Below, one piece after another: positions 1 to 60,954 of a DNA stretch of 60,954 nucleotides. Position 1 is the first letter of the stretch; each line of letters opens with the position of its first letter. The position numbers and the translations under genes are program-made. The notes beneath the pieces are model-generated. The model was not told the DNA's origin. It searched no databases and saw nothing but the letters and a program-made list of their open reading frames with translations. Location of the stretch: the NCBI RefSeq assembly GCF_030655615.1, contig NZ_JAURVJ010000208.1:1-60954 (forward strand). Direction: 5' to 3'. This stretch comes from Nocardioides sp. Lineage in GTDB: Bacteria; Actinomycetota; Actinomycetes; Propionibacteriales; Nocardioidaceae.

Positions 1-1
1 C

Positions 2-145
2 AGCTATCTCGGTGAGCGCAGCGTCGGGCACGTCGACCCGGGCTCGGCGTCGGCCACCCTGCTGCTCGAGGCCCTGGCCGACACCGTTGCCGACCCCGTC
101 GCCGACCCCGCCGCCGACCCCGCGGCCGACCCCGGCACCCCGTGA
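2..145 (+). CDS. dhaL: DhaL subunit of dihydroxyacetone kinase, C-terminal fragment
   Basis: The frame open from the window edge encodes the last 47 residues of a DhaL-like protein: SYLGERSVGHVDPGSASA is the conserved end of the ADP-binding subunit of PTS-type dihydroxyacetone kinase. DhaL carries the nucleotide that is re-phosphorylated by DhaM. The natural end is followed by a low-complexity ADP-rich tail from a 12-bp DNA repeat. The TGA stop overlaps the GTG start of dhaM (GTGA), so the two genes are translationally coupled in one operon. The 5' part, and presumably dhaK, lie outside the window. Confidence 0.85.
   Translation, partial: SYLGERSVGHVDPGSASATLLLEALADTVADPVADPAADPAADPGTP
77..136 (+). 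repeat. Five tandem 12-bp units in the dhaL tail
   Basis: Units follow the pattern GCCGACnCCGnn: GCCGACACCGTT, then four GCCGACCCC-starting units. They encode ADTV-ADPV-ADPA-ADPA-ADPG. The period is a multiple of three, so copy-number change would lengthen or shorten the tail without shifting frame. Confidence 0.9.
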
Positions 146-852
146 TCGGCATCGTCGTCGTCTCGCACAGTGCCGCGCTCGCCGCGGCCGCGGTCGACCT
201 GGCCGCGCAGATGGTGCCGAGCGGCGGGCCGGTGGTCGCGGTCGCCGCCGGCACCACCGACGGCGGGCTGGGCACCGACGCCACGGAGGTGGCGTCCGCG
301 CTCGAGACGGCTGCGTCGCCCGACGGCGTCCTGGTGCTGATGGACCTCGGCTCCGCCGTCCTCAGCGCCGAGCTGGCCCTCGAGCTGAGCCCGCCCGACG
401 GCCACGAGGTCCGGCTCAGCAGCGCCCCGCTGGTCGAGGGACTGGTCGCGGCAGTGGTGCGCGCGGCCGGGGGCGCCGACCTCGCGACGGTGACCGCCGA
501 GGCCGAGAACGCCTTGGCCCCCAAGCGGGCAGCGCTCGGTCCCGCGGGTGACGTCGCACCCACCGCCGCCGACCCCGCGACCGGCCCGGACGGCGCACGC
601 CTGACGCTCACCAACCCGCAGGGCCTGCACGCCCGGCCCGCGGCGCTGCTCGCGACGGCAGTCGGCGACCTCGACGCCGAGGTGGTGATCACCCATGACG
701 GGCGCAGCGCCGACGCGGCGAGCTCGCTCGAGCTGATGGCGCTCGGCGCCGGTCCGGGCGCCGAGGTCGTGGTCACCGCCACGGGGCCGGACGCCGACGC
801 CGCGGTCCGGGCGGTCACCGCGCTCGTGGCCGACGGCTTCGGCGAGGCCTGA
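142..852 (+). CDS. dhaM: DhaM phosphotransferase: EIIA-Man domain fused to HPr
   Basis: This 236-residue protein has an N-terminal EIIA-mannose-like DhaM domain (about 1-130, active His9 in VVVSHS) and a C-terminal HPr domain (about 150-236, His163 in GLHARPA and a Ser-46-like SSLELMAL segment). In PTS-type dihydroxyacetone kinases DhaM relays phosphate from PEP through EI/HPr to ADP bound on DhaL, and DhaK then phosphorylates dihydroxyacetone. The fused HPr suggests EI can charge this protein directly. There is no EI domain, unlike the longest DhaM proteins. The GTG start lies within the dhaL stop. The role fits the glycerol genes at 26-33 kb, but a joint pathway is an inference. Confidence 0.9.
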   Translation: MIGIVVVSHSAALAAAAVDLAAQMVPSGGPVVAVAAGTTDGGLGTDATEVASALETAASPDGVLVLMDLGSAVLSAELALELSPPDGHEVRLSSAPLVEGLVAAVVRAAGGADLATVTAEAENALAPKRAALGPAGDVAPTAADPATGPDGARLTLTNPQGLHARPAALLATAVGDLDAEVVITHDGRSADAASSLELMALGAGPGAEVVVTATGPDADAAVRAVTALVADGFGEA

Positions 853-856
853 GGGC

Positions 857-1564
857 CTACCAGCCGGTGACGATGTCGAGGACGTCGCCGAGGCGGTGGG
901 CCACCGCGTCAGGCTCGCCCTCGGTGTGGCCGACCTGGCTGGGCGGGATCGCGCTGTGGGGCACGTGGATGGCGCGCAGCCCGGCGTGGTGGGCGCCCCA
1001 CACGTCGTCGAAGAGCCGGTCGCCGACGTAGACACAGCGGGCGGGGTCGCTCGCGCCGACGGCGTCCATCGCCGCCCGGAACGCCTGCGGCGACGGCTTG
1101 GTCCACGGGATCTCGCTGGAGTAGACGTCGCCGTCGATCAGGTGGCGCACCCCGTCGCGGTCGAAGATGCCCTCGTGGACCGCGCGCGGCCAGATCGTGT
1201 TGGACAGGACGCCGACCTTGACGCCCCGCTCGTGGAGGGCCTCCCACAGCGGCCCAACCTCGGGGTCGGTGGCGGTGTGCGGCGCCCAGAACTCGTAGTA
1301 GGCCGCGAGCAGGTCGGGGTCGTGGGCGAGGCCGGCCTCGGTGAAGAGGTCGGCGACCGTCGAGCTCTGCTGGTGGTCACGGCTGCGGCCCCAGATCACG
1401 TCGCCCGCGCGGTGGAGCCGCTCGGCCGACACGCTGACGTCGTGGTCGACGTCGACCACCGCCTGCGCGAGCGCCAGCGACTCGGCGTGGAAGTCGATGT
1501 CGTGCCACTGCGTGAGGGTGCCGCCCCAGTCGAAGATCACCGCGTCGATGGTGTGCTCAGCCAT
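857..1564 (-). CDS. HAD-superfamily hydrolase
   Basis: This 235-residue protein has all four HAD regions: motif I DWGGT near residue 12, a Ser/Thr motif II in VLSNT, the motif III Lys in WTKPSP, and motif IV GDRLFDD. It is likely a small-molecule phosphatase of unknown substrate. The second motif I Asp, the usual general acid, is Gly (D-W-G), a variant seen in a recognised HAD subgroup, so catalysis may differ. It is convergent with dhaM (4-bp gap) and downstream of the alpha/beta hydrolase. The start is supported by TAGTCT six nt upstream of ATG, predicting a leaderless transcript. Confidence 0.82.
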   Translation of the reverse strand: MAEHTIDAVIFDWGGTLTQWHDIDFHAESLALAQAVVDVDHDVSVSAERLHRAGDVIWGRSRDHQQSSTVADLFTEAGLAHDPDLLAAYYEFWAPHTATDPEVGPLWEALHERGVKVGVLSNTIWPRAVHEGIFDRDGVRHLIDGDVYSSEIPWTKPSPQAFRAAMDAVGASDPARCVYVGDRLFDDVWGAHHAGLRAIHVPHSAIPPSQVGHTEGEPDAVAHRLGDVLDIVTGW

Positions 1565-1570
1565 GGGCAG

Positions 1571-1576
1571 AGACTA
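1571..1576 (-). promoter_or_regulatory. -10 hexamer TAGTCT for the HAD gene
   Basis: A 6-nt spacer separates it from the ATG at 1564. Its first three bases are the TAG stop codon of the upstream alpha/beta-hydrolase gene. Confidence 0.55.
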
Positions 1577-2413
1577 GGAGGCGGCACCGACGATCTCGGC
1601 GACCAGGCGCTCCGGCTGGTCGAGGCTGACGAAGGTCAGCGCGTCGTCGACCACGACGAGGCGCGCGTCGGGGAACGTCGCGGCCAGCCGCTCGGCCAGC
1701 GCCAGCTTGAAGAAGGGGTCGCGCCGCGCCCACACCAGGAGCACCGGACGCTCGAACGCCGCCAGGCTCGGCGCCACCGCGACGAGGTCGTCGCGACTCC
1801 AGCCCCGCGCGAACCTCGCCACGTCGCGTCGTACGCCGGCGTCGCTGAGGTAGGGCGTCACCCACGGCAGGGTCTCGGCGGCGGTGAGGCGCCGGCGCAC
1901 GAGCCAGCCGAAGCCGAGCCGGCTGGTCCGCAGCCGGCCGACCCTCATCGACTGCAGCGCCACGCGGGCGGCCCGCGGGTGCCGGGCGAGACGGAAGAGC
2001 AGGTCGAACGGGAACGGCGGGAAGGTGTCGAACGCGTCGCAGTCGGTGAGCACCAGCCGGCCGACGCGCGAGGCGTCGGTGTCGAGGAGCAGCTGGCAGA
2101 CCGCTCCCCCGGTGTCGCTTCCGACGAGGACGACGTCGTCCAGGTCGAGCGCGGCGAGGAACGTGAGCACGATCCGAGCGACGCCGCGAGGCGACAGGTC
2201 GGCGTCGGCACCCATCGCCGTGGCGTGCGCACCCAGGGGCCAGGTCGGCACCAGGCAGCGGAAGCCCTGCTCGGCGAGACGGTCGGGCACGTCGCCCCAG
2301 AGCGAGGAGTCGACGAGGAAGCCGTGGACGAGGACGACGGCGCGCCCGTCGGCGGGTCCGACCTCGCGGTAGTGGACCCGTCCGGCGGGGAGGTCGATGC
2401 CGTGGCTGCTCAT
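1574..2413 (-). CDS. Alpha/beta-hydrolase-fold protein lacking the usual catalytic His
   Basis: This 279-residue protein has the oxyanion segment VHGFLVD and a nucleophile elbow with Asp (VGSDTGGA), as in haloalkane dehalogenases and epoxide hydrolases, followed by a cap region and an acid-loop-like VWARRDPF. At the C-terminus, where the family normally has G-H-x4-D-x-P-E, the sequence is A-L-T-F-V-S-L-D-Q-P-E, so the base His appears to be Thr. It may be a non-classical enzyme or a binding protein. It is divergent from the TetR gene at 2470 and is probably that regulator's target. Confidence 0.8.
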   Translation of the reverse strand: MSSHGIDLPAGRVHYREVGPADGRAVVLVHGFLVDSSLWGDVPDRLAEQGFRCLVPTWPLGAHATAMGADADLSPRGVARIVLTFLAALDLDDVVLVGSDTGGAVCQLLLDTDASRVGRLVLTDCDAFDTFPPFPFDLLFRLARHPRAARVALQSMRVGRLRTSRLGFGWLVRRRLTAAETLPWVTPYLSDAGVRRDVARFARGWSRDDLVAVAPSLAAFERPVLLVWARRDPFFKLALAERLAATFPDARLVVVDDALTFVSLDQPERLVAEIVGAAS

Positions 2414-2448
2414 GGAGGACTCCCCGCTATCGTTGCGAACACGTTGTA

Positions 2449-2459
2449 CGTAACTTACG
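2449..2459. promoter_or_regulatory. Inverted repeat CGTAA-C-TTACG, candidate TetR operator
   Basis: The palindrome lies in the 56-bp gap between divergent genes at 2413 and 2470, ending 10 bp before the TetR start codon. TetR-family regulators commonly bind such short palindromes between themselves and a divergent target. Assignment to this regulator is by position only. Confidence 0.5.
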
Positions 2460-2469
2460 GACAGGTTGT

Positions 2470-3072
2470 ATGAAAAGCAAGCGAACCCAGGCCGAGCGCA
2501 CGGCCGGCACCCGTGCCGCGCTGGTCGCTGCCGCCCGCCCGCTCTTCGCGACCCGGGGCTACGCCGCGGTCGGTACCGACGAGATCGCGTCGGCGGCGGG
2601 GGTGACGAGAGGCGCGCTCTACCACCAGTTCGGGGGCAAGGAGGAGCTCTTCGTCGCGGTCTTCGAGCAGGTCGAGCAGGAGATCGTCCACCGGCTCGCG
2701 GCCGGTGCGGCCGGCGCCGGTGCGGCCGCCGATCCCTTCGCCGCGCTCGAGGACGACATCGGCGCCTGGCTCACCGTCTGCGCCGAGCCCGAGATCCACC
2801 GGATCGTCCTCATCGAGGCGCCGGCGGCCCTCGGCTGGGAGCGGTGGCGCGAGATCGGTCGCGGCTACGGCGTCGGGCTCGTCGAGCTGGTCGTCCAGGG
2901 CCTCGTCGACGCGGGCGCGATCGCGCCGCAGCCGGTCCGGCCGCTCGCCCACGTGCTGGTGGGCGCGCTCGAGGAGGCCGCGCTGTACGCCGCCCGCGCC
3001 CAGGACCGGACCGCCGCGACCGCGGAGGTGCGGGCCGCGCTGGTCGCCCTGGTGCGGGGGTTGGTCCGCTAG
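2470..3072 (+). CDS. TetR/AcrR-family transcriptional regulator
   Basis: This 200-residue protein has an N-terminal TetR helix-turn-helix (about 12-58) with the typical ending GVTRGALYHQFGGKEELF. The remainder is a helical ligand-binding domain rich in Ala and Glu. Family members are mostly ligand-released repressors. It is divergent from the alpha/beta-hydrolase-fold gene, with a short palindrome between them. The ATG at 2470 gives the normal distance to the HTH. The ligand is unknown. Confidence 0.9.
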   Translation: MKSKRTQAERTAGTRAALVAAARPLFATRGYAAVGTDEIASAAGVTRGALYHQFGGKEELFVAVFEQVEQEIVHRLAAGAAGAGAAADPFAALEDDIGAWLTVCAEPEIHRIVLIEAPAALGWERWREIGRGYGVGLVELVVQGLVDAGAIAPQPVRPLAHVLVGALEEAALYAARAQDRTAATAEVRAALVALVRGLVR

Positions 3073-3109
3073 CGGCCAGCCAGGAGGACGTGTCCGTGTG
3101 GACCTCGGA

Positions 3110-4879
3110 TCAGGAACGCACCAGCGCGACCAGGTGGTCGACGACCGCCGTGGCGGCGACGTCCTCGCGCTCGCCGGTCCGGCGGTCCTTGACCTCGACC
3201 ACGCCGTCGGCCAGGCCCTTGCCGATGACGACGATGGTCGGGACGCCGATGAGCTCGGCGTCCTTGAACTTCACGCCGGGGCTGATCTTGCCGCGACGGT
3301 CGTCGTAGAGGACGCGGACGCCGGCGGCGTCGAGCTCGCGGGCGATCTCCTCAGCGGCCGTGTAGAGCGACTCGTCCTTGCCGGCCGCGACGAGGTGCAC
3401 GTCGGCCGGGGCCACGTTGCGGGGCCAGCACAGGCCGACGTCGTCGAGGGTGCCCTCGGCGATCGCGGCGACGGCGCGGGTGACGCCGACGCCGTAGGAG
3501 CCCATGGTGACCGTCACGAGCTTGCCGTTGACGTCGAGCACCCGGAGGTCGAGGGCGTCGGCGTACTTGCGGCCGAGCTGGAAGACGTGGCCCATCTCGA
3601 TGCCGCGGGCGCTCTCGAGGGTGCCGACGTCGCAGACCGGGCAGGCGTCACCGTCGCGGACGTCGGCGGCCTCGATCGTGCCGTCGGGCGTGAAGTCGCG
3701 GCCGACCACGAGGTCGAGCACGTGGCTGCCGTCGACGCCGGCGCCGGTGACCCAGCGGGTGCCCTCGACGACGCGGGGGTCGACGAGGTAGCGGATCTCG
3801 GAGGCGCTCTTCTCGCCGAGCGCGCCGGGACCGATGTAGCCCTTGACCAGCGCGGGGTGCCTGGCGAGCTCGGCCTCGTCCATGGCCTCGACCTCGATGG
3901 GCTCGAGCTGGCCCTCGAGGCGCTTCTGGTCGACGTCGCGGTCGCCGGGGATGCCGATGGCGAGGGGCTCACGGGTGCCGTCGGGGTGCTTGAGGACCAC
4001 GAGGACGTTCTTGAGCGTGTCGCCGGCCGCCCAGGGCCGGTCGTCGCGGGGGAAGGCCGCGTTGAGGTGGTCGACGAGGGTCTGGATCGTGGGCGTCGCG
4101 GGGGTGGCCTCGGCGTGCGCGGCCGGCGTCTCGTCGTAGGACGTGGGCGCGGGTGCGCGTACCTCGACGGCCTCGACGTTGGCGGCGTAGTCGCAGTTGG
4201 TGCAGCGGACGTAGGTGTCCTCACCCACCGCGGCGCGGGCCAGGAACTCCTCGGACTTGGAGCCGCCCATCGCACCCGAGGTGGCCTTGACGATCACGTA
4301 GTCGAAGCCGAGCCGGTCGAAGATCCGGATGTAGGCGTCGCGGTGCTTCTGGTAGCTCGCCTCGAGCCCGGCGTCGTCGACGTCGAAGGAGTAGGAGTCC
4401 TTCATCGTGAACTCGCGGCCGCGCAGCAGCCCGGCGCGGGGGCGCGCCTCGTCGCGGTACTTGGTCTGGACCTGGTAGATCGAGAGCGGCAGGTCCTTGT
4501 AGGACGAGTAGAGGTCCTTGACCACCAGGGTGAACATCTCCTCGTGCGTGGGGCCGAGGAGGTAGTCGCCGCCCTTGCGGTCCTTGAGCCGGAAGATGCC
4601 GTCGCCGTACTCGGTCCAGCGGCCGGTCGCCTCGTAGGGCTCGCGGGGCAGGAGCGCGGGGAAGCTGAGCTCCTGCGCGCCGATGCCGTCCATCTCGTCG
4701 CGGATGATCGCCTCGACGCGGCGCAGCACCCGCAGCCCGAGGGGCAGCCACGAGTAGATGCCGGGCGCCGCGCGGCGGATGTAGCCGGCCCGCACGAGCA
4801 GGCGGTGGCTCGGGACCTCGGCGTCGGCAGGGTCGTCGCGCAGGGTGCGCACGAACAGGGTCGACATCCGCATGATCAT
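3110..4879 (-). CDS. proS: Prolyl-tRNA synthetase, bacterial type with editing domain
   Basis: This 589-residue class II synthetase charges tRNA-Pro with proline. It begins [20 protein letters not shown], has class II motifs near [14 protein letters not shown] and the [19 protein letters not shown] region, and carries the long central insertion that edits misacylated Ala-tRNA-Pro. The segment [16 protein letters not shown], typical of bacterial ProS, follows. An in-frame extension to 4945 exists, but the ATG at 4879 matches the family's N-terminus and sits 7 nt after TAGCCT, so that start was chosen. It transcribes alone, apart from the ispG cluster. Confidence 0.95.
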
Positions 4880-4886
4880 GAGGTGC

Positions 4887-4892
4887 AGGCTA
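4887..4892 (-). promoter_or_regulatory. -10 hexamer TAGCCT for proS
   Basis: A 7-nt spacer leads to the ATG at 4879. The hexamer would lie inside the coding frame if the upstream start at 4945 were used, which argues against that start. Confidence 0.55.
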
Positions 4893-5012
4893 CGGGTGAC
4901 CCGACCGCGCCCACCAATCAGTTCGGGTACGCCGGTCGCTTCCACGACGGTCGAGCCGGGCGAGCCCCCGGCGGGACCGCGTCGACCACCGCGCGCGCGA
5001 GGTGCGAGCCCG

Positions 5013-5381
5013 TCAGGCGGGGCGCCTGGTCGCGGCGAGCGCGGCCTTGATCATCGGCCACTGGCCGGGGAGCCGGGCGATCGCACCGACCTTGAGCGCG
5101 GTGTTGTCGGTGCCGAGCGCGTCGGCGGCCATCTTGACGTTGGCCGGGAAGACGCCGAGCAGGAGCCCCACGCTCCCCCAGCCGGCGAGCCGCCGGGTCG
5201 GCGGCGCCAGGAGCCCCGCGGCGAGGGCGAGCTCGGCGACCCCGCTGCCGAGGATGACCTCGCGGTGCGCGGGCACCCACGACGGCATGATCGGCTCGTA
5301 GACCTGGGGCTTCACGAGGTGGATGAGGCCGCTGCCGAGGAAGCCGAGGGCGAGGAACCGGGTGCTGCGCGCGATGGTCAC
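5013..5381 (-). CDS. DoxX-like small membrane protein
   Basis: This 122-residue protein has about four hydrophobic segments ([15 protein letters not shown] near the N-terminus, then [14 protein letters not shown] and [14 protein letters not shown]). The pattern, including the internal loop K-P-x-x-Y-E-P-I-M-P, resembles DoxX/DUF4267-like membrane proteins of actinobacteria. The biochemical role is unknown; some DoxX proteins act in redox or thiol stress. It follows the GNAT gene at 5413 by 31 bp and has its own likely promoter. Confidence 0.7.
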
Positions 5382-5387
5382 CGGGCG

Positions 5388-5393
5388 ATCCTA
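5388..5393 (-). promoter_or_regulatory. -10 hexamer TAGGAT for the DoxX-like gene
   Basis: A 6-nt spacer leads to the GTG at 5381. It lies in the 31-bp gap to the GNAT gene. Confidence 0.5.
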
Positions 5394-5412
5394 GGAAACC
5401 CGGGCGTCGGCG

Positions 5413-6258
5413 TCAGAACATGACGGTCGAGAACCGCGTCGTCTCCTCGAAGCCGACCCGCTTGTAGGCCCGTCGGGCGGGCTGGTTCCACTCGTTGACG
5501 TAGAGCGACACGAGGGGCGCGATGTCGGCCTGGACCATCTGGACGACGGCAGCCATCCCGGCGACGGCGAGGCCCTCGCCGCGACGGTCGGGCGGCACCC
5601 AGACGCCCTGGATCTGGGCGGCGTCGGCGGTGGCGCAGGCGACCTCGGCCTTGAAGACCAGCCGGCCGCCGTCGAAGCGGGCGAACGACCAGCCCCGCGA
5701 CATCAGCTGGGTGACGCGGGCGCGGTAGAGGTCGCCGGTGCCGCCCGCCTCGGGCGAGACGCCGACCTCCTCGGTGTACATCGCGACGCAGGCGGGATAG
5801 AGCAGCGGCAGGTCGGCGCGCTCGGTACGCCGGACGAACCGGTCGGCCTCGACCGCGGGCTTGCCCTCGATCACCATGTGCGGCTGCATCCAGCGGGTCT
5901 CCCGGGGTCGGCCCCACGTGCCGGCGACGCCGTTCCAGAACGTCCGGACGGCCTCGTGCGGCCCGACGATCGTGGTCGCGGTGCGGCTGCGGGTGAGGGC
6001 GCGCTCGGCGAACGCGCGGGCGTCGTCGGGGGTCGCCTCGATCGGCACCAGGTTGGCACCCACGTGGCACGCGGCGACCAGCTCGCCCGCGTCGAAGCGG
6101 CCCCACATCTCGCCACCGAGCCAGCGCGGCTCGAGGCTCGTCGTACGCGCCCGGTAGAGCGCGAACACGTTGGCGACGGGGTCGCGGTTGGCGAGCCTCA
6201 GGAAGGCCTCGAGGTCGGGGGTCCCCAGGACCCGGACCCCGTGACGACTGGCTGGCAC
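5413..6258 (-). CDS. GNAT acetyltransferase with N-terminal DUF4081-like domain
   Basis: The 281-residue protein has an N-terminal half like the DUF4081 domain found before actinobacterial GNATs (DPVANVFALYRA, WGRPRETRWMQPHM). The C-terminal half is a GNAT fold with an acetyl-CoA loop-like VWVPPDRRGEGLAVAGM and a terminal beta-alpha pair SLYVNEWNQPARRAYKRVGFEE. The substrate is unknown. Such genes commonly sit next to ispG in actinobacteria, and ispG lies 28 bp upstream here. The GTG start is preceded by TAGGGT at the leaderless distance. Confidence 0.85.
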   Translation of the reverse strand: MPASRHGVRVLGTPDLEAFLRLANRDPVANVFALYRARTTSLEPRWLGGEMWGRFDAGELVAACHVGANLVPIEATPDDARAFAERALTRSRTATTIVGPHEAVRTFWNGVAGTWGRPRETRWMQPHMVIEGKPAVEADRFVRRTERADLPLLYPACVAMYTEEVGVSPEAGGTGDLYRARVTQLMSRGWSFARFDGGRLVFKAEVACATADAAQIQGVWVPPDRRGEGLAVAGMAAVVQMVQADIAPLVSLYVNEWNQPARRAYKRVGFEETTRFSTVMF

Positions 6259-6264
6259 GCGCCA

Positions 6265-6270
6265 ACCCTA
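6265..6270 (-). promoter_or_regulatory. -10 hexamer TAGGGT for the GNAT gene
   Basis: A 6-nt spacer leads to the GTG at 6258. It lies in the 28-bp gap after the ispG stop codon, so this gene probably has its own mRNA as well as any readthrough. Confidence 0.5.
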
Positions 6271-6286
6271 GTCACCATCGACAGGG

Positions 6287-7444
6287 TCAGGAGACGGAGA
6301 CCGCGGCGGAGGCGCCGTCGACGGCCTCCATGCCCTCGGCGAGGCGCATGGCCTCCTCGATGAGCGTCTCGACGATCTGGGACTCCGGGACGGTCTTGAT
6401 GACCTCGCCCTTGACGAAGATCTGGCCCTTGCCGTTGCCGGAGGCGACGCCGAGGTCGGCCTCGCGCGCCTCGCCAGGTCCGTTGACGACGCAGCCCATC
6501 ACGGCCACCCGCAGCGGGACCTCGAGGCCGTCGAGGCCCGCGGTCACCTGCTCGGCGAGCGTGTAGACGTCGACCTGGGCGCGCCCGCAGGACGGGCAGC
6601 TGACGATCTCGAGCTTGCGCGGACGCAGGTTGAGCGACTGCAGGATCTGGATGCCGACCTTGACCTCCTCGACCGGAGGCGCGCTCAGCGACACGCGGAT
6701 GGTGTCGCCGATGCCCTGGCTCAGCAGCGCGCCGAAGGCCGTCGCCGACTTGATGGTGCCCTGGAACGCCGGGCCGGCCTCGGTGACACCGAGATGGAGC
6801 GGCCAGTCGCCGGCCTCGGCCAGCAGCTCGTAGGCGCGGACCATGATCACCGGGTCGTTGTGCTTCACCGAGATCTTGAAGTCGCGGAACCCGTGCTCCT
6901 CGAACAGCCCGGCCACCCAGACGGCGCTCTCGACGAGCGCCTCGGGTGTGGCCTTGCCGTACTTCTCGAGCAGCCGCTTGTCGAGCGACCCGGCGTTGAC
7001 GCCGATCCGGATGCTCGTGCCGCGGTCCTGGGCGGCGCGGGCGATCTCCTTGACCTGGTCGTCGAACTTGCGGATGTTGCCGGGGTTGACCCGGACGGCC
7101 GCACAGCCGGCATCGATCGCGGCGAAGACGTACTTGGGCTGGAAGTGGATGTCGGCGATGACCGGGATCTGCGAGTGCTGGGCGATCTCGGCGAGCGCGT
7201 TGGCGTCGACCTGGTCGGGGCAGGCGACGCGGACGATGTCGCAGCCCGTCGCCGTCAGCTCGGCGATCTGCTGGAGCGTGGCGTTGACGTCGGCGGTCAC
7301 GGTGGTCGTCATCGACTGCACCGACACCGGCGACTCGCTGCCGACGCCGACCTTGCCGACCTGGATCTGACGGGTGGTACGACGGGGGGCCAGCACGGGC
7401 GGGGGCGCGGCGGGCATGCCCAGGCTGATGGGCGTCAAGGTCAT
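6287..7444 (-). CDS. ispG: 4-hydroxy-3-methylbut-2-enyl-diphosphate synthase
   Basis: This 385-residue protein is IspG (GcpE). It converts 2-C-methyl-erythritol 2,4-cyclodiphosphate to HMBPP, a late MEP-pathway step, using a [4Fe-4S] cluster. The cluster ligands are visible as Cys283 and Cys286 (SCPSCGR) and Cys318 ([11 protein letters not shown]). The TIM-barrel part holds SVQSMTTT and [10 protein letters not shown]. Length and motifs are those of the two-domain bacterial enzyme. It is third in a dxr-rseP-ispG set; the 60-bp gap after rseP contains its own -10 hexamer. Confidence 0.97.
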
Positions 7445-7450
7445 GGCTCC

Positions 7451-7456
7451 AGGCTA
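7451..7456 (-). promoter_or_regulatory. -10 hexamer TAGCCT for ispG
   Basis: A 6-nt spacer leads to the ATG at 7444. It suggests a leaderless ispG transcript in addition to readthrough from rseP. Confidence 0.55.
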
Positions 7457-7504
7457 CTGCCGGGCCCCTCGGACCCCCGAGTCCGCGACACCGTCAGGGT
7501 GGGG

Positions 7505-8875
7505 TCAGAGCGGGCGCTCGACCGGGGCGACGAGGTCGCCCAGGATCAGCACCACGCCCATCACGAGCATGACGCTCGCGACGACGTAGGCGATCGGCAG
7601 CAGCCGGGCCGCGTCGACGTAGCCGGGGTCGGGCCGGCGGCGCAGCCGGGCGAGGCGTCGCCGCGTCGCCTCCCACAGCGCGGAGGCGATGTGGCCGCCG
7701 TCGAGCGGGAGCAGCGGCACGAAGTTGAACAGGCCGATGAAGAGGTTGAACCCCGCCACCAGCAGGATCAGGAAGAGGACCTTGTTCTCGGTCGACACGT
7801 TGCTGTCGGACGTGGTCTCGCCGGCGAACCGGCCACCGCCGACGATGCTGACCGGGCTGTCGGCGGCGCGCTCCTGGAGGCCGAGGACCGCCTCGCCGAC
7901 GCCGTATACCTTGACCGGCAGGGTCCCGATGGCCTTGACCGTGTCGACGGTCATGTGGCCCATCTGCCCGAGGGTGAAGAGCGGGCCGCCCTTCTCGAGC
8001 GGAGTGGTCGTCGACGGGGTGACACCGAGGAAGCCGACCTGGGTGAGGACCTTGTCGTCGGACCTCGTCGGGTCGGGGCGGGCCTGCACCGTGGTGCTGG
8101 TCGTCCCGGTGATGACCTGGCCGTCACGCTCGTAGGTGATGACCGCGTCGCCCTCGGCGTTGTCGCGGATCAGGTCGCGCAGCTGCGTCCAGCCGGTGAT
8201 CGCGACGCCGTTGAACTCGGTGACGGTGTCACCGGGCCGCAGCCCGATCTCGTAGGCGGGGGTCTTGGGGTCGTCGGCCTCGCACTTGGTGCGCTGCTCG
8301 GCGTAGGGGATCAGGCACTCCGACACCTCGCTGATCACCGGCTGCCCGGCGTTGATGGTCGTCTCGCCCTCGACGCCGTGGATCGCGAAGATGCCCCAGA
8401 ACAGGAAGAACGCGATCAGCAGGTTGACGGTCGGGCCGCCCGCCATCACGACGACCTTCTTCCACGACGCCATCTTGTAGAAGAGGCGGTCGGAGTCCTC
8501 GGGCTTGACGAGCTCCCACTCGGCGGCCCGGGCGTCGCTGATGAGCTGGGTGAACATGCCGGTGTTGGACTTGCGGACGCGCTGGACGGCGTTGCCGTCC
8601 TCGTCGTGCTCGACGGAGTCGACCAGGTCGGCGGCCGCCGGGGGCAGCATCCCGACGATCTTGACGTAGCCGCCGAGCGGGATGGCCTTGACGCCGTACT
8701 CGGTCTCGCCGATCTGCTTGCTCCACACGGTCGGCCCGAAGCCGACGAAGTACTGGGTGACCTTCCCGCCGAACTTCTTGGCCGGGATCATGTGACCGAG
8801 CTCGTGCAGGCCGATCGACGTCAGGATCGCGCCGAAGAAGATCAGCACGCCGAGCACGTAGAGGAGGACGGTCAT
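7505..8875 (-). CDS. rseP: Site-2 protease (RseP/Rip family)
   Basis: This 456-residue polytopic membrane metalloprotease has its zinc site in the first transmembrane helix (H24-E-L-G-H28) and the third ligand in a late helix (LPLDGGH, Asp392). A PDZ-like domain lies between (GLRPGDTVTEFNGVAITGW). Family members cut transmembrane anti-sigma factors or cell-division proteins within the membrane; the actinobacterial relative is Rip1. The ATG directly abuts the dxr stop codon, so the two are co-translated. An extracytoplasmic insertion containing two Cys residues (SECLI and RTKCEADD) precedes the PDZ core. Confidence 0.95.
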   Translation of the reverse strand: MTVLLYVLGVLIFFGAILTSIGLHELGHMIPAKKFGGKVTQYFVGFGPTVWSKQIGETEYGVKAIPLGGYVKIVGMLPPAAADLVDSVEHDEDGNAVQRVRKSNTGMFTQLISDARAAEWELVKPEDSDRLFYKMASWKKVVVMAGGPTVNLLIAFFLFWGIFAIHGVEGETTINAGQPVISEVSECLIPYAEQRTKCEADDPKTPAYEIGLRPGDTVTEFNGVAITGWTQLRDLIRDNAEGDAVITYERDGQVITGTTSTTVQARPDPTRSDDKVLTQVGFLGVTPSTTTPLEKGGPLFTLGQMGHMTVDTVKAIGTLPVKVYGVGEAVLGLQERAADSPVSIVGGGRFAGETTSDSNVSTENKVLFLILLVAGFNLFIGLFNFVPLLPLDGGHIASALWEATRRRLARLRRRPDPGYVDAARLLPIAYVVASVMLVMGVVLILGDLVAPVERPL

Positions 8876-9985
8876 TCAGGTTCCGATCAGCTGGTGCGCC
8901 AGGTCGCGGGCCCAGCCGTCGGCGGCGAGCACGTCGTCGACGGTGAGCGTGTGCTCCGAGGGTACGTCGTGGGCGCGCACGACGTCCGCGACACGGTCGA
9001 CGATCTCGACGAACGCGAGCCGGCCGTCGTGGAAGGCCTCGACGCACACCTCGTTGGCCGCGTTGTAGACCGCCGGGGCGGTGCTCCCCCGCTGCCCGGC
9101 CTCGCGGGCCAGCTCGATCGCCGGGAACGCGACGTCGTCGACCGGTTCGAAGCGCCAGTCGGCGGCCCGGGTCCAGTCGATCGGGGTCTCCACGTCGGGC
9201 ACGCGGTCGGGCCAGCCGAGGCCGAGCGCGATGGGCACCAGCATCGTGGGCAGGCCGAGCTGGGCCACGACCGCGCCGTCGACGAACTCCACCATCGAGT
9301 GGATGAGCTGCTGGGGGTGCACGACGACGTCGACCCGGTCGAGGGGCACGTCGAAGAGCAGGTGCGCCTCGATCACCTCGAGCCCCTTGTTGACCAGGGT
9401 CGCGGAGTTGGTGGTGATGACCTTGCCCATCGCGAAGTTGGGGTGGGCCAGCGCCTGCTCCGGGGTGACCGAGCGGAGGTCGTCACGGGTGCGGCCGCGG
9501 AACGGGCCACCGCTGGCGGTCAGGACCAGGCGGCGCACCTCGCCGGCGGTCCCGGCCCGCAGGCTCTGCGCGATCGCGCTGTGCTCGGAGTCGACCGGCA
9601 CGATCTGACCGGGCCCGGCCCGGTCGCGGACCAGGGGGCCGCCGATGATCAGCGACTCCTTGTTGGCCAGGGCCAGGGTGGTGCCGGCGTCGAGCGCAGC
9701 CAGCGTGGGCCGCAGGCCCACGGCCCCGGTGATGCCATTGAGCACGACGTCGCACGGCCGGCCGGCGGCCTCGGTCGACGCCTCCTCCCCCAGCCCGTGG
9801 AACCCGGGCGCGAACTCCGCCACCTGGGCGTCGAACAGGTCGCGGTTGCCGCCACCGGCCGTCAGCCCGACGACCCGGAACCGGTCGGGGTTGCGGCGCA
9901 CGACGTCGAGCGCCTGGGTGCCGATCGAGCCGGTGGAGCCGAGGACGACGACGTCGCGTCGCCCGGTGCTGGGGGGTGCCGCCAT
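8876..9985 (-). CDS. dxr: 1-deoxy-D-xylulose 5-phosphate reductoisomerase
   Basis: This 369-residue enzyme rearranges and reduces DXP to MEP with NADPH, the committed isoprenoid step in this pathway. The NADPH loop is LGSTGSIG (15-22). The substrate and metal region includes VPVDSEHSAIAQSL, the LTASGGPF loop and HPNFAMGKVITTNSATLVNKGLE. The order dxr-rseP-ispG, with zero spacing to rseP, is the normal actinobacterial arrangement. I saw no clear Shine-Dalgarno or TAnnnT hexamer before the ATG. Confidence 0.97.
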   Translation of the reverse strand: MAAPPSTGRRDVVVLGSTGSIGTQALDVVRRNPDRFRVVGLTAGGGNRDLFDAQVAEFAPGFHGLGEEASTEAAGRPCDVVLNGITGAVGLRPTLAALDAGTTLALANKESLIIGGPLVRDRAGPGQIVPVDSEHSAIAQSLRAGTAGEVRRLVLTASGGPFRGRTRDDLRSVTPEQALAHPNFAMGKVITTNSATLVNKGLEVIEAHLLFDVPLDRVDVVVHPQQLIHSMVEFVDGAVVAQLGLPTMLVPIALGLGWPDRVPDVETPIDWTRAADWRFEPVDDVAFPAIELAREAGQRGSTAPAVYNAANEVCVEAFHDGRLAFVEIVDRVADVVRAHDVPSEHTLTVDDVLAADGWARDLAHQLIGT

Positions 9986-9997
9986 GCGGCGAGTGTG

Positions 9998-10201
9998 TCA
10001 GGCGTGGTGCAGGCGGGTGCTCGCGCGACGGACCGGCCGGCCGGTGGCAGCGCCGGTCTGGACGGGGGACGCCACGACGGCGCGCTGGTGGGTGCGGGCG
10101 AGGTCGACGACCGCGACGACGGTGAGGACCAGCCCCAGCAGTGCGACGGCGGCGAAACCGATCGCCCAGGGAACGATCGTGGGCAGCAGGGTGAACGACA
10201 T
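9998..10201 (-). CDS. Small single-span membrane protein
   Basis: This is a 67-residue protein of unknown function. Residues 8-35 form a hydrophobic helix (TIVPWAIGFAAVALLG onward), followed by a short, basic, Arg-rich tail. The ATG has a good ribosome-binding site (AAAGGAG). It is divergent from the TetR gene at 10368, and the operator array lies just upstream, so it is the most likely repressed target. The location between dxr and a TetR gene gives no further clue. Confidence 0.65.
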   Translation of the reverse strand: MSFTLLPTIVPWAIGFAAVALLGLVLTVVAVVDLARTHQRAVVASPVQTGAATGRPVRRASTRLHHA

Positions 10202-10221
10202 GAGAGGCTCCTTTGAGTTCT

Positions 10222-10250
10222 TCTACGAATGTAGAATCTACTGATGTAGA
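10222..10250. promoter_or_regulatory. Tandem palindromic operator TCTAC-N4-GTAGA
   Basis: Two complete copies, at 10222-10235 and 10237-10250, are separated by one base; a further half site CTAC ends at 10256. It is unusually AT-rich for this DNA and lies between the small membrane protein gene and the TetR gene. Period 15 bp places the two dimer sites on different helical faces. The TetR protein at 10368 is the obvious ligand. Confidence 0.75.
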
Positions 10251-10320
10251 AACTACGTCGGGAGGAACCCGTGGGCAAGTGAGGGAGGATGTCTGCTGCG
10301 CCACACCCGGGCGCCCCGCT

Positions 10321-10356
10321 GAGCCCGATCCCGACCTCGACCCCGACCCCGACCCC
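10321..10356 (+). repeat. Hexanucleotide GAnCCC/GACCTC tandem array before an RBS
   Basis: Six consecutive 6-bp units run GAGCCC, GATCCC, GACCTC, then GACCCC three times, ending immediately before AGGAG (10357-10361), the ribosome-binding site of the TetR gene. Copy-number change would alter the 5' UTR but not the SD-to-ATG spacing. Confidence 0.8.
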
Positions 10357-10367
10357 AGGAGCGACCG

Positions 10368-10946
10368 ATGGCGCGTCCCGTCGCCGCCGAGCGACGCGGC
10401 CTCCTGCTCGACGCCGCGCTCGACGTCGTGGTCGAGCTGGGCCTGCGCGGGCTCACCCACCGCGCCGTCGACCGGTCGGCCGGCCTCGCCGAGGGCACGA
10501 CCTCGGCCTACTTCCGCACCCGGCAGGCCCTCCACGTGGCCCTGGCCGAACGCGTCACCCGACGCCTGACCGACGACGTCGACCGGGTGCTGCACGAGGT
10601 CGGTGAGCACGACGAGGGAAGCACCGAGGCGCTGGCCGCGGTCGCCGGCCTGTTCACCCGGTGGCTCGACGAGACCCCGTTGCTGCTCGCCAAGGTCGAG
10701 CTCACGCTCGAGGCCGGGCGCGACCCCGAGATCGCCGCGGTCGTCGCCGCCAGCAAGGCCCGCGTCGTCGACCTCGTGGCCGGCGCCCTGGGCGCCCTCG
10801 ACCCGGCGCGTCCCGCCGCCGACGCCGCCGTGGTGGTCGCGTCGTTCGACGGCATCCTGCTCGCCGCGCTCCCCATGTCGCCGCACGACCGCGAGGCGTT
10901 CGTCGCCGACGCGGTGCGGCTGACGATCGGTGCCCGGGTCGGCTGA
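10368..10946 (+). CDS. TetR-family transcriptional regulator
   Basis: This 192-residue protein has an N-terminal TetR HTH (about 8-54) with a divergent recognition segment: GLAEGTTSAYFRTRQALHVAL replaces the common G-Y-FxSK ending. The C-terminal part is helical. AGGAG six nt before the ATG sets the start. The upstream region carries two copies of TCTAC-N4-GTAGA, so autoregulation plus control of the divergent small membrane protein is the likely circuit. It converges on the symporter gene with a 3-bp gap. The ligand is unknown. Confidence 0.88.
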   Translation: MARPVAAERRGLLLDAALDVVVELGLRGLTHRAVDRSAGLAEGTTSAYFRTRQALHVALAERVTRRLTDDVDRVLHEVGEHDEGSTEALAAVAGLFTRWLDETPLLLAKVELTLEAGRDPEIAAVVAASKARVVDLVAGALGALDPARPAADAAVVVASFDGILLAALPMSPHDREAFVADAVRLTIGARVG

Positions 10947-10949
10947 GCC

Positions 10950-12632
10950 CTAGGGACGGTCGGGCTCGCGGGCCAGCGGGTCCTCCACCTCGAGGTCGGC
11001 GTCGACGCGCGGGTCGCCGGCGTCGGCGAAGTAGTCGCCGGGCCGGGTCACGTCAGTGCCGTTGGAGACCTTGGCGGCGTTGAGGACGACGCTGAGCACC
11101 ACCGTGACGACCAGGTTGAGGGCGAACGCGGTGATGGCGACGTAGCCCATGTCGCCGAGGCCCGGGATCTCGGCGAGGCTGCCGCCGAAGTGGTCGGTCG
11201 CGGCGCTGGAGATCTGGTAGGCCTCGACCGTGCCGTAGACCATCCCGACGGCCCAGCCGGCCAGCAGCGCCTTGCGGTGGAACCACCGCGTGTAGAGGCT
11301 GAAGACGATCGCGGGGAAGGTCTGCAGGATCCAGATGCCGCCGAGGAGCTGGAAGTTGATGGCGTTCTGCTTGTCGAGCGTCAGCACGAACACCAGCGCG
11401 AACGCCTTGACCACGAGCGACATCAGCTTGGAGACCTTGGCCTCCTGCTGGGGCGTGGCGTCCTTCTTGAGCCACTCCTTGTAGATGTTGCGCGAGAAGG
11501 TGTTGGCCGCGGCGATCGACATGATCGCCGCCGGGACGAGAGCACCGATCGCGATCGCGGCGAAGGCGACGCCGACGAACCAGTCGGGGAAGAAGTCCTC
11601 GAAGAGCTGCGGGACCACGAGCTGCGGGTTCTTCTCACCGTCGAGGCCGGTCGGGTCGGTCCCGGCCGCGATCGCCACCCAGCCGAGCAGGGCGAGCAGC
11701 CCCAGCACGAACGAGTACGCCGGCAGGATCGCCGCGTTGCGCCGGATCGTGTTGCGGCTGCCGGACGACAGGCTGGCGGTGATCGAGTGGGGATACATGA
11801 ACAGCGCCATGGCCGACCCGAGCCCCAGCGTCGCGTAGGCCCACATCTGGCCGTCGCCGGGGATGTAGCTCCCGGTGGGCTTGCCGGTCGCGGGGTTGGT
11901 CGTCTGCATCTTGTCCTGGGCGGCCCCGAAGATCTCGCCCCAGCCGCCGACCTGCGAGGGCAGGTAGACGACGGCCACGATGATGACGAGGTAGATCAGC
12001 CCGTCCTTGACGAACGCGATCACCGCGGGCGCCCGCAGGCCCGAGGAGTAGGTGTAGGCCGCGAGCACGGCGAACGCGATGAGGAGCGGGAGGTCCTTGG
12101 CGATGACGTTGTCACCACCGCCGACCCCGGCCACCTCGAGCACCGCCTGGATGCCGACGAGCTGGAGCGCGATGTAGGGCATGGTGGCCACGAACCCGGT
12201 GACCGACACGGCCAGCGACAGCTGCCGGTCGTCGTAGCGCCCGCGGACGAAGTCGGCTGTAGTCACGTAGCCGTGGCGGTGGCTGACCGACCACAGCCGC
12301 GCCATGAAGACGAAGATGATCGGGTAGAGGATGATCGTGTAGGGCACGGCGAAGAAGCCCGCCACGGCGCCCATCGAGAACATCGCGGCCGGCACGGCCA
12401 CGAACGTGTAGGCCGTGTAGAGGTCGCCGCCCAGCAGGAACCACGTCACCCAGGTCCCGAACTTGCGCCCGCCCAGGCCCCACTCGTCGAGGCTGTCGAG
12501 CTTCTCCGCCCGGCGGAACCGCGACGCCATGAACCCGAGCACGGTGACGAGGAGGAACAACGCGATCAGCACGACGAGGGCCGTCGTGTTGACGCTGGTG
12601 TCGGTCACCGAGCCGGTCAGCAGGGGCGTCAT
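10950..12632 (-). CDS. Sodium:solute symporter (SSS family)
   Basis: This 560-residue membrane protein has about 13 transmembrane segments. The SSS pattern appears in DEWGLGGRKFGTWVTWFLLGGDLYTAYTF and in the helix with GALVPAAIMSIAAANTFSRNIY. Family members import acetate, pyruvate, other monocarboxylates, proline or sugars; the substrate here is not decided by sequence. The ATG at 12632 overlaps the stop of the DUF3311 gene (ATGA). Pairing of a small DUF3311/DUF485-like protein with an SSS carrier is known for monocarboxylate permeases such as MctC/ActP. An in-frame upstream extension over the DUF3311 gene was rejected. Confidence 0.9.
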   Translation of the reverse strand: MTPLLTGSVTDTSVNTTALVVLIALFLLVTVLGFMASRFRRAEKLDSLDEWGLGGRKFGTWVTWFLLGGDLYTAYTFVAVPAAMFSMGAVAGFFAVPYTIILYPIIFVFMARLWSVSHRHGYVTTADFVRGRYDDRQLSLAVSVTGFVATMPYIALQLVGIQAVLEVAGVGGGDNVIAKDLPLLIAFAVLAAYTYSSGLRAPAVIAFVKDGLIYLVIIVAVVYLPSQVGGWGEIFGAAQDKMQTTNPATGKPTGSYIPGDGQMWAYATLGLGSAMALFMYPHSITASLSSGSRNTIRRNAAILPAYSFVLGLLALLGWVAIAAGTDPTGLDGEKNPQLVVPQLFEDFFPDWFVGVAFAAIAIGALVPAAIMSIAAANTFSRNIYKEWLKKDATPQQEAKVSKLMSLVVKAFALVFVLTLDKQNAINFQLLGGIWILQTFPAIVFSLYTRWFHRKALLAGWAVGMVYGTVEAYQISSAATDHFGGSLAEIPGLGDMGYVAITAFALNLVVTVVLSVVLNAAKVSNGTDVTRPGDYFADAGDPRVDADLEVEDPLAREPDRP

Positions 12633-12892
12633 CGCCGGCCCCCGCGGGCGCTCTCGACGAGCTTGTAGGCCGTCCAGGTGAAGCCGGAGCAGAGGAAGAC
12701 CCAGAGGAACTGGTACCAGAAGAAGAACGGGATGCCGCCGATCGACGGGTCCTCCCGCGCATAGCTCGGCACCCACAGCAGCGCGACCACGGGGACCGCG
12801 AGGCACACGCAGGCCCAAGCGATCTTGCGGCGGTCGGTGGGGGGCGTGCCGTCGTGCGGGCGTTGGTCCTCGCCCGAGCTCCCGAGACTCAT
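12629..12892 (-). CDS. DUF3311 small membrane partner of the symporter
   Basis: This 87-residue protein has two hydrophobic segments (IAWACVCLAVPVVALLWVP and FFFWYQFLWVFLCSGFTWTAY) with a conserved IPFFFWYQFLWV core typical of DUF3311. Such proteins are encoded directly before SSS carriers and probably help the carrier's assembly or function. Its TGA overlaps the symporter ATG, which supports stoichiometric co-expression. The ATG is 62 nt from the AEC gene stop. Confidence 0.85.
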   Translation of the reverse strand: MSLGSSGEDQRPHDGTPPTDRRKIAWACVCLAVPVVALLWVPSYAREDPSIGGIPFFFWYQFLWVFLCSGFTWTAYKLVESARGGRR

Positions 12893-12953
12893 GTGGCGGA
12901 CGTTACTACCGGACGGCCGTCCCGACGAGGGCCTGCTCGCGGCAAGGGCGTGC

Positions 12954-13871
12954 CTAGGCGAGCAGCGCCACGATCCCGAGCACCACCGGCACGCAGCCCA
13001 GGGTGCTGACGAAGATCGCGTCGCGCGCCAGCAGCTCGGCGCGGCCGTAGCGACCGGCGATGACGAACACGTTCTGGGCGGTCGGCAGGGCCGAGATGAC
13101 GGCGACCGCGAGCAGGGCGGCGTCCTCGAGACCGACCGCCAGCCCGACGGCGTAGGCCGCTGCGGGTTGCACGAGGAGCTTGAGCCCGACCGCCAGGCCG
13201 AGCTCGCCGGGCGGGACGCCGCGACCCGGGAGCGGCCCGAGGCGCAGGCTGACGCCGTACGCCAGCAGCATCGACGGGACCGCCATCCCGCCGACCAGGG
13301 CGAGCGGGTCGTTGACCGCCGCCGGCACGGTGACGCCGCTGAGGGCGACGGCCACGCCGGCGATGCTCGCGACCGTGATCGGGTTGCGCAGCGGGCGGGT
13401 GACGACCCGGGACCACGACGGGCGGGTCGGGCTCGCCGCGACGTCCAGCACGGTGAGGGCGAGCGGCTGCAGCACGAGCATCTGCAGCAGGAGGACCGGC
13501 GCGATCAGCGCGGCGTCGCCCAGGACGTAGGCGGCGATGGGCAGTCCGAGGTTGCCCGCGTTGCAGTAGGACGAGCACATCGACGCGATCACCGTGCGCC
13601 CGAGCTCCTCGCGCCGGAGCCGTGCGACCGTCGCGGTGACCGAGACGGTCGCGACGACGCCCGCGACGACGGCGACGAGCGTTCCGGAGAAGATCCGCTC
13701 GACGTCGTTGTCCTGCAGCACCGTGAAGAGCAGCGCCGGGCTGGCCAGGAAGAACGCCACCGCGCTCAGCGTGCGCTGGCCGGCCTCGTCGATCACGCCG
13801 GTGTGGGCCAGGAGCATCCCGAGGCCGATGATGACCGCGATCGTCGCGAACCCGGCGAGTACTCCCGTCAC
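12954..13871 (-). CDS. AEC-family (auxin efflux carrier-like) transporter
   Basis: This 305-residue membrane protein has two sets of about five helices, the AEC architecture. The first half has SSYCNAGNLGLPIAAYVLGD and the second PTAQNVFVIAGRYG, both containing the family's N-x-G/N-x-F positions. AEC proteins export malate, malonate or other organic acids, or auxin in plants; the substrate here is open. The GTG at 13871 overlaps the stop of the M1 peptidase gene (GTGA), so it is second in that operon. An upstream in-frame start at 13922 would overlap the peptidase by 54 bp and is less likely. Confidence 0.85.
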   Translation of the reverse strand: MTGVLAGFATIAVIIGLGMLLAHTGVIDEAGQRTLSAVAFFLASPALLFTVLQDNDVERIFSGTLVAVVAGVVATVSVTATVARLRREELGRTVIASMCSSYCNAGNLGLPIAAYVLGDAALIAPVLLLQMLVLQPLALTVLDVAASPTRPSWSRVVTRPLRNPITVASIAGVAVALSGVTVPAAVNDPLALVGGMAVPSMLLAYGVSLRLGPLPGRGVPPGELGLAVGLKLLVQPAAAYAVGLAVGLEDAALLAVAVISALPTAQNVFVIAGRYGRAELLARDAIFVSTLGCVPVVLGIVALLA

Positions 13872-15304
13872 CTCAGGCCGTTGGCCCTGGTCCTGGCCGG
13901 CGGCCGCGGCGCGCGCAGCCACACGCGGAAGAACCGGTCGAGCTGCCAGCCCGTGATCCGCTCGGCGAGGTCGCGGAAGTCGTCGACGGTGCCGTTGCCG
14001 TAGCGGTGGTCGCGGGTCCAGGTGCGCAGCAACCGCCAGAAGCGGCGGTCACCGATCCGGTGCCGCAGGGCCTGCACGGCCATCGCGCCCCGGGTGTAGA
14101 CGGCGTCGTCGAAGACCCGGCCCGGTCCGGGGTCGCCGATGTCGACGTTCCAGCGCGCGTAGCTGCTGCGGGTCAGCCGCAGCCACTGCTGGGCCGTGGG
14201 GCCGCCGTGCCGGGCGTCGTAGTAGACCTCCATGAACTGCGCGAAGCCCTCGTTGAGCCAGATGTCGCGCCAGCGCCGTACCGAGACCGAGTCGCCGAAC
14301 CACTGGTGGGTCAGCTCGTGCACCACGATGTCGACGCCCTGGTAGTCGGGGTAGACCGGACGCGTCTGGTTCTCGAGCGCGAAGGCGCCCTGCTCGAAGC
14401 GGTCGCCCAGCGACGTCGCCACGCCGCCGGTCGACTCGAACGGGTAGGGACCGAGGCGTTGCGCGAGCCACGCGGTGATCTCGCCGCTGCGGCGCAGCGA
14501 CCGCATCGCCGACGCGCGACGCTCCGGCTCGAGCTCCTGCGAGACCGCGACGTAGGACGGCAGCCCGCCCCGCACGGACTGCTCGACGTCGTAGCGCCCG
14601 AGGGCGAAGAACGCGAGGTAGGTCGCCATCGGGTGCACCGAGCGCCAGTGCGTGGTCGCCACCGCACCGTCGACCGTGCGGTCGACGAGCAGGCCGTTGG
14701 AGACGACCTGGTGGGTGGCCGGACCCGTGACGGTGATGTCGAAGGTCGCTTTGTCGCGCGGGTGGTCGTTGGCGGGGTACCACCAAGGCGCCATGTGGGG
14801 CTCGTTCATCGTGACGACCTCGTCCTCGTCGGCGAGCCAGTTGCGCTCGCCGGCGTAGCGGATCGGTCCGGGGCGGCCGGCGTAGGTCACGACGACGTCG
14901 GTGGTGGCGCCGCGCGCCAGGGCCGCCGCCGGGGTGACCTGCAGCTCGTGCGCACTGGTCTTGGTGAAGGCGGCCGGGGTGCCGCCGACGGTGACGGCGG
15001 AGACCGGCAGCAGCAGGTCGAGGTTGAACCGCGAGAGGTCGGCGGTGGCACGCAGGGTCAGGGTCGTCGTACCGGAGAGCTCGCCGGTGGCGAAGTCGTA
15101 GCGGTCGTCGATGTCGTAGTGCTGGACGTCGATGCCGCCGTTGCCGTCGAGCGGCCAGTAGGGGTCGCCGATGCCGGGCGCACCCGGCGCAGGCCGGGCA
15201 GGTGCGGGGTCGTCGGCCGGGAGGCTGCCCGTCGCGGACGACGGCAGCAGCCCGAGCAGGAGAGCGGTGGAGGTCAGCGCTCCGAGGCGACGGGTCCGAG
15301 ACAC
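13868..15304 (-). CDS. Secreted M1-family zinc aminopeptidase
   Basis: This 478-residue protein has an N-terminal Sec signal (MSRTRR then a Leu/Ala-rich core to about residue 26). The M1 zinc site is complete: H329-E-L-T-H333 and Glu352 in NEGFAQ, spaced 18 residues. The exopeptidase GAMEN motif appears as G-x-F-A-L-E-N (about 306-312), a variant seen in secreted actinobacterial M1 enzymes. It lacks the large C-terminal helical domain of PepN, so it is the short form. It probably trims peptides outside the membrane. The GTG start has TAGGTT six nt upstream. Confidence 0.9.
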   Translation of the reverse strand: MSRTRRLGALTSTALLLGLLPSSATGSLPADDPAPARPAPGAPGIGDPYWPLDGNGGIDVQHYDIDDRYDFATGELSGTTTLTLRATADLSRFNLDLLLPVSAVTVGGTPAAFTKTSAHELQVTPAAALARGATTDVVVTYAGRPGPIRYAGERNWLADEDEVVTMNEPHMAPWWYPANDHPRDKATFDITVTGPATHQVVSNGLLVDRTVDGAVATTHWRSVHPMATYLAFFALGRYDVEQSVRGGLPSYVAVSQELEPERRASAMRSLRRSGEITAWLAQRLGPYPFESTGGVATSLGDRFEQGAFALENQTRPVYPDYQGVDIVVHELTHQWFGDSVSVRRWRDIWLNEGFAQFMEVYYDARHGGPTAQQWLRLTRSSYARWNVDIGDPGPGRVFDDAVYTRGAMAVQALRHRIGDRRFWRLLRTWTRDHRYGNGTVDDFRDLAERITGWQLDRFFRVWLRAPRPPARTRANGLR

Positions 15305-15310
15305 CCCGAG

Positions 15311-15316
15311 AACCTA
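15311..15316 (-). promoter_or_regulatory. -10 hexamer TAGGTT for the M1 peptidase
   Basis: A 6-nt spacer leads to the GTG at 15304. The TAG of the hexamer is the stop codon of the saccharopine-dehydrogenase-like gene. Confidence 0.55.
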
Positions 15317-16537
15317 GCCTGCGGCGGGCGCGACCTCCATGAGGCCCCACGGGCTGCCGTAGGCGGTGAGCAGGTCGAGGAACGGCACGGCGTCGAAGGC
15401 CTCCGGCCCGAGCACGCCCGCCCCGGTCCACACGCCGGTCGCGAGCAGCTCGAGCGCGACGACCGGGTTGATCGCGGTCTGCCAGACGACGCACTGGTGG
15501 CCGTACTCCTGCATCGTCCACTCGTTGTCGACCACGTGGTAGAGGTAGGTCGAGCGTGGCTCGCCGTCCTTGCCCGTGCCGGTGACCCACAGGCCGGCGC
15601 AGGTCTTGCCCGTCATCCGCGGCCCGACGGTGGCGGGGTCGGGCAGCACCGCGGCGACGACGTCGCGCGGGCTCACCTCGACGCCCTTGACCCGGACCTT
15701 CTCGGTGCGGTCGAGGCCGAGGGTGTGCAGCACCTTGAGGATGGTGATGAACTCGTCGCCGAGGCCGTACTTGAACGTCGCTCGCTTGCAGTCGATCCAG
15801 CGCGGCATGAGGAGCACCTCCTCGTGCTCGACGTTGACGCACTCGACCGGCCCGATGCCCTCGGGGAAGTCGAAGACCTCCGGCTCGCTGAACGGCGCCG
15901 TGGTGAACCACCCGCCGTCCTGCCAGACCACCGGCGGGTTGAGGCACTCCTCGATCGTCGTCCACATCGAGAACGACGGCGCGAAGACCTCGTTGCCGTC
16001 GTCGTCGGTGACGACGAGGTTGGCGCCGTCGCGGGTGCCGAGCTCGTCGATCTCGGAGAACAGGTGGTCGGAGGCGTAGCGCGCGAAGACGTCGGACAGG
16101 CCGGGCTCGACGCCGATGCCGACGAGGGCGAGCCGGCCGGCGTCCTCCCACTGCGACGCGGCGGCGAACTGCTCGTCGCCGAGCTTGATGCCCGTCTGCG
16201 AGTACGGCGCCTCGGGGTGCGGCTTGGACAGCGACATCGCCATGTCGAGGTAGTCGGCCCCGGCGGCCAGGGCACCCTCGAAGATCGGCATGTTGAAGAC
16301 CGGGTCGACGGCGTTCATCACGTGGGTGATGCCGTGCTCCTGGCACAGCGCGGTCACCGAGGCGGAGTCGGAGGCGTCGACCTGGGCGGCGACGTAGCGC
16401 GGGTCGGCGGCGGCACCCCGCTCGGCCCGGGCCAGGTCGTAGTCGGCGACCACGATCGTCTCGAAGAAGTCACGCCGCGCGGCGATCGCGGTGAACGCGC
16501 CGCCGACGCCACCGGCGCCGACCAGGAGGATCCTCAC
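15314..16537 (-). CDS. Saccharopine dehydrogenase-like oxidoreductase
   Basis: This 407-residue protein starts with a Rossmann dinucleotide site, VGAGGVGGAF (about 6-15), and has a second-domain pattern like saccharopine and carboxynorspermidine dehydrogenases (NAVDPVFNMPIFEGAL, GVEPGLSDVFARYA, TGTGKDGEP). Members oxidise or reduce secondary amines formed between an amino compound and a keto acid or semialdehyde. The GTG overlaps the aldehyde dehydrogenase stop (GTGA), so the two act in one pathway, probably in amine, polyamine or lysine turnover. The frame stays open upstream to 19519, but that is antisense to real genes. Confidence 0.85.
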   Translation of the reverse strand: MRILLVGAGGVGGAFTAIAARRDFFETIVVADYDLARAERGAAADPRYVAAQVDASDSASVTALCQEHGITHVMNAVDPVFNMPIFEGALAAGADYLDMAMSLSKPHPEAPYSQTGIKLGDEQFAAASQWEDAGRLALVGIGVEPGLSDVFARYASDHLFSEIDELGTRDGANLVVTDDDGNEVFAPSFSMWTTIEECLNPPVVWQDGGWFTTAPFSEPEVFDFPEGIGPVECVNVEHEEVLLMPRWIDCKRATFKYGLGDEFITILKVLHTLGLDRTEKVRVKGVEVSPRDVVAAVLPDPATVGPRMTGKTCAGLWVTGTGKDGEPRSTYLYHVVDNEWTMQEYGHQCVVWQTAINPVVALELLATGVWTGAGVLGPEAFDAVPFLDLLTAYGSPWGLMEVAPAAG

Positions 16538-17973
16538 GAGCCGTCCCCGATGTAGCTCATGACGTGCTTGATGCGGGTGTAGTCCTCGAGTCCGTACATG
16601 GACAGGTCCTTGCCGTAGCCGGAGTGCTTGAAGCCGCCGTGGGGCATCTCGGAGACGAACGGGATGTGGGTGTTGATCCACACGACACCGAAGTCGAGGC
16701 GCTTGGAGACGCGCATCGCGGTGCCGTGGTCCTTGGTCCACACCGACGACGAGAGGCCGTAGCGGACGTCGTTGGCCAGGCGCAGCGCCTCGGCCTCGTC
16801 GGCGAAGGACTGGACCGTCAGGACCGGGCCGAAGATCTCGTCCTGGACCTGCTCGTCGCCCTGGCGCAGTCCGGAGATCACGGTGGGCTCGTAGAAGTAG
16901 CCGACGTCGCCCTGACGGCCACCGCCGGTCTGCAGGGTCGCGTGGTCGGGGAGCCGGTCGACCATCCCGGCGACCCGGTCGAGCTGGTCGGCGCTGTTGA
17001 GCGCGCCGTAGAAGGCGTCCTCGTCGCTGGGCGGGCCCGTGTGCAGTCCGCGGACGGCCTCGGTCAGGGCGGCGGTGAACTCGGCCGCCACGCCGGACTG
17101 GCAGAGCACGCGGGTCGCGGCGGTGCAGTCCTGGCCGGCGTTGAAGAGCCCGGCCTCGGCGATCGCGGTGGCGGCCTTCTCGATGTCGGCGTCGTCGAAG
17201 ACCACGACCGGCGCCTTGCCGCCGAGCTCGAGGTGGACGCGCTTGACGTCGGCCGCCGCGGAGCCCGCGACCTCCATGCCGGCGCGGACCGAGCCGGTGA
17301 TCGACACCATCTGCGGGGTGCGGTGCTCGACGAGCAGCCGGCCGGTGGCGCGGTCGCCGCAGACGACGTTGAGGACGCCGGGCGGCAGGAACTCCTGGCA
17401 GAGCTCGGCCAGGAGCGTCGAGCTGGCCGGCGTGGTGTCGCTCGGCTTGAGGACGACGGTGTTGCCGGCGGCGAGGGCCGGCGCGATCTTCCAGATCATC
17501 ATCATCAGCGGGTAGTTCCACGGCGTGACCTGGCCGACGACCCCGACGGGCTCGCGACGGACGAACGACGTGTGGTCGGCGAGGTACTCCCCGGCCGACT
17601 TGCCCTCGAGCACCCGGGCCGCGCCCGCGAAGAACCGGAAGTGGTCGGAGCTCGGCGGCAGCTCCTCGGAGGCCGTGAGCCCGATCGGCTTGCCGGTGTC
17701 CTGCACCTCCACGGCCACGATCTCGTCGGCCCGCGCGTCGATGGCGTCGGCGATGTGGAGCAGCGCCCGCGCCCGCTCCTGCGGCGTCGTCTCGCCCCAG
17801 GTCTCGAACGCGGCCGCCGCGGCGGCGTAGGCCCGGTCGACGTCGTCGGCACCCGACAGCGGCGCCTGCGCATAGACCTGGCCGGTGCTGGGGTCGACGA
17901 CGTCGTACGTCGTGCCGGACGCGGCCGGGACGAGCGCGCCGCCGACGACGTTGGAGAAGGTGAGGTCCGCCAT
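16534..17973 (-). CDS. Aldehyde dehydrogenase, gamma-aminobutyraldehyde type
   Basis: This 479-residue NAD(P)-dependent aldehyde dehydrogenase has the catalytic Cys in FNAGQDCTAATR and the Glu-containing LELGGKAPVVVFDDAD. The Cys environment (G-Q-D-C-T-A rather than G-Q-x-C) is typical of gamma-aminobutyraldehyde and other amino-aldehyde dehydrogenases, which oxidise the product of putrescine deamination to GABA. It is first in the operon with the saccharopine-dehydrogenase-like gene and divergent from a class III aminotransferase 100 bp away. The substrate is inferred from subgroup features and context. Confidence 0.9.
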   Translation of the reverse strand: MADLTFSNVVGGALVPAASGTTYDVVDPSTGQVYAQAPLSGADDVDRAYAAAAAAFETWGETTPQERARALLHIADAIDARADEIVAVEVQDTGKPIGLTASEELPPSSDHFRFFAGAARVLEGKSAGEYLADHTSFVRREPVGVVGQVTPWNYPLMMMIWKIAPALAAGNTVVLKPSDTTPASSTLLAELCQEFLPPGVLNVVCGDRATGRLLVEHRTPQMVSITGSVRAGMEVAGSAAADVKRVHLELGGKAPVVVFDDADIEKAATAIAEAGLFNAGQDCTAATRVLCQSGVAAEFTAALTEAVRGLHTGPPSDEDAFYGALNSADQLDRVAGMVDRLPDHATLQTGGGRQGDVGYFYEPTVISGLRQGDEQVQDEIFGPVLTVQSFADEAEALRLANDVRYGLSSSVWTKDHGTAMRVSKRLDFGVVWINTHIPFVSEMPHGGFKHSGYGKDLSMYGLEDYTRIKHVMSYIGDGS

Positions 17974-17981
17974 GGGACGTG

Positions 17982-17987
17982 AGCCTA
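17982..17987 (-). promoter_or_regulatory. -10 hexamer TAGGCT for the aldehyde dehydrogenase
   Basis: An 8-nt spacer leads to the ATG at 17973. It lies in the 100-bp gap shared with the divergent aminotransferase gene. Confidence 0.5.
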
Positions 17988-18061
17988 GCGATCACTGCGG
18001 ATTTCGTCGCCTGTCGGCGCAAGACCTGCGGATCCACTTGCCCGAGCCCCCTCCGACCGCG

Positions 18062-18067
18062 CACGAT
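18062..18067 (+). promoter_or_regulatory. -10-like hexamer CACGAT for the aminotransferase
   Basis: It ends six nt before the ATG at 18074. It keeps the A2 and T6 bases of TAnnnT. The Lrp-type regulator at 19473 may act in this intergenic region, but no clear operator was found. Confidence 0.4.
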
Positions 18068-18073
18068 GGGGGC

Positions 18074-19444
18074 ATGGCTCTCGACGAGGCGCACCTGCAG
18101 CAGGCCGCCAAGGACCACCTCTGGATGCACTTCACGCGCCACGGCGCCTACGCCGGCAACGACGTGCCGATCATGGTGCGCGGCGAGGGCGTCCATCTCT
18201 ACGACTCCCAGGGCAAGCGATACCTCGACGGGCTCGCCGGCCTGTTCGTCAGCCAGCTCGGCCACGGGCGCGAGGACCTCGCCGAGGCGGCGGCCCGGCA
18301 GGCCAAGGAGCTGGCGTTCATGCCGCTGTGGTCCTACGCCCACCCGAGCGCGATCGAGCTGGCCGAGAAGGTGGCGTCCTACGCCCCCGGCGACCTCAAC
18401 CGGGTGTTCTTCACCAGCGGTGGCGGCGAGGCGGTCGAGTCGGCGTGGAAGCTCGCCAAGAACTACTTCAAGCTCACCGGCAAGCCGATGAAGCACAAGG
18501 TCATCAGCCGCACCATCGCCTACCACGGCACCACCGCGGGCGCCCTCTCGATCACCGGGCTCCCGCTGCTCAAGCAGCAGTTCGAGCCGTTGGTGCCCTC
18601 GACGTTCCGGGTGCCCAACACCAACATCTTCCGCGCTCCGATCCACGGCGACGACCCCGACGCGTTCGGTCGCTGGGCCGCCGACCAGATCGGCGTCGCC
18701 ATCGAGAACGAGGGTCCCGACACCGTCGCCGCCGTCTTCCTCGAGCCGGTGCAGAACGCCGGTGGCTGCTTCCCGCCGCCGCCCGGCTACTTCGACCGGG
18801 TCCGTGAGATCTGCGACGAGCACGACGTCCTGCTGGTCTCCGACGAGGTCATCTGCGCCTTCGGGCGCCTCGGCTACATGTTCGGTGCGGAGCGGTTCGG
18901 CTACCAGCCCGACATCATCACCTGCGCCAAGGGCATCACCTCCGGCTACGCCCCGCTCGGCGCGATGATCGCCAGCGACCGGCTGATGGCGCCGTTCCTC
19001 GAGGACAAGGCAATGTTCGCCCACGGCTACACGTTCGGCGGCCACCCGGTCTCGACGGCCGTGGGTCTCAAGAACCTGCAGATCTTCGAGGAGGAGGGCG
19101 TCCTCGAGCACGTCCGCACCAACGCGCCGGCGCTCCGCGCCACCCTCGAGCGCCTCAAGGACCTGCCGATCGTCGGCGACGTCCGCGGCGACGGCTACTT
19201 CTACGGCATCGAGCTGGTCAAGGACCAGGCCACGCGCGAGACCTTCACCGCCGAGGAGTGCGAGCGGCTGCTCTTCGGCTTCGTCTCCAAGCAGCTCTAC
19301 GCCGAGGGCCTCTACTGCCGCGCCGACGACCGGGGCGACCCCGTCGTCCAGCTCGCGCCGCCGCTCGTCTGCGACCAGACCCACTTCGACGAGATGGAGC
19401 AGATCCTGCGCACCGTCCTCGACAAGGCCGGGTCGATGCTCTGA
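18074..19444 (+). CDS. Class III PLP-dependent aminotransferase
   Basis: This 456-residue protein belongs to the omega/polyamine aminotransferase group. The PLP Lys lies in IITCAKGITSGYAPLGAM, the cofactor Asp in LLVSDEVICAFGRLG, and the substrate and phosphate loops in FFTSGGGEAVESAWK and FGGHPVSTAVGL. Such enzymes move an amino group from putrescine, cadaverine or a beta/omega-amino acid to pyruvate or 2-oxoglutarate, producing the aldehyde handled by the divergent dehydrogenase. An in-frame start at 17885 was rejected because it runs back across the divergent promoter and into the dehydrogenase gene. An Lrp gene follows 28 bp downstream. Confidence 0.9.
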   Translation: MALDEAHLQQAAKDHLWMHFTRHGAYAGNDVPIMVRGEGVHLYDSQGKRYLDGLAGLFVSQLGHGREDLAEAAARQAKELAFMPLWSYAHPSAIELAEKVASYAPGDLNRVFFTSGGGEAVESAWKLAKNYFKLTGKPMKHKVISRTIAYHGTTAGALSITGLPLLKQQFEPLVPSTFRVPNTNIFRAPIHGDDPDAFGRWAADQIGVAIENEGPDTVAAVFLEPVQNAGGCFPPPPGYFDRVREICDEHDVLLVSDEVICAFGRLGYMFGAERFGYQPDIITCAKGITSGYAPLGAMIASDRLMAPFLEDKAMFAHGYTFGGHPVSTAVGLKNLQIFEEEGVLEHVRTNAPALRATLERLKDLPIVGDVRGDGYFYGIELVKDQATRETFTAEECERLLFGFVSKQLYAEGLYCRADDRGDPVVQLAPPLVCDQTHFDEMEQILRTVLDKAGSML

Positions 19445-19472
19445 GGGCGGGGCTTGTGGAAGGCTCGGTGTC

Positions 19473-19934
19473 GTGACCACCCGACCGGCTCCCCTCGACG
19501 ACGTGGCCAAGGCGATCATCGAGCAGCTGCAACGTGACGGACGCCAGTCCTACGCCTCGATCGGCAAGGAGGTCGGGCTGTCCGAGGCCGCCGTGCGTCA
19601 GCGCGTGCAGAAGCTCGTCGACGCCGGCATCATGCAGATCGTCGCGGTCACCGACCCCATGCAGCGCGGCTTCGCCCGCCAGGCCATGATCGGCGTGACC
19701 GTCACCGGCGCCCTCGAGCCGGTCGCCGACGCCCTGTCCGCGATCGAGGAGGTCGACTACGTCGTCATCACCGCCGGCCGCTACGACCTGCTCGCCGAGA
19801 TCGTCTGCGAGAGCGACGACCACCTCCTCGAGCTGATCTCCACCCAGATCCGCAGCATCCCCGGCGTCCTCTCCACCGAGACCTTCATGTACCTCGGCCT
19901 CCGCAAGCAGTCCTACTCCTGGGGCGTCCGCTGA
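19473..19934 (+). CDS. Lrp/AsnC-family transcriptional regulator
   Basis: This 153-residue protein has an N-terminal winged HTH (about 8-60: LDDVAKAIIEQLQRDGR to AVRQRVQKLVDAGI) and a C-terminal RAM/ACT-like ligand domain (about 70-150, ending STETFMYLGLRKQSY). Lrp proteins form octamers and sense amino acids or related amines. Its position directly after the aminotransferase suggests it controls this amine-catabolic locus. The start is a GTG; a weak purine-rich stretch precedes it. Confidence 0.92.
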   Translation: MTTRPAPLDDVAKAIIEQLQRDGRQSYASIGKEVGLSEAAVRQRVQKLVDAGIMQIVAVTDPMQRGFARQAMIGVTVTGALEPVADALSAIEEVDYVVITAGRYDLLAEIVCESDDHLLELISTQIRSIPGVLSTETFMYLGLRKQSYSWGVR

Positions 19935-19945
19935 CCTGACCCTCC

Positions 19946-19961
19946 AGGGGTCGGGACCCCT
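19946..19961 (+). terminator. Hairpin after the Lrp gene
   Basis: Perfect 7-bp arms AGGGGTC/GACCCCT are separated by GG, starting 12 bp after the stop codon. A second hairpin-capable repeat, TCGCGA-GCCA-TCGCGA (19961-19976), follows. There is no T-run, so termination is likely but not certain. Confidence 0.5.
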
Positions 19962-20021
19962 CGCGAGCCATCGCGACGTGTTGCGTGCAGACGGCTTGAG
20001 CGAGGTCCCGCTGTCCTGATA

Positions 20022-20044
20022 TAACTCTATTGAGTTAGTTAACT
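20022..20044. promoter_or_regulatory. AT-rich palindromic operator/promoter before the rhodanese gene
   Basis: TAACTC-TATT-GAGTTA (20022-20037) is a perfect 6-bp-arm palindrome, overlapped by AGTTAACT (20037-20044). The block is strikingly AT-rich against its surroundings and is 53-75 bp before the start codon, as expected for a regulated promoter. No regulator gene adjoins it. Confidence 0.6.
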
Positions 20045-20096
20045 TAATGGCTCATCGGACCACCACCCCGCCCGGCTCACCGAAGGAGATGTGCTC

Positions 20097-20870
20097 GTGA
20101 CCGACCTCGTCACCGGCCTCGGCCCGGTTCGCCGCCACGTCGAACGGGTCGACCACGTCGAACGGGTCGACCGGCTCGACCGCGCCGGAGCCGGCGCCGC
20201 CGCTCCCCGCAGCGCCCGCCGCGTCACATCCGAGGAGGTCCGCGACGCCGTGCTGTCCGGCTCGTGGGTCATCGACCTGCGCGGCCGGGCCGCGTTCGCC
20301 GAGGGCCACCTGCCCGGGAGCGTCAACGTCGAGTACTCCGCCCAGTTCGCGACCTACGTCGGCTGGCTCGTGCCCTGGGACGACGACCTCGTCCTGCTCA
20401 CCGACACAGCCGAGGTCCTCGAGCCCGCACTGCGCGACCTCGCCCGGATCGGGATCGACCGCGTCGGTGCGCACGTCGATACCCCCGACAGTCCTCAGGA
20501 CGGCGCCCACGACGGTGCGCCCGAGCCGCTCACGGCGAGCTACCGGCGGGCCGACTGGGCGGCGTACCGCGAGGCCCGGACCTTCGCCGCCGCCACCGGC
20601 ACCCGCGGCCCCGTCGTCGTCGACGTCCGCCAGCGCGACGAGTGGCTCGACGGCCACCTTCCCGGCGCGCTGCACCTGCCGGTCCACGAGGTCGAGACGG
20701 CCGGGCGCCGGATGCCGCCGGGCGAGCTGTGGGTCCACTGCCGCTCCGGCTACCGCGCCGGCATCGCCGCGAGCCTGCTGCACCGCGCCGGTCGCGACGT
20801 CGTGCACGTCGACGACACCTGGGAGCGCGTCGGCGAGCTCCACATCGAGACCACCGCGGCCGCTGCCTGA
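20097..20870 (+). CDS. Tandem rhodanese-domain protein
   Basis: This 257-residue protein has two rhodanese folds. The first (about 40-135) reads VLLTDTAE where the active loop should be, so it lacks the Cys and is probably structural. The second (about 145-250) has an intact loop HCRSGYRAG, so it can carry a persulfide. Rhodaneses move sulfane sulfur between thiols or to cyanide. The GTG at 20097 was chosen over that at 20091 because AAGGAG (20083-20088) is 8 nt away rather than 2. Residues 13-24 come from an exact 18-bp tandem duplication. Confidence 0.85.
   Translation: MTDLVTGLGPVRRHVERVDHVERVDRLDRAGAGAAAPRSARRVTSEEVRDAVLSGSWVIDLRGRAAFAEGHLPGSVNVEYSAQFATYVGWLVPWDDDLVLLTDTAEVLEPALRDLARIGIDRVGAHVDTPDSPQDGAHDGAPEPLTASYRRADWAAYREARTFAAATGTRGPVVVDVRQRDEWLDGHLPGALHLPVHEVETAGRRMPPGELWVHCRSGYRAGIAASLLHRAGRDVVHVDDTWERVGELHIETTAAAA
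20136..20171 (+). repeat. Exact 18-bp tandem duplication in the rhodanese gene
   Basis: Two identical units (20136-20153 and 20154-20171) encode HVERVD twice in the N-terminal linker before the first rhodanese domain. They look like a recent in-frame slippage product. Confidence 0.9.
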
Positions 20871-20890
20871 CCGCCGCCGCTTAATCGCTT

Positions 20891-20912
20891 GCGGACGTCG
20901 TACGACGTCCGC
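20891..20912. promoter_or_regulatory. Perfect 22-bp palindrome
   Basis: The sequence reads the same on both strands with arms GCGGACGTCGT/ACGACGTCCGC and no loop. It lies 20 bp after the rhodanese stop and 55 bp before the leader ORF. The absence of a loop favours a protein-binding site over an RNA hairpin, though termination after the rhodanese gene is possible. A longer-range pair GGCACC/GGTGCC follows at about 20919-20949. Confidence 0.6.
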
Positions 20913-20966
20913 CACCCTGGCACCGAGTCGCCGGCGAGCCGCTGGTGCCGTCGAGAGGAGCGTGAC

Positions 20967-21059
20967 ATGTCCATGACTGTCGTTGGCCTGTCCGCAGACC
21001 ACTCCCTCCTCCTCGAAACGAGCACCACCACCCATGACCTCCCAGGGCTTCACGCCTGA
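20967..21059 (+). CDS. Possible 30-residue leader ORF overlapping the RIO-kinase start
   Basis: ATG at 20967 is preceded by a strong ribosome-binding site GAGAGGAG (20953-20960) with 6-nt spacing. The frame runs 31 codons, starting M-S-M-T-V-V-G-L-S-A-D and ending in TGA at 21057. It overlaps the kinase gene's first 26 nt in another frame. The peptide has no recognisable domain. Because the kinase ATG itself lacks an SD, the ORF may couple translation to it. Confidence 0.45.
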   Translation: MSMTVVGLSADHSLLLETSTTTHDLPGLHA

Positions 21060-21906
21060 CCCGTACGACCCCCAGCACGACCTCCACCCCGACTTCACCG
21101 TCGACTGGACCACCTACGACGACGTCGACGACGGCACCCAGCGCTGGTCGACCTGGCTCAGCGTCGAGCCGCTCTCGCGCGGCCCTGAGCCCCGTCCCGA
21201 CTGGGTCGTGACGTCGCAGGGCGCCGTCGACACCGAGCTCGGCATCCTCAAGACCGGCAAGGAGGCCGACGTCTTCCTGCTCGAGCGCGCCGACCCGCTC
21301 GAACCCGACAAGGCCGTCGTGATGGCGGCCAAGCGCTACCGCTCCACCGAGCACCGCACGTTCCACCGCTCAGCCGGCTACACCGAGGGCCGCGCGATGA
21401 AGCGGTCCCGCGACGAGCGCGCCCTCAAGCGCAAGTCGACCTTCGGCAAGCTCGTCGCGTCCGGCGAGTGGGCGACCTCGGAGTGGGACGCGCTCAAGCG
21501 CTTCTGGTCCCTCGGGCTGCCGGTCCCCTACCCGGTGCAGATCGACGGCACCGAGATCCTCATGGAGTGGATCACCGTCGACGGCGACAGTGCGCCGCGC
21601 CTCGCGCAGACCCGCCCCGAGCCGGCGCTGCTGGCGTCGTACTTCGACCAGCTGCGCGACGCGATGGCGACGATGGTGCAGTCCGGGATCGTCCATGGCG
21701 ACCTGTCCGCCTACAACATCCTGGCCGCGGGCGACCGGCTGGTCATCATCGACCTCCCGCAGATCGTCGACCTGGTCGGCAACACCAACGGGTTCGACTA
21801 CCTGATGCGCGACTGCACCAACGTCTGCGCCTGGTTCCGGCAGAAGGGGCTCGAGGCCGCCGACGAGCAGGAGCTGTTCGGTGACCTGATGGCCCATGCG
21901 TTCTAG
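21034..21906 (+). CDS. RIO1-type atypical serine/threonine protein kinase
   Basis: This 290-residue protein has the RIO kinase landmarks: STGKEADV-like P-loop (LKTGKEADVFLLE, 72-84), ATP Lys100 in AAKRYR, catalytic loop H221-G-D-L-S-A-Y-N-I-L, and metal Asp240 in IIDLPQ. In archaea and eukaryotes RIO1 acts in ribosome maturation; bacterial homologues are poorly understood. The ATG at 21034 fits the family's variable N-terminus. There is no SD in front, but an upstream ORF with a strong SD overlaps it. A GC-rich hairpin follows the stop. Confidence 0.88.
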   Translation: MTSQGFTPDPYDPQHDLHPDFTVDWTTYDDVDDGTQRWSTWLSVEPLSRGPEPRPDWVVTSQGAVDTELGILKTGKEADVFLLERADPLEPDKAVVMAAKRYRSTEHRTFHRSAGYTEGRAMKRSRDERALKRKSTFGKLVASGEWATSEWDALKRFWSLGLPVPYPVQIDGTEILMEWITVDGDSAPRLAQTRPEPALLASYFDQLRDAMATMVQSGIVHGDLSAYNILAAGDRLVIIDLPQIVDLVGNTNGFDYLMRDCTNVCAWFRQKGLEAADEQELFGDLMAHAF

Positions 21907-21920
21907 GGCGGCCCGCCCGG

Positions 21921-21944
21921 TGGGGTCAGGGCTATCTGACCCCA
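21921..21944 (+). terminator. Hairpin after the RIO-kinase gene
   Basis: Perfect 9-bp arms TGGGGTCAG/CTGACCCCA with a 6-nt loop GGCTAT begin 15 bp after the stop codon. No T-run follows, so it is an actinobacterial-style hairpin. Confidence 0.65.
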
Positions 21945-21975
21945 TCGGGTCGCTGCGCTCCGGTCGAGACGTGAG

Positions 21976-21981
21976 TAGCCT
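21976..21981 (+). promoter_or_regulatory. -10 hexamer TAGCCT for the LOG-family gene
   Basis: An 8-nt spacer leads to the GTG at 21990. It lies downstream of the hairpin at 21921-21944. Confidence 0.5.
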
Positions 21982-21989
21982 CGGCTGAC

Positions 21990-23072
21990 GTGAAGCGGTC
22001 TCGGGGGCGCGTCGTGCACATCGAGTCGGTGGCCGACCTCGACCACCGGCTGGCCGGCGGCGCGCGGCGGCTCGGCTCGTGGCGGGTCCACCGGCTCGAC
22101 CTGGTCGGCCGGGCCGGGGAGCTGCTCGCCCGCGACGTGCGCGGGGCGGCGTTCCTGGGCTGCACCTTCGCCCCGGGCGACGACGACGCCCTTTCCGCGG
22201 CCGGCGCGCTGGTCCTGCCCGACGTCAACGCGTCGCCGCTCGACGTCTACCGGCCGCACCTCTACACGCCCGACGAGCTCTTCGACCGCACGCCCTACTC
22301 CCGCAGCCTCGACGCACGCACCTACGCCTGGGCCCAGCGGGTGCCCGGTCGCGACGACACCCTGGCCGCGGCGCTGCACGACCACGCCATCGACGAGGCC
22401 CTGGCCCAGTTCGTCTCCGGGAGGCGCATCGTCGGCGTGATGGGCGGCCACGCGCTGGCTCGGGACGAGCCGGCGTACGCCGAGGCGGCCCGGCTCGGAC
22501 GCGCCCTCGGCCAGACGCTCGTCGTGGCCACCGGTGGCGGCCCGGGCGCGATGGAGGCCGCCAACCTCGGCGGCCGGCTCGCCGCGCTCGACGTGAGCGC
22601 CCTGGAGACCGCGCTGGAGATCCTGGCCGAGGTGCCGTCCTACCGCCCCTCGATCGACGCGTGGGCCTCCTGCGCGCGCACCGCCGTCGCCGGCCAGCCC
22701 GAGCCCACCACGACCCTGGGCGTGCCGACGTGGCACTACGGCCACGAGCCGCCCAACCTCTTCGCCACGGCGATCGCCAAGTACGTCCGCAACGCCACCC
22801 GCGAGGCCGTGCTGCTCGAGGTCTGCGACGCCGGCATCGTGTTCCTGCCCGGCGCCGCCGGGACCGTGCAGGAGGTCTTCCAGGACGCTTGCGAGAACTA
22901 CTACGCCGAGGAGACCTCGGTCGCGCCCATGGTCCTCGTGGGCCGACGGCACTGGACCAGGACGGTGCCGACCTGGCCGCTGCTGCAGGCGCTGGCCAAG
23001 GGCCGGCCGATGGAGTCGCGCGTGCACCTCGTCGACACCGTCGACGAGGCGGCCGCGCTGCTCGCGGGGTGA
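21990..23072 (+). CDS. LOG-family (lysine decarboxylase-like) nucleotide hydrolase
   Basis: This 360-residue protein has the LOG/Rossmann core in its second half: VGVMGGHALARDE, VVATGGGPGAMEAANLGG and the C-terminal FLPGAAGTVQEVFQDA, which corresponds to the family's PGG-x-GT-x2-E. LOG proteins cleave N-glycosidic bonds of nucleoside monophosphates such as cytokinin ribotides; others are of unknown role. The first about 130 residues are an extra domain not needed for LOG activity, so the protein is longer than the usual 180-250. Gene and GT4 gene converge on a strong hairpin. Confidence 0.8.
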   Translation: MKRSRGRVVHIESVADLDHRLAGGARRLGSWRVHRLDLVGRAGELLARDVRGAAFLGCTFAPGDDDALSAAGALVLPDVNASPLDVYRPHLYTPDELFDRTPYSRSLDARTYAWAQRVPGRDDTLAAALHDHAIDEALAQFVSGRRIVGVMGGHALARDEPAYAEAARLGRALGQTLVVATGGGPGAMEAANLGGRLAALDVSALETALEILAEVPSYRPSIDAWASCARTAVAGQPEPTTTLGVPTWHYGHEPPNLFATAIAKYVRNATREAVLLEVCDAGIVFLPGAAGTVQEVFQDACENYYAEETSVAPMVLVGRRHWTRTVPTWPLLQALAKGRPMESRVHLVDTVDEAAALLAG

Positions 23073-23084
23073 TGATCCGGCCCG

Positions 23085-23108
23085 CGAACCGCGCAGTTGC
23101 GCGGTTCG
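23085..23108. terminator. Bidirectional terminator hairpin
   Basis: Perfect 11-bp arms CGAACCGCGCA/TGCGCGGTTCG separated by GT lie centrally in the 61-bp gap between the convergent LOG-family and GT4 genes, so it can serve both. Confidence 0.75.
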
Positions 23109-23133
23109 TGGCCGCCACCCAGCCCGACCCACC

Positions 23134-24312
23134 TCAGCCCGACAGTGCGTCCCACTCCGCCCGGTCGGCGACGACCTCGCGGTAGTGCCCGACCAGGGCC
23201 TCGTTGACCGAGCGCCACGACCGGTCGGCGACCGAGCGCCGCGCGGCCAGGCCCACCCGGCGCCGGAGCGCAGGGTCGGAGGCGAGCAGGTCGACGAAGG
23301 TCGCGAGGTCGGCGGCGTCGCCGGGTCGGTAGAGGAAGCCGGCCACGCCGTCGTCCACCACGTCGACCGGTCCGCCCTGGCGCGGGGCGACCACCGGGAC
23401 GCCGGACGCGAGGGCCTCCTGGGCCGACTGGCAGTAGGTCTCGTGGCGCCCGGTGTGGACGAACACGTCGAGCGAGGCGTACGCCGCCCCGAGCTCGTCA
23501 CCGTGCAGCACCCCGAGGAGGTGCGCCCCGGGCAGCAGCGACCGCAGCCGGTGCTCCTCGGGCCCGCCGCCGACGACGACCAGCTGGAGGCGCGGGTCGT
23601 CGGCCAGGACGGCGAGCAGGTCCAGCTCCTTCTCGGGGGCGAGCCGACCGACGTAGCCGACCAGGACCCGCCCGGGAGCATCACCGAGGAGGCGGGACCG
23701 CAGGGCGGGGTCGCGCCGGTCGGGGCGGAACTGCTCCAGGTCGACGCCACGCGGCCACAAGGCGGTGCCGGGGACGTCGAGGTCGGCGAGCTGGCGCAGG
23801 CTGGCCGAGGAGGGGGCGAGGGTGCGGTCGACCCGGGTGTGGATGCGGCGGGTGAGGGCCGCCATCGCCGCGGCACCCCCCGGCACGTCGTAGCGCTCGG
23901 CGAAGCCGACCAGGTCGGTCTGGTAGATCGCGACCGTCGGGATGCCGAGCTCAGCCGCCACCTTGGCGGCCTGGTAGCCGAGCGTCGCCGGCGAGGCGAT
24001 GTGGACGACGTCGGGCGCGAACCGGAGCATCGTGCGACGCAGGCGCCGCCGGGTCTCCAGCCCGATCTTGAAGTCGCGGTAGAACGGCAGCGTCGCGCCC
24101 CGGGCGTGCCGCACGCGGAAGCCGGCGTAGACGTCGGGGCCGGTCGGGGCGACCACCTCGGCGTCGTGGCCCTCGGCGGCGAGGTGGTCGAGCACCCGGC
24201 GCACGGAGCCGGTGACGCCGTTGACCTGTGGGAGGAAGGACTCGGCGACCACCAGGACGCGGAGCCGGGAGGAGGGGCGGGAAGCACGGGCGAGCGGGAG
24301 CACGTCGGCCAT
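23134..24312 (-). CDS. Family 4 glycosyltransferase, mannosyltransferase-like
   Basis: This 392-residue GT-B enzyme has the N-terminal acceptor motif ESFLPQVNGVTGSVRRVLDHL typical of MgtA/PimB-like actinobacterial mannosyltransferases. The C-terminal donor site has GYVGRLAPEKELD and the E-X7-E motif in GRHETYCQSAQEALASG. These enzymes add mannose from GDP-mannose to glycolipids such as PIMs or glucuronyl-diacylglycerol. The acceptor here is unproven. The enzyme is cytoplasmic and probably membrane-peripheral. TAGCGT seven nt before the ATG indicates its own leaderless promoter. Confidence 0.9.
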   Translation of the reverse strand: MADVLPLARASRPSSRLRVLVVAESFLPQVNGVTGSVRRVLDHLAAEGHDAEVVAPTGPDVYAGFRVRHARGATLPFYRDFKIGLETRRRLRRTMLRFAPDVVHIASPATLGYQAAKVAAELGIPTVAIYQTDLVGFAERYDVPGGAAAMAALTRRIHTRVDRTLAPSSASLRQLADLDVPGTALWPRGVDLEQFRPDRRDPALRSRLLGDAPGRVLVGYVGRLAPEKELDLLAVLADDPRLQLVVVGGGPEEHRLRSLLPGAHLLGVLHGDELGAAYASLDVFVHTGRHETYCQSAQEALASGVPVVAPRQGGPVDVVDDGVAGFLYRPGDAADLATFVDLLASDPALRRRVGLAARRSVADRSWRSVNEALVGHYREVVADRAEWDALSG

Positions 24313-24319
24313 GACGCCG

Positions 24320-24325
24320 ACGCTA
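24320..24325 (-). promoter_or_regulatory. -10 hexamer TAGCGT for the GT4 gene
   Basis: A 7-nt spacer leads to the ATG at 24312, in the 81-bp gap after the GNAT gene at 24394. Confidence 0.5.
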
Positions 24326-24393
24326 GGGACGCTCCGTCAACGAGGGGCGGTCGCCGCGTGGCGCGTGCGTGGCCCGTTCGTGAACGTCGGTCG

Positions 24394-25203
24394 TCACCCC
24401 GCGGTCACGAGGGGAGCGACCGGGACGACGTAGGAGCGCTCCTGGCCGAACACCGCGAACCCCGCCCGGCGCAGGACCGGGCCCGAGGTCTCGACCCGTC
24501 CCTTGACGAGCGCCGTCGTCGCGCCCAGCGACACCGCGTGGTCGAGCCGGGCGGCCAGGATGGCGCGGTAGGCGCCGCGGCCGCGGGCGTCGGGCACGAC
24601 GCCGCCGCCCCACAGCCGGGCGACGTCGCCGGCCATCGTCAGCCCGCCGGCGGCGACCGGCCGGCCGTCGAGGTAGACCAGCGCACCCGCCGTACGACGG
24701 GCGTCGAAGTCGGCGCGGGCCTCGGCCGCCAGCTCGCGGACCCGGTCGTCGCCCGGCATCGACCCCTCGTCGAACGCCTCGATCCCGACCTGGATGACGG
24801 CACGGGTGGTGGCCTCGTCGACCTGCCAGCGCACCTCGAGGTCATCGGGCACGTCGAGCGCGCGCGAGCCGGCGGTGAGGTCGAGCGCGAACACGTCGAC
24901 GGTCTCGTCGATCGTCCCGCCGCGGGACCGCAGGGACGGCTCCAGAGCAGGGGGCGCGTCGAGCTTGACCCAGACCAGGACCTCGTCGTGCCCCCACCCC
25001 CGCACGTGGCCGGCGACCTCGTCGAGGGTCTCCTCGACGGGCGCCGCGGGGTCGAACCGGATGACGTGGGGCGGCGAGCGGAAGTAGCCGGGCCAGCGCA
25101 CGAGCAGGTAGCCGTCGGTCTCGACGGTGGTGGCGTCGGTGGGGTACCAGTTCCAGGCGGCGCTGGCGGTCGCGACGGCCGCGGGCGTCAGGCCCGCCGT
25201 CAT
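24394..25203 (-). CDS. GNAT-family acetyltransferase
   Basis: This 269-residue protein has two GNAT-like halves; the C-terminal one is clearer, with VVPDARGRGAYRAILAARLDHAVSLG as the acetyl-CoA loop and PVLRRAGFAVFGQERSYVV as the last beta-alpha-beta unit. The N-terminal half (residues 1-110) has the hydrophobic strands of a degenerate GNAT. The substrate is unknown. It starts 7 bp after the rlmN stop and is probably co-transcribed with it. Confidence 0.8.
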   Translation of the reverse strand: MTAGLTPAAVATASAAWNWYPTDATTVETDGYLLVRWPGYFRSPPHVIRFDPAAPVEETLDEVAGHVRGWGHDEVLVWVKLDAPPALEPSLRSRGGTIDETVDVFALDLTAGSRALDVPDDLEVRWQVDEATTRAVIQVGIEAFDEGSMPGDDRVRELAAEARADFDARRTAGALVYLDGRPVAAGGLTMAGDVARLWGGGVVPDARGRGAYRAILAARLDHAVSLGATTALVKGRVETSGPVLRRAGFAVFGQERSYVVPVAPLVTAG

Positions 25204-25210
25204 GACGAGG

Positions 25211-26359
25211 TCACGCCTCGGTGGCGGCCAGCTGTCCGCAGGCGCCGTCGATCTCGCGACCGCGGGTGTCGCGCACGGTCGTGGGGATGCCGCGGGCCTC
25301 GAGCCGGCGGACGAACTCGCGCTCGTCGGCCGGGTCGGACGCCGTCCACTTGCTGCCCGGGGTGGGGTTGAGCGGGATCAGGTTGACGTGGACCCAGCCC
25401 CAGTCGCCGCGCATCAGCACGTCGGCGAGGAGGTCGGCGCGCCAGGCCTGGTCGTTGATGCCGCGCATCATGGCGTACTCGATGCTGACGCGACGCTTGG
25501 TGGTCTCGGCGTAGTGGAACGCGGCGTCGACGGTCTCGGCGACCGAGAAACGGGTGTTGATCGGCACCAGCTCGTTGCGCAGCTCGTCGTCGGGAGCGTG
25601 CAGGCTCAGCGCCAGCGTCACGGGGATGCCCTCGTCGGCGAGCTGGCGGATGCGCGGCACCAGCCCGACCGTCGACACGGTGATGCCGCGGGCGCTCATC
25701 CCGAGGCCGTCGGGGCTCGGGTCGACCATCCGGCGTACGGCGCCGATGACGGCCTTGTAGTTGGCCATCGGCTCGCCCATGCCCATGAACACGACGTTGG
25801 AGACCCGGCCGGGGCCGCCCGGCACCTCGCCGCGGGCCATCGACCGGGCGCCGGCGACGACCTGCTCGACGATCTCGGCGGTCGACATGTTGCGCTGCAG
25901 GCCGCCCTGGCCGGTGGCGCAGAACGGGCAGGCCATGCCACAGCCGGCCTGGCTGGAGACGCAGATCGTGGCGCGGTCGGGGTAGCGCATCAGCACCGAC
26001 TCGACGAGAGCCCCGTCGAACAGCTTCCACAGGGTCTTGCGGGTGGTGCCCTGGTCGGCCTCCATGGTGCGCAGCGGCGTCATCAGCTCGGGCAGCAGCG
26101 CGGCGACGAGCTCGGCGCGCTGGGCGGCCGGCAGGTCGGTCATCTCGGCGGGGTCGTCGACCAGCCGGCCGAAGTAGTGGGTCGAGAGCTGCTTGGCCCG
26201 GAAGCCCGGCAGCCCCCGCTCCTCCAGCAGCGCCTTGCGGCCGGCGGCGTCGAGGTCGGCCAGGTGTGGCGGCGGCTTGCGACGACCGCGGGGCTCGTCG
26301 AAGACCAGCGGGAGGCTGGTCACGCCGGCCGGCTGGGAGGGATCGGTGCTCTCGGACAT
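25211..26359 (-). CDS. rlmN: Dual-specificity 23S rRNA A2503 / tRNA A37 methyltransferase
   Basis: This 382-residue radical-SAM enzyme methylates C2 of A2503 in 23S rRNA and A37 in some tRNAs. The iron-sulfur cluster motif is [20 protein letters not shown] (C-x3-C-x2-C). [13 protein letters not shown] and the Cys near the C-terminus (GACGQLA) complete the RlmN pattern of two reactive Cys. An upstream in-frame extension to 26473 gives a Pro-rich non-homologous leader, so the ATG at 26359 was chosen; GACGAT lies 7 nt before it. Confidence 0.95.
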
Positions 26360-26366
26360 CCCCCTG

Positions 26367-26372
26367 ATCGTC
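26367..26372 (-). promoter_or_regulatory. -10-like hexamer GACGAT for rlmN
   Basis: A 7-nt spacer leads to the ATG at 26359. It lies in the 55-bp gap after glpD. Confidence 0.4.
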
Positions 26373-26414
26373 CCACTCCCCCGGCGCTCCTGCCGAAACG
26401 CCGGAGGACGGGCC

Positions 26415-28133
26415 TCAGCTGAGCGGCACGACGTCGGCGGCACCCAGCCGGGCGGCGTCGGCGGTGGCGTCATCGGGCATCTGCTGGCTCTGCAGCTCGG
26501 CCTCGACCCGCTTGCGGTAGTGGTCGATCTCGAGCGTCCGCTGCTCGTCGCTCCAGCCCAGCTCGGGACCCATCAGCGCGGCGACCTCCTCGGCGGCGCC
26601 GACACCGCGGTCGAACGTCTCGATCGACACCCGGGTGCGGCGGGTCAGCACGTCGTCGAGGTGCCGGGCACCCTCGTGGCTGGCGGCGTAGACGACCTCG
26701 ACACGCAGGTAGTCGGGGGCGTTCTCGAGCGGCTCCCCCAGTGTCGGGTCGGCCGCGACCAGGTCGAGGAGCTCGTGGATCAGCGACCCGTAGCGGTTGA
26801 GCAGGTGCTCGATCCACACGTCGTGCAGGCCCGAGGACTCGGCGAGGACGTGGCGCGAGTTGACCAGCGCGCTGTAGCCCTCGGCCCCCAGCAGCGGGAC
26901 CTTGGCCGTCACCGACGGGCCCACCTTGCGGTCGAAGAGCGACGACAGCCCGAAGACGGCCTCGTCGACGGCGTCCTGCGCCATGATCCGGTACGTCGTG
27001 TACTTGCCGCCGGCGACGACGACGAGCCCGGGCGCCGGATGACCGACCGCGTGCTCGCGCGAGAGCTTGGACGTCGCCTCGGACTCGCCCTCGAGCAGCG
27101 GCCGCAGCCCGGCGTAGACGCCCTGGACGTCGGCCCGCGTCAGCGGGGTCTCGAGCACGGCGTTGACGTGGTCGAGGAGGTAGTCGATGTCGGCCTCGCT
27201 GGCCGCGGGGTGGGCCTTGTCGAGGGTCCAGTCGGTGTCGGTGGTGCCGATGATCCAGTGCTGGCCCCACGGGATGACGAAGAGCACGGACTTCTCGGTG
27301 CGCAGGATGAGACCCACCTCGGACCGGATCCGGTCCTTGGGCACGACGAGGTGGATGCCCTTGCTGGCGCGCACGTGGAAGGTGCCGCGCTGGCCGCCGA
27401 GGTCCTGCGTCTCGTCGGTCCACACGCCCGTGGCGTTGATGACCTGCTTGGCGCGGATGGTCACCGTGGTGTCGTTCTCGAGGTCGCGCACCACCGCGCC
27501 GGTCACCCGCTCGCCCTCGCGCACGAGCTCGACGACGCGGGCACGCGAGGCGATCTTGGCGCCGTAGGCCGCCGCCGTACGGGACAGGAACATGGTGTGG
27601 CGGGCGTCGTCGACCTGCGCGTCGTAGTACTTCAGCGCGCCGATCAGCGCGTCCTTGCGCAGCGACGGCACCAGCTTGCGGGCGCCGCGGCGGGTGAGGT
27701 GCTGGTGGAGCGGGACCCCGGAGCGACCCGAGATGCGCGACATGGCGTCGTAGAGCGCGACGCCGGAGCCGGCGTAGAAGCGCTCCCACCCGCGGTGCTT
27801 GAGGGGATAGAGGAACGCGACGGGGTGCACCAGGTGCGGGGCCAGCTCCTGCAGGAGCAGGCCCCGCTCCTTGAGCGCCTCGGACACCAGCCGGAAGTCG
27901 AGCATCTCCAGGTAGCGGAGACCACCGTGGACCAGCTTGCTCGAGCGGCTCGACGTGCCCGAGGCGAAGTCACGCGCCTCGACCAGGCCGACCTTGAGGC
28001 CGCGGGTGGCCGCGTCGAGCGCGCTGCCCGCGCCGACCACCCCACCGCCGATCACCAGGACGTCGAGCTCCTCGGCCGCCATGGCGGCCAGGGACGCCTC
28101 GCGGAACTCGGGTGACAGTGCGACGGACCTCAT
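26415..28133 (-). CDS. glpD: Aerobic glycerol-3-phosphate dehydrogenase
   Basis: This 572-residue FAD enzyme oxidises glycerol 3-phosphate to dihydroxyacetone phosphate, passing electrons to quinone at the membrane face. The FAD-binding site is [19 protein letters not shown], followed by the family signature [16 protein letters not shown], and the C-terminal DAO_C helical domain (about 400-530) is present. Length is normal. It is last in the leftward glpF-glpK-glpD operon, 65 bp after glpK. Confidence 0.97.
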
Positions 28134-28198
28134 GTCGGGGAACCTCTCGTAGCGGTGGTGTGGGGGTGGCGGCGACCGTGGTGGCGCCGATCAGCGGG

Positions 28199-29716
28199 TC
28201 AGTCGACGTCGACCCAGTCGAGCGTGCGGGTCACCGCCTTCTTCCACTGGGTGTAACCCTCCTCGCGCTGCTTGTCATCCCACTGTGGCGACCATCGCTT
28301 CGCCTCGTTCCAGTTCTCGACGAGCTCGTCGGTGTTGTTCCAGAAACCGACGGCCAGGCCGGCGGCGTACGCCGCACCGAGAGCCGTGGTCTCGGCGACG
28401 ACCGGACGGCTCACCTCGACGCCCAGGACGTCGGCCTGGATCTGCATGCACAGCTCGTTGGCGGTCACGCCGCCGTCGACCTTGAGCACCTCGAGCTTGA
28501 CCCCCGAGTCCTTCTCCATCGCCTCGGCGACGTCACGGCTCTGGTAGCAGATCGACTCCAGGGTCGCCCGGGCCAGGTGGGCGTTGGTGTTGAAGCGCGA
28601 CAGCCCGACGATCGCCCCGCGGGCGTCGGAGCGCCAGTAGGGCGCGAAGAGCCCCGAGAACGCCGGCACGAAGTAGACGCCCCCGTTGTCGTCGACCTGC
28701 CGGGCCAGGGACTCGCTCTGCGCCGCACCGCTGATGATGCCGAGCTGGTCGCGCAGCCACTGCACGGCAGACCCGGTGACGGCGATCGACCCCTCCAGGG
28801 CATAGACCGGCTTGTCCTCGCCGAACTTGTAGCAGACCGTCGTGAGCAGGCCGGCCTTGGAGCGCACCAGCTCGGTGCCGGTGTTGAGCAGCATGAAGTT
28901 GCCGGTGCCGTAGGTGTTCTTGGCCTCGCCGGGCTCGAAGCAGACCTGGCCGACGGTCGCGGCCTGCTGGTCGCCGAGGATGCCGGTGAGCGGGACCTCG
29001 CCCCGCAGCGGACCGTTGGCCCGCGTCGTGCCGTAGCCGCCGGGCTCGCTGGACGACTTGATCTCGGGCAGCATCGCCCGCGGGATGTCGAAGAGCGCGA
29101 GCAGCTCGTCGTCCCACTGCAGGGTCTCGAGGTCCATCAGCATCGTGCGGCTGGCGTTGGTCGGCTCGGTGACGTGGACGCCGCCGTCGGTGCCGCCGGT
29201 GAGGTTCCAGATCAGCCACGAGTCGGTGTTGCCGAAGAGCGCGTCGCCGGCCTCGGCGGCCTCGCGGACCCCGTCGACGTTCTCGAGGATCCACTGGATC
29301 TTGCCGCCGGAGAAGTACGTCGCGGGCGGCAGCCCGGCGCGCTCGCGGATCAGGTCGCCGTGCCCGTCGCGCTCGAGCTTGCTGGCGATCCGGTCGGTGC
29401 GGGTGTCCTGCCACACGATCGCGTTGTAGTAGGGCCGGCCGGTGTTCTTGTCCCAGACCACGGTGGTCTCGCGCTGGTTGGTGATGCCGAGGGCGGCCAG
29501 GTCGCTCGCCTGCAGCTTGGCCTTGCTGAGCCCGGTCTGGATGACCGAGCTGGTGCGCTCCCAGATCTCCACCGGGTCGTGCTCGACCCACCCGGCCTGC
29601 GGCAGGATCTGCTCGTGCTCGAGCTGGTGACGGGCGATCTCGTTGCCACCGTGGTCGAAGATCATGAAACGGGTGCTCGTGGTGCCTTGGTCGACGGCTC
29701 CGACGTACTGGGTCAT
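28199..29716 (-). CDS. glpK: Glycerol kinase, canonical copy
   Basis: This 505-residue FGGY kinase converts glycerol to glycerol 3-phosphate. The glycerol pocket is standard: Arg82-Glu83 (NQRETT), Trp102 (VWQDTRT), Tyr134 (TYFSGGK) and the catalytic GDQQAA Asp. The nucleotide region [11 protein letters not shown] and the C-terminal [13 protein letters not shown] are intact. The Firmicutes-type phosphorylated His loop is not apparent, so HPr-type activation is not expected. It lies between glpF and glpD in the leftward operon. Confidence 0.97.
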
Positions 29717-29783
29717 GCGGTTCTCCTGTGTGGTGTGGACGGGTGAGGTGGACGGGCGTTCAGGCGGTCAGACGGTCGGGCGG

Positions 29784-30611
29784 TCAGAACGCGTCGGTCT
29801 GGACGCCCTTCTCGGCGACCGTCTCCGGGTCCTCGACGGGCAGGTGGATCTCGATGAGGAACTTGAACGCGGCGCCACCGATCAGGCCGCCGATGACGGG
29901 GGCGACGATCGGCACCCAGAAGTAGACGTCGTTGCTGCCGGCCGCCTCCCAGACGTCGTTGCCGTAGCCCGTCATCCAGGCGGCGAGCCGCGGCCCGAGG
30001 TCGCGGGCCGGGTTGATGGCGTAGCCGGCGTTGGCGCCCCACGCCATGCCGATCGCGACCACGATCATGCCGACGAACCAGGGCGTCAGGTTGGCCATCG
30101 GCGGGTTGTTGACCGCCGTCGTGAGGGCGAGCACCAGGAAGACCAGGATCGCCGTGCCGAGCACCTGGTCCGAGAACGCGGTCGTGATGGACACGACGGC
30201 CTCGCCGTCCGGCGTGGCACCGGGCGAGGTGAAGAAGATCCCCATCGACGCCTTGCCCAGGTCGGGGTCGATCGCCTTGATGAAGTCGGCGTAGGTGAAC
30301 CGCACGATGATCGCGGCCACGAAGGCACCCGCGAGCTGGGCGAGCGCGTAGGGCGCCACCTTGCCCCACGGGAAGCCGCGGAACGCGGCGAGCGCGATCG
30401 TCACGGCCGGGTTGAGGTGCGCGCCGGTGATCTTGCCGGCGGTGTAGATGCCGAGCACGACACCCAGGCCCCACGCCCAGCTGATCGAGTCGACGTCGCC
30501 GCGCCCGGCGGCCACGACCGAGGCCACGACCCCGCAGCCGAACAGGATGAGTATCAACGTGCCGGCGAACTCAGCGCTGAGCTCCCCGACGAGGGTGTTC
30601 TTGGTCTTCAC
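29784..30611 (-). CDS. glpF: Glycerol uptake facilitator (aquaglyceroporin)
   Basis: This 275-residue, six-helix channel protein carries both MIP boxes: NPA at 67-69 (GAHLNPAVT) and NPA-R-D at 200-204. Asp after Arg in the second box marks glycerol-conducting members. A periplasmic loop of about 40 residues between helices 3 and 4 (FIKAIDPDLGKASMGIFF onward) matches glycerol facilitators. The GTG at 30611 was preferred over one at 30653 because GGAG lies 9 nt upstream. It is first in the leftward operon, facing the IclR operators. Confidence 0.95.
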   Translation of the reverse strand: MKTKNTLVGELSAEFAGTLILILFGCGVVASVVAAGRGDVDSISWAWGLGVVLGIYTAGKITGAHLNPAVTIALAAFRGFPWGKVAPYALAQLAGAFVAAIIVRFTYADFIKAIDPDLGKASMGIFFTSPGATPDGEAVVSITTAFSDQVLGTAILVFLVLALTTAVNNPPMANLTPWFVGMIVVAIGMAWGANAGYAINPARDLGPRLAAWMTGYGNDVWEAAGSNDVYFWVPIVAPVIGGLIGGAAFKFLIEIHLPVEDPETVAEKGVQTDAF

Positions 30612-30689
30612 AGTTCTGGTCTCCCTCCCGAGACGCCGAGTGGCGTCGGTCACACCGTGCCGCAGGTGAGACCGGGCGGCTAGGCCTGG

Positions 30690-30729
30690 CGTTCGACATC
30701 GCCGAACGTTGGGTCGACATTGCCGAACG
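30690..30729. promoter_or_regulatory. Paired IclR-type operators in the glycerol divergent region
   Basis: Two near-identical 17-bp sites, TTCGACATCGCCGAACG (30692-30708) and GTCGACATTGCCGAACG (30713-30729), are spaced 21 bp, two helical turns. The first is part of a perfect inverted repeat CGTTCG-N7-CGAACG (30690-30708). The second covers the -35 to -10 interval of the iclR promoter, consistent with autorepression; glpF starts 79 bp to the left. Confidence 0.8.
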
Positions 30730-30732
30730 CCC

Positions 30733-30738
30733 TACCCT
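30733..30738 (+). promoter_or_regulatory. -10 hexamer TACCCT for iclR-glpK2
   Basis: A 6-nt spacer leads to the GTG at 30745. A -35-like TTGGGT lies at 30709-30714 with an 18-bp spacer fully occupied by the second operator. Confidence 0.6.
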
Positions 30739-30744
30739 GGACGG

Positions 30745-31497
30745 GTGCCCGGGTCCATCCAGTCGATCGAGCGTGCCGCCGCCGTGCTCCACTTCCTCGG
30801 CGCGGTCCCGGAGCCGGTGCCGCTCGGCGAGCTGTCGCGCATGCTCGCGCTGCCCAAGCCGACGGTCCACGGCATCGTGCGCACGCTGGTCGACGTCGGC
30901 TTCGTCGTGCAGGACCCCGACAGCGGTCGCTACACCCTCGGCGAGGGTCTGTCCCGGCTCGGCGAGACCCTCGACCCGCACCTGCTGCGCTCGCGCAGCG
31001 TCAACTGGGCCGACGGTCTGGCCGCCCGGACCGGTCTCGAGGTGCAGCTCGGGGTGCTCGCCGGGCAGGGCGTCGAGCTCCTTCACCACGTCTTCCGGCC
31101 CGACGGCTCGCCCCAGCGGCTCCGGGTCGGCGAGCTGCAGCCGCTGCACGCGACGGCCCTGGGCCACGTGCTGCTGGCGTTCTCGCCGGCCGCCTCGCGG
31201 CTGCAGGAGCTCGTCTCCTCCACGGGTTCGACCCCCACCAGCCCGGTCACCCTGACGCGCGCCGTCCAGCAGGCCTTCCGGCGCGGCTGGGCCGTGGCCG
31301 ACGGCACGCTCCGTCCCGGTGTCGCGGCCATCGCCGCCCCCGTCCGGCACCACCTGGGCATCGGGGTCGGTGCCCTGGCCGTGGTCGGCCCGCGCGAGCG
31401 GGTGCTCTCGGTCGCGGGCGACCCCGTCCCGGCCCTCGTCGAGCAGGTCGTCGCCGCGGCGGCCGCCGTCTCCGCCCACCTCGAGGACCGCCTGTGA
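30745..31497 (+). CDS. IclR-family regulator of glycerol metabolism (GylR-like)
   Basis: This 250-residue protein has an N-terminal winged HTH ([17 protein letters not shown] to [14 protein letters not shown], about 2-75) and a C-terminal IclR effector domain (about 80-245). By position it is equivalent to GylR, the glycerol-3-phosphate-responsive repressor of Streptomyces. The GTG at 30745 is favoured by a leaderless -10 and places the HTH at the N-terminus; an ATG-type start at 30709 lies inside the operators. Its stop overlaps the glpK2 GTG start (GTGA). Confidence 0.9.
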
Positions 31498-33032
31498 CCA
31501 CCCCGACCTACGTCGCCGCCATCGACCAGGGCACCACCTCGACGCGGTGCCTCGTCTTCGACCACGGCGGCCGGATGGTGGCGGTCGCCCAGCACGAGCA
31601 CCACCAGTACTTCCCGCGGCCGGGGTGGGCCGAGCACGACGCTTCCGAGATCTGGGCCAACACGCTGCGGGTGCTGCCCGAGGCCCTCGACCAGGCCGGG
31701 CTGCAGCCCTCCGACCTCGCCGCCGTCGGCATCGCCAACCAGCGGGAGACCACCATCGTCTGGGACCGGGCGACCGGTCGTCCCGTGGCCCCGGCCATCA
31801 CGTGGCAGGACACCCGCACCGCCGAGCTGGTCGACGAGCTCAACCGGGGGCCTTCCGCCGACCTGTTCCGCGAGGTGTGCGGGCTCGCACCCGCCGGCTA
31901 CTTCGCCGCGCCACGGTTGCGCTGGCTGCTCGACCACGTGCCCGGCCTGCAGCGTCGTGCGCGAGCCGGCGAGGTCGCGTTCGGCACGGTCGAGAGCTGG
32001 CTGATCTGGAACCTCACCGGCGGCACCGACGGCGGCGTCCACGTCACCGACGTCACCAACGCCAGCCGGACCATGCTGATGGACATCCGCACCCTCGACT
32101 GGGACCAGCGGCTGCTCGACGCCCTCGACATCCCGGCCGAGATCCTGCCGGAGATCCGGCCCAACGCCCAGGTCTACGGCTCGTGCACGGTCGGGCTGCC
32201 CGGCGTACCGATCGGCGGGGCGTTCGGCGACCAGCAGGCGGCCCTCTTCGGCCAGACCTGCTTCGCCACCGGCGAGGCCAAGTGCACCTACGGCACCGGG
32301 GCGTTCCTGCTGATGAACACGGGTGACCGGATCGCCACCTCGGAGCACGGGCTCATCTCGACCGTCGCCTACGCCCTGGAGGGCCGGCCACCGGTCTACG
32401 CCACCGAGGGGTCGATCGCCGTCGCCGGCGCCCTCGTGCAGTGGTTCCGCGACTCCCTGGAGATGATCCGGTCCGCCCCCGAGATCGAGACGCTCGCCCG
32501 TCGGGTCGAGGACAACGGCGGCTGCTACATCGTGCCGGCGTTCGCCGGCCTGTTCGCGCCGCGCTGGCAGTCCGACGCGCGGGGCGTGGTGGTGGGCCTG
32601 ACGTCCTACGTCACCCGCTCGCACCTGGCGCGCGCCGTGCTGGAGGCCACGGCCTGGCAGACGGCCGAGGTCGTCGAGGCCATGGCGGCCGACACCGGGA
32701 TCGCCTTCACGGGCCTCAAGGTCGACGGCGGCATGACGGCCAACCACCTGCTCATGCAGTACGTCTCCGACGTGCTCGACCTGCCGGTGGAGCGGCCGCT
32801 CGTCGCCGAGTCGGTCTCGCTGGGCGCCGCCTACGCGGCCGGCCTGGCCGTCGGCTACTGGCCCGACCTCGAGGGCCTCCGCGACAACTGGCACCAGGCG
32901 GCGCGGTGGGAGCCCACCATGAGCGACCCGCTGCGGCGCCGCGAGCGTGCGGCCTGGGACCGTGCGGTCGAGCGGACGCTGGGCTGGGTGGTCGCCGGCG
33001 ACACCGTGGTCCCGGCACGCCGGTTCGGCTAG
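31494..33032 (+). CDS. Second glycerol kinase-like FGGY kinase
   Basis: This 512-residue protein is co-linear with the canonical GlpK at 28199 and keeps Arg84-Glu85 (NQRETT), Trp104 (TWQDTRT), Tyr136 and the catalytic Asp246 (GDQQAA), so it should bind glycerol or a close polyol. The loop after Tyr136 differs: F-A-A-P-R instead of F-S-G-G-K. The frame is intact. GTGA overlap with iclR ties its expression to the regulator. It could be a glycerol kinase of different affinity, or a kinase for another triol or for dihydroxyacetone. Confidence 0.88.
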
Positions 33033-33057
33033 CCCGGCCGGAATGTCAGCCGGCGTG

Positions 33058-33582
33058 TCAGCCGTCGGCGTTGAGCAGCAGCCAGAACGTCAGCGAGGCG
33101 ACGAGGAACACGACCGTCGGGGTCGTGAGGATCCCGAACAGCATGTAGCGGGCGAAGCGCCGCGTGCTCCCGACCACGACCAGCACCAGGTTGAGGGCCA
33201 GCAGCACGCCGAGCGCCACGAGGAACACCCACGGGTGCGCGCTGACGTCGTAGCCGACGACCTCCAGGATCGCGCCCAGCAGGCCGAGGACGACGACCAC
33301 GAGCAGGACCCCGGTGAAGAACCCGGACAGCGGCGTGAACACCGGGTGGTCGCGGTGCCAGAAGCGCGGGTGGACGGTGCTGTCGCCGTCGTCGGGCGGA
33401 CCGTCCCCTGCGGGCTCGATCACGACGGCGGTGTCGCCGGTCGCGGCTGGGGCCGCGGTTGCCCGCCGCTCACGGCGGGGCTTGCGTCGGGCACCGCCGC
33501 GCCGGCGGGAGGGGTCGGCTGACCCGTCCCCCTCGGCGGCGTCGTCCGCGGGCTCGGCGCGGACGCTCTCGTCGGTGCTCAT
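33058..33582 (-). CDS. Membrane protein with basic, disordered N-terminus
   Basis: This 174-residue protein of unknown function has a hydrophilic, Arg/Ala-rich first half (SRRRGGARRKPRRERR about residues 25-40) and three predicted membrane helices after about residue 85 (FFTGVLLVVVVLGLLGAIL, WVFLVALGVLLALNLVLVVV, LFGILTTPTVVFLVASLTFW). No family was recognised. The ATG at 33582 is preceded by TACGAT with 7 nt. It converges on glpK2. Confidence 0.7.
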   Translation of the reverse strand: MSTDESVRAEPADDAAEGDGSADPSRRRGGARRKPRRERRATAAPAATGDTAVVIEPAGDGPPDDGDSTVHPRFWHRDHPVFTPLSGFFTGVLLVVVVLGLLGAILEVVGYDVSAHPWVFLVALGVLLALNLVLVVVGSTRRFARYMLFGILTTPTVVFLVASLTFWLLLNADG

Positions 33583-33589
33583 CAGGGTG

Positions 33590-33595
33590 ATCGTA
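33590..33595 (-). promoter_or_regulatory. -10 hexamer TACGAT for the membrane protein at 33582
   Basis: A 7-nt spacer leads to the ATG. It supports the ATG at 33582 over an in-frame start at 33609. Confidence 0.5.
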
Positions 33596-33612
33596 GACAC
33601 CGGTGCCACGGC

Positions 33613-34122
33613 CTAGGGCCGATCGACCAGGATCACGTCGGGCATCGCCAGCCGGGTCCACCGGTCGAGGTCGGGCGGCGCGTCGGTGAGAGCGGCGACG
33701 ACCACGGTCCAGGCGGTGCCGTGACCGACCAGCACGACGTCCTCGCCGGGGTGTGCCGCGAGCACCGATCCGACCGTCGCGACCACCCGGCCGCGGCAGG
33801 TGGCGAGCGGCTCCCACCCGGGCTCGGCGGGCACGTCGGGGTGCCGGAACGCCCGGCGCACGGCGTCCTCGAGGTCGTCGACCCACGCGCCGTCGCGGAC
33901 GTGCTCACGCAGGCCGTCGACGATGCCGACCGGCGCGTCGGTGAGCAGCTGGGCCGTCTCGACGGCCTTGGGCTCGGGCGAGGTGTACCAGGACGCACCG
34001 GACGGCAGCCGGTCCCGCAGGGCCCACACGTCGTCGTACGCCGCCGGGTCGAGCGTCCACTCGTGGGCCGGGACGGCCCGGTCGACGAGGGGCCGGCCGT
34101 GGCGGACCAGGTGGAGGGTCAC
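33613..34122 (-). CDS. Histidine phosphatase family protein
   Basis: This 169-residue protein starts with the phosphohistidine motif LHLVRHGRP (His near residue 8) and ends with the second catalytic His in VVLVGHGTAW, as in phosphoglycerate-mutase-like/SixA-type phosphatases. It is short, like SixA or small RHG phosphatases, with no extra domain. The substrate is unknown. The GTG at 34122 overlaps the stop of the upstream small membrane protein gene (GTGA). It is likely in the cdsA operon. Confidence 0.88.
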   Translation of the reverse strand: MTLHLVRHGRPLVDRAVPAHEWTLDPAAYDDVWALRDRLPSGASWYTSPEPKAVETAQLLTDAPVGIVDGLREHVRDGAWVDDLEDAVRRAFRHPDVPAEPGWEPLATCRGRVVATVGSVLAAHPGEDVVLVGHGTAWTVVVAALTDAPPDLDRWTRLAMPDVILVDRP

Positions 34123-34439
34123 GGCTTCCCCGCCGGGTCGGAGAGCAGGTAGGCGAGCCCGGAGATCAGGCCCACCACCACGGCGACCACGACGACCGTG
34201 CCGACCACGCAGCCGAGGGCGACGGCCAACCACCAGCGGCGGCGGCCCGGCCACAGCAGGGCCAGGACGAGGGCGGCAAGGCTCGGCCACGCGGCGATGG
34301 CCAGCAGCAGGGCGTCGCCGATGATCACGTCGGTGGCCATCACGACGACGTACCCGACGACGACCAGCAGGGGCCCGGCCTGCACCCCGAGGGCGAAGGC
34401 CGCCCGGTCGGAGCCGGCCTCGCGAGCGGGTTCCCGCAT
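34119..34439 (-). CDS. Small membrane protein in the cdsA operon
   Basis: This 106-residue protein of unknown function has three hydrophobic helices (GPLLVVVGYVVVMATDVII, ALLLAIAAWPSLAALVLAL, WLAVALGCVVGTVVVVAVVVG). The ATG at 34439 shares one base with the cdsA stop (TGATG) and its stop overlaps the next GTG, so it is translated between cdsA and the phosphatase. No homologous domain was recognised. Confidence 0.75.
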   Translation of the reverse strand: MREPAREAGSDRAAFALGVQAGPLLVVVGYVVVMATDVIIGDALLLAIAAWPSLAALVLALLWPGRRRWWLAVALGCVVGTVVVVAVVVGLISGLAYLLSDPAGKP

Positions 34440-35341
34440 CACGTGAAGACGAGGTAGTGCAGCAGCAGCCAGATCGGGGCGATGGTCGCCAGGAGCGAGT
34501 CGAGCCGGTCCATGAGGCCGCCGTGGCCGGGGATGACCTGGCTCATGTCCTTGATGCCGAGGTCGCGCTTGATGACCGACTCGCACAGGTCGCCGAGGGT
34601 GGCCATGACGACGGTGATGAGGCCGAGGCACAGGCCGACCCACCAGTCGCCGTCGAGCAGGTAGACGACGAGGAACCACCCGGCCGCGAGGCAGGCGACC
34701 GCCGAGCCGACGAAGCCCTCCCACGACTTCTTGGGCGAGATCACCGGCGCCATCGGGTGCTTGCCGAACAGCACGCCCGCGATGTAGCCGCCGATGTCGG
34801 AGGAGATGGTGACCAGGATGAAGACCAGGATGCCCTGGACGCCGTCGTCGTCGAGGCCGCCGCCGTCGTGGCCGCCCTCGGAGAGCAGCAGGGCGACGAA
34901 CGAGCCGAGGAACGGGACGTAGACCAGCGTGAACACCGACGCGGTGGCGGTCTTGACGTAGCCGTCGATGCCGCGGCGCAGCAGCCACAGCATCACGGCG
35001 AGCGCGGTGACCGCGGTGGCGGTGACCAGGGCGTCGGTGCCCCAGACGTAGGCGACGACGACCATGACCGCACCGCCGAGCATCAGCGGCTGCTCGGGGA
35101 GGTCGATGGCGTGGGCGAGCAGGCCCTTGCGCAGCTCCCAGACCGCCACGACGACCGCGGCGACGACGATGAGCATGAACGCCGGCTTCCACACGGCCAG
35201 CGAGGCCGCGACCGCACCGAGCAGCACGACCGCCGAGATGACCGCCGCCCGGAGGTCGCGTCCGGCCCGCCCGTGGTCCTTCTGGGGCGGGGCGGCAGCG
35301 CCCGGGAGGGCGCCGGACGAGGGGTCGGACGAGGTCGTCAT
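34439..35341 (-). CDS. cdsA: Phosphatidate cytidylyltransferase
   Basis: This 300-residue polytopic membrane enzyme makes CDP-diacylglycerol from phosphatidic acid and CTP, the branch point for phosphatidylglycerol, cardiolipin and phosphatidylinositol. The CDS signature is near the C-terminus: CESVIKRDLGIKDMSQVIPGHGG then LMDRLDSL, with SPKKSWEGFVGS before it. About eight helices are visible; the first 30 residues are hydrophilic. It follows frr by 26 bp, the usual pyrH-frr-cdsA order. Confidence 0.95.
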   Translation of the reverse strand: MTTSSDPSSGALPGAAAPPQKDHGRAGRDLRAAVISAVVLLGAVAASLAVWKPAFMLIVVAAVVVAVWELRKGLLAHAIDLPEQPLMLGGAVMVVVAYVWGTDALVTATAVTALAVMLWLLRRGIDGYVKTATASVFTLVYVPFLGSFVALLLSEGGHDGGGLDDDGVQGILVFILVTISSDIGGYIAGVLFGKHPMAPVISPKKSWEGFVGSAVACLAAGWFLVVYLLDGDWWVGLCLGLITVVMATLGDLCESVIKRDLGIKDMSQVIPGHGGLMDRLDSLLATIAPIWLLLHYLVFT

Positions 35342-35367
35342 CTCTGGGGGCGCGGGCCGTCGAGGTC

Positions 35368-35925
35368 TCAGACCTCGAGCAGCTCGGCCTCCTTGTTCTT
35401 GAGCATCTCGTCGATCGCGTCGGTGTGCTTCTTGGTCACGCCGTCGAGCCGCTTCTCGGCGCCGGTGACGTCGTCCTTGCCGACCTCGCCGTCCTTCTCG
35501 AGCTTCTCGAGGTTCTGCTTGGCCGTGCGGCGCAGGTTGCGCACCGCGATCCGGCCGTCCTCGGCCTTGGTGCGGGCGATCTTGATGTACTCCTTGCGGC
35601 GCTCCTCGGTGAGCTCGGGGAACACGCAGCGCAGGACCTTGCCGTCGTTGGACGGGTTGACGCCGAGGTCGGAGTCGCGGATCGCCCGCTCGACGTTGTT
35701 CATGGCGCCCATGTCGTAGGGCTGGATCATGATGATCCTTGCCTCGGGGGCGGTGAAGGAGGCGAGCTGCTGGAGCGGGGTCGGGGAGCCGTAGTAGTCG
35801 ACGACGATCTTGTTGAACATCGACGGGGTCGCCCGTCCGGCCCGGATCGCGGCGAACTCCTCACGTGTCGCCTCGACCGACTTGTCCATCTTGCCGTCGG
35901 CCTCGTTGAGGATGTCCTTGATCAC
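35368..35925 (-). CDS. frr: Ribosome recycling factor
   Basis: This 185-residue protein splits post-termination ribosomes with EF-G. It has the typical motifs RAGRATPSMFNKIVVDYYGSPTPLQQLASF and the central IRNLRRxA-type region (AVRNLRRTAKQNLEKLEKDGEV). The length is standard. The GTG start has a GAAAGGA Shine-Dalgarno about 11 nt upstream. It lies 101 bp after pyrH. Confidence 0.97.
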   Translation of the reverse strand: MIKDILNEADGKMDKSVEATREEFAAIRAGRATPSMFNKIVVDYYGSPTPLQQLASFTAPEARIIMIQPYDMGAMNNVERAIRDSDLGVNPSNDGKVLRCVFPELTEERRKEYIKIARTKAEDGRIAVRNLRRTAKQNLEKLEKDGEVGKDDVTGAEKRLDGVTKKHTDAIDEMLKNKEAELLEV

Positions 35926-35976
35926 GGGTGCGGTCCTTTCCGGTGGGCGCCCGGTGCTGGGGCGCGGTGTCGTGCC

Positions 35977-35994
35977 GGGTCGTACGGGTCGTAC
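35977..35994. repeat. Two GGGTCGTAC units between pyrH and frr
   Basis: Two exact 9-bp units are followed by decaying GGGT-starting copies to about 36022, forming a short tandem array upstream of frr on its transcript. No function is evident. Confidence 0.6.
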
Positions 35995-36026
35995 GGGTTG
36001 TGCTGGGTCGAGCAGGGTCGGGCTGG

Positions 36027-36740
36027 TCAGCTCGCGGTGACGAGCGTCCCGATCCTCTCACCCTGGACGGCCCGCAGGATCGTCCCGGGCTCGCCGAGAC
36101 CGAACACGATGAGCGGGAGCTTGTTCTCACGGGCCAGGGTGAAGGCGGTCTGGTCGATGATCCGCAGGCCCTGGTTGATGGCCTCGTCGAAGGTGATCTG
36201 CTCGATCCGGGTGGCGGTCGGGTCGACCTTGGGGTCGGCGGTGTAGATGCCGTCGACGCCGTTCTTGTCGAAGATGACCACGTCGCAGCGGCTCTCGAGT
36301 GCCCGCTGGACGGCGACGGTGTCGGTGGAGAAGAACGGCATGCCCATGCCGGCCCCGAAGATGACGACGCGGCCCTTCTCCATGTGGCGGATGGCGCGCC
36401 GCGGGATGTAGGGCTCGGCGACCTGCCCCATCGTGATGGCGGTCTGGACGCGGGTGTCGATGCCGAGCTTCTCCAGGAAGTCCTGGAGCGCCAGGCAGTT
36501 CATGACGATCCCGAGCATGCCCATGTAGTCGGCGCGGACCCGGTCCATGCCCCGCTGCTGCAGCTCGGCGCCGCGGAAGAAGTTGCCGCCGCCGGTGACG
36601 ACGGCGATCTGGACGCCCGTCTCGGCGACCGCGGCGATCTCCCGCGCGATGCCCTGGACGACGTCGGGGTCGACACCGACCTTGCCGCCGCCGAACACCT
36701 CGCCCGAGAGCTTGAGCAGGACTCGCTTGTAGCCGGTCAT
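36027..36740 (-). CDS. pyrH: UMP kinase
   Basis: This 237-residue amino-acid-kinase-fold enzyme phosphorylates UMP to UDP with ATP. Motifs: [11 protein letters not shown] at the N-terminus, [16 protein letters not shown], the [18 protein letters not shown] helix, and [15 protein letters not shown] for nucleotide binding. An upstream in-frame extension to 36836 is Arg-rich and non-homologous; the ATG at 36740 was used. A strong terminator lies between tsf and pyrH, so pyrH probably has its own promoter in 36741-36909. Confidence 0.97.
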
Positions 36741-36909
36741 CGGGTCCTTCCGTCGGTGCATCGTCCGTGGTGTCGTCGTGGCGTCGTGCCAACGAAGATC
36801 GGGAGCGAGGCTACCGGCCGGTCGCCGTCGCCGCACCGGCCGGTCCGACCCGGCCGACCGGCGTACGGCGGCGCGGGCGTGGGGTGCGGGGTGTCGTGGG
36901 GCGAAATCG

Positions 36910-36944
36910 CCAGCAGCGCTGCCCGTGGTCGGCAGCGCTGCTGG
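36910..36944 (-). terminator. Strong hairpin after tsf
   Basis: Perfect 14-bp arms CCAGCAGCGCTGCC/GGCAGCGCTGCTGG flank a 7-nt loop, 24 bp past the tsf stop. A short ATTTC follows on the minus strand. It would end the rpsB-tsf transcript before pyrH. Confidence 0.8.
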
Positions 36945-36968
36945 TCGGGTCGTGCGATGGAGCTGGGG

Positions 36969-37781
36969 TCAGGCGCCGACCTCGAAGCGGGCGAACCGCT
37001 TGAGGGTCGTGCCGGACTCGTCGAGCACCTTCTGGACCGACTTCTTGTTCTCGGTCACCGACGGCTGCTCGAGCAGGACGACGTCCTTGAAGAAGCCGTT
37101 GAGCCGGCCCTCGGTGATCTTGGCGATCGCCTGCTCGGGCTTGCCCTCCTCGCGGGAGGTCGCCTCGGCGATCTCGCGCTCCTTGGCGACGACGTCGGCG
37201 GGGACCTCGTCGCGGGTGAGGTACTGCGGGCGCATGGCCGCGGCCTGCATCGCAGCGGCACGAGCCGCGTCGGCGTCGCCGTCGTACTCGACCAGGACGC
37301 CCACGGCGGGCGGCAGGTCGGCGGCACGCTTGTGCATGTAGACGACCGTCGGGCCCTCGAAGTAGGCGACGCGACCGAGCTCGATCTTCTCGCCGATGGA
37401 GACGGCCAGGTCGTTGACGACCTCGCCGACCGTCTTGCCGTCGAGCTCGACGGCCTTGAGCGCGTCGGCGTCGACGGCCTTGGCCTGGTCGGCGGCCTCG
37501 GCGATCCGCTGGGCGGCCGCGATGAACGGCTCGCCCTTGGCGACGAAGTCGGTCTCGCAGTTGAGCTCGACCAGGGCACCACCGGAGGTGGCGACCAGAC
37601 CGGCGGAGGCCTCGCGCTCGGCGGCGCGCTCGGCCATCTTCTTGCCGCCCTTGATCCGGAGGATCTCGACGGCCTTGTCGAAGTCGCCGTCGGCCTCGGT
37701 GAGGGCCTTCTTGCAGTCCATCATGCCCGCGCCGCTCTGCTCGCGGAGCTTCTTGACGTCAGCGGCGGTGATGTTCGCCAT
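36969..37781 (-). CDS. tsf: Elongation factor Ts
   Basis: This 270-residue protein exchanges GDP for GTP on EF-Tu. The N-terminal UBA-like part is [22 protein letters not shown]; the core has [14 protein letters not shown]. It has the short actinobacterial length. It follows rpsB by 37 bp in one operon. Its SD (AAGGAG) is in the loop of a small hairpin immediately before the ATG. Confidence 0.97.
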
Positions 37782-37782
37782 G

Positions 37783-37798
37783 CGTACTCCTTCGTACG
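37783..37798 (-). promoter_or_regulatory. Hairpin presenting the tsf ribosome-binding site
   Basis: On the minus strand CGTAC-GAAGGA-GTACG places the Shine-Dalgarno bases in the loop, with the ATG starting 2 nt after the stem. The stem is only 5 bp, so an effect on translation is speculative. Confidence 0.35.
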
Positions 37799-37818
37799 TG
37801 TCGCAGTGATCCGGAGGA

Positions 37819-38796
37819 TCAGGACTCGGTGGTGGCCTCGACCGGGGCCTCGGTGGTGGTCTCGGCAGCCTCGGTCGTCTCCTCGGCGGCGGGCGCCTCG
37901 GGGACGGCGGACTCGGCGGCCTCGGCGACCTCGACCGACTCGGTGCCCTCGGACGACGCACCGGTCGCCTCGGAGGCAGCAGCCTCGGGCTCGGCGGAGG
38001 TCGCGGTCTCGGCGGCCTTCTCGGCGTCGCCGGCGAGCAGCTCGCGCTCCCACTCGGCGAGGGGCTCGGCCGGGGCCGCGGCACCCTCGGAGCCGGTCTT
38101 GGCGCCCGAGCGGGCGATGAGGCCCTCGGCGACGGCGTCGGCGACGACCCGGGTCAGCAGGCCGACGGCGCGGATGGCGTCGTCGTTGCCCGGGATCGGG
38201 AAGTCGACGAGGTCGGGGTCGCAGTTGGAGTCGAGGATGCCGATGATCGGGATCTTCAGCTTGCGGGCCTCCTCGACGGCGAGGTGCTCCTTGTTGGTGT
38301 CGACGATCCACACGGCCGAGGGCGTGCGGGTCATCTCGCGGATGCCGCCGAGCGACTTGTTGAGCTTGTCGCGCTCGCGACGCATCTGCAGCAGCTCCTT
38401 CTTGGTGCGGCTGCTGCCGGCGACGTCGTCGAAGTCGACCTCGTCGAGCTCCTTGAGGCGGTTGATCCGCTGGTGCACGGTCTGGAAGTTGGTGAGCATG
38501 CCACCGAGCCAGCGCTGGTTGACGTAGGGCATGCCCACGCGGGTCGCCTGCTCGGCGATCGCCTCCTGCGCCTGCTTCTTGGTGCCGACGAACATCACGG
38601 TGCCGCCCTTGGAGACGACGTCCTTGACGAACGCGTAGGAGCGGTCGATGTAGGCCAGCGACTGCTGCAGGTCGATGATGTAGATGCCGTTGCGCTCGGT
38701 CATGATGAAGCGCTTCATCTTGGGGTTCCAGCGACGGGTCTGGTGCCCGAAGTGGACGCCGCTCTCGAGGAGCTGGCGCATGGTGACGACTGCCAT
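37819..38796 (-). CDS. rpsB: 30S ribosomal protein S2 with acidic C-terminal tail
   Basis: This 325-residue S2 has standard motifs [18 protein letters not shown] and [14 protein letters not shown] and PNQRWLGG-like [13 protein letters not shown]. The conserved part ends near residue 245. The remaining about 80 residues are Ala/Glu/Thr-rich ([12 protein letters not shown] and similar) and probably disordered; such tails are known on actinobacterial S2 but this one is long. The ATG at 38796 follows a purine-rich SD region (AGGAGAAGAG). tsf follows. Confidence 0.96.
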
Positions 38797-39127
38797 GGTG
38801 TTTCTCTTCTCCTGGTCGGACGCACCGCCGTGCACGTGCCCTTCGACCGCTCGCGTGACGCGACCAGCAGGGCACACCGGTGGTGGATCCGGGTTGTCTT
38901 CAGTTCGATGCCGCCGGCGGGTGCCGGTGGCCCTGACGTCCCCGCGTGACCGGACCGGCCCGACGGTGGTGCTCGGGCGGGACTGAAGGTCGACGCCCAC
39001 GAAGGTCTCGTGGTGTGAGGGCGTGCGAATTCCACTCCGAGGAGTGGTCCCCCCAGACTACGGGAGCGCGGCCTCACGGCACGAATCCGCTCGACCCCGG
39101 CCGACCCCGCTGCGTCGGGGGCCGCGC

Positions 39128-39156
39128 CTGTGGAAACGACCCGGAGTCGTCCACAG
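39128..39156 (-). repeat. 29-bp CTGTGGACGAC...TTTCCACAG element, copy A
   Basis: On the minus strand it matches copy B at 44110-44138 in 27 of 29 positions. Copy A is itself hairpin-capable: CTGTGG-AA-ACGAC pairs with GTCGTCCACAG on the plus strand, with a 2-nt bulge and loop CCGGA. Confidence 0.8.
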
Positions 39157-39223
39157 CCGGCCGGCCCGGTGTGGTCGTCCACAGGGTCGTCCGGCGGTCA
39201 CCCGGGTCGTCGGTGGACGCGCC

Positions 39224-39229
39224 CATCCT
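39224..39229 (+). promoter_or_regulatory. -10-like hexamer CATCCT for the M23 peptidase
   Basis: A 6-nt spacer leads to the ATG at 39236; only A2 and T6 match TAnnnT. Confidence 0.35.
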
Positions 39230-39235
39230 CGTCGC

Positions 39236-39880
39236 ATGACCTCCCGTCCGCCCACCGCCGGCCCGACCCGGGCCCTGCGGGTCGCCACCGTCGTCCTGGC
39301 CGTCCTCTGGTCGCTGCTCGGGCCGGTGCTCGCACCGGTGCTGCCGGCCGCGACCGGTGCGGCCGGCGCCCCGCAGGGCTCGGATCCGGTCGGCGAGTGG
39401 CCGCTGCGGCCCGAGCCGGAGGTCGTGGCCGCCTTCGACCCGCCCGACTCCCCCTACGGTGCCGGCCACCGCGGCGTCGACCTGCGCGGCTCCCCCGGCC
39501 AGGTCGTCCACACCGCCCTCGCCGGCGTGGTGTCCTACGCCGGTCCCCTGGCGGGCCGCGGCGTGGTCGTCGTCGACCACGGCACCACGCGCACCACCTA
39601 CCAGCCCGTGACGGCGACCGTCGCCGTCGGCGACCCGGTGTCCCGCGGCAGCCCGATCGGCACCCTGGAGCTGCCGGGCTCGCACTGCTTCCCGCGCGCC
39701 TGCCTGCACTGGGGCTGGATCGAGGGGGCCTCGACCTACCTCGACCCGCTGCGCCTGGTCGGCGCGGGCCCCGTGCGGCTGCTGCCGCTCTGGCGCGACG
39801 CACCGGCGGGCCCCTCGTCGTCGCGTGCGCCGTCGTCGGAGGTGCTGGCCGCACTGGCGGCCCTGGCCGCGCTGTTCTGA
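39236..39880 (+). CDS. Secreted M23-family peptidase, possible altered active site
   Basis: This 214-residue protein has a signal sequence or anchor (residues 1-40, ATVVLAVLWSLLGPVLAPVL) and one M23/LytM domain (about 55-180). Zinc ligands are visible: H-R-G-V-D (GAGHRGVDLRG) and the His in CLHWGW. In classical LytM enzymes the last motif is H-x-H; here the first His is Cys (C-L-H), as in several actinobacterial relatives, so peptidoglycan cleavage may be weak or absent. A short hydrophobic Ala/Leu C-terminus ends the protein. It is divergent from rpsB. Confidence 0.85.
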   Translation: MTSRPPTAGPTRALRVATVVLAVLWSLLGPVLAPVLPAATGAAGAPQGSDPVGEWPLRPEPEVVAAFDPPDSPYGAGHRGVDLRGSPGQVVHTALAGVVSYAGPLAGRGVVVVDHGTTRTTYQPVTATVAVGDPVSRGSPIGTLELPGSHCFPRACLHWGWIEGASTYLDPLRLVGAGPVRLLPLWRDAPAGPSSSRAPSSEVLAALAALAALF

Positions 39881-39893
39881 GCCGTTCCCGCTG

Positions 39894-40862
39894 TCAGGCG
39901 CGCGGGTGGGCCTGCTGGTAGGCCCGGCGCAACCGGTCCGTGGTGACGTGGGTGTAGCGCTGCGTCGTGGCCAGCGAGGCGTGACCGAGCAGCTCCTGGA
40001 CCGATCGCAGGTCGGCGCCGCCCTCGAGCAGGTGGGTCGCGGCAGTGTGCCGCAGGCCGTGGGGGCCCATGTCGGGGGCGCCGGGCACGTCGGCGATCCG
40101 GCGGTGCACGAGGGTCCGGACGGCGCGCTGGTCGATCCGACGCCCCCGGGTGCCGACGAACAGCGCGCCACCGGCGCCGTCGGCGACCAGGAGCGGTCGA
40201 GCGTGGCGCACCCAGAAGTCGAGGGCCCGCGCGGCCGGCCGGCCGAACGGCACCATCCGCTCCTTGCGGCCCTTGCCCAGCACGCGCACGACGTTGCGCT
40301 CGCGGTCGACGTCGTCGACGTCGAGACCGACGAGCTCGCCGACGCGGATGCCGGTGGCGTAGAGCAGCTCGAGCATCGCGATGTCGCGCATCCCGACGGG
40401 GCTGCCGTCGTCGGCCGCCGTCACGGCGGCCTCGATCAGGTCGGAGGCCTCGTCGGCCCGCAGCACCGACGGCAGCGTCCGGTGGGCCTTGGGCGAGCCG
40501 AGGCTGGAGCCGACGTCGGTCGGGGCACGGCCGGTACGGGCCAGCCACGCGGTGAACACCCGGGCCGCGGTGGCGCGCCGGGCGAGGGTGGTGCGGGAGC
40601 GGCCCAGGGTCTGCTGCTGGGCCAGCCAGCTGCGCAGCGTGCGCAGGTCGAGCTGGGCCACGTCGGTCTGGCCGAGCCGCCGGGCGTGCTCGAGGACGCC
40701 GGCCACGTCGCCGAGGTAGGCCCGCACGGTGTGCGGCGTGAGGTCGCGCTCGGCGACCAGGTGCCGCTCGTAGTCGGCCAGCGTCCGCATCATCGGCTCG
40801 GGGAGACCGTCGCGGTCGTCCCCTCGGTCCGCGGGGCTCGCGTCGTCGGGGGCCTCGGTCAC
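39894..40862 (-). CDS. xerC: Tyrosine recombinase XerC
   Basis: This 322-residue integrase has an N-terminal SAM-like core-binding domain (about 25-110) and a complete catalytic set: Arg173 (GIRVGEL), Lys197 (GKGRK), His268 and Arg271 (HGLRH), His294 (LLGHAS) and Tyr303 (QRYTHV). With XerD it resolves chromosome dimers at dif. The position next to dprA and rpsB is the conserved actinobacterial xerC location, arguing for a housekeeping rather than mobile recombinase. The GTG has TACGCT six nt upstream. Confidence 0.92.
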   Translation of the reverse strand: MTEAPDDASPADRGDDRDGLPEPMMRTLADYERHLVAERDLTPHTVRAYLGDVAGVLEHARRLGQTDVAQLDLRTLRSWLAQQQTLGRSRTTLARRATAARVFTAWLARTGRAPTDVGSSLGSPKAHRTLPSVLRADEASDLIEAAVTAADDGSPVGMRDIAMLELLYATGIRVGELVGLDVDDVDRERNVVRVLGKGRKERMVPFGRPAARALDFWVRHARPLLVADGAGGALFVGTRGRRIDQRAVRTLVHRRIADVPGAPDMGPHGLRHTAATHLLEGGADLRSVQELLGHASLATTQRYTHVTTDRLRRAYQQAHPRA

Positions 40863-40868
40863 CCGGCC

Positions 40869-40874
40869 AGCGTA
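40869..40874 (-). promoter_or_regulatory. -10 hexamer TACGCT for xerC
   Basis: A 6-nt spacer leads to the GTG at 40862, in the 28-bp gap after dprA. Confidence 0.5.
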
Positions 40875-40890
40875 GGAGTCGGCGGCGCCG

Positions 40891-42030
40891 TCACGTGCGA
40901 GCGAGCGCGGTGAGCCGCCATCCGCCGCGGTTGATCTCGACCAGGCCCACGGTCTGCAGTGCGGTGAGGGCGCCCTGCACCTCGCGCACGCCGAGCCCAG
41001 CGGTCCGGGCGATGGAGTCGGACCCGGCCGGCGACACCACCGGAACCGCGTCGATGACCTGACGCTGCCGCGGGGTGAGCCGGTCGCGGAGGGTGGCCTC
41101 GTCCCAGGCCGGCTCGACCAGGTGCTCCCCCGCCGGCGACACGAGCTCGAGGACGTCGGCGCCGCAGGTCACCAGCGACATGTCCCCGGCGCGCAGGTGT
41201 TCGTGGACCCCGCCCGACGCCGCGCTGGTCACCGGACCCGGCACTCCCATCACCGGCCGGTTGAGGATCCCGGCCCAGTGCGCGGTGTTGAGCGAGCCGC
41301 TCCGGATCGCCGCCTCGACCACGACCGTGCCGACGGACAGGGCGGCGATGAGGCGGTTGCGGGCGAGGAACCGGATCTTCAGGGGCGCCGCCCCGGGCGG
41401 CGCCTCGGACACGATGGCGCCGGTCCGGGCGATGTGCTCGAACATCACCGCGTGGGCGCTGGGGTAGACGCGGTCGGCGCCGCATGCCACCACGGCGACC
41501 GTGGGCGCCCCGGCGGCCACCGCACCGCGGTGGGCGGCCCGGTCGATGCCGAAGGCGCCCCCGGACACGACCACATGACCTGCCTGGGCGGCGGTGGCCG
41601 CGATCTCGCTCGCCACCTCGTCGCCGTAGGTCGTGGCGGCGCGCGCCCCCACGACCGCCAACGAGGTCGCGAGCGCGTCGAGGCGCAGCGGGCCCTTGAC
41701 CCACAGCCCGATCGGGACGCCGCCGCGGTCGTTGAGGGCCCCGGCCCCGAGCAGGTCTCCGAGCTGGGTCGGCCACTCGGCGTCGCCGGGCACGACGAAG
41801 CGCAGGCCCTGGCGCTCGGCGCGCTCGAGCTCACGCTCGGCGTCGAGGTCGTCGCGGCGAGCCGCGACCTCCTCGGACAGGCCGTCGAGGTCGCTCTCGG
41901 CCAGCAGCAGCTGTCGCAGCCGCACCGGGCCGAGCTCGGCCACCAGCCCGGTCATCTTGGTCTCGCCCGGCTCACCGAGCCGGTTGAGGGCGACCCGGGC
42001 CAGGCGCTCCTCGTGGGTCACGACGCTCAT
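40891..42030 (-). CDS. dprA: DNA-processing protein DprA/Smf
   Basis: This 379-residue protein has the DprA Rossmann core (AVVGARAATTYGDEVA, VVVSGGAFGIDRAAHRGAV, FLARNRLIAALS, VVEAAIRSGSLNTA) and a C-terminal winged-helix-like domain (about 310-379). DprA loads RecA on incoming single-stranded DNA in competent bacteria; many non-competent species retain it. The ATG overlaps the yifB stop (ATGA). Competence machinery is not seen in this window. Confidence 0.94.
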   Translation of the reverse strand: MSVVTHEERLARVALNRLGEPGETKMTGLVAELGPVRLRQLLLAESDLDGLSEEVAARRDDLDAERELERAERQGLRFVVPGDAEWPTQLGDLLGAGALNDRGGVPIGLWVKGPLRLDALATSLAVVGARAATTYGDEVASEIAATAAQAGHVVVSGGAFGIDRAAHRGAVAAGAPTVAVVACGADRVYPSAHAVMFEHIARTGAIVSEAPPGAAPLKIRFLARNRLIAALSVGTVVVEAAIRSGSLNTAHWAGILNRPVMGVPGPVTSAASGGVHEHLRAGDMSLVTCGADVLELVSPAGEHLVEPAWDEATLRDRLTPRQRQVIDAVPVVSPAGSDSIARTAGLGVREVQGALTALQTVGLVEINRGGWRLTALART

Positions 42031-43634
42031 CCGGCCTCCCGCCCGGCGGTGGTCCGGACGGCGAGCGGCTCGCCCTTGCGCAGCTGGAGCGCGACCGCGA
42101 CCTGGGCGACACCGGGGACCACGTCGCGACCGCTGGTGACCGACGCGAGGTCGGCCAGGGTCCACGCGAGGCGCTGGACCCGGACGGCCCCGCGACTGCT
42201 GATACGACCGTCGTAGAGGTCGCGGTCGACCATCCGCTGAGCGGCCTCGCTCAACGGCCACCGGTCGCGGAGGAACGGGCTCGGCACGTGGGCGTTGAGC
42301 CGCCAGCTGCAGCCGGTGTAGCGCTGGTGCTGCCGCGCTCGGGCGGCCGCCACCCGCACCTGCACCTCGGCGGAGGTCTCGGGCGGCGTGAACGGGTCGT
42401 GCTGCTCCCTGCGCAGCGGCGCGACGTGGCGGGTGATGTCGACCCGGTCGGCCAGCGGGCCGGTCAGCTTGTTGCGGTAGTCGCGGAGCTGGGGCACCTT
42501 GCAGGTGCAGTGGTTGCGTGCCGTCTCGGCACTCCAGTCGCCGCACGGGCACGGGTTGCAGGCCAGCACGAGCATCCCGCGGGCCGGCAGGGTGACGGAC
42601 TCGTCGGCCCGGGCAACGGTGATGTCGCCGTTCTCCAGCGGTTGTCGCAGGGCCTCGATGATGTCGTTGCGGAAGAGCGGGAACTCGTCGAGGAACAGCA
42701 CGCCCGCGTGGGCCCGGCTGATCTCGCCGGGACGGACCTGTCCGCTCCCGCCCCCGATGAGGCTCGACTTGCTGGCGTCGTGGTGGGGCGCCGAGAAGGG
42801 CGGCCGCGTGATGAGGCCGTCGCCCGGCTCGAGCACCCCGGCGAGGGAGTGGACCGCGGTCAGCTCGAGCGACTCCTCGGAACCGAGGTCGGGCAGCAGG
42901 CCCGGGATGCGCTCGGCGAGGCTGGTCTTGCCGGCGCCCTTGGGACCGGAGAGCAGCAGGGCGTGGCCCCCGGCCGCGGCGACCTCGGCGGCGTACTTGG
43001 CGTCGGCCATCCCGCGCAGGTCGGCGAGGTCGACCTCGTCGAGACGCTCCTCGCCACGCCAGGACAGCAGCCGCGAGCCGCTCATCGGCGCGACCGGGGC
43101 CGCCTCGGGCACCGGTTCGCCGCACAGCTCGGCCACCACCTGGGCTAGCGAGCGCAGGCCGAGGACGGCCATCCCGGGCACCATCGCAGCCTCGCGCGCC
43201 TGCGGCTCGGGGACGAAGACGTGGCGCACCCCTCGGTCGGCGGCCGCCAGGACCATCGGCAGCACCCCGGGCACGCAGCGCAGGCCACCGTCGAGGGTGA
43301 GCTCGCCGATGAACGCCGTGTGGAGGAGCGCGTCGTGCGGGACGACCCCGTCGGCCGCGAGGATCGAGACCGCCACGGCCAGGTCGAAGTGGGGCCCGCG
43401 CTTGACCAGGTCGGCAGGGGACAGCAGAACGGTGACGCGCCGCGTGGTGGCCGGCCAGGCGAAGTCGCTGTTGACGATGGCCATCCGGCACCGGTCCCCC
43501 GCCTCGCGCAGGGACAGGTCGGGCCGGCCGACGATCACGAAGTGGGACCCGCCGGCCGACACGTCGGCCTGGACGTCGACGAGGTGGCCGAGGGCGCCGT
43601 GGAGGGACACGGTGCGAGCGGTCGCGAACGGCAT
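42027..43634 (-). CDS. comM: YifB/ComM-family AAA+ ATPase (Mg-chelatase-like)
   Basis: This 535-residue protein has an N-terminal Lon-protease-like ChlI domain (about 1-170), an AAA+ core with Walker A GPKGAGKTS (230-238), and a C-terminal Mg-chelatase domain. A Cys cluster (CNPCPCGDW, then HCTC) is present. In Vibrio and Haemophilus, ComM is a hexameric helicase for branch migration in transformation. The ATG at 43634 shares a base with the yraN stop (TGATG). The yraN-yifB-dprA order is the standard one. Confidence 0.94.
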   Translation of the reverse strand: MPFATARTVSLHGALGHLVDVQADVSAGGSHFVIVGRPDLSLREAGDRCRMAIVNSDFAWPATTRRVTVLLSPADLVKRGPHFDLAVAVSILAADGVVPHDALLHTAFIGELTLDGGLRCVPGVLPMVLAAADRGVRHVFVPEPQAREAAMVPGMAVLGLRSLAQVVAELCGEPVPEAAPVAPMSGSRLLSWRGEERLDEVDLADLRGMADAKYAAEVAAAGGHALLLSGPKGAGKTSLAERIPGLLPDLGSEESLELTAVHSLAGVLEPGDGLITRPPFSAPHHDASKSSLIGGGSGQVRPGEISRAHAGVLFLDEFPLFRNDIIEALRQPLENGDITVARADESVTLPARGMLVLACNPCPCGDWSAETARNHCTCKVPQLRDYRNKLTGPLADRVDITRHVAPLRREQHDPFTPPETSAEVQVRVAAARARQHQRYTGCSWRLNAHVPSPFLRDRWPLSEAAQRMVDRDLYDGRISSRGAVRVQRLAWTLADLASVTSGRDVVPGVAQVAVALQLRKGEPLAVRTTAGREAG

Positions 43635-44017
43635 CAGCACAGACCCCGCACGTGCTCGACGACCGCGGCGCCGCGCGGCGGGCGCAGCACGGCGACCAGG
43701 TCGACCCGGGTCTCGCCGGGGCGCAGCCCCCGCGCCTGGGCCCACCGCTGGCCGAGGCGGTGCAGCCGGTCGAGCTTGGCGGCGGTGACCGCCTCGTGGG
43801 GGGTGCCCCGGTCGGTGCTGGTGCGGGTCTTGACCTCGCACACCACCAGGACCCGGCCCTCGCGCAGCACGAGGTCGATCTCGCCCTCGTCGCAGCGCCA
43901 GTTGCGGTCGAGCACCACCAGCCCGGCCTCGACCAGGTGGCGCTCGGCCACGTGCTCCCCGTAGGCGCCCAGGGCCTGCTTGCTCTGGGCTGTCGTGCCC
44001 GTCGTACGTGTCGTCAT
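43634..44017 (-). CDS. yraN: YraN/UPF0102 nuclease-fold protein
   Basis: This 127-residue protein has the restriction-endonuclease-like core GEIDLVLREGRVLVVCEVKTR: Asp and the E-V-K triad are intact. N-terminal LGAYGEHVAERHLVEAGL is also typical. The function is unproven; the fold suggests a structure-specific nuclease, and coupling with yifB and dprA suggests DNA processing. AGGAGG precedes the ATG. It is first in the operon. Confidence 0.92.
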   Translation of the reverse strand: MTTRTTGTTAQSKQALGAYGEHVAERHLVEAGLVVLDRNWRCDEGEIDLVLREGRVLVVCEVKTRTSTDRGTPHEAVTAAKLDRLHRLGQRWAQARGLRPGETRVDLVAVLRPPRGAAVVEHVRGLC

Positions 44018-44072
44018 CGGCTGACCTCCTGCGGCCAGCGTCGACGTCAGCGGGGACGGCCGGAGGTCCGGT

Positions 44073-44138
44073 GGAGGGCGCCTGTGGACAACCCTGGTCG
44101 GGAGGGCGCCTGTGGACGACTCCTGGTCATTTCCACAG
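44073..44138 (+). repeat. Tandem GGAGGGCGCCTGTGGAC units with 29-bp element copy B
   Basis: Unit 1 (44073-44100) and unit 2 (44101-44128) match except for one substitution and one inserted base before CCTGGTC. Unit 2 continues to CCACAG at 44138, forming copy B (44110-44138) of the element found inverted at 39128. CTGTGGACAA at 44082-44091 is the exact complement of the high-GC DnaA box TTGTCCACAG. Confidence 0.8.
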
Positions 44139-44146
44139 GGTGAGGG

Positions 44147-45931
44147 TCAGCCGACGAGCGTGGGACTCGCGCAGTTGGGGGTCGGGATGCCGAAGACCGT
44201 GGCGCCGGCGAGCTCGAGGCCGAGGAGGCGCTGGAGCGGGACGAGGAGCTGGGTGTTGACGAGGGGCAGCAGGTTGCCCAGAACCCCGTTGGTGAGGTTG
44301 GTGACCAGCGACGTGGTGAGGTTGGCGATCTGCTGGACGTTGAGGTCGATCCTGAGGCCGAGCAGCCCTCGGGCCTCCAGTCGCGGACCGTCGGTCCACA
44401 CGGCGCTCACGGAGGTCTTGTCGAGGCCCAGCTCGCCGGAGCCGGACGACTTGCCGGTGTCCCAGTTGGGCGGTGAGTTGGGGACGCGGATCTGGACCGG
44501 TCGCGTGGCGCCGGCCTGGGTGGTGGTGGTGGTCAGCTTGAGGGTGCCGTGGACCTCGACCGACAGGATCGAGCCCAGCAGCCCACCGAGGAGCCCGCCG
44601 AGGAGTCCGCTCGAGGACAGGATGGTGCCGTTGACCGAGACCGTCTGCTCGACCCGCGCGGCGGTCGCGAGCTGGGAGTTGACCGAGACGTCGACGCCCT
44701 GGGGACTGGCGCTCGTGCCGGCGCCGCAGACGATCTGCGTCATGGTGCCTGTGGCGCTGGCCAGGCTGAGCGAGATGTCGGTGCCGCCCGCGGTGACCGT
44801 GAGGCCGGTCAGGTTGGGTGCGCTGACCGAGGCCAGGGTGCCCTTGATGCTCACCTCGCCCTGCGCGGTCGAGGCCTTGGCCCCGACCACGCCGCACGCC
44901 AGCTGGGCCTTCTCCACGATCTTGACCGAGGTCGTCAGGTTGGTGCCGAGGAGCCCGATGTTGGTGCCGAGGCTGGGAAGTGACAGCGCGTTGGTGCCGT
45001 TCGCCAGGAACGCCGCGCCCGTGACCAGGTCGAGGGCGTTGATGATCGCGGACGCGCCGGCCCCGTTGCCCGTCGCCACGGAGATGAGCCCGGCGACCGG
45101 GATGGGCCCGAGGGAGCCGACCTGGGCGGCGATGGCGTTGAGCACGTTGGCGTTGACGGTGTCGCCGTGGGCGGCCATCACCTGGGCGGCGGCGACGAAG
45201 AGCTGACGGACCGTGACGTTGGCCGTCGCCAGCTCGTCGACGCCTCCGAGCCCGAGCCGGACGGCGAGGTCGAGCAGGTTGATGTCGCCGGTGACGAGGC
45301 CCTGGAAGCCCAGGGCGTTGACGTTGATCCCCCCGAGCGCGCCGCCGAGGATGGTCGACAGCAGCGGCGAGTCGGCGGTGTTGAGCCCGGCGGCGTAGGA
45401 GCCCAGCCGGAAGCAGGCTGTCGAGCGCGCGGTGCCGACGGCCGAGCGCGTGGCGGCGCCGCTCTGGGCCAGGCCGAACGCGAAGTCGACCTCGGTCCGG
45501 GCGGTGACCCGGACCGCCGAGGGCACGGTGGACCCGCTGACCGCCGTGAACGCGCCCGTGGTGGCGTTGACCGTCCCGACGACCGCGTCGACCTGGGGGG
45601 CACCGCCGATCGTCGAGAAGTTGCGCGCCACGCTGCGGGTCAGGCCCTGCTGCCAGGCGGCCGACGAGGTCAGGGCACTGGCGCCCTTGGCCCCGTCGAG
45701 CTGGCGGGACATGTCGAGGGCGACGACGTCGGCCAGGGCCTGCATGTCGCGGCGGGCGACCCGCTGCGTGCCGAGGTCGACGGTGAACGCGGTGATGGCG
45801 ATCAGCACCACGGACATCAGGACGCCGACCAGCACGGCCGTCGCTCCCCGCTCGTCACGCCGGCGCCGGCGTACCTGGAGGCCCCGGCCGAGACGCCGGC
45901 CAAGGCGCTGGCACGGCTCCGGGACGCGCAT
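44147..45931 (-). CDS. TadG-like secreted/pilus-associated protein
   Basis: This 594-residue protein has an Arg-rich start and one transmembrane segment near residues 37-60, preceded by the TadE/G-type motif DERGATAVLVG, then ITAFTVDLGTQRVARRDMQALADVVAL as in TadG/Flp-associated proteins. The rest is an extracellular, Gly/Thr/Asn-rich region with no recognised domain and conspicuous GLLGGLLGGLLGS repeats. TadG-like proteins act with Tad type IV pili. Start and stop overlap with TadE (TGATG) makes them a pair. No other tad gene lies in the window. Confidence 0.78.
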   Translation of the reverse strand: MRVPEPCQRLGRRLGRGLQVRRRRRDERGATAVLVGVLMSVVLIAITAFTVDLGTQRVARRDMQALADVVALDMSRQLDGAKGASALTSSAAWQQGLTRSVARNFSTIGGAPQVDAVVGTVNATTGAFTAVSGSTVPSAVRVTARTEVDFAFGLAQSGAATRSAVGTARSTACFRLGSYAAGLNTADSPLLSTILGGALGGINVNALGFQGLVTGDINLLDLAVRLGLGGVDELATANVTVRQLFVAAAQVMAAHGDTVNANVLNAIAAQVGSLGPIPVAGLISVATGNGAGASAIINALDLVTGAAFLANGTNALSLPSLGTNIGLLGTNLTTSVKIVEKAQLACGVVGAKASTAQGEVSIKGTLASVSAPNLTGLTVTAGGTDISLSLASATGTMTQIVCGAGTSASPQGVDVSVNSQLATAARVEQTVSVNGTILSSSGLLGGLLGGLLGSILSVEVHGTLKLTTTTTQAGATRPVQIRVPNSPPNWDTGKSSGSGELGLDKTSVSAVWTDGPRLEARGLLGLRIDLNVQQIANLTTSLVTNLTNGVLGNLLPLVNTQLLVPLQRLLGLELAGATVFGIPTPNCASPTLVG

Positions 45932-46407
45932 CAGCTCACCTCCGCGACGGCGGTGTACCTGAGGTGGTCGGGCATGGCGAGTCCGAGGCCGGGCAGCGGG
46001 ATGAGCGGGTGGGCGTCCTGGTTGTAGTCGAGCGCGACGGTGACGCACCGGCTGGTCGCGGCGCCGGTGCAGGCCGCGACGGTGACGACGCAGGTCCCGA
46101 CGCTCGAGCCGCCGCGCGTCAGTGCGCCCGACGTACCGCAGCTCATGCCGTAGGTCGACAGGCTGTTGGTGACCGCGGTCCGGGCGGCGCTGGTCTGCTG
46201 CGCGGGCGTGAAGCCGGCGGGGGCGACGGCCGCGGCGCGGGCACCCTCGGCGGCTCCCTGGCTCAGCGACTGGCGGAAGGCCAGCATGTAGCCGTAGGTG
46301 ATGACGCCGAACACGAGGTAGAGGAGGGGGAGGGAGACGAGGGCGAACTCGATCGCTGCCGCCCCGCGCTCGGAGAGGCGCTCACGGCGCCGCCTGCGAC
46401 CCATCAT
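45931..46407 (-). CDS. TadE-like minor pseudopilin
   Basis: This 158-residue protein has the TadE motif SERGAAAIEFALVSLPLLYLVFGVITYG in residues 12-39, including the Glu (E20) conserved in pilin-like N-termini, followed by a soluble Ala/Thr-rich domain with four Cys that may form disulfides. TadE-type pseudopilins are processed by TadV and needed for Tad pilus assembly. The pair TadE-TadG is here without ATPase (TadA), inner-membrane (TadB/C) or major-pilin genes, which must lie elsewhere if the system is complete. Confidence 0.8.
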   Translation of the reverse strand: MMGRRRRRERLSERGAAAIEFALVSLPLLYLVFGVITYGYMLAFRQSLSQGAAEGARAAAVAPAGFTPAQQTSAARTAVTNSLSTYGMSCGTSGALTRGGSSVGTCVVTVAACTGAATSRCVTVALDYNQDAHPLIPLPGLGLAMPDHLRYTAVAEVS

Positions 46408-46559
46408 CCCTCTTTGCCCGTCTCGAGTTGGGGCGTCCCCGGCGCCGCGAGGTCCAAGCGTAGGACGGCGGAGCGTCTCGAGGCAGGGGACTAGAGGAGA
46501 TCTGACCGATCGGACTAGTCACTGCCGCCCGGCCGGGAACGACCCGCGACGACCGGGGA

Positions 46560-46868
46560 TCAGGGCTTGGGCGGGTCGACGTCGGGCTGCACGAGCTCCT
46601 CGACGTTGACGTCCTTGAAGGTCAGCACCTTGACGTTCTTGGCGAACCGCGCCGGCCGGTACATGTCCCACACCCACGCGTCGGACATCGAGACCTCGAA
46701 GAACACGTCGTCGGCCTCGGTCCGCGCCTTCACGTCGACCTGGTTGCAGAGGTAGAAGCGTCGGTCGGTCTCGACGACGTACTTGAAGATCCCGACGACG
46801 TCGCGGTACTCGCGGTAGAGGGTGAGCTCCTGCTCGGTCTCGTACTTCTCGAGCTCCTCTGCACTCAT
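46560..46868 (-). CDS. DUF2469 protein
   Basis: This 102-residue acidic protein is a close match to the actinobacterial DUF2469 family (MSAEELEKYETEQELTLYRE start, FYLCNQVDVK, DVFFEVSMSDAWVWDMYRPARF). Its function is unknown; it is near-universally encoded between rnhB and neighbouring genes in actinobacteria. TAGGCT lies six nt before the ATG, indicating a leaderless mRNA. Confidence 0.92.
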   Translation of the reverse strand: MSAEELEKYETEQELTLYREYRDVVGIFKYVVETDRRFYLCNQVDVKARTEADDVFFEVSMSDAWVWDMYRPARFAKNVKVLTFKDVNVEELVQPDVDPPKP

Positions 46869-46874
46869 GATGCG

Positions 46875-46880
46875 AGCCTA
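46875..46880 (-). promoter_or_regulatory. -10 hexamer TAGGCT for the DUF2469 gene
   Basis: A 6-nt spacer leads to the ATG at 46868. The divergent DUF2071 gene begins only 17 bp to the right, so the two promoters must overlap. Confidence 0.55.
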
Positions 46881-46885
46881 GTCGC

Positions 46886-47644
46886 ATGGACCCCGCCGAC
46901 ACGCTCGACCCGCAAGGCCCGCCGCTCTCCGGCCGCGGGACGGTGCACCAGTGGTGGCGCGACCTCACGTTCGTGCACTGGCGCGTCGATCCCGAGCGCG
47001 TCGCCCCGCTGCTCCCCCGCGGCGTCCGTCCCGACGTCCACGACGGCGCGAGCTGGGTCGGGCTCATCCCGTTCACCCTCTCCGAGGGCGGGTTCGGGGC
47101 CGCCGGCCGCCCCGTCCCCCGCTTCGGCACGTTCCTCGAGACCAACGTCCGTCTCTACTCGCTGGACGACGAGGGACGCCACGGCGTCGTCTTCCGGTCC
47201 CTGGAGGCCGCACAGGTCCCCATCGTCATCGGCGCCAACGCCTCGCTGCGGATCCCCTACAAGCTGGCCCGCATGAGCCGCGAGCCTGCGGAGCTCCCCC
47301 ACGACCCGACCGGCACCGTCGTGACGTACCGGACGCGACGGCGCACCGGCAGCCACCCGACCAGCGCCATGACCGTCGAGGTCGGCGCGGCGGTCGCGGA
47401 GCCCAGCCCCCTCGAGCACTTCCTCACCGCCCGGTTCGGCGCCCACACCAGGGCGTGGGGCCGCACGCTGTGGGTGCCCAACACCCACGGGCCGTGGCCG
47501 CTGCACGCGGCGCGCCTGGTGTCGCTGGACGACGAGCTCGTCGCCGCGGCCGGGCTGCCGGGGATCGTGGGGTCAGGCCCCGAGTCGGTGCTGTTCTCCA
47601 GCGGGGTCCACACCGTCTTCGGCACCCCGGTCGTCGTCCGCTGA
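46886..47644 (+). CDS. DUF2071 (YqjF-like) protein
   Basis: This 252-residue protein has the DUF2071 pattern from the start: WWRDLTFVHWRVDPERVAPLLPRGVRPDVHDG, then SWVGLIPFTLSEGGFG and PHAARLVSLDDELVAAAGLP at the end, resembling acetoacetate-decarboxylase-fold proteins. The family has no fixed function. It lies inside an otherwise leftward core block and its last 72 bp overlap the rnhB 3' end on the other strand. Its ATG is 17 bp from the DUF2469 start. Confidence 0.85.
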   Translation: MDPADTLDPQGPPLSGRGTVHQWWRDLTFVHWRVDPERVAPLLPRGVRPDVHDGASWVGLIPFTLSEGGFGAAGRPVPRFGTFLETNVRLYSLDDEGRHGVVFRSLEAAQVPIVIGANASLRIPYKLARMSREPAELPHDPTGTVVTYRTRRRTGSHPTSAMTVEVGAAVAEPSPLEHFLTARFGAHTRAWGRTLWVPNTHGPWPLHAARLVSLDDELVAAAGLPGIVGSGPESVLFSSGVHTVFGTPVVVR

Positions 47645-48316
47645 TCGCGGGGGCAGCGGGGGCTCCAGGCCGGCGGCGCGGCGTACGTTGACGAAGCGCA
47701 TGCGGTGGACCGACGACGGGCCGTGGGCCTCAAGGGCCGCGGTGTGGACGTCGGTGATGTAGCCCTTGTGCGTCTTGAAGTCGTACGCCGGGTGGTCGGC
47801 GTCGAGCTCGACCATGATCCGGTCGCGGGTGACCTTGGCCAGCACCGACGCGGCGGCGACGCAGGCCGCGACCCGGTCGCCCTTCCACACCGCCAGGCCG
47901 GGGGTGCCGAGGCCGTCGACGGGGAACCCGTCGGAGAGCACGTAGTCGGGCCGCACGTCGAGCTGAGCGACGGCGCGGCGCAGGGCCTCGATGTTGGCGA
48001 CGTGCATGCCGAGCCGGTCGCACTCGCCGTGGGGCACCACGACGACCGCCCAGGCGAGGGCCCGGCGCACGACCTGGGCGTAGCAGCGCTCGCGGGCCTT
48101 CTCGGTGAGCAGCTTGGAGTCGGCCAGCCCGGGGATGATGCCGGCCTTGCCGGGCGGCAGGATCGCGGCCCCGGCGACCAGCGGTCCGGCGCACGCCCCG
48201 CGTCCGGCCTCGTCGACGCCGGCGACCAGCTCGACGCCGTGGCGGTGGAGTGCGCGCTCGTAGCCGTAGAGGCCGGCGTCGCGGCGTACGGTCAGTCCGC
48301 GCGGGAGCGTGCTCAC
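47573..48316 (-). CDS. rnhB: Ribonuclease HII
   Basis: This 247-residue enzyme nicks RNA in RNA-DNA hybrids and at single ribonucleotides. Acidic catalytic residues are visible in VAGVDEAGRGACAGPLVAGA (D, E) and VLSDGFPVD; GDRVAACVAAASVLAKVTRDRIM and KTHKGY complete the RNase HII signature. The C-terminal about 30 residues are extra and overlap the convergent DUF2071 gene. It starts with GTG directly after lepB, with the lepB stop inside its -10-like region. Confidence 0.95.
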   Translation of the reverse strand: MSTLPRGLTVRRDAGLYGYERALHRHGVELVAGVDEAGRGACAGPLVAGAAILPPGKAGIIPGLADSKLLTEKARERCYAQVVRRALAWAVVVVPHGECDRLGMHVANIEALRRAVAQLDVRPDYVLSDGFPVDGLGTPGLAVWKGDRVAACVAAASVLAKVTRDRIMVELDADHPAYDFKTHKGYITDVHTAALEAHGPSSVHRMRFVNVRRAAGLEPPLPPRSADDDRGAEDGVDPAGEQHRLGA

Positions 48317-48323
48317 CGGCGTC

Positions 48324-48329
48324 GACCTA
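48324..48329 (-). promoter_or_regulatory. -10-like hexamer TAGGTC for rnhB
   Basis: A 7-nt spacer leads to the GTG at 48316. The TAG is the stop codon of lepB. The final base is C rather than T, so it is weaker than the others. Confidence 0.35.
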
Positions 48330-49160
48330 GTCCTGGGGGTCGGGGACGTCGCTCAGGGCGTCGGGCCGACCGACGAGGTCGAGGTGGCCCAGCGGCCACG
48401 CGACGGCGAAGACCTTGCCGACGACGAGGTCGACGTCGACGAAGGGGTCGCGCGTGCAGTCGACCTCCTCGGGCAGGCAGAGGTGGACCGTGGAGTCGGC
48501 CGAGTCGGCGCGGTTGTCGCCCATGACGAAGACCTTGCCGGCGGGCACGGGCCCGGCCGTCCAGTCGCACGGCACCATCGGACCGTTGCAGGCGACGCCC
48601 TCGCCGCGGGGGGCGATGTAGTCGTCCTCGTCGAGCGGCTCGCCGTTGACGAGGATGCGGCCCTGGTCGTCGCAGCAGGTGATGACGTCGCCCTCGACGC
48701 CGATGACGCGCTTCACCAGGTGGCCGCCCTCGGGGTAGAGCCCCACGGTCGACAGCAGGTCCTGGACCGGTCCGGCGTCGTCGTCGGCGGTGTTGCCGAG
48801 CCAGCCGCCCGGGTCGGCGAAGACGATGACGTCGCCGCGCTCGGGCGCGCCGCCGAACCAGTAGGACACCTTCTGGACCAGGATCCGGTCGTTCTCGACC
48901 AGCCCCGGCTCCATGGAGGCGGACGGGATGTAGAACGCCTGGACGAACAGCGCCTTGACGACGATCGCCAGCACGATCGCGGCCGCCACGAGGAGCAGCG
49001 ACTCCTGCCAGACCGGGAGCCGCCGGCGGGTGCGGGCACCATCGGACCCGTCGGTGTCCGACGAGTCGGCGTCGGCCGACCCGTCGGACCCGTCGGACGC
49101 GGCGGTCGACACGGGACCCTCGCCGTCGTCGGGCGTCGGGCGGTCGTCGTCGTTGGTCAC
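48327..49160 (-). CDS. lepB: Signal peptidase I
   Basis: This 277-residue membrane protease removes Sec and Tat signal peptides. After an acidic Ser/Asp-rich cytoplasmic N-terminus (about 45 residues) comes one transmembrane helix (ESLLLVAAAIVLAIVVKALF), then the catalytic Ser in IPSASMEPGL and Lys in HLVKRVIGVEGD. GDNRADSADS is the box E region. Two Cys pairs lie in an insertion after the Lys. GTG start with TAGGCT six nt upstream. It follows rplS by 35 bp. Confidence 0.95.
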   Translation of the reverse strand: MTNDDDRPTPDDGEGPVSTAASDGSDGSADADSSDTDGSDGARTRRRLPVWQESLLLVAAAIVLAIVVKALFVQAFYIPSASMEPGLVENDRILVQKVSYWFGGAPERGDVIVFADPGGWLGNTADDDAGPVQDLLSTVGLYPEGGHLVKRVIGVEGDVITCCDDQGRILVNGEPLDEDDYIAPRGEGVACNGPMVPCDWTAGPVPAGKVFVMGDNRADSADSTVHLCLPEEVDCTRDPFVDVDLVVGKVFAVAWPLGHLDLVGRPDALSDVPDPQD

Positions 49161-49166
49161 GCGCAG

Positions 49167-49172
49167 AGCCTA
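49167..49172 (-). promoter_or_regulatory. -10 hexamer TAGGCT for lepB
   Basis: A 6-nt spacer leads to the GTG at 49160, in the gap after rplS. Confidence 0.55.
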
Positions 49173-49195
49173 GGAGTGGAGCGGGGAAACCCGGC

Positions 49196-49549
49196 TCACG
49201 CCTCGCGGCGCTCCTTGATCTTGGCGGCCTTGCCGCGCAGGTTGCGCAGGTAGTAGAGCTTGGCGCGACGCACGTCGCCGCGGGTCACGACCTCGATCTC
49301 CTCGAAGATCGGGCTGTTGAGCGGGAAGGTGCGCTCGACGCCGACACCGAACGAGACCTTGCGGACCGTGAAGGTGCGGCCGATGCCGCTGCCGTGGATG
49401 CGGATGACGACGCCCTGGAAGACCTGGACGCGGGAGCGGCTGCCCTCGACGACCTTGACGTGGACCTTGAGGGTGTCACCGGCGCGGAAGGCCGGGACGT
49501 CGTCGCGCTTCTGGGCGTTGCCGAGCTCGGCAATGACGTTGCTGGTCAT
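49196..49549 (-). CDS. rplS: 50S ribosomal protein L19
   Basis: This 117-residue protein is full-length L19, at the 30S-50S interface. Motifs: [29 protein letters not shown] and [15 protein letters not shown] and [31 protein letters not shown] before the ATG (minus strand) provides the SD. A 205-bp gap separates it from trmD and contains a long-range inverted repeat. Confidence 0.97.
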
Positions 49550-49652
49550 GTGATCTCCTCGCGAGTGCCACAGGTCAGCCGCGGAACGGATGGGTGTTCA
49601 GGTGTGTGCTGCTGGTGGCCCGACCGTGGTGACCGGCGGCGTGAGGCGTCCC

Positions 49653-49749
49653 CTGTGGCAGACGCCCACGCAGTCCCCCCGGGTGCCAATCATCTGGCTG
49701 GTCGGGGCGGACCTTCGGCCGGTCGGACCGAGGGACGAGTCTGCCACAG
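49653..49749 (-). promoter_or_regulatory. Possible structured leader upstream of rplS
   Basis: CTGTGGCAGAC (49653-49663) and GTCTGCCACAG (49739-49749) are perfect 11-bp complements enclosing 75 nt, extendable by two GC pairs past a bulged A. The enclosed segment has smaller self-complementary parts such as GGTC-GGGGCG-GACC. It lies about 100 nt before the rplS start. An autogenous ribosomal-protein leader or a trmD terminator are both possible. Confidence 0.4.
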
Positions 49750-49754
49750 AGGTT

Positions 49755-50948
49755 TCAGCGCTCGGTAATCCGCCGGGGCTTGGTGAGGACCACCGCCAGG
49801 GGCGGCGGGGTGATGTCGGGGCGGAGCCGGAACCCGGCCTTCTTGTACATCCGGATGTTGTCGACGCTGTGCTCGCCGGTGAAGAGGACGTACGACGTCG
49901 CCGCCGGCGGCGCGACCCGCTGGACGTGCTCGAGCAGGACCCGGCCCAGGCCGCGGCCCTGGAGGTCGGGGGCGACCATGATCCGGCCGATGTCCCAGGC
50001 CCAGCCGTGGTCGTCGTCGCCCTCGAGGCGGCCCCGTACGGCCCCGACGAGGCGCCCTCCGTCCGATGGCACGCGCACCACGTAGGTCGCCCACTGCGGC
50101 AGCCAGGCGAGCACGTCGTCGAGGGTCTCCTTAAGGGCGGGGATGCCCCGGACGTCGTCGTTGGCGATCGCCTCCTGCACCCAGCAGGCGCGCTGCAGGG
50201 TGAGCAGCTCGCCGGCATCGGCACGGACGGCGGGCACGATCGTCCACTCGGTGGCGAGGCTGCTGGCGGCGACGAGGTCCGGCCGCCGTTCCGCCGTACG
50301 ACGCTCGGCCCGGTCGTGCCGCCAGGCGGCGATCCGGCCGTGGTCGCCGGAGAGCAGCACCGGGGGGACGTCGAGGCCTCGCCAGGAGGCGGGCTTGGTG
50401 TAGACGGGATATTCGAGCAGGCCGTCCTCGTGGGACTCCTCGACCAGCGACGCGGCGTTGCCCATGAAGCCGGGCAGCAGCCGGACGACCGCCTCGGTGA
50501 CGGCCAGGGCCGCGACCTCTCCCCCGTTGAGGACGTAGTCGCCGAGGCTGACCTCGACGACCTCCACCCCGGGCCGCGTCGCGGCGTGGTCGAGGACCCG
50601 CTGGTCGATGCCCTCGTAGCGACCGCAGGCGAACACCAGGTGCTCGCGCGTCGCGAGCTCGCGGGCGAGGGCCTGCGTGAACGGCATGCCCGAGGGGGTC
50701 GGCACGACCAGGGTGCCGCCGTCAGCCAGCACCGCGTCGAGCGCGTCGCCCCAGGGCTCAGGCTTCATCACCATGCCGGCGCCACCGCCGTAGGGCGTGT
50801 CGTCGACGGTGCGGTGGCGGTCGCTGGTCCAGCTGCGCAGGTCGTGGACGGCGACGGTCAGCAGCCCGGACTCGACCGCCTTGCCGGGCAGCGAGAGCGA
50901 GAGCGGGGCGAACCAGTCGGGAAAGATCGTGAGGTAGTCGAGGCGCAC
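49755..50948 (-). CDS. trmD: tRNA (guanosine-37-N1)-methyltransferase fused to a GNAT domain
   Basis: The first about 225 of 397 residues are Trm[17 protein letters not shown], the knot loops GRYEGIDQR (109-117) and [11 protein letters not shown] (134-144), and the catalytic Asp region [16 protein letters not shown] (171-186). TrmD methylates N1 of G37 in tRNAs reading CNN/GNN-type codons and prevents +1 frameshifts. Residues about 235-397 are a GNAT acetyltransferase domain with the acetyl-CoA loop [17 protein letters not shown] and the terminal [13 protein letters not shown]. The frame is continuous without a stop or start between them. The GTG is 8 bp after rimM. Confidence 0.9.
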
Positions 50949-50956
50949 GTCGCGCC

Positions 50957-51496
50957 TCAGTCGGGCAGTGCGGTGACGAGGCCCGGGCGGTCGGCGACGA
51001 CGACACGCCCACCGGGGAGGTCGACCTCGGGCACCAGGGCGGAGACGAACGGCACGAGGGTGTCGCGGCCGTCGACGGAGCGGACGGCCAGCAGGTCCTG
51101 GGCGCCGTGGACCAGGCCGGTGACCTCGCCGATCAGGGTGCCGTCGACGTCGTGGACGGCGAGCCCGACGAGCTGGTGGTCGTAGTACTCGTCGGGGTCG
51201 TCGGGCACCTCGTCGGCGGACACCATGGCGTGCAGGACGACACCGCGCGCCGTCTCGGCCTCGTTGCGGTCGGCGATCTCGGCGAACGCGACCAGCAGCG
51301 TCGTCTGGTGCCACCGGCTGCGCTCGACGGTGAGGGTGCGGTGGGAGAACGCCGAGCCGCGGGGCGCCTCGACCCGCAGCGCCGCGCCGTCGGCGAAGCG
51401 CCGGTCGGGCTCGTCGCTGCGGACGTCGACGGTCACCTCGCCGCGGATGCCGTGCGGCTTGCCGACCCGGCCGACCACGACCTCGATCTCTTCCAC
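50957..51496 (-). CDS. rimM: Ribosome maturation factor RimM
   Basis: This 179-residue protein helps assemble the 30S head with S19. It has the N-terminal barrel [25 protein letters not shown] and the PRC barrel [30 protein letters not shown] to [15 protein letters not shown] lies 4 nt before the GTG at 51496; a GTG at 51511 adds five residues but lacks an SD. A strong terminator lies between it and khpA, so readthrough or an unseen promoter is needed. Confidence 0.93.
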
Positions 51497-51552
51497 GTCA
51501 CTCCTCGTCACTCACGGTCGTTCACAGCCCACACACGGTCGGTCCAAAACGG

Positions 51553-51586
51553 CGCTGACCCGTCGTACGTGTACGACGGGTCAGCG
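51553..51586 (-). terminator. Intrinsic terminator after khpA
   Basis: Arms of 16 bp (51553-51568 and 51571-51586) are perfectly complementary with GT between them, and AAAA at 51546-51549 gives a U-run on the minus transcript. It ends or attenuates the rpsP-khpA mRNA before rimM. Confidence 0.85.
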
Positions 51587-51596
51587 TAGAACGGGT

Positions 51597-51845
51597 CTAG
51601 CGGCGAGGAGCGCGGTCCACGTCGACGAAGTCGATGCGGGCGCCCTCGCGGCCGGCCAGGGCCGACACGACGGTGCGGAACGCCGAAGCGGTCCGGCCAC
51701 CGCGGCCGATCACCTTGCCGAGGTCGTCGGGGTGCACACGCACCTCGAGGATCGAGCCCCGACGCAGCTGCTTGTCGCGGACGGACACGTCGTCGGGGTG
51801 GTCGACGACCCCCCGGACGAGGTGCTCGAGCGCGTCGGCGAGCAT
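51597..51845 (-). CDS. khpA: KH-domain RNA-binding protein KhpA
   Basis: This 82-residue protein is a single KH domain with the RNA-binding loop VIGRGGRTASAFR (GxxG). In Gram-positive bacteria KhpA works with KhpB in RNA binding and cell-size control, and it is nearly always encoded after rpsP. The ATG shares one base with the rpsP stop (TGATG). A terminator follows. Confidence 0.93.
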   Translation of the reverse strand: MLADALEHLVRGVVDHPDDVSVRDKQLRRGSILEVRVHPDDLGKVIGRGGRTASAFRTVVSALAGREGARIDFVDVDRAPRR

Positions 51846-52405
51846 CAGGCGCTCGGCTCGGCGTCGGTCTCGGCGGCCTCGGCCGTCTCGGCCGGCGTCT
51901 CGACGGCGGGCGCCTCAGCAGCGGGCGTCTCGGCGGGCGCCTCGGCAGCGGGGGTCTCCTCGGCGGGAGCCTCCTCGGCCTTGGGCTCTGCCTTGGGCTC
52001 GGCCTTCTTCTCGGCCTTCTTGGCGGGAGCCTTCTTCGTCACGGCCTCGCCGGTGGACTCGCCGCCGGCCTCCTTGAGCGCCTCGTTGAAGATGTCCTGC
52101 TTGGCGGTCTTGGCCGGCTTGGTCTTGAGGGTGCCCTCGGTGCCGGTGTAGCCCTTGAAGGTCTGCCAGTCACCGGTGATCTTGAGGATCTTGGCGACGG
52201 CCTCGGACGGCTGGGCGCCGACGCCGAGCCAGTACTGCGCGCGGTCGGAGGTGACCTTGATGTAGCTCGGGTCCTCCTTGGGGTGGTAGATCCCGATCTC
52301 CTCGAGGACCTTGCCGTCGCGCTTCTTGCGCGAGTCGACGACGACGATGCGGTATTGCGGCACCCGGACCTTGCCCAGGCGCTTCAAACGGATCTTGACG
52401 GCCAC
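51845..52405 (-). CDS. rpsP: 30S ribosomal protein S16 with long Ala/Glu/Lys tail
   Basis: Residues 1-about 80 are S16 ([57 protein letters not shown]). A further about 105 residues form a low-complexity tail, first basic ([20 protein letters not shown]) then acidic/Pro-rich ([18 protein letters not shown]). S16 is an assembly protein; the tail is far longer than in most bacteria and would project from the 30S surface. The GTG start has GAGGAG 11 nt upstream. Confidence 0.96.
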
Positions 52406-52654
52406 GGTTGTGGTGTCTCCTCAAAGTTCTTGTGTGTGGGTGAAGGCGACGGGCACGGGTGGGGAACACCAGGCCGACAACCTTCGATGGCCACGACGCG
52501 TCGGAGAGAGGGTCCGGTCGCGCGGGACTCAGCGCCCGAGTCTGCCAGATGCGCGCTCAGGGGCCGAAATCCGCATACGGTCGGGTCGGTCGACCGGTTT
52601 TCTGTGCTTATCTGATGTAATCCGATGAGGTTAGACGATCCCGAGAGGAGTGCC

Positions 52655-54814
52655 GTGGCGACGCATCGCGACCAGCCCGGCCGTACGGCGCGGCGTGCGG
52701 TCCTGCGCGGCCTCGCCGCCGGCACCGTCGCGGTCGCCGTCGGCTCCTCGCTGGCCGACGACGCCATCGCGGTCAACCGCGGCCGCTCCACCCGGCTCCC
52801 GGCCCGGGGCGGCGCTGGCCCGCAGGCCGGTCCCCAGGCCGGGCCCGAGGCCGGGCCCGTCGAGGCGGTGCACGTCGAGCCCGACCCGGCCGGTCGTCGT
52901 ACGAAGCACAACGTCGTGGTCGTCTCGATCGACGACCTCGGCTGGCACGAGCTCGGCTGCTACGGCAACACGTTCAACGAGACACCCCACATCGACGCCC
53001 TCGCGGCCCGTGGCGTGCTGTTCACCCAGGCCTACGCCGCCGCGCCGTTGTGCTCGCCGACCCGGGCCGCGCTGGTCACCGGGCGCTACCCCGCCCGCAC
53101 CGGGGTCACCGACTTCCTGCGTCCCGAGGACGCGGTCAGCGACAACCACCTCTCGACCCGTATCCCGACCGTGCCCGACGTGCTCGGCCCGCTCGGCTAC
53201 ACCACCGGCCTGATCGGCAAGTGGCACCTCACCGAGACCTACAGCGGCGACTACGCCGGCCGCGCGGGCGGGCCGCTCGCCCACGGCTTCGACGACGTCC
53301 GGCTCAGCGAGGAGAAGTACATCGCCGAGGGCGACTACTTCCACCCCTACCGCTTCATGCCCTCGGTGTCGGCCGTCGAGCCCGGCGAGCACCTCACCGA
53401 CCGGCTCGCCACCGAGGCGGTCGACTTCATCGGCGACCACGCCGACGAGCCGTTCTTCCTCCACCTCTCCAACTACGCCGTGCACACCGACCTCGACCCC
53501 CGACCCGACCTGCTGGCCAAGTACGCCGCCAAGCCGGGTGCCGACGACGTGCCCCACAACCCTGAGCTCGCCGCCATGCTCGAGAGCGTCGACCGCCAGG
53601 TGGGGGCCGTCGTCGACGCGCTGCGCGAGCGCAGGATCGCCGACAAGACCCTCGTCGTGGTGATCAGCGACAACGGCGGCCAGAGCCGACCCGCCAACCT
53701 CCCGCTGCGCGGCGGCAAGGGCGAGCTCTACGAGGGCGGGATCCGGGTGCCGATGATCGCCACCTGGGCCGGCGGACCGCAGCGGCAGGCCCGCACCGTC
53801 GACACCCCCGTCAACACCGTCGACCTGCTGCCGACCGCGCTCGAGCTCGCCGGCGGCAGGCCGCGGCGCCGCGACCGGTTCGACGGCATCAGCCTCGCCC
53901 CCCTGCTCCTGGGCGACGACGAGCCGCTCGCCGACCGCGTCGGCGACGCGATGTTCTGGGTCTACCCCCACCACATCGGCCGTACCCACCCCCACGCGGC
54001 CATCCGCTCCGGCGACCTCAAGCTCGTCAAGCAGCTGCGCGACGACACCGTCGAGCTCTACGACGTCAGCGTGGACGAGGGCGAGAAGAACGACCTCTCG
54101 GCCCGCCGCCCGGCCGACACCCGCCGGCTCCGGCGGCTCCTCGACGGCCACCTCCGCGAGGTCGCCGTGCTGCCGCCCGCCCCGTCGCCGACCTCCTACC
54201 CCGTCGACGAGTCCCCCGTGGCGTGGGACGCCGCAGACGTGCTGCCCGTCCCGACCGGCTCCTTCGAGGGCCAGACAGCCCTCGAGGGTGACCGGATCCG
54301 GGTGAAGTCCGGCGCCCGCACGTCCTACCTCCTGCTCCGCTCCCCCGTCGCCCCGACCTCAGGCCGGGTCGCCGCGGTGCTCGAGCTCGGCGACTTCGCC
54401 GACCGCGACCCGCAGCTGGGCGGCCAGCAGACCGCGTTCGTCGGCCTCGCGGTCGACGCCTCCACCTACCTGCTCCTCCGCTACCGCCACGACCTCAAGC
54501 GCGTCGGCTGGGACCTCTGCGTCGACGGCGAGATCCTCGACGCGGGCGCCGAGCCGCTCACCTCGCTCGACGGCTCGGTCGACCTCTCTGCGCCGGGGGC
54601 GCGCTACGGGTTCGTCCTGCGCGGCAGCAAGGCGACGGCGTACGCCGACCAGGCACAGGGCGGTGGCTGGGAGTTCCTCTTCACCGTCGACACCGGCGGC
54701 GCCTTCGACCTCTCCGACCGCGCGCTCCGCAAGCGCACCCGCTACGCCGCGGCCGTGCGCGTCCAGCGCGGGTCGGTCACGCTCGGCCCGCTCACGGCCG
54801 CCCGCGCGCGATAG
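52655..54814 (+). CDS. Tat-exported type I sulfatase
   Basis: This 719-residue protein has a twin-arginine signal (T-A-R-R-A-V-L-R-G, Arg13-14, hydrophobic to about 38). The sulfatase domain (about 85-520) has the formylglycine motif C133-S-P-T-R, metal residues SIDDLG and SDNGG, and GKWHL, so an activating enzyme must be encoded elsewhere. Residues about 540-719 look like a beta-rich concanavalin/LamG-like domain for carbohydrate binding. An AGP-rich linker (AGPQ, AGPQ, AGPE, AGPV) follows the signal. GTG at 52655 chosen for GAGAGGAG four nt upstream. Substrate unknown. Confidence 0.92.
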   Translation: MATHRDQPGRTARRAVLRGLAAGTVAVAVGSSLADDAIAVNRGRSTRLPARGGAGPQAGPQAGPEAGPVEAVHVEPDPAGRRTKHNVVVVSIDDLGWHELGCYGNTFNETPHIDALAARGVLFTQAYAAAPLCSPTRAALVTGRYPARTGVTDFLRPEDAVSDNHLSTRIPTVPDVLGPLGYTTGLIGKWHLTETYSGDYAGRAGGPLAHGFDDVRLSEEKYIAEGDYFHPYRFMPSVSAVEPGEHLTDRLATEAVDFIGDHADEPFFLHLSNYAVHTDLDPRPDLLAKYAAKPGADDVPHNPELAAMLESVDRQVGAVVDALRERRIADKTLVVVISDNGGQSRPANLPLRGGKGELYEGGIRVPMIATWAGGPQRQARTVDTPVNTVDLLPTALELAGGRPRRRDRFDGISLAPLLLGDDEPLADRVGDAMFWVYPHHIGRTHPHAAIRSGDLKLVKQLRDDTVELYDVSVDEGEKNDLSARRPADTRRLRRLLDGHLREVAVLPPAPSPTSYPVDESPVAWDAADVLPVPTGSFEGQTALEGDRIRVKSGARTSYLLLRSPVAPTSGRVAAVLELGDFADRDPQLGGQQTAFVGLAVDASTYLLLRYRHDLKRVGWDLCVDGEILDAGAEPLTSLDGSVDLSAPGARYGFVLRGSKATAYADQAQGGGWEFLFTVDTGGAFDLSDRALRKRTRYAAAVRVQRGSVTLGPLTAARAR

Positions 54815-54864
54815 GGCGCGACGACCAGCGACAACCAACGCGGGTGCGGAGTCGTCACACCGGT

Positions 54865-55746
54865 ATGACCGTCCTCGACCACCCCGCCGCGCCGACCACC
54901 GCCACCACCCCGGGCGCCCCGCCGCAGCGCCTCTCCCAGCGCCACCCGTGGCTCTTCCCGTGGGCGGTGCGGGCCCACCAGGCCCGTCGCTACGCGCAGT
55001 GGCTGCGGCCGGGCACGACCTGGGCCGGCGACCGTGACACCGAGGACCTGCCGGTCCGGGTCAAGCAGCACGGCTCCCTGCTGATGCGCGAGCTGTCGGA
55101 GGCCGAGATGGTGCTGCAGCGCAACAAGGTGGTCAACCTGCGGCTCGCGTCGGCCCGCACCGACGGCGTGGTCGTCCGGCCTGGCGAGACGTTCAGCTTC
55201 AACAAGGTCGTCGGCAGCTGCAGCGCCCGCCGCGGCTACGTCGAGGGGATGCGGCTCTCCAACGGTGACGCGACCTCGGGCGTCGGCGGCGGGATCTGCC
55301 AGCTCGCCAACCTGGTCCACTGGATGGTGCTGCACTCGCCGCTCACCGTCGTCGAGCGCAGCGAGCACTCCTTCGACCCCTTCCCCGACAAGGGGCGGGT
55401 GCTGCCGTGGGGCGTGGGCTGCTCGATCGTCTACAACTACGTCGACCTCGTGTTCCGTAACGACACCGACACGACCTTCCAGCTGCGCACCTGGGTCGGC
55501 GAGCGGCACCTGCGCGGTGAGCTCCGGGCCGACCAGCCCACGCCGACGTCGTACAAGGTGGAGGCGCGGCACGAGGAGTTCGTCGCCGAGGGCGACGGCC
55601 CCGACGCGCCGGTCTACCGCCACAACGAGATCTGGCGCACCGTCGTCGACAAGACGACCGGCGACACCGTCGGCGAGGAGCTGGTCAAGCGCAACCGCGC
55701 GCTGGTGAAATACCTCCCGGACGCGGCCCTCGTCCGTCGCCGCTGA
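54865..55746 (+). CDS. VanW-family protein
   Basis: This 293-residue protein matches the VanW family: GETFSFNKVVGSCSARRGYVEGMRLSNGDATSGVGGGICQLANLVHWM and HSPLTVVERSEHSFDPFPDKGRVLPWGVGCSIVYNYVDLVFRNDT. VanW is a poorly understood vancomycin-cluster protein; chromosomal homologues are thought to act at the cell wall. No signal peptide or Van ligase neighbours are evident. ATG at 54865 preferred over GTG at 54844 by family start; neither has a clear SD. Confidence 0.85.
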   Translation: MTVLDHPAAPTTATTPGAPPQRLSQRHPWLFPWAVRAHQARRYAQWLRPGTTWAGDRDTEDLPVRVKQHGSLLMRELSEAEMVLQRNKVVNLRLASARTDGVVVRPGETFSFNKVVGSCSARRGYVEGMRLSNGDATSGVGGGICQLANLVHWMVLHSPLTVVERSEHSFDPFPDKGRVLPWGVGCSIVYNYVDLVFRNDTDTTFQLRTWVGERHLRGELRADQPTPTSYKVEARHEEFVAEGDGPDAPVYRHNEIWRTVVDKTTGDTVGEELVKRNRALVKYLPDAALVRRR

Positions 55747-55759
55747 GCCGTCGGTCGGG

Positions 55760-55765
55760 GATGAT
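55760..55765 (+). promoter_or_regulatory. -10-like hexamer GATGAT for the membrane protein at 55772
   Basis: A 6-nt spacer leads to the GTG. It lies 14-19 bp after the VanW stop. Confidence 0.4.
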
Positions 55766-55771
55766 CGGACG

Positions 55772-56332
55772 GTGAGCCACCCGCCGTACGCGCCTGTCCC
55801 GGTCCCGCCGAAGCCGCGCCCCCGCGCCCGCTGGTTCGTGGTCGGCGGCGCGCTGCTCGTGCTCGCGGTCGCGGTGTTCGCCGGCTCGTTCGTCGTGATC
55901 CTGCGTCCGCTGACGCAGGAGGACGGGATCGTCGCTGCCGGGGACGGGCCGGTGACCGTGGCGGTGCCGCCCGGCGAGGAGCGGGCCCTCTTCACCCGCG
56001 CCGGCGAGCCGGCGGAGTGCACGGTCACCGACGCCGAGGGCGAGCGGGTCGAGCTCGAGCCGGTCACGGGTGACTTCACCTACGACGAGTGGACGGCCGA
56101 CGACCGGTTCGACACCGGCGCCGGCGACGTCGTCCTCGACTGCACCTCCACGGTCGCCGGCGCCGAGGTCCGCGTCGGACAGGCGCCGTCGACGGGCGCG
56201 TTCGTGGTCGGGCTCCTCGTCGGCATCCTCGGCTCGATCGCCCTCGGGCTCGCCGGGTTCGTGGTCCTGCTGGTCACCGGGATCCTCTACGTCGTCCGGC
56301 CGCCGCGTCCTCGCGAGTCGGCGCAGAGTTGA
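55772..56332 (+). CDS. Two-helix membrane protein with extracellular loop
   Basis: This 186-residue protein of unknown function has a Pro-rich N-terminus, a transmembrane helix at about 20-44 (WFVVGGALLVLAVAVFAGSFVVI), a soluble loop of about 95 residues with two Cys (AECTV and LDCTS) that may pair, and a second helix at about 145-175. The last six codons and the stop are part of the left arm of a 19-bp inverted repeat, so the C-terminal RESAQS is repeat-encoded. Confidence 0.75.
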   Translation: MSHPPYAPVPVPPKPRPRARWFVVGGALLVLAVAVFAGSFVVILRPLTQEDGIVAAGDGPVTVAVPPGEERALFTRAGEPAECTVTDAEGERVELEPVTGDFTYDEWTADDRFDTGAGDVVLDCTSTVAGAEVRVGQAPSTGAFVVGLLVGILGSIALGLAGFVVLLVTGILYVVRPPRPRESAQS

Positions 56333-56416
56333 AGCCGGACGAGCGCGAGTCGGCGCGGGGACTGAGCGGCTGCGCCGACTCGGCGCATCTGGAGTTGAAC
56401 TCTGCGCCGACTCGCG
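56312..56416. repeat. Nested inverted-repeat element between convergent genes
   Basis: Outer arms CGCGAGTCGGCGCAGAGTT (56312-56330) and AACTCTGCGCCGACTCGCG (56398-56416) are perfectly complementary over 19 bp. Inside lie a third GCGAGTCGGCGC copy (56345-56356) and a perfect 17-bp palindrome TGCGCCGACTCGGCGCA (56371-56387). GAGTTGAA is repeated directly at 56326 and 56392. The element fills almost the whole gap, entering the 3' end of the rightward gene and stopping 1 bp before the stop of the leftward one. Confidence 0.85.
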
Positions 56417-56417
56417 G

Positions 56418-57509
56418 TCAGACGCGGGTGGCGACGACGACGCCGCGGAGGACGACGCAGGCCGGCCGGGTGAGGGTGGCGAGGTCGAGGCGCGGGTCGG
56501 CGTCGAGCACGCCGAAGTCGGCAGGAGCGCCCTCGGCGAGGAGCGGCTCGAAGCCCAGCCAGCCGCGGCCCTTCCACGAGACGGCCGCGACGACGTCGGC
56601 GGCGGGGACGCCCAGGTCGGCCAGGGCGAGGACCTCCTCGGCGAGGTAGCCGTGGCGACCGGTGCCACCGCCGTCGCTGCCGACGTAGAGCGCGACACCG
56701 GCCTCGTGGGCGGCCAGCAGGGTCGCGCGGCGGCGGGCGTGGAGGTCGTCCATCGTGGCGGCGTACCGCGGGAACTTGTCGCGGCCGGCCTCGGCGAACT
56801 CGGGGAACTTGTCGGTCTGCAGCACGGTCGGGACCAGCGCCACTCCCCCGGCGGCCATGGCCTCGAGGTGGTGCTCGCGCAGGCCGGTGCCGTGCTCGAT
56901 GCAGTCGATGCCGGCGGCCAGCAGACCGTCGAGGACGTCGCTGCCGAAGCAGTGGGCGGTGACCTTGGCCCCCTCGGCGTGGGCGGCGCCGATCGCGGCG
57001 GCGAAGGCGTCGGCGGGGAAGGACGGGGTCAGGTCGCCCTCGTCGCGCGAGATCCAGTCGCCGACGAGCTTGACCCACCCGTCGCCCGCGCGGGCCTGCG
57101 TGACGACGGCTGCGGCGAGGTCGTCGGGCTCGACCTCGTCGGCGTAGCTGCGGATGTAGCGGCGGGTGCGCGCCACGTGACGCCCGGCGCGGACCAGCCG
57201 CGGCAGGTCGTCGCGCCCCCGCACCCAGCGGGTGTCGGCCGGCGAGCCGCAGTCGCGCAGCAGCAGGACGCCGGTGTCGCGGTCGGCCACGGCCTGCCGC
57301 TCGGTCTCGGCGTCGTCGACCGCACCGCCGTCGTCCATCCCGAGGTGGTTGTGGGCGTCGACCAGGCCGGGCAGCAGCCAGCCGTCGGCGACGGTGTCGG
57401 CGCCGGGCTGGGACTCGTAGGTGATCCGGCCGTCGACGACGTAGAGGTCGCGCTGCTCCCCCTCCGGCAGCACGACGCCGCGGAACCGCTGGGCAGGCAC
57501 GGCGGTCAC
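56418..57509 (-). CDS. Amidohydrolase-superfamily protein
   Basis: This 363-residue protein has the metal site of the superfamily: H-x-H in LVDAHNHLGM, His in AHCFGSDV and EHGTGL, and the late Asp in YVGSDGGG. Sequence around the N-terminal and C-terminal composite strands (WLLPGLVDAH, APADFGVLDADPRLD) resembles imidazolonepropionase/prolidase-like amidohydrolases. Substrate unknown. The GTG at 57509 overlaps the NYN-protein stop (GTGA), so it is third in the ffh operon. Its stop codon is adjacent to the nested repeat. Confidence 0.85.
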   Translation of the reverse strand: MTAVPAQRFRGVVLPEGEQRDLYVVDGRITYESQPGADTVADGWLLPGLVDAHNHLGMDDGGAVDDAETERQAVADRDTGVLLLRDCGSPADTRWVRGRDDLPRLVRAGRHVARTRRYIRSYADEVEPDDLAAAVVTQARAGDGWVKLVGDWISRDEGDLTPSFPADAFAAAIGAAHAEGAKVTAHCFGSDVLDGLLAAGIDCIEHGTGLREHHLEAMAAGGVALVPTVLQTDKFPEFAEAGRDKFPRYAATMDDLHARRRATLLAAHEAGVALYVGSDGGGTGRHGYLAEEVLALADLGVPAADVVAAVSWKGRGWLGFEPLLAEGAPADFGVLDADPRLDLATLTRPACVVLRGVVVATRV

Positions 57510-57892
57510 GGCGCGATCTCGCCGAGCAGCCAGGTCGGGCTCATCACCGTGGCACCGTAGCGCTCGACGCGACCCATCAGGATCCGGTCGGCAGTCACCA
57601 CGCTGACCCGCGAACCGGCCTCGGACGCCGCCTTGGCCTCGGCCACGATCGCGTCGTCGCCGACGCCCTTGGCGTGGACGGTGCGGACGTGGGCGTCGCG
57701 GCCGGGTCGTACGCCGCCCTTGGCCGCACCCTCGAGCACGAGCACCACGACCTCGTGGGGCACGTCGGCCGTCATCAGCTGCTCGTGCAGCCGGAGCGCA
57801 GCGCCGGCGCGGTCCTTCCACCACCCGTCGGGACGGGCGCCGACGACGTTGGCGCCGTCGACGACCAGCACCGTGGCGGGCGGTGGCTTCAC
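57506..57892 (-). CDS. NYN-domain (PIN-like) putative RNase
   Basis: This 128-residue protein has the NYN/YacP-like fold start VLVVDGANVVGARPDGWWKDRAGAA with the first metal-binding Asp, and a later acidic pair in GDDAIVAEA, then VVTADRILMGRVERYGA. NYN proteins are predicted RNases related to PIN domains. The GTG overlaps the ffh stop (GTGA), a conserved pairing in Nocardioides-type genomes as far as I recall. Its function in SRP or RNA turnover is not established. Confidence 0.85.
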   Translation of the reverse strand: MKPPPATVLVVDGANVVGARPDGWWKDRAGAALRLHEQLMTADVPHEVVVLVLEGAAKGGVRPGRDAHVRTVHAKGVGDDAIVAEAKAASEAGSRVSVVTADRILMGRVERYGATVMSPTWLLGEIAP

Positions 57893-59460
57893 TTCAGGAA
57901 CTTGGAGAAGTCCTGGGGCAGCTCGAGGTTGGCGGCGGCGGTCTCGTAGTCGATGTCCTCGCCGATGCCGAACGGGTTGGCGGCGGCCGCGTCGGCCCGC
58001 GCCTTGGCGGCCGCGGCCTCCTGGGCGGCCTTGGCCGGGTTGCCCGACTTCTGGCGACCCTTGGCCTTCTTGGGCTGCTGCTTGCCCTTGCCGCGCTTGC
58101 CGGCGCCGGCGGCACCGGGGATCCCCGGCATGCCCGGCATCCCGGGCATCCCGCCACCGCGGGCCATCTGCATCATCATCTTGCGCGCCTCGAAGAAGCG
58201 GTCGACGAGCTGGTTGACGTCGGAGACCTGGCGGCCCGAGCCCTTGGCGATCCGGGCGCGACGCGAGCCGTCGATCATCTTGGGGTTGGCCCGCTCGGCC
58301 GGCGTCATCGAGTGGATGACGCCCTGGATGCGGTCGATCTCGCGCTCGTCGAAGTTCTCGAGCTGCTCGCGCATCTGGCCCATGCCCGGGAGCATCCCGA
58401 GGATCTTGGACATCGAGCCGAGCTTGCGGACCTGCTGCATCTGGGAGAGGAAGTCGTCGAGCGTGAACTCGCCACCCTGGCCGCTCAGCTTGGCGGCGGC
58501 CTTCATGGCCTCTTCCTGGTCGAACGCCTTCTCGGCCTGCTCGATCAGGGTGAGCATGTCGCCCATGTCGAGGATGCGCGAGGCCATCCGGTCGGGGTAG
58601 AAGACGTCGAAGTCGGTCATCTTCTCGCCCGACGAGGCGAACATGACGGGGCGTCCGGTCACCTGGCGGATCGACAGCGCGGCACCACCGCGGGCGTCGC
58701 CGTCGAGCTTGGTGAGCACGACGCCGTCGTAGCCGACGCCGTCGAGGAACGCCTGGGCCGTGACGACGGCGTCCTGGCCGATCATCGCGTCGACGACGAA
58801 CAGCACCTCGTCGGGGTCGACGGCGTCCCGGATGTCGGAGGCCTGCTGCATGAGCTCGGCGTCGACGCCGAGGCGGCCGGCGGTGTCGACGATGACGACG
58901 TCGTGCAGCTTGCGCTTGGCCTCCTCGATCGCACCACGTGCGACGGAGACCGGGTCGCCGACGCCGTTGCCGGGCTCGGGCGCATAGACGGGTACGCCGA
59001 CCCGCTCGCCGTTGACCTGGAGCTGCTGGACGGCGTTGGGTCGCTGGAGGTCGCAGGCCACGAGGATCGGGGCCTTGCCCTGGTCCTTGAGCCACAGCGC
59101 GAGCTTGGCGGCCAGGGTCGTCTTGCCGGCGCCCTGGAGCCCGGCGAGCATGATGACGGTCGGACCGGACTTGGCGTAGCGCAGCCGGCGCGTCTCGCCG
59201 CCCAGGATCTCGACGAGCTCGTCGTGGACGATCTTGATGATCTGCTGGGCCGGGTTGAGCGCCTGGCTGACCTCGTCGGCGCGGGCGCGCTCCTTGACGG
59301 CGGCGACGAAGTCCTTGACGACCGGCAGCGCGACGTCGGCCTCGAGCAGCGCGATCCGGATCTCGCGCGCGGTCGCGTCGATGTCGGCCTCGGAGAGCCG
59401 GCCCTTGCCGCGCAGGTTCTTGAACGTGTCGGCAAGGCGGTCGGAGAGCGTGGCGAACAC
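57889..59460 (-). CDS. ffh: Signal recognition particle protein Ffh
   Basis: This 523-residue GTPase targets nascent membrane proteins to FtsY. It has the N domain from VFATLSDRLADTFKNL, the GTPase motifs GLQGAGKTT, VDTAGRLG and TKLDGDARGG, and the Met-rich M domain (KILGMLPGMGQM, MIDGSRRARIAKGSG, KMMMQMARGG) with a GMPGMPGMPG stretch and a Lys-rich segment before an unusually long C-terminal tail ending LELPQDFSKFLK. GTG at 59460 matches the family's start; no strong SD seen. NYN and amidohydrolase genes follow in the operon. Confidence 0.96.
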   Translation of the reverse strand: MFATLSDRLADTFKNLRGKGRLSEADIDATAREIRIALLEADVALPVVKDFVAAVKERARADEVSQALNPAQQIIKIVHDELVEILGGETRRLRYAKSGPTVIMLAGLQGAGKTTLAAKLALWLKDQGKAPILVACDLQRPNAVQQLQVNGERVGVPVYAPEPGNGVGDPVSVARGAIEEAKRKLHDVVIVDTAGRLGVDAELMQQASDIRDAVDPDEVLFVVDAMIGQDAVVTAQAFLDGVGYDGVVLTKLDGDARGGAALSIRQVTGRPVMFASSGEKMTDFDVFYPDRMASRILDMGDMLTLIEQAEKAFDQEEAMKAAAKLSGQGGEFTLDDFLSQMQQVRKLGSMSKILGMLPGMGQMREQLENFDEREIDRIQGVIHSMTPAERANPKMIDGSRRARIAKGSGRQVSDVNQLVDRFFEARKMMMQMARGGGMPGMPGMPGIPGAAGAGKRGKGKQQPKKAKGRQKSGNPAKAAQEAAAAKARADAAAANPFGIGEDIDYETAAANLELPQDFSKFLK

Positions 59461-59529
59461 AGGGGTCCCGTCAGTCAGGTCGTACCAGGTGGAACAGACA
59501 GATCGGGCCCAGCCTAACCGCGGACGGGC

Positions 59530-59535
59530 TACCGT
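59530..59535 (+). promoter_or_regulatory. -10 hexamer TACCGT for the small membrane protein
   Basis: A 6-nt spacer leads to the GTG at 59542. The 81-bp gap is shared with the divergent ffh start. Confidence 0.5.
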
Positions 59536-59541
59536 CAGGGA

Positions 59542-59820
59542 GTGGTCGCCCTCATCACCATCGCCGCTGTGCTCGTGCTCGCCGGCCTCGCCATCTGGTT
59601 CGGCAACCACAGCCTGCGCAACCCGGGCCCCAGCTCGAGCGGCGGCAACGCCCTGGGCGGTTTCGACGTCTTCGACCCCGGCCAGGGGCGCGGCCAGGAG
59701 GACCTCGACTCCAAGGAGACCGAGGGCGAGATGTTCGCGGCCCCCGAGGACCTCGACCGGCCCGTCCGGGTCGACCTGCGGACCAACAAGATCCACCTGC
59801 GCAAGCCGCCGTCCGCCTGA
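59542..59820 (+). CDS. Small membrane-anchored protein
   Basis: This 92-residue protein has one N-terminal transmembrane helix (residues 2-21, VALITIAAVLVLAGLAIWFG), then a Gly/Ser-rich linker and an acidic segment (EDLDSKETEGE), ending in a basic, strand-like VRVDLRTNKIHLRKPPSA. The function is unknown and no family recognised. It lies between ffh and glnD, converging on glnD with a 25-bp gap. Confidence 0.75.
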   Translation: MVALITIAAVLVLAGLAIWFGNHSLRNPGPSSSGGNALGGFDVFDPGQGRGQEDLDSKETEGEMFAAPEDLDRPVRVDLRTNKIHLRKPPSA

Positions 59821-59845
59821 GGCGGTCGGGTTCGGCGCCGCGGTC

Positions 59846-60954
59846 TCAGGACGCCGTGAGCGCCGCGCGTACGGCGTGCGCGGCCTGGGCGGCCCGCGTC
59901 TCGGAGAGCGCGCCGGCGGACGGCTCCTGCAGGTAGAACACGTCGACGGCCTGGGGCCCGAGGGTGTCGACGTGGGCGGAGCGGACGGCGACGTCGAGGC
60001 CGGCGAGGGCCGCGCAGACGAGGTAGACCACGCCGGGACGGTCGGCCGCGCGCACCTCGAGCACCGTGGCCTGCTCGCTCGCCTCGGGGCGGACGACGAC
60101 GCTCGGGGCGAGGCCGTCGGCCGGGGCGGCCGCGGCGAGCCGGGTGCCGGGGTCGAGCCGGCCGCCCACGATGGCGTCGTACTTGGTGCGGAGGATGGCG
60201 GCGTCGACCTGGTCGGAGGCGACCTCCCAGACCGAGACGCCGTGGTCGCCCTGCGCCCAGACCCGCGCGGCGCGGACCGGCACCCGCTGCAGCGCGAACA
60301 TCGCCGCGAAGTCGGCGAGCAGCCCGACGCGGTCGTGGGCGATCGTGGTGACGCGGCTGCCGTCGGCCAGGCGCTCGACCTGGATCGCGACGGAGTCGGG
60401 CCGCAGGTCGGCGGGGATGGGGACGTCGTCGGTGGTGATGGGCGGGAGCGCGACGCCGGTGTCGAGCGACGCGTGGGCGCGGCGGGCGAGGTCGACGACC
60501 AGGCCGGCGCGCCACGAGGTCCAGGCCTTGGGCGAGGTGGCCTTGGCGTCGGCCTCGGTGAGCGCGCTGAGCAGCGAGAGCGCCTCGGTGGTCGGCACCC
60601 GTGAGGTGACGAGCTCGATCGTCGCGGGGTCGTCGGGGTCGCGGGTCGTGGCGGTCTCGGCGAGCAGCAGGTGCCAGCGGACGAGCAGGCCGACCAGGTC
60701 GACCTCCTCGGCGTCGAAGCCGATCCGGGTCGCGACGGCGCGGGCGATCGGCTCGCCGGCGACGCTGTGCTCGGTCAGCCCGCCCTTGCCGATGTCGTGG
60801 AGCAGCGCGGCCACGACGAGCACGTCGGGCCGGCCGACCGAGCGGATCAGGCCGGAGGCCTCGATGCACGTCTCGACGACGTGGCGGTCGACGGTGAAGC
60901 GGTGGATGACCGAGGCGTGCGGCAGCATCCGGACCCGCTCCCACTCGGGCAGCA
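59846..60954 (-). CDS. glnD: Bifunctional uridylyltransferase/uridylyl-removing enzyme GlnD, C-terminal part
   Basis: At least 369 residues of the C-terminal half are present; the 5' end lies beyond the window. The HD domain removes UMP from PII: HRFTVDRHVVETC and LLHDIGKGG. Two ACT domains follow, from RVTTIAHDRVGLLADFAAMFAL and TVLEVRAADRPGVVYLVCAAL, which sense glutamine. GlnD regulates GlnB/GlnK and thus nitrogen assimilation; in many actinobacteria the partner is an adenylyltransferase acting on GlnK. Position next to ffh is the conserved amtB-glnK-glnD-ffh order. Confidence 0.93.
   Translation of the reverse strand, partial: LPEWERVRMLPHASVIHRFTVDRHVVETCIEASGLIRSVGRPDVLVVAALLHDIGKGGLTEHSVAGEPIARAVATRIGFDAEEVDLVGLLVRWHLLLAETATTRDPDDPATIELVTSRVPTTEALSLLSALTEADAKATSPKAWTSWRAGLVVDLARRAHASLDTGVALPPITTDDVPIPADLRPDSVAIQVERLADGSRVTTIAHDRVGLLADFAAMFALQRVPVRAARVWAQGDHGVSVWEVASDQVDAAILRTKYDAIVGGRLDPGTRLAAAAPADGLAPSVVVRPEASEQATVLEVRAADRPGVVYLVCAALAGLDVAVRSAHVDTLGPQAVDVFYLQEPSAGALSETRAAQAAHAVRAALTAS

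Follow-up and report, generated by a model that had tools for sequence, protein, structure and literature searches.

The locus and its operon

The window, i.e. the whole stretch of Nocardioides sp. DNA that was analysed (60,954 nucleotides of contig NZ_JAURVJ010000208.1, assembly GCF_030655615.1), carries a trmD gene that runs on, in one reading frame, into a GNAT acetyltransferase domain. The initial annotation had described this frame at 49755..50948 and left its strand unstated; the frame was borne out and lies on the minus strand. Pfam assignments of the surrounding genes give the order rpsP-khpA-rimM-trmD-rplS, followed after rplS by a signal peptidase gene and rnhB, all on the strand of the fusion gene, the GTG start of which is found 8 bases behind the rimM stop codon. 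It is the sole TrmD-family match in a draft genome of 4.09 Mb that is 94.9% complete. The features discussed below are as follows.

49755..50948, minus strand: trmD-GNAT fusion gene, GTG start at 50948, stop codon at 49757-49755, 397 residues
50271..50948, minus strand: TrmD domain, residues 1-226, SPOUT tRNA m1G37 methyltransferase (NCBIfam NF000648, Pfam PF01746)
50436..50438, minus strand: codon of Glu171, aligned to the catalytic Asp169 of E. coli (alignment with E. coli K-12 TrmD)
50244..50270, minus strand: linker, approximately residues 227-235, without conserved start signal (profile ends and start-signal control)
49776..50243, minus strand: GNAT acetyltransferase domain of 'type A', approximately residues 236-391 (Pfam PF00583 and model of residues 233-397)
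49944..49961, minus strand: putative acetyl-CoA pyrophosphate loop Q330-G-R-G-L-G335, [QR]xxGx[GA] (sequence motif)
49845..49847, minus strand: Tyr368, candidate GNAT general acid (Tyr conservation in type A sequences)
50957..51511, minus strand: rimM, immediately upstream, in one operon with the fusion gene (Pfam domains RimM N and PRC_RimM)
51597..51845, minus strand: KH-domain protein, KhpA-like (Pfam KH_KhpA-B)
51845..52405, minus strand: rpsP, encoding bS16 (Pfam Ribosomal_S16)
49196..49549, minus strand: rplS, encoding bL19, directly downstream (Pfam Ribosomal_L19)

A single chain with two domains

The proposal that this gene encodes one fused protein, with a complete TrmD and a GNAT of about 160 residues, was upheld by the domain search. 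The TrmD part is recognized by NCBIfam NF000648 over residues 1-226 (304.4 bits, cut-off 220), by TIGR00088 (254.6 bits for the 397-residue protein, cut-off 195) and by Pfam tRNA_m1G_MT (PF01746) over residues 22-223 (218.5 bits, cut-off 27.3), and Pfam Acetyltransf_1 (PF00583) matches residues 288-373 (47.3 bits, cut-off 20.7). When the GNAT part was used as query, TrmD was followed by GNAT in one frame in all 46 named loci retrieved, which come from Nocardioides, Pimelobacter and related metagenome bins and represent close relatives only, the query patterns having been derived from the window sequence. A frameshift or stop codon at the junction, raised in the initial annotation as the event that would undo the fusion, is present in none of these 46 relatives. 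Purifying selection on both halves is apparent in 39 pairs of relatives sharing no member, where the median dN/dS of the GNAT (0.158) is low and close to that of TrmD (0.117), indicating that the GNAT has been kept by selection.

The other event raised there, an internal start yielding two proteins, fared no better, since fused proteins show no excess of start signals at their junction. Of 137 distinct fused proteins, 22 have an ATG or GTG with a Shine-Dalgarno-like 4-mer there, compared to a mean of 23.6 (range 4-61) for 16 control windows inside TrmD. In the same 137 proteins, the gap between the end of the TrmD profile and the start of the GNAT profile has a median of 9 residues (range 1-23). 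GTG238 is the only in-frame ATG, GTG or TTG seen by eye at the junction in the window, and it falls within the first strand of the modelled GNAT, so that initiation at this codon would break the domain. Production of a separate GNAT from an internal start is thus unsupported, and an assembly or frameshift artefact is ruled out by the single frame in 46/46 relatives together with the dN/dS values. The protein of the window is a true single-chain fusion, not an assembly error.

Both domains are well known, but this architecture, TrmD followed by GNAT, is without a literature report that we could find in open-access publications, as judged by titles and the openings of abstracts. Nearly all bacteria have TrmD, normally as a single-domain enzyme (PMC11187310). 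A known exception is the double-knot fusion TrmD-Tm1570, PF01746-PF09936 (PMC11187310, PMC1829167), which resembles the protein of the window in having another enzyme domain behind TrmD. Its partner, however, is a second SPOUT methylase, whereas that of the window is an acetyltransferase. An identity with TrmD-Tm1570 was rejected, since PF09936 is absent and a Pfam scan of the 397 residues returns TrmD and GNAT families only. In the main text, the word 'acetyltransferase' does not occur in PMC1829167, and neither 'GNAT' nor 'acetyltransferase' in PMC11187310.

The TrmD half

With scores far above the family cut-offs, a gene order typical of the family (rpsP-khpA-rimM-trmD-rplS) and 63% identity to M. 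abscessus TrmD (3quv_B), the N-terminal half would, by family membership, be expected to make m1G37 in tRNA. Active-site positions in E. coli TrmD, a family that forms dimers, are Glu116, Arg154 and Asp169 (PMC1829167). The first two align with Glu112 and Arg156 of the window protein. The third does not correspond to what the initial annotation had stated, namely that the catalytic Asp is present: the aligned residue is Glu171, which, together with the GNAT domain, sets the window protein apart from E. coli TrmD. This is a common state in actinobacteria, in which 245 of 250 TrmD loci examined have Glu at this position and five have Asp; the latter belong to families f20 and f41, and the choice between Glu and Asp is made irrespective of GNAT fusion. 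M. abscessus TrmD carries Asp in the alignment. A search of the open-access literature for D169E in connection with TrmD found nothing.

Modelling of the full-length protein gave a pTM of 0.51, with pLDDT below 50 at residues 53-58, 166-168, 170-172 and 177-182, covering the TrmD knot loops, and with an undefined relative placement of the TrmD and GNAT domains. A fold search with this model returned TrmD matches only, with an rmsd of 8.3 over 225 columns, and the modelled domain arrangement is therefore not usable.

The GNAT half

Taken in isolation, residues 233-397 are modelled as a canonical GNAT (mean pLDDT 95.2, pTM 0.88). The best structure matches are acetyltransferases with Z scores of 17-20, a tie that spans archaeal, polyamine, ribosomal and resistance GNATs, and by sequence the PDB offers only weak matches to type A (1y9k, the best, has 40 bits). 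The [QR]xxGx[GA] loop, which we take to be the acetyl-CoA pyrophosphate-binding motif of GNATs, is intact in 172 of the 174 TrmD-fused domains of type A (the 174 loci, in each of which a type A GNAT stands in the TrmD frame, include repeats). Tyr368, presumably a candidate for the general acid by analogy with the GNAT superfamily, is conserved in 92% of the 50 fused type A sequences and in 100% of the 18 unfused ones. The GNAT domain is very probably an active acetyltransferase.

Its identity with characterized enzymes was less forthcoming. RimI, the bS18-alanine N-acetyltransferase, shares the GNAT fold (2cnm, Z 18.2, level with many others), but the window protein reaches only 22.3 bits with TIGR01575, for which the cut-off is 86.4, and a separate RimI is encoded elsewhere in the genome (93.8 bits). 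The spermidine/spermine acetyltransferase PaiA was likewise rejected (NF053587, 11.7 bits, E 0.17, cut-off 250).

Fused type A domains tend to be basic, with a median net charge of +2 when joined to TrmD (n=51) versus -2 when unfused (n=23), and some end in basic runs such as KRRRRR, which would suit closeness to RNA. The contrast has a p of 2.9e-7 if the sequences are taken as independent, but there are only three independent contrasts on supported branches, with which the difference cannot reach significance. No difference in charge between fused and unfused proteins was seen in the second GNAT class, type P, described below (p 0.21).

Distribution of the fusion

A GNAT-bearing TrmD is present in most Nocardioides. 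In the order sample, 114 of the 120 genomes belonging to the genus, that of the window included, gave a GNAT profile match at E <= 1e-8, its adjacency to TrmD having been read in many of them rather than in each. In the six genus-mates without GNAT, TrmD ends near residue 230. Among 80 chosen genomes, the full-length fusion is found in 38/38 of family f3, while TrmD is without GNAT in 8/8 of family f4. Within the family of the window itself, genus g2 is unfused in 12/12 among the matches listed in the class sample (394 genomes), and genus g4 in 4/4 of the 80 chosen genomes and 1/1 of the class sample. Full-length matches to the fusion profile in the class sample and in that of a second order (198 genomes) come from the family of the window, from family f2 of its order and from family f36 of the second order, where 12 of 14 genomes are fused among the matches listed; family f55 gave one that is incomplete and lies at the end of a contig. 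Outside the class, no unbroken extension into GNAT was found among the matches listed in the phylum sample of 296 genomes.

Two loci depart from the common layouts. At L231:913-2097 (genome G053), TrmD has an insertion of approximately 40 residues and is followed by a shortened, weakly matching GNAT, which may be in decay. In a genus-mate (L124:3673-5135, genome G309), an unfused trmD and rplS are separated by a long gene whose DNA reads as a possible ammonium transporter.

GNAT relatives and origins of the fusion

Type A GNATs are not confined to TrmD. In the loci read, those without TrmD comprise 14 solo proteins, seven domains behind an NADPH-dependent FMN reductase and two behind a uroporphyrinogen-III methyltransferase (SUMT), the SUMT- or FMN-reductase-fused loci including L115 (G264), L116 (G154), L120-L123, L217 and L218. 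One FMN-reductase fusion is located on a Streptomyces plasmid and annotated as 'bifunctional NAD(P)H-dependent oxidoreductase/GNAT family N-acetyltransferase'. The GNAT subfamily is identical to that of the window, the N-terminal partner being different or missing, and since SUMT and FMN reductase also serve as partners, the subfamily is fusion-prone. A second type A GNAT gene is found between the fused trmD-GNAT and rplS at L142:1043-1801 (minus strand, genome G082, Nocardioides); in the tree it clusters with GNATs that are joined to TrmD at L021, L186 and L187.

Another GNAT class, which is PaiA-like (type P), has also been joined to TrmD, in 17 genomes from families f49 (9), f51 (7) and f56 (1), loci that were picked for long or extended frames, so that 17/17 is no frequency. 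The architecture is common to both fusions, with a GNAT behind TrmD, whereas the GNAT subfamily differs. In f49 the type P domain comes directly behind TrmD, as in the window, while in f51 and f56 it comes after an extra TrmD tail. Among NCBIfam models, type P comes closest to SpmdActasePaiA, with 46.8-54.8 bits in three proteins (cut-off 250), compared to 11.7 for the window protein, and the closest structures are 8osp (94 bits) and PaiA 1tiq (80 bits). Unfused relatives of type P were found at 29 loci.

Phylogenetic analysis relied on quick trees with SH-aLRT support only. The GNAT tree splits types A and P with full support, and there are unfused members on each side. From this separation, with unfused relatives for each class, it follows that TrmD and a GNAT have been joined on two occasions or more, the GNATs being different. 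A single origin of all type A fusions to TrmD was mildly rejected (AU p 0.038), and f3 type A domains group with solo GNATs (support 94). Since the AU result stems from one quick tree and from a group defined with a tree already in view, the claim made here is limited to two origins, those of A and P. In the TrmD tree, the unfused Nocardioides TrmDs of L125 and L230 are nested among fused ones (support 87), which suggests that at least two unfused cases in the genus are GNAT losses, and the fused TrmDs of f36 cluster with unfused ones of the same family (support 98).

Possible roles of the fused acetyltransferase

The tRNAs that receive m1G37 are those for Pro, Leu and Arg(CCG). The initial annotation had suggested two modifications of the same tRNA or ribosomal protein. 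In such a coupled scheme the GNAT would acetylate a substrate supplied by TrmD, which could be the anticodon arm or aminoacyl group of these tRNAs, or one of the ribosomal proteins encoded close by, for instance bS16 or bL19. Such a scenario would be in accord with at least two origins of the fusion with different GNATs, with the place of the gene in a bS16-KhpA-RimM-TrmD-bL19 operon and with the basic character of fused type A domains, including ends such as KRRRRR. It is nevertheless unlikely, because, in the loci read, type A domains often occur without TrmD (14 solo, seven on FMN reductase and two on SUMT), the characterized enzymes that come closest to type P have polyamines (PaiA) or canavanine (8osp) as substrates, and the protein is not RimI (22.3 vs 86.4 bits) in a genome that has its own (93.8 bits). 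The GNAT could instead be a passenger, originally encoded behind trmD and joined to it by loss of a stop codon, with a small-molecule function of its own and steady expression as the only gain. The attachment of type A GNATs to SUMT and FMN reductase as well, the second such gene right after the fused one in Nocardioides L142 and the repeated absence or loss of the domain would fit this scenario, which we likewise consider unlikely. It seems difficult to reconcile with the retention of the fusion in 114/120 genomes of the genus (by GNAT match) and 38/38 of family f3, and it would have to be by coincidence that TrmD acquired a GNAT a second time. Moreover, the next gene is rplS, not a GNAT, in some 30-odd unfused TrmD loci with a visible neighbour, and therefore no common GNAT neighbour was seen.

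A regulatory link to acetyl-CoA had also been suggested in the initial annotation. A GNAT that binds acetyl-CoA and tunes TrmD activity without acetyl transfer has in its favour that TrmD is central to decoding. It is very improbable, however, considering that the acetyl-CoA loop and Tyr368 are retained as in active GNATs and that the full-length model (pTM 0.51) predicts no conserved interface between the domains.

The explanation that we prefer, and to which we would give about an even chance, is a bifunctional protein in which an m1G37 methylase is tethered to an acetyltransferase acting independently of it. Its N-terminal half, the only TrmD detected in the cell, would methylate tRNA to m1G37, while the C-terminal half, some 9 residues behind the C-terminal domain of TrmD, would be an acetyl-CoA-dependent GNAT, and the two active sites would work independently of each other. 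TrmD is a dimer in its family, and each dimer would carry two GNAT heads next to its tRNA-binding face, which may bring the acetyltransferase to the translation machinery at a fixed 1:1 ratio. The acceptor would most likely be an amine, either small or part of a peptide, that is encountered close to tRNA or ribosomes, and not the base methylated by TrmD, because type A GNATs also work alone or on unrelated enzymes. The single frame, its conservation in the genus and in family f3, purifying selection on the GNAT, the intact acetyl-CoA loop and the confident GNAT model speak for this explanation. The independent recruitment of type P domains by TrmD strengthens the case for some link between TrmD and GNATs. 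On the other hand, that the GNAT is dispensable, as evidenced by its absence in 6/120 genus-mates, in 12/12 of genus g2 among the matches listed and in 8/8 of family f4, speaks against a bifunctional protein of this kind.

A bolder reading of the two unrelated recruitments, which we regard as distinctly unlikely, is that a hitherto undescribed acetylation step is tied to m1G37 tRNAs in actinobacteria and serves to control decoding, either for quality or under stress. N-acetylation would then take place on or near the tRNA bound by TrmD, or on its aminoacyl group, and decoding would be controlled at Pro, Leu and Arg codons. The recurrence of the architecture would mean either that many actinobacteria gain from acetyl transfer beside m1G37 methylation or that the end of TrmD takes up GNATs unusually easily. 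For annotation, a word of warning is in order, since under NCBIfam all 397 residues go by the name of TrmD alone.
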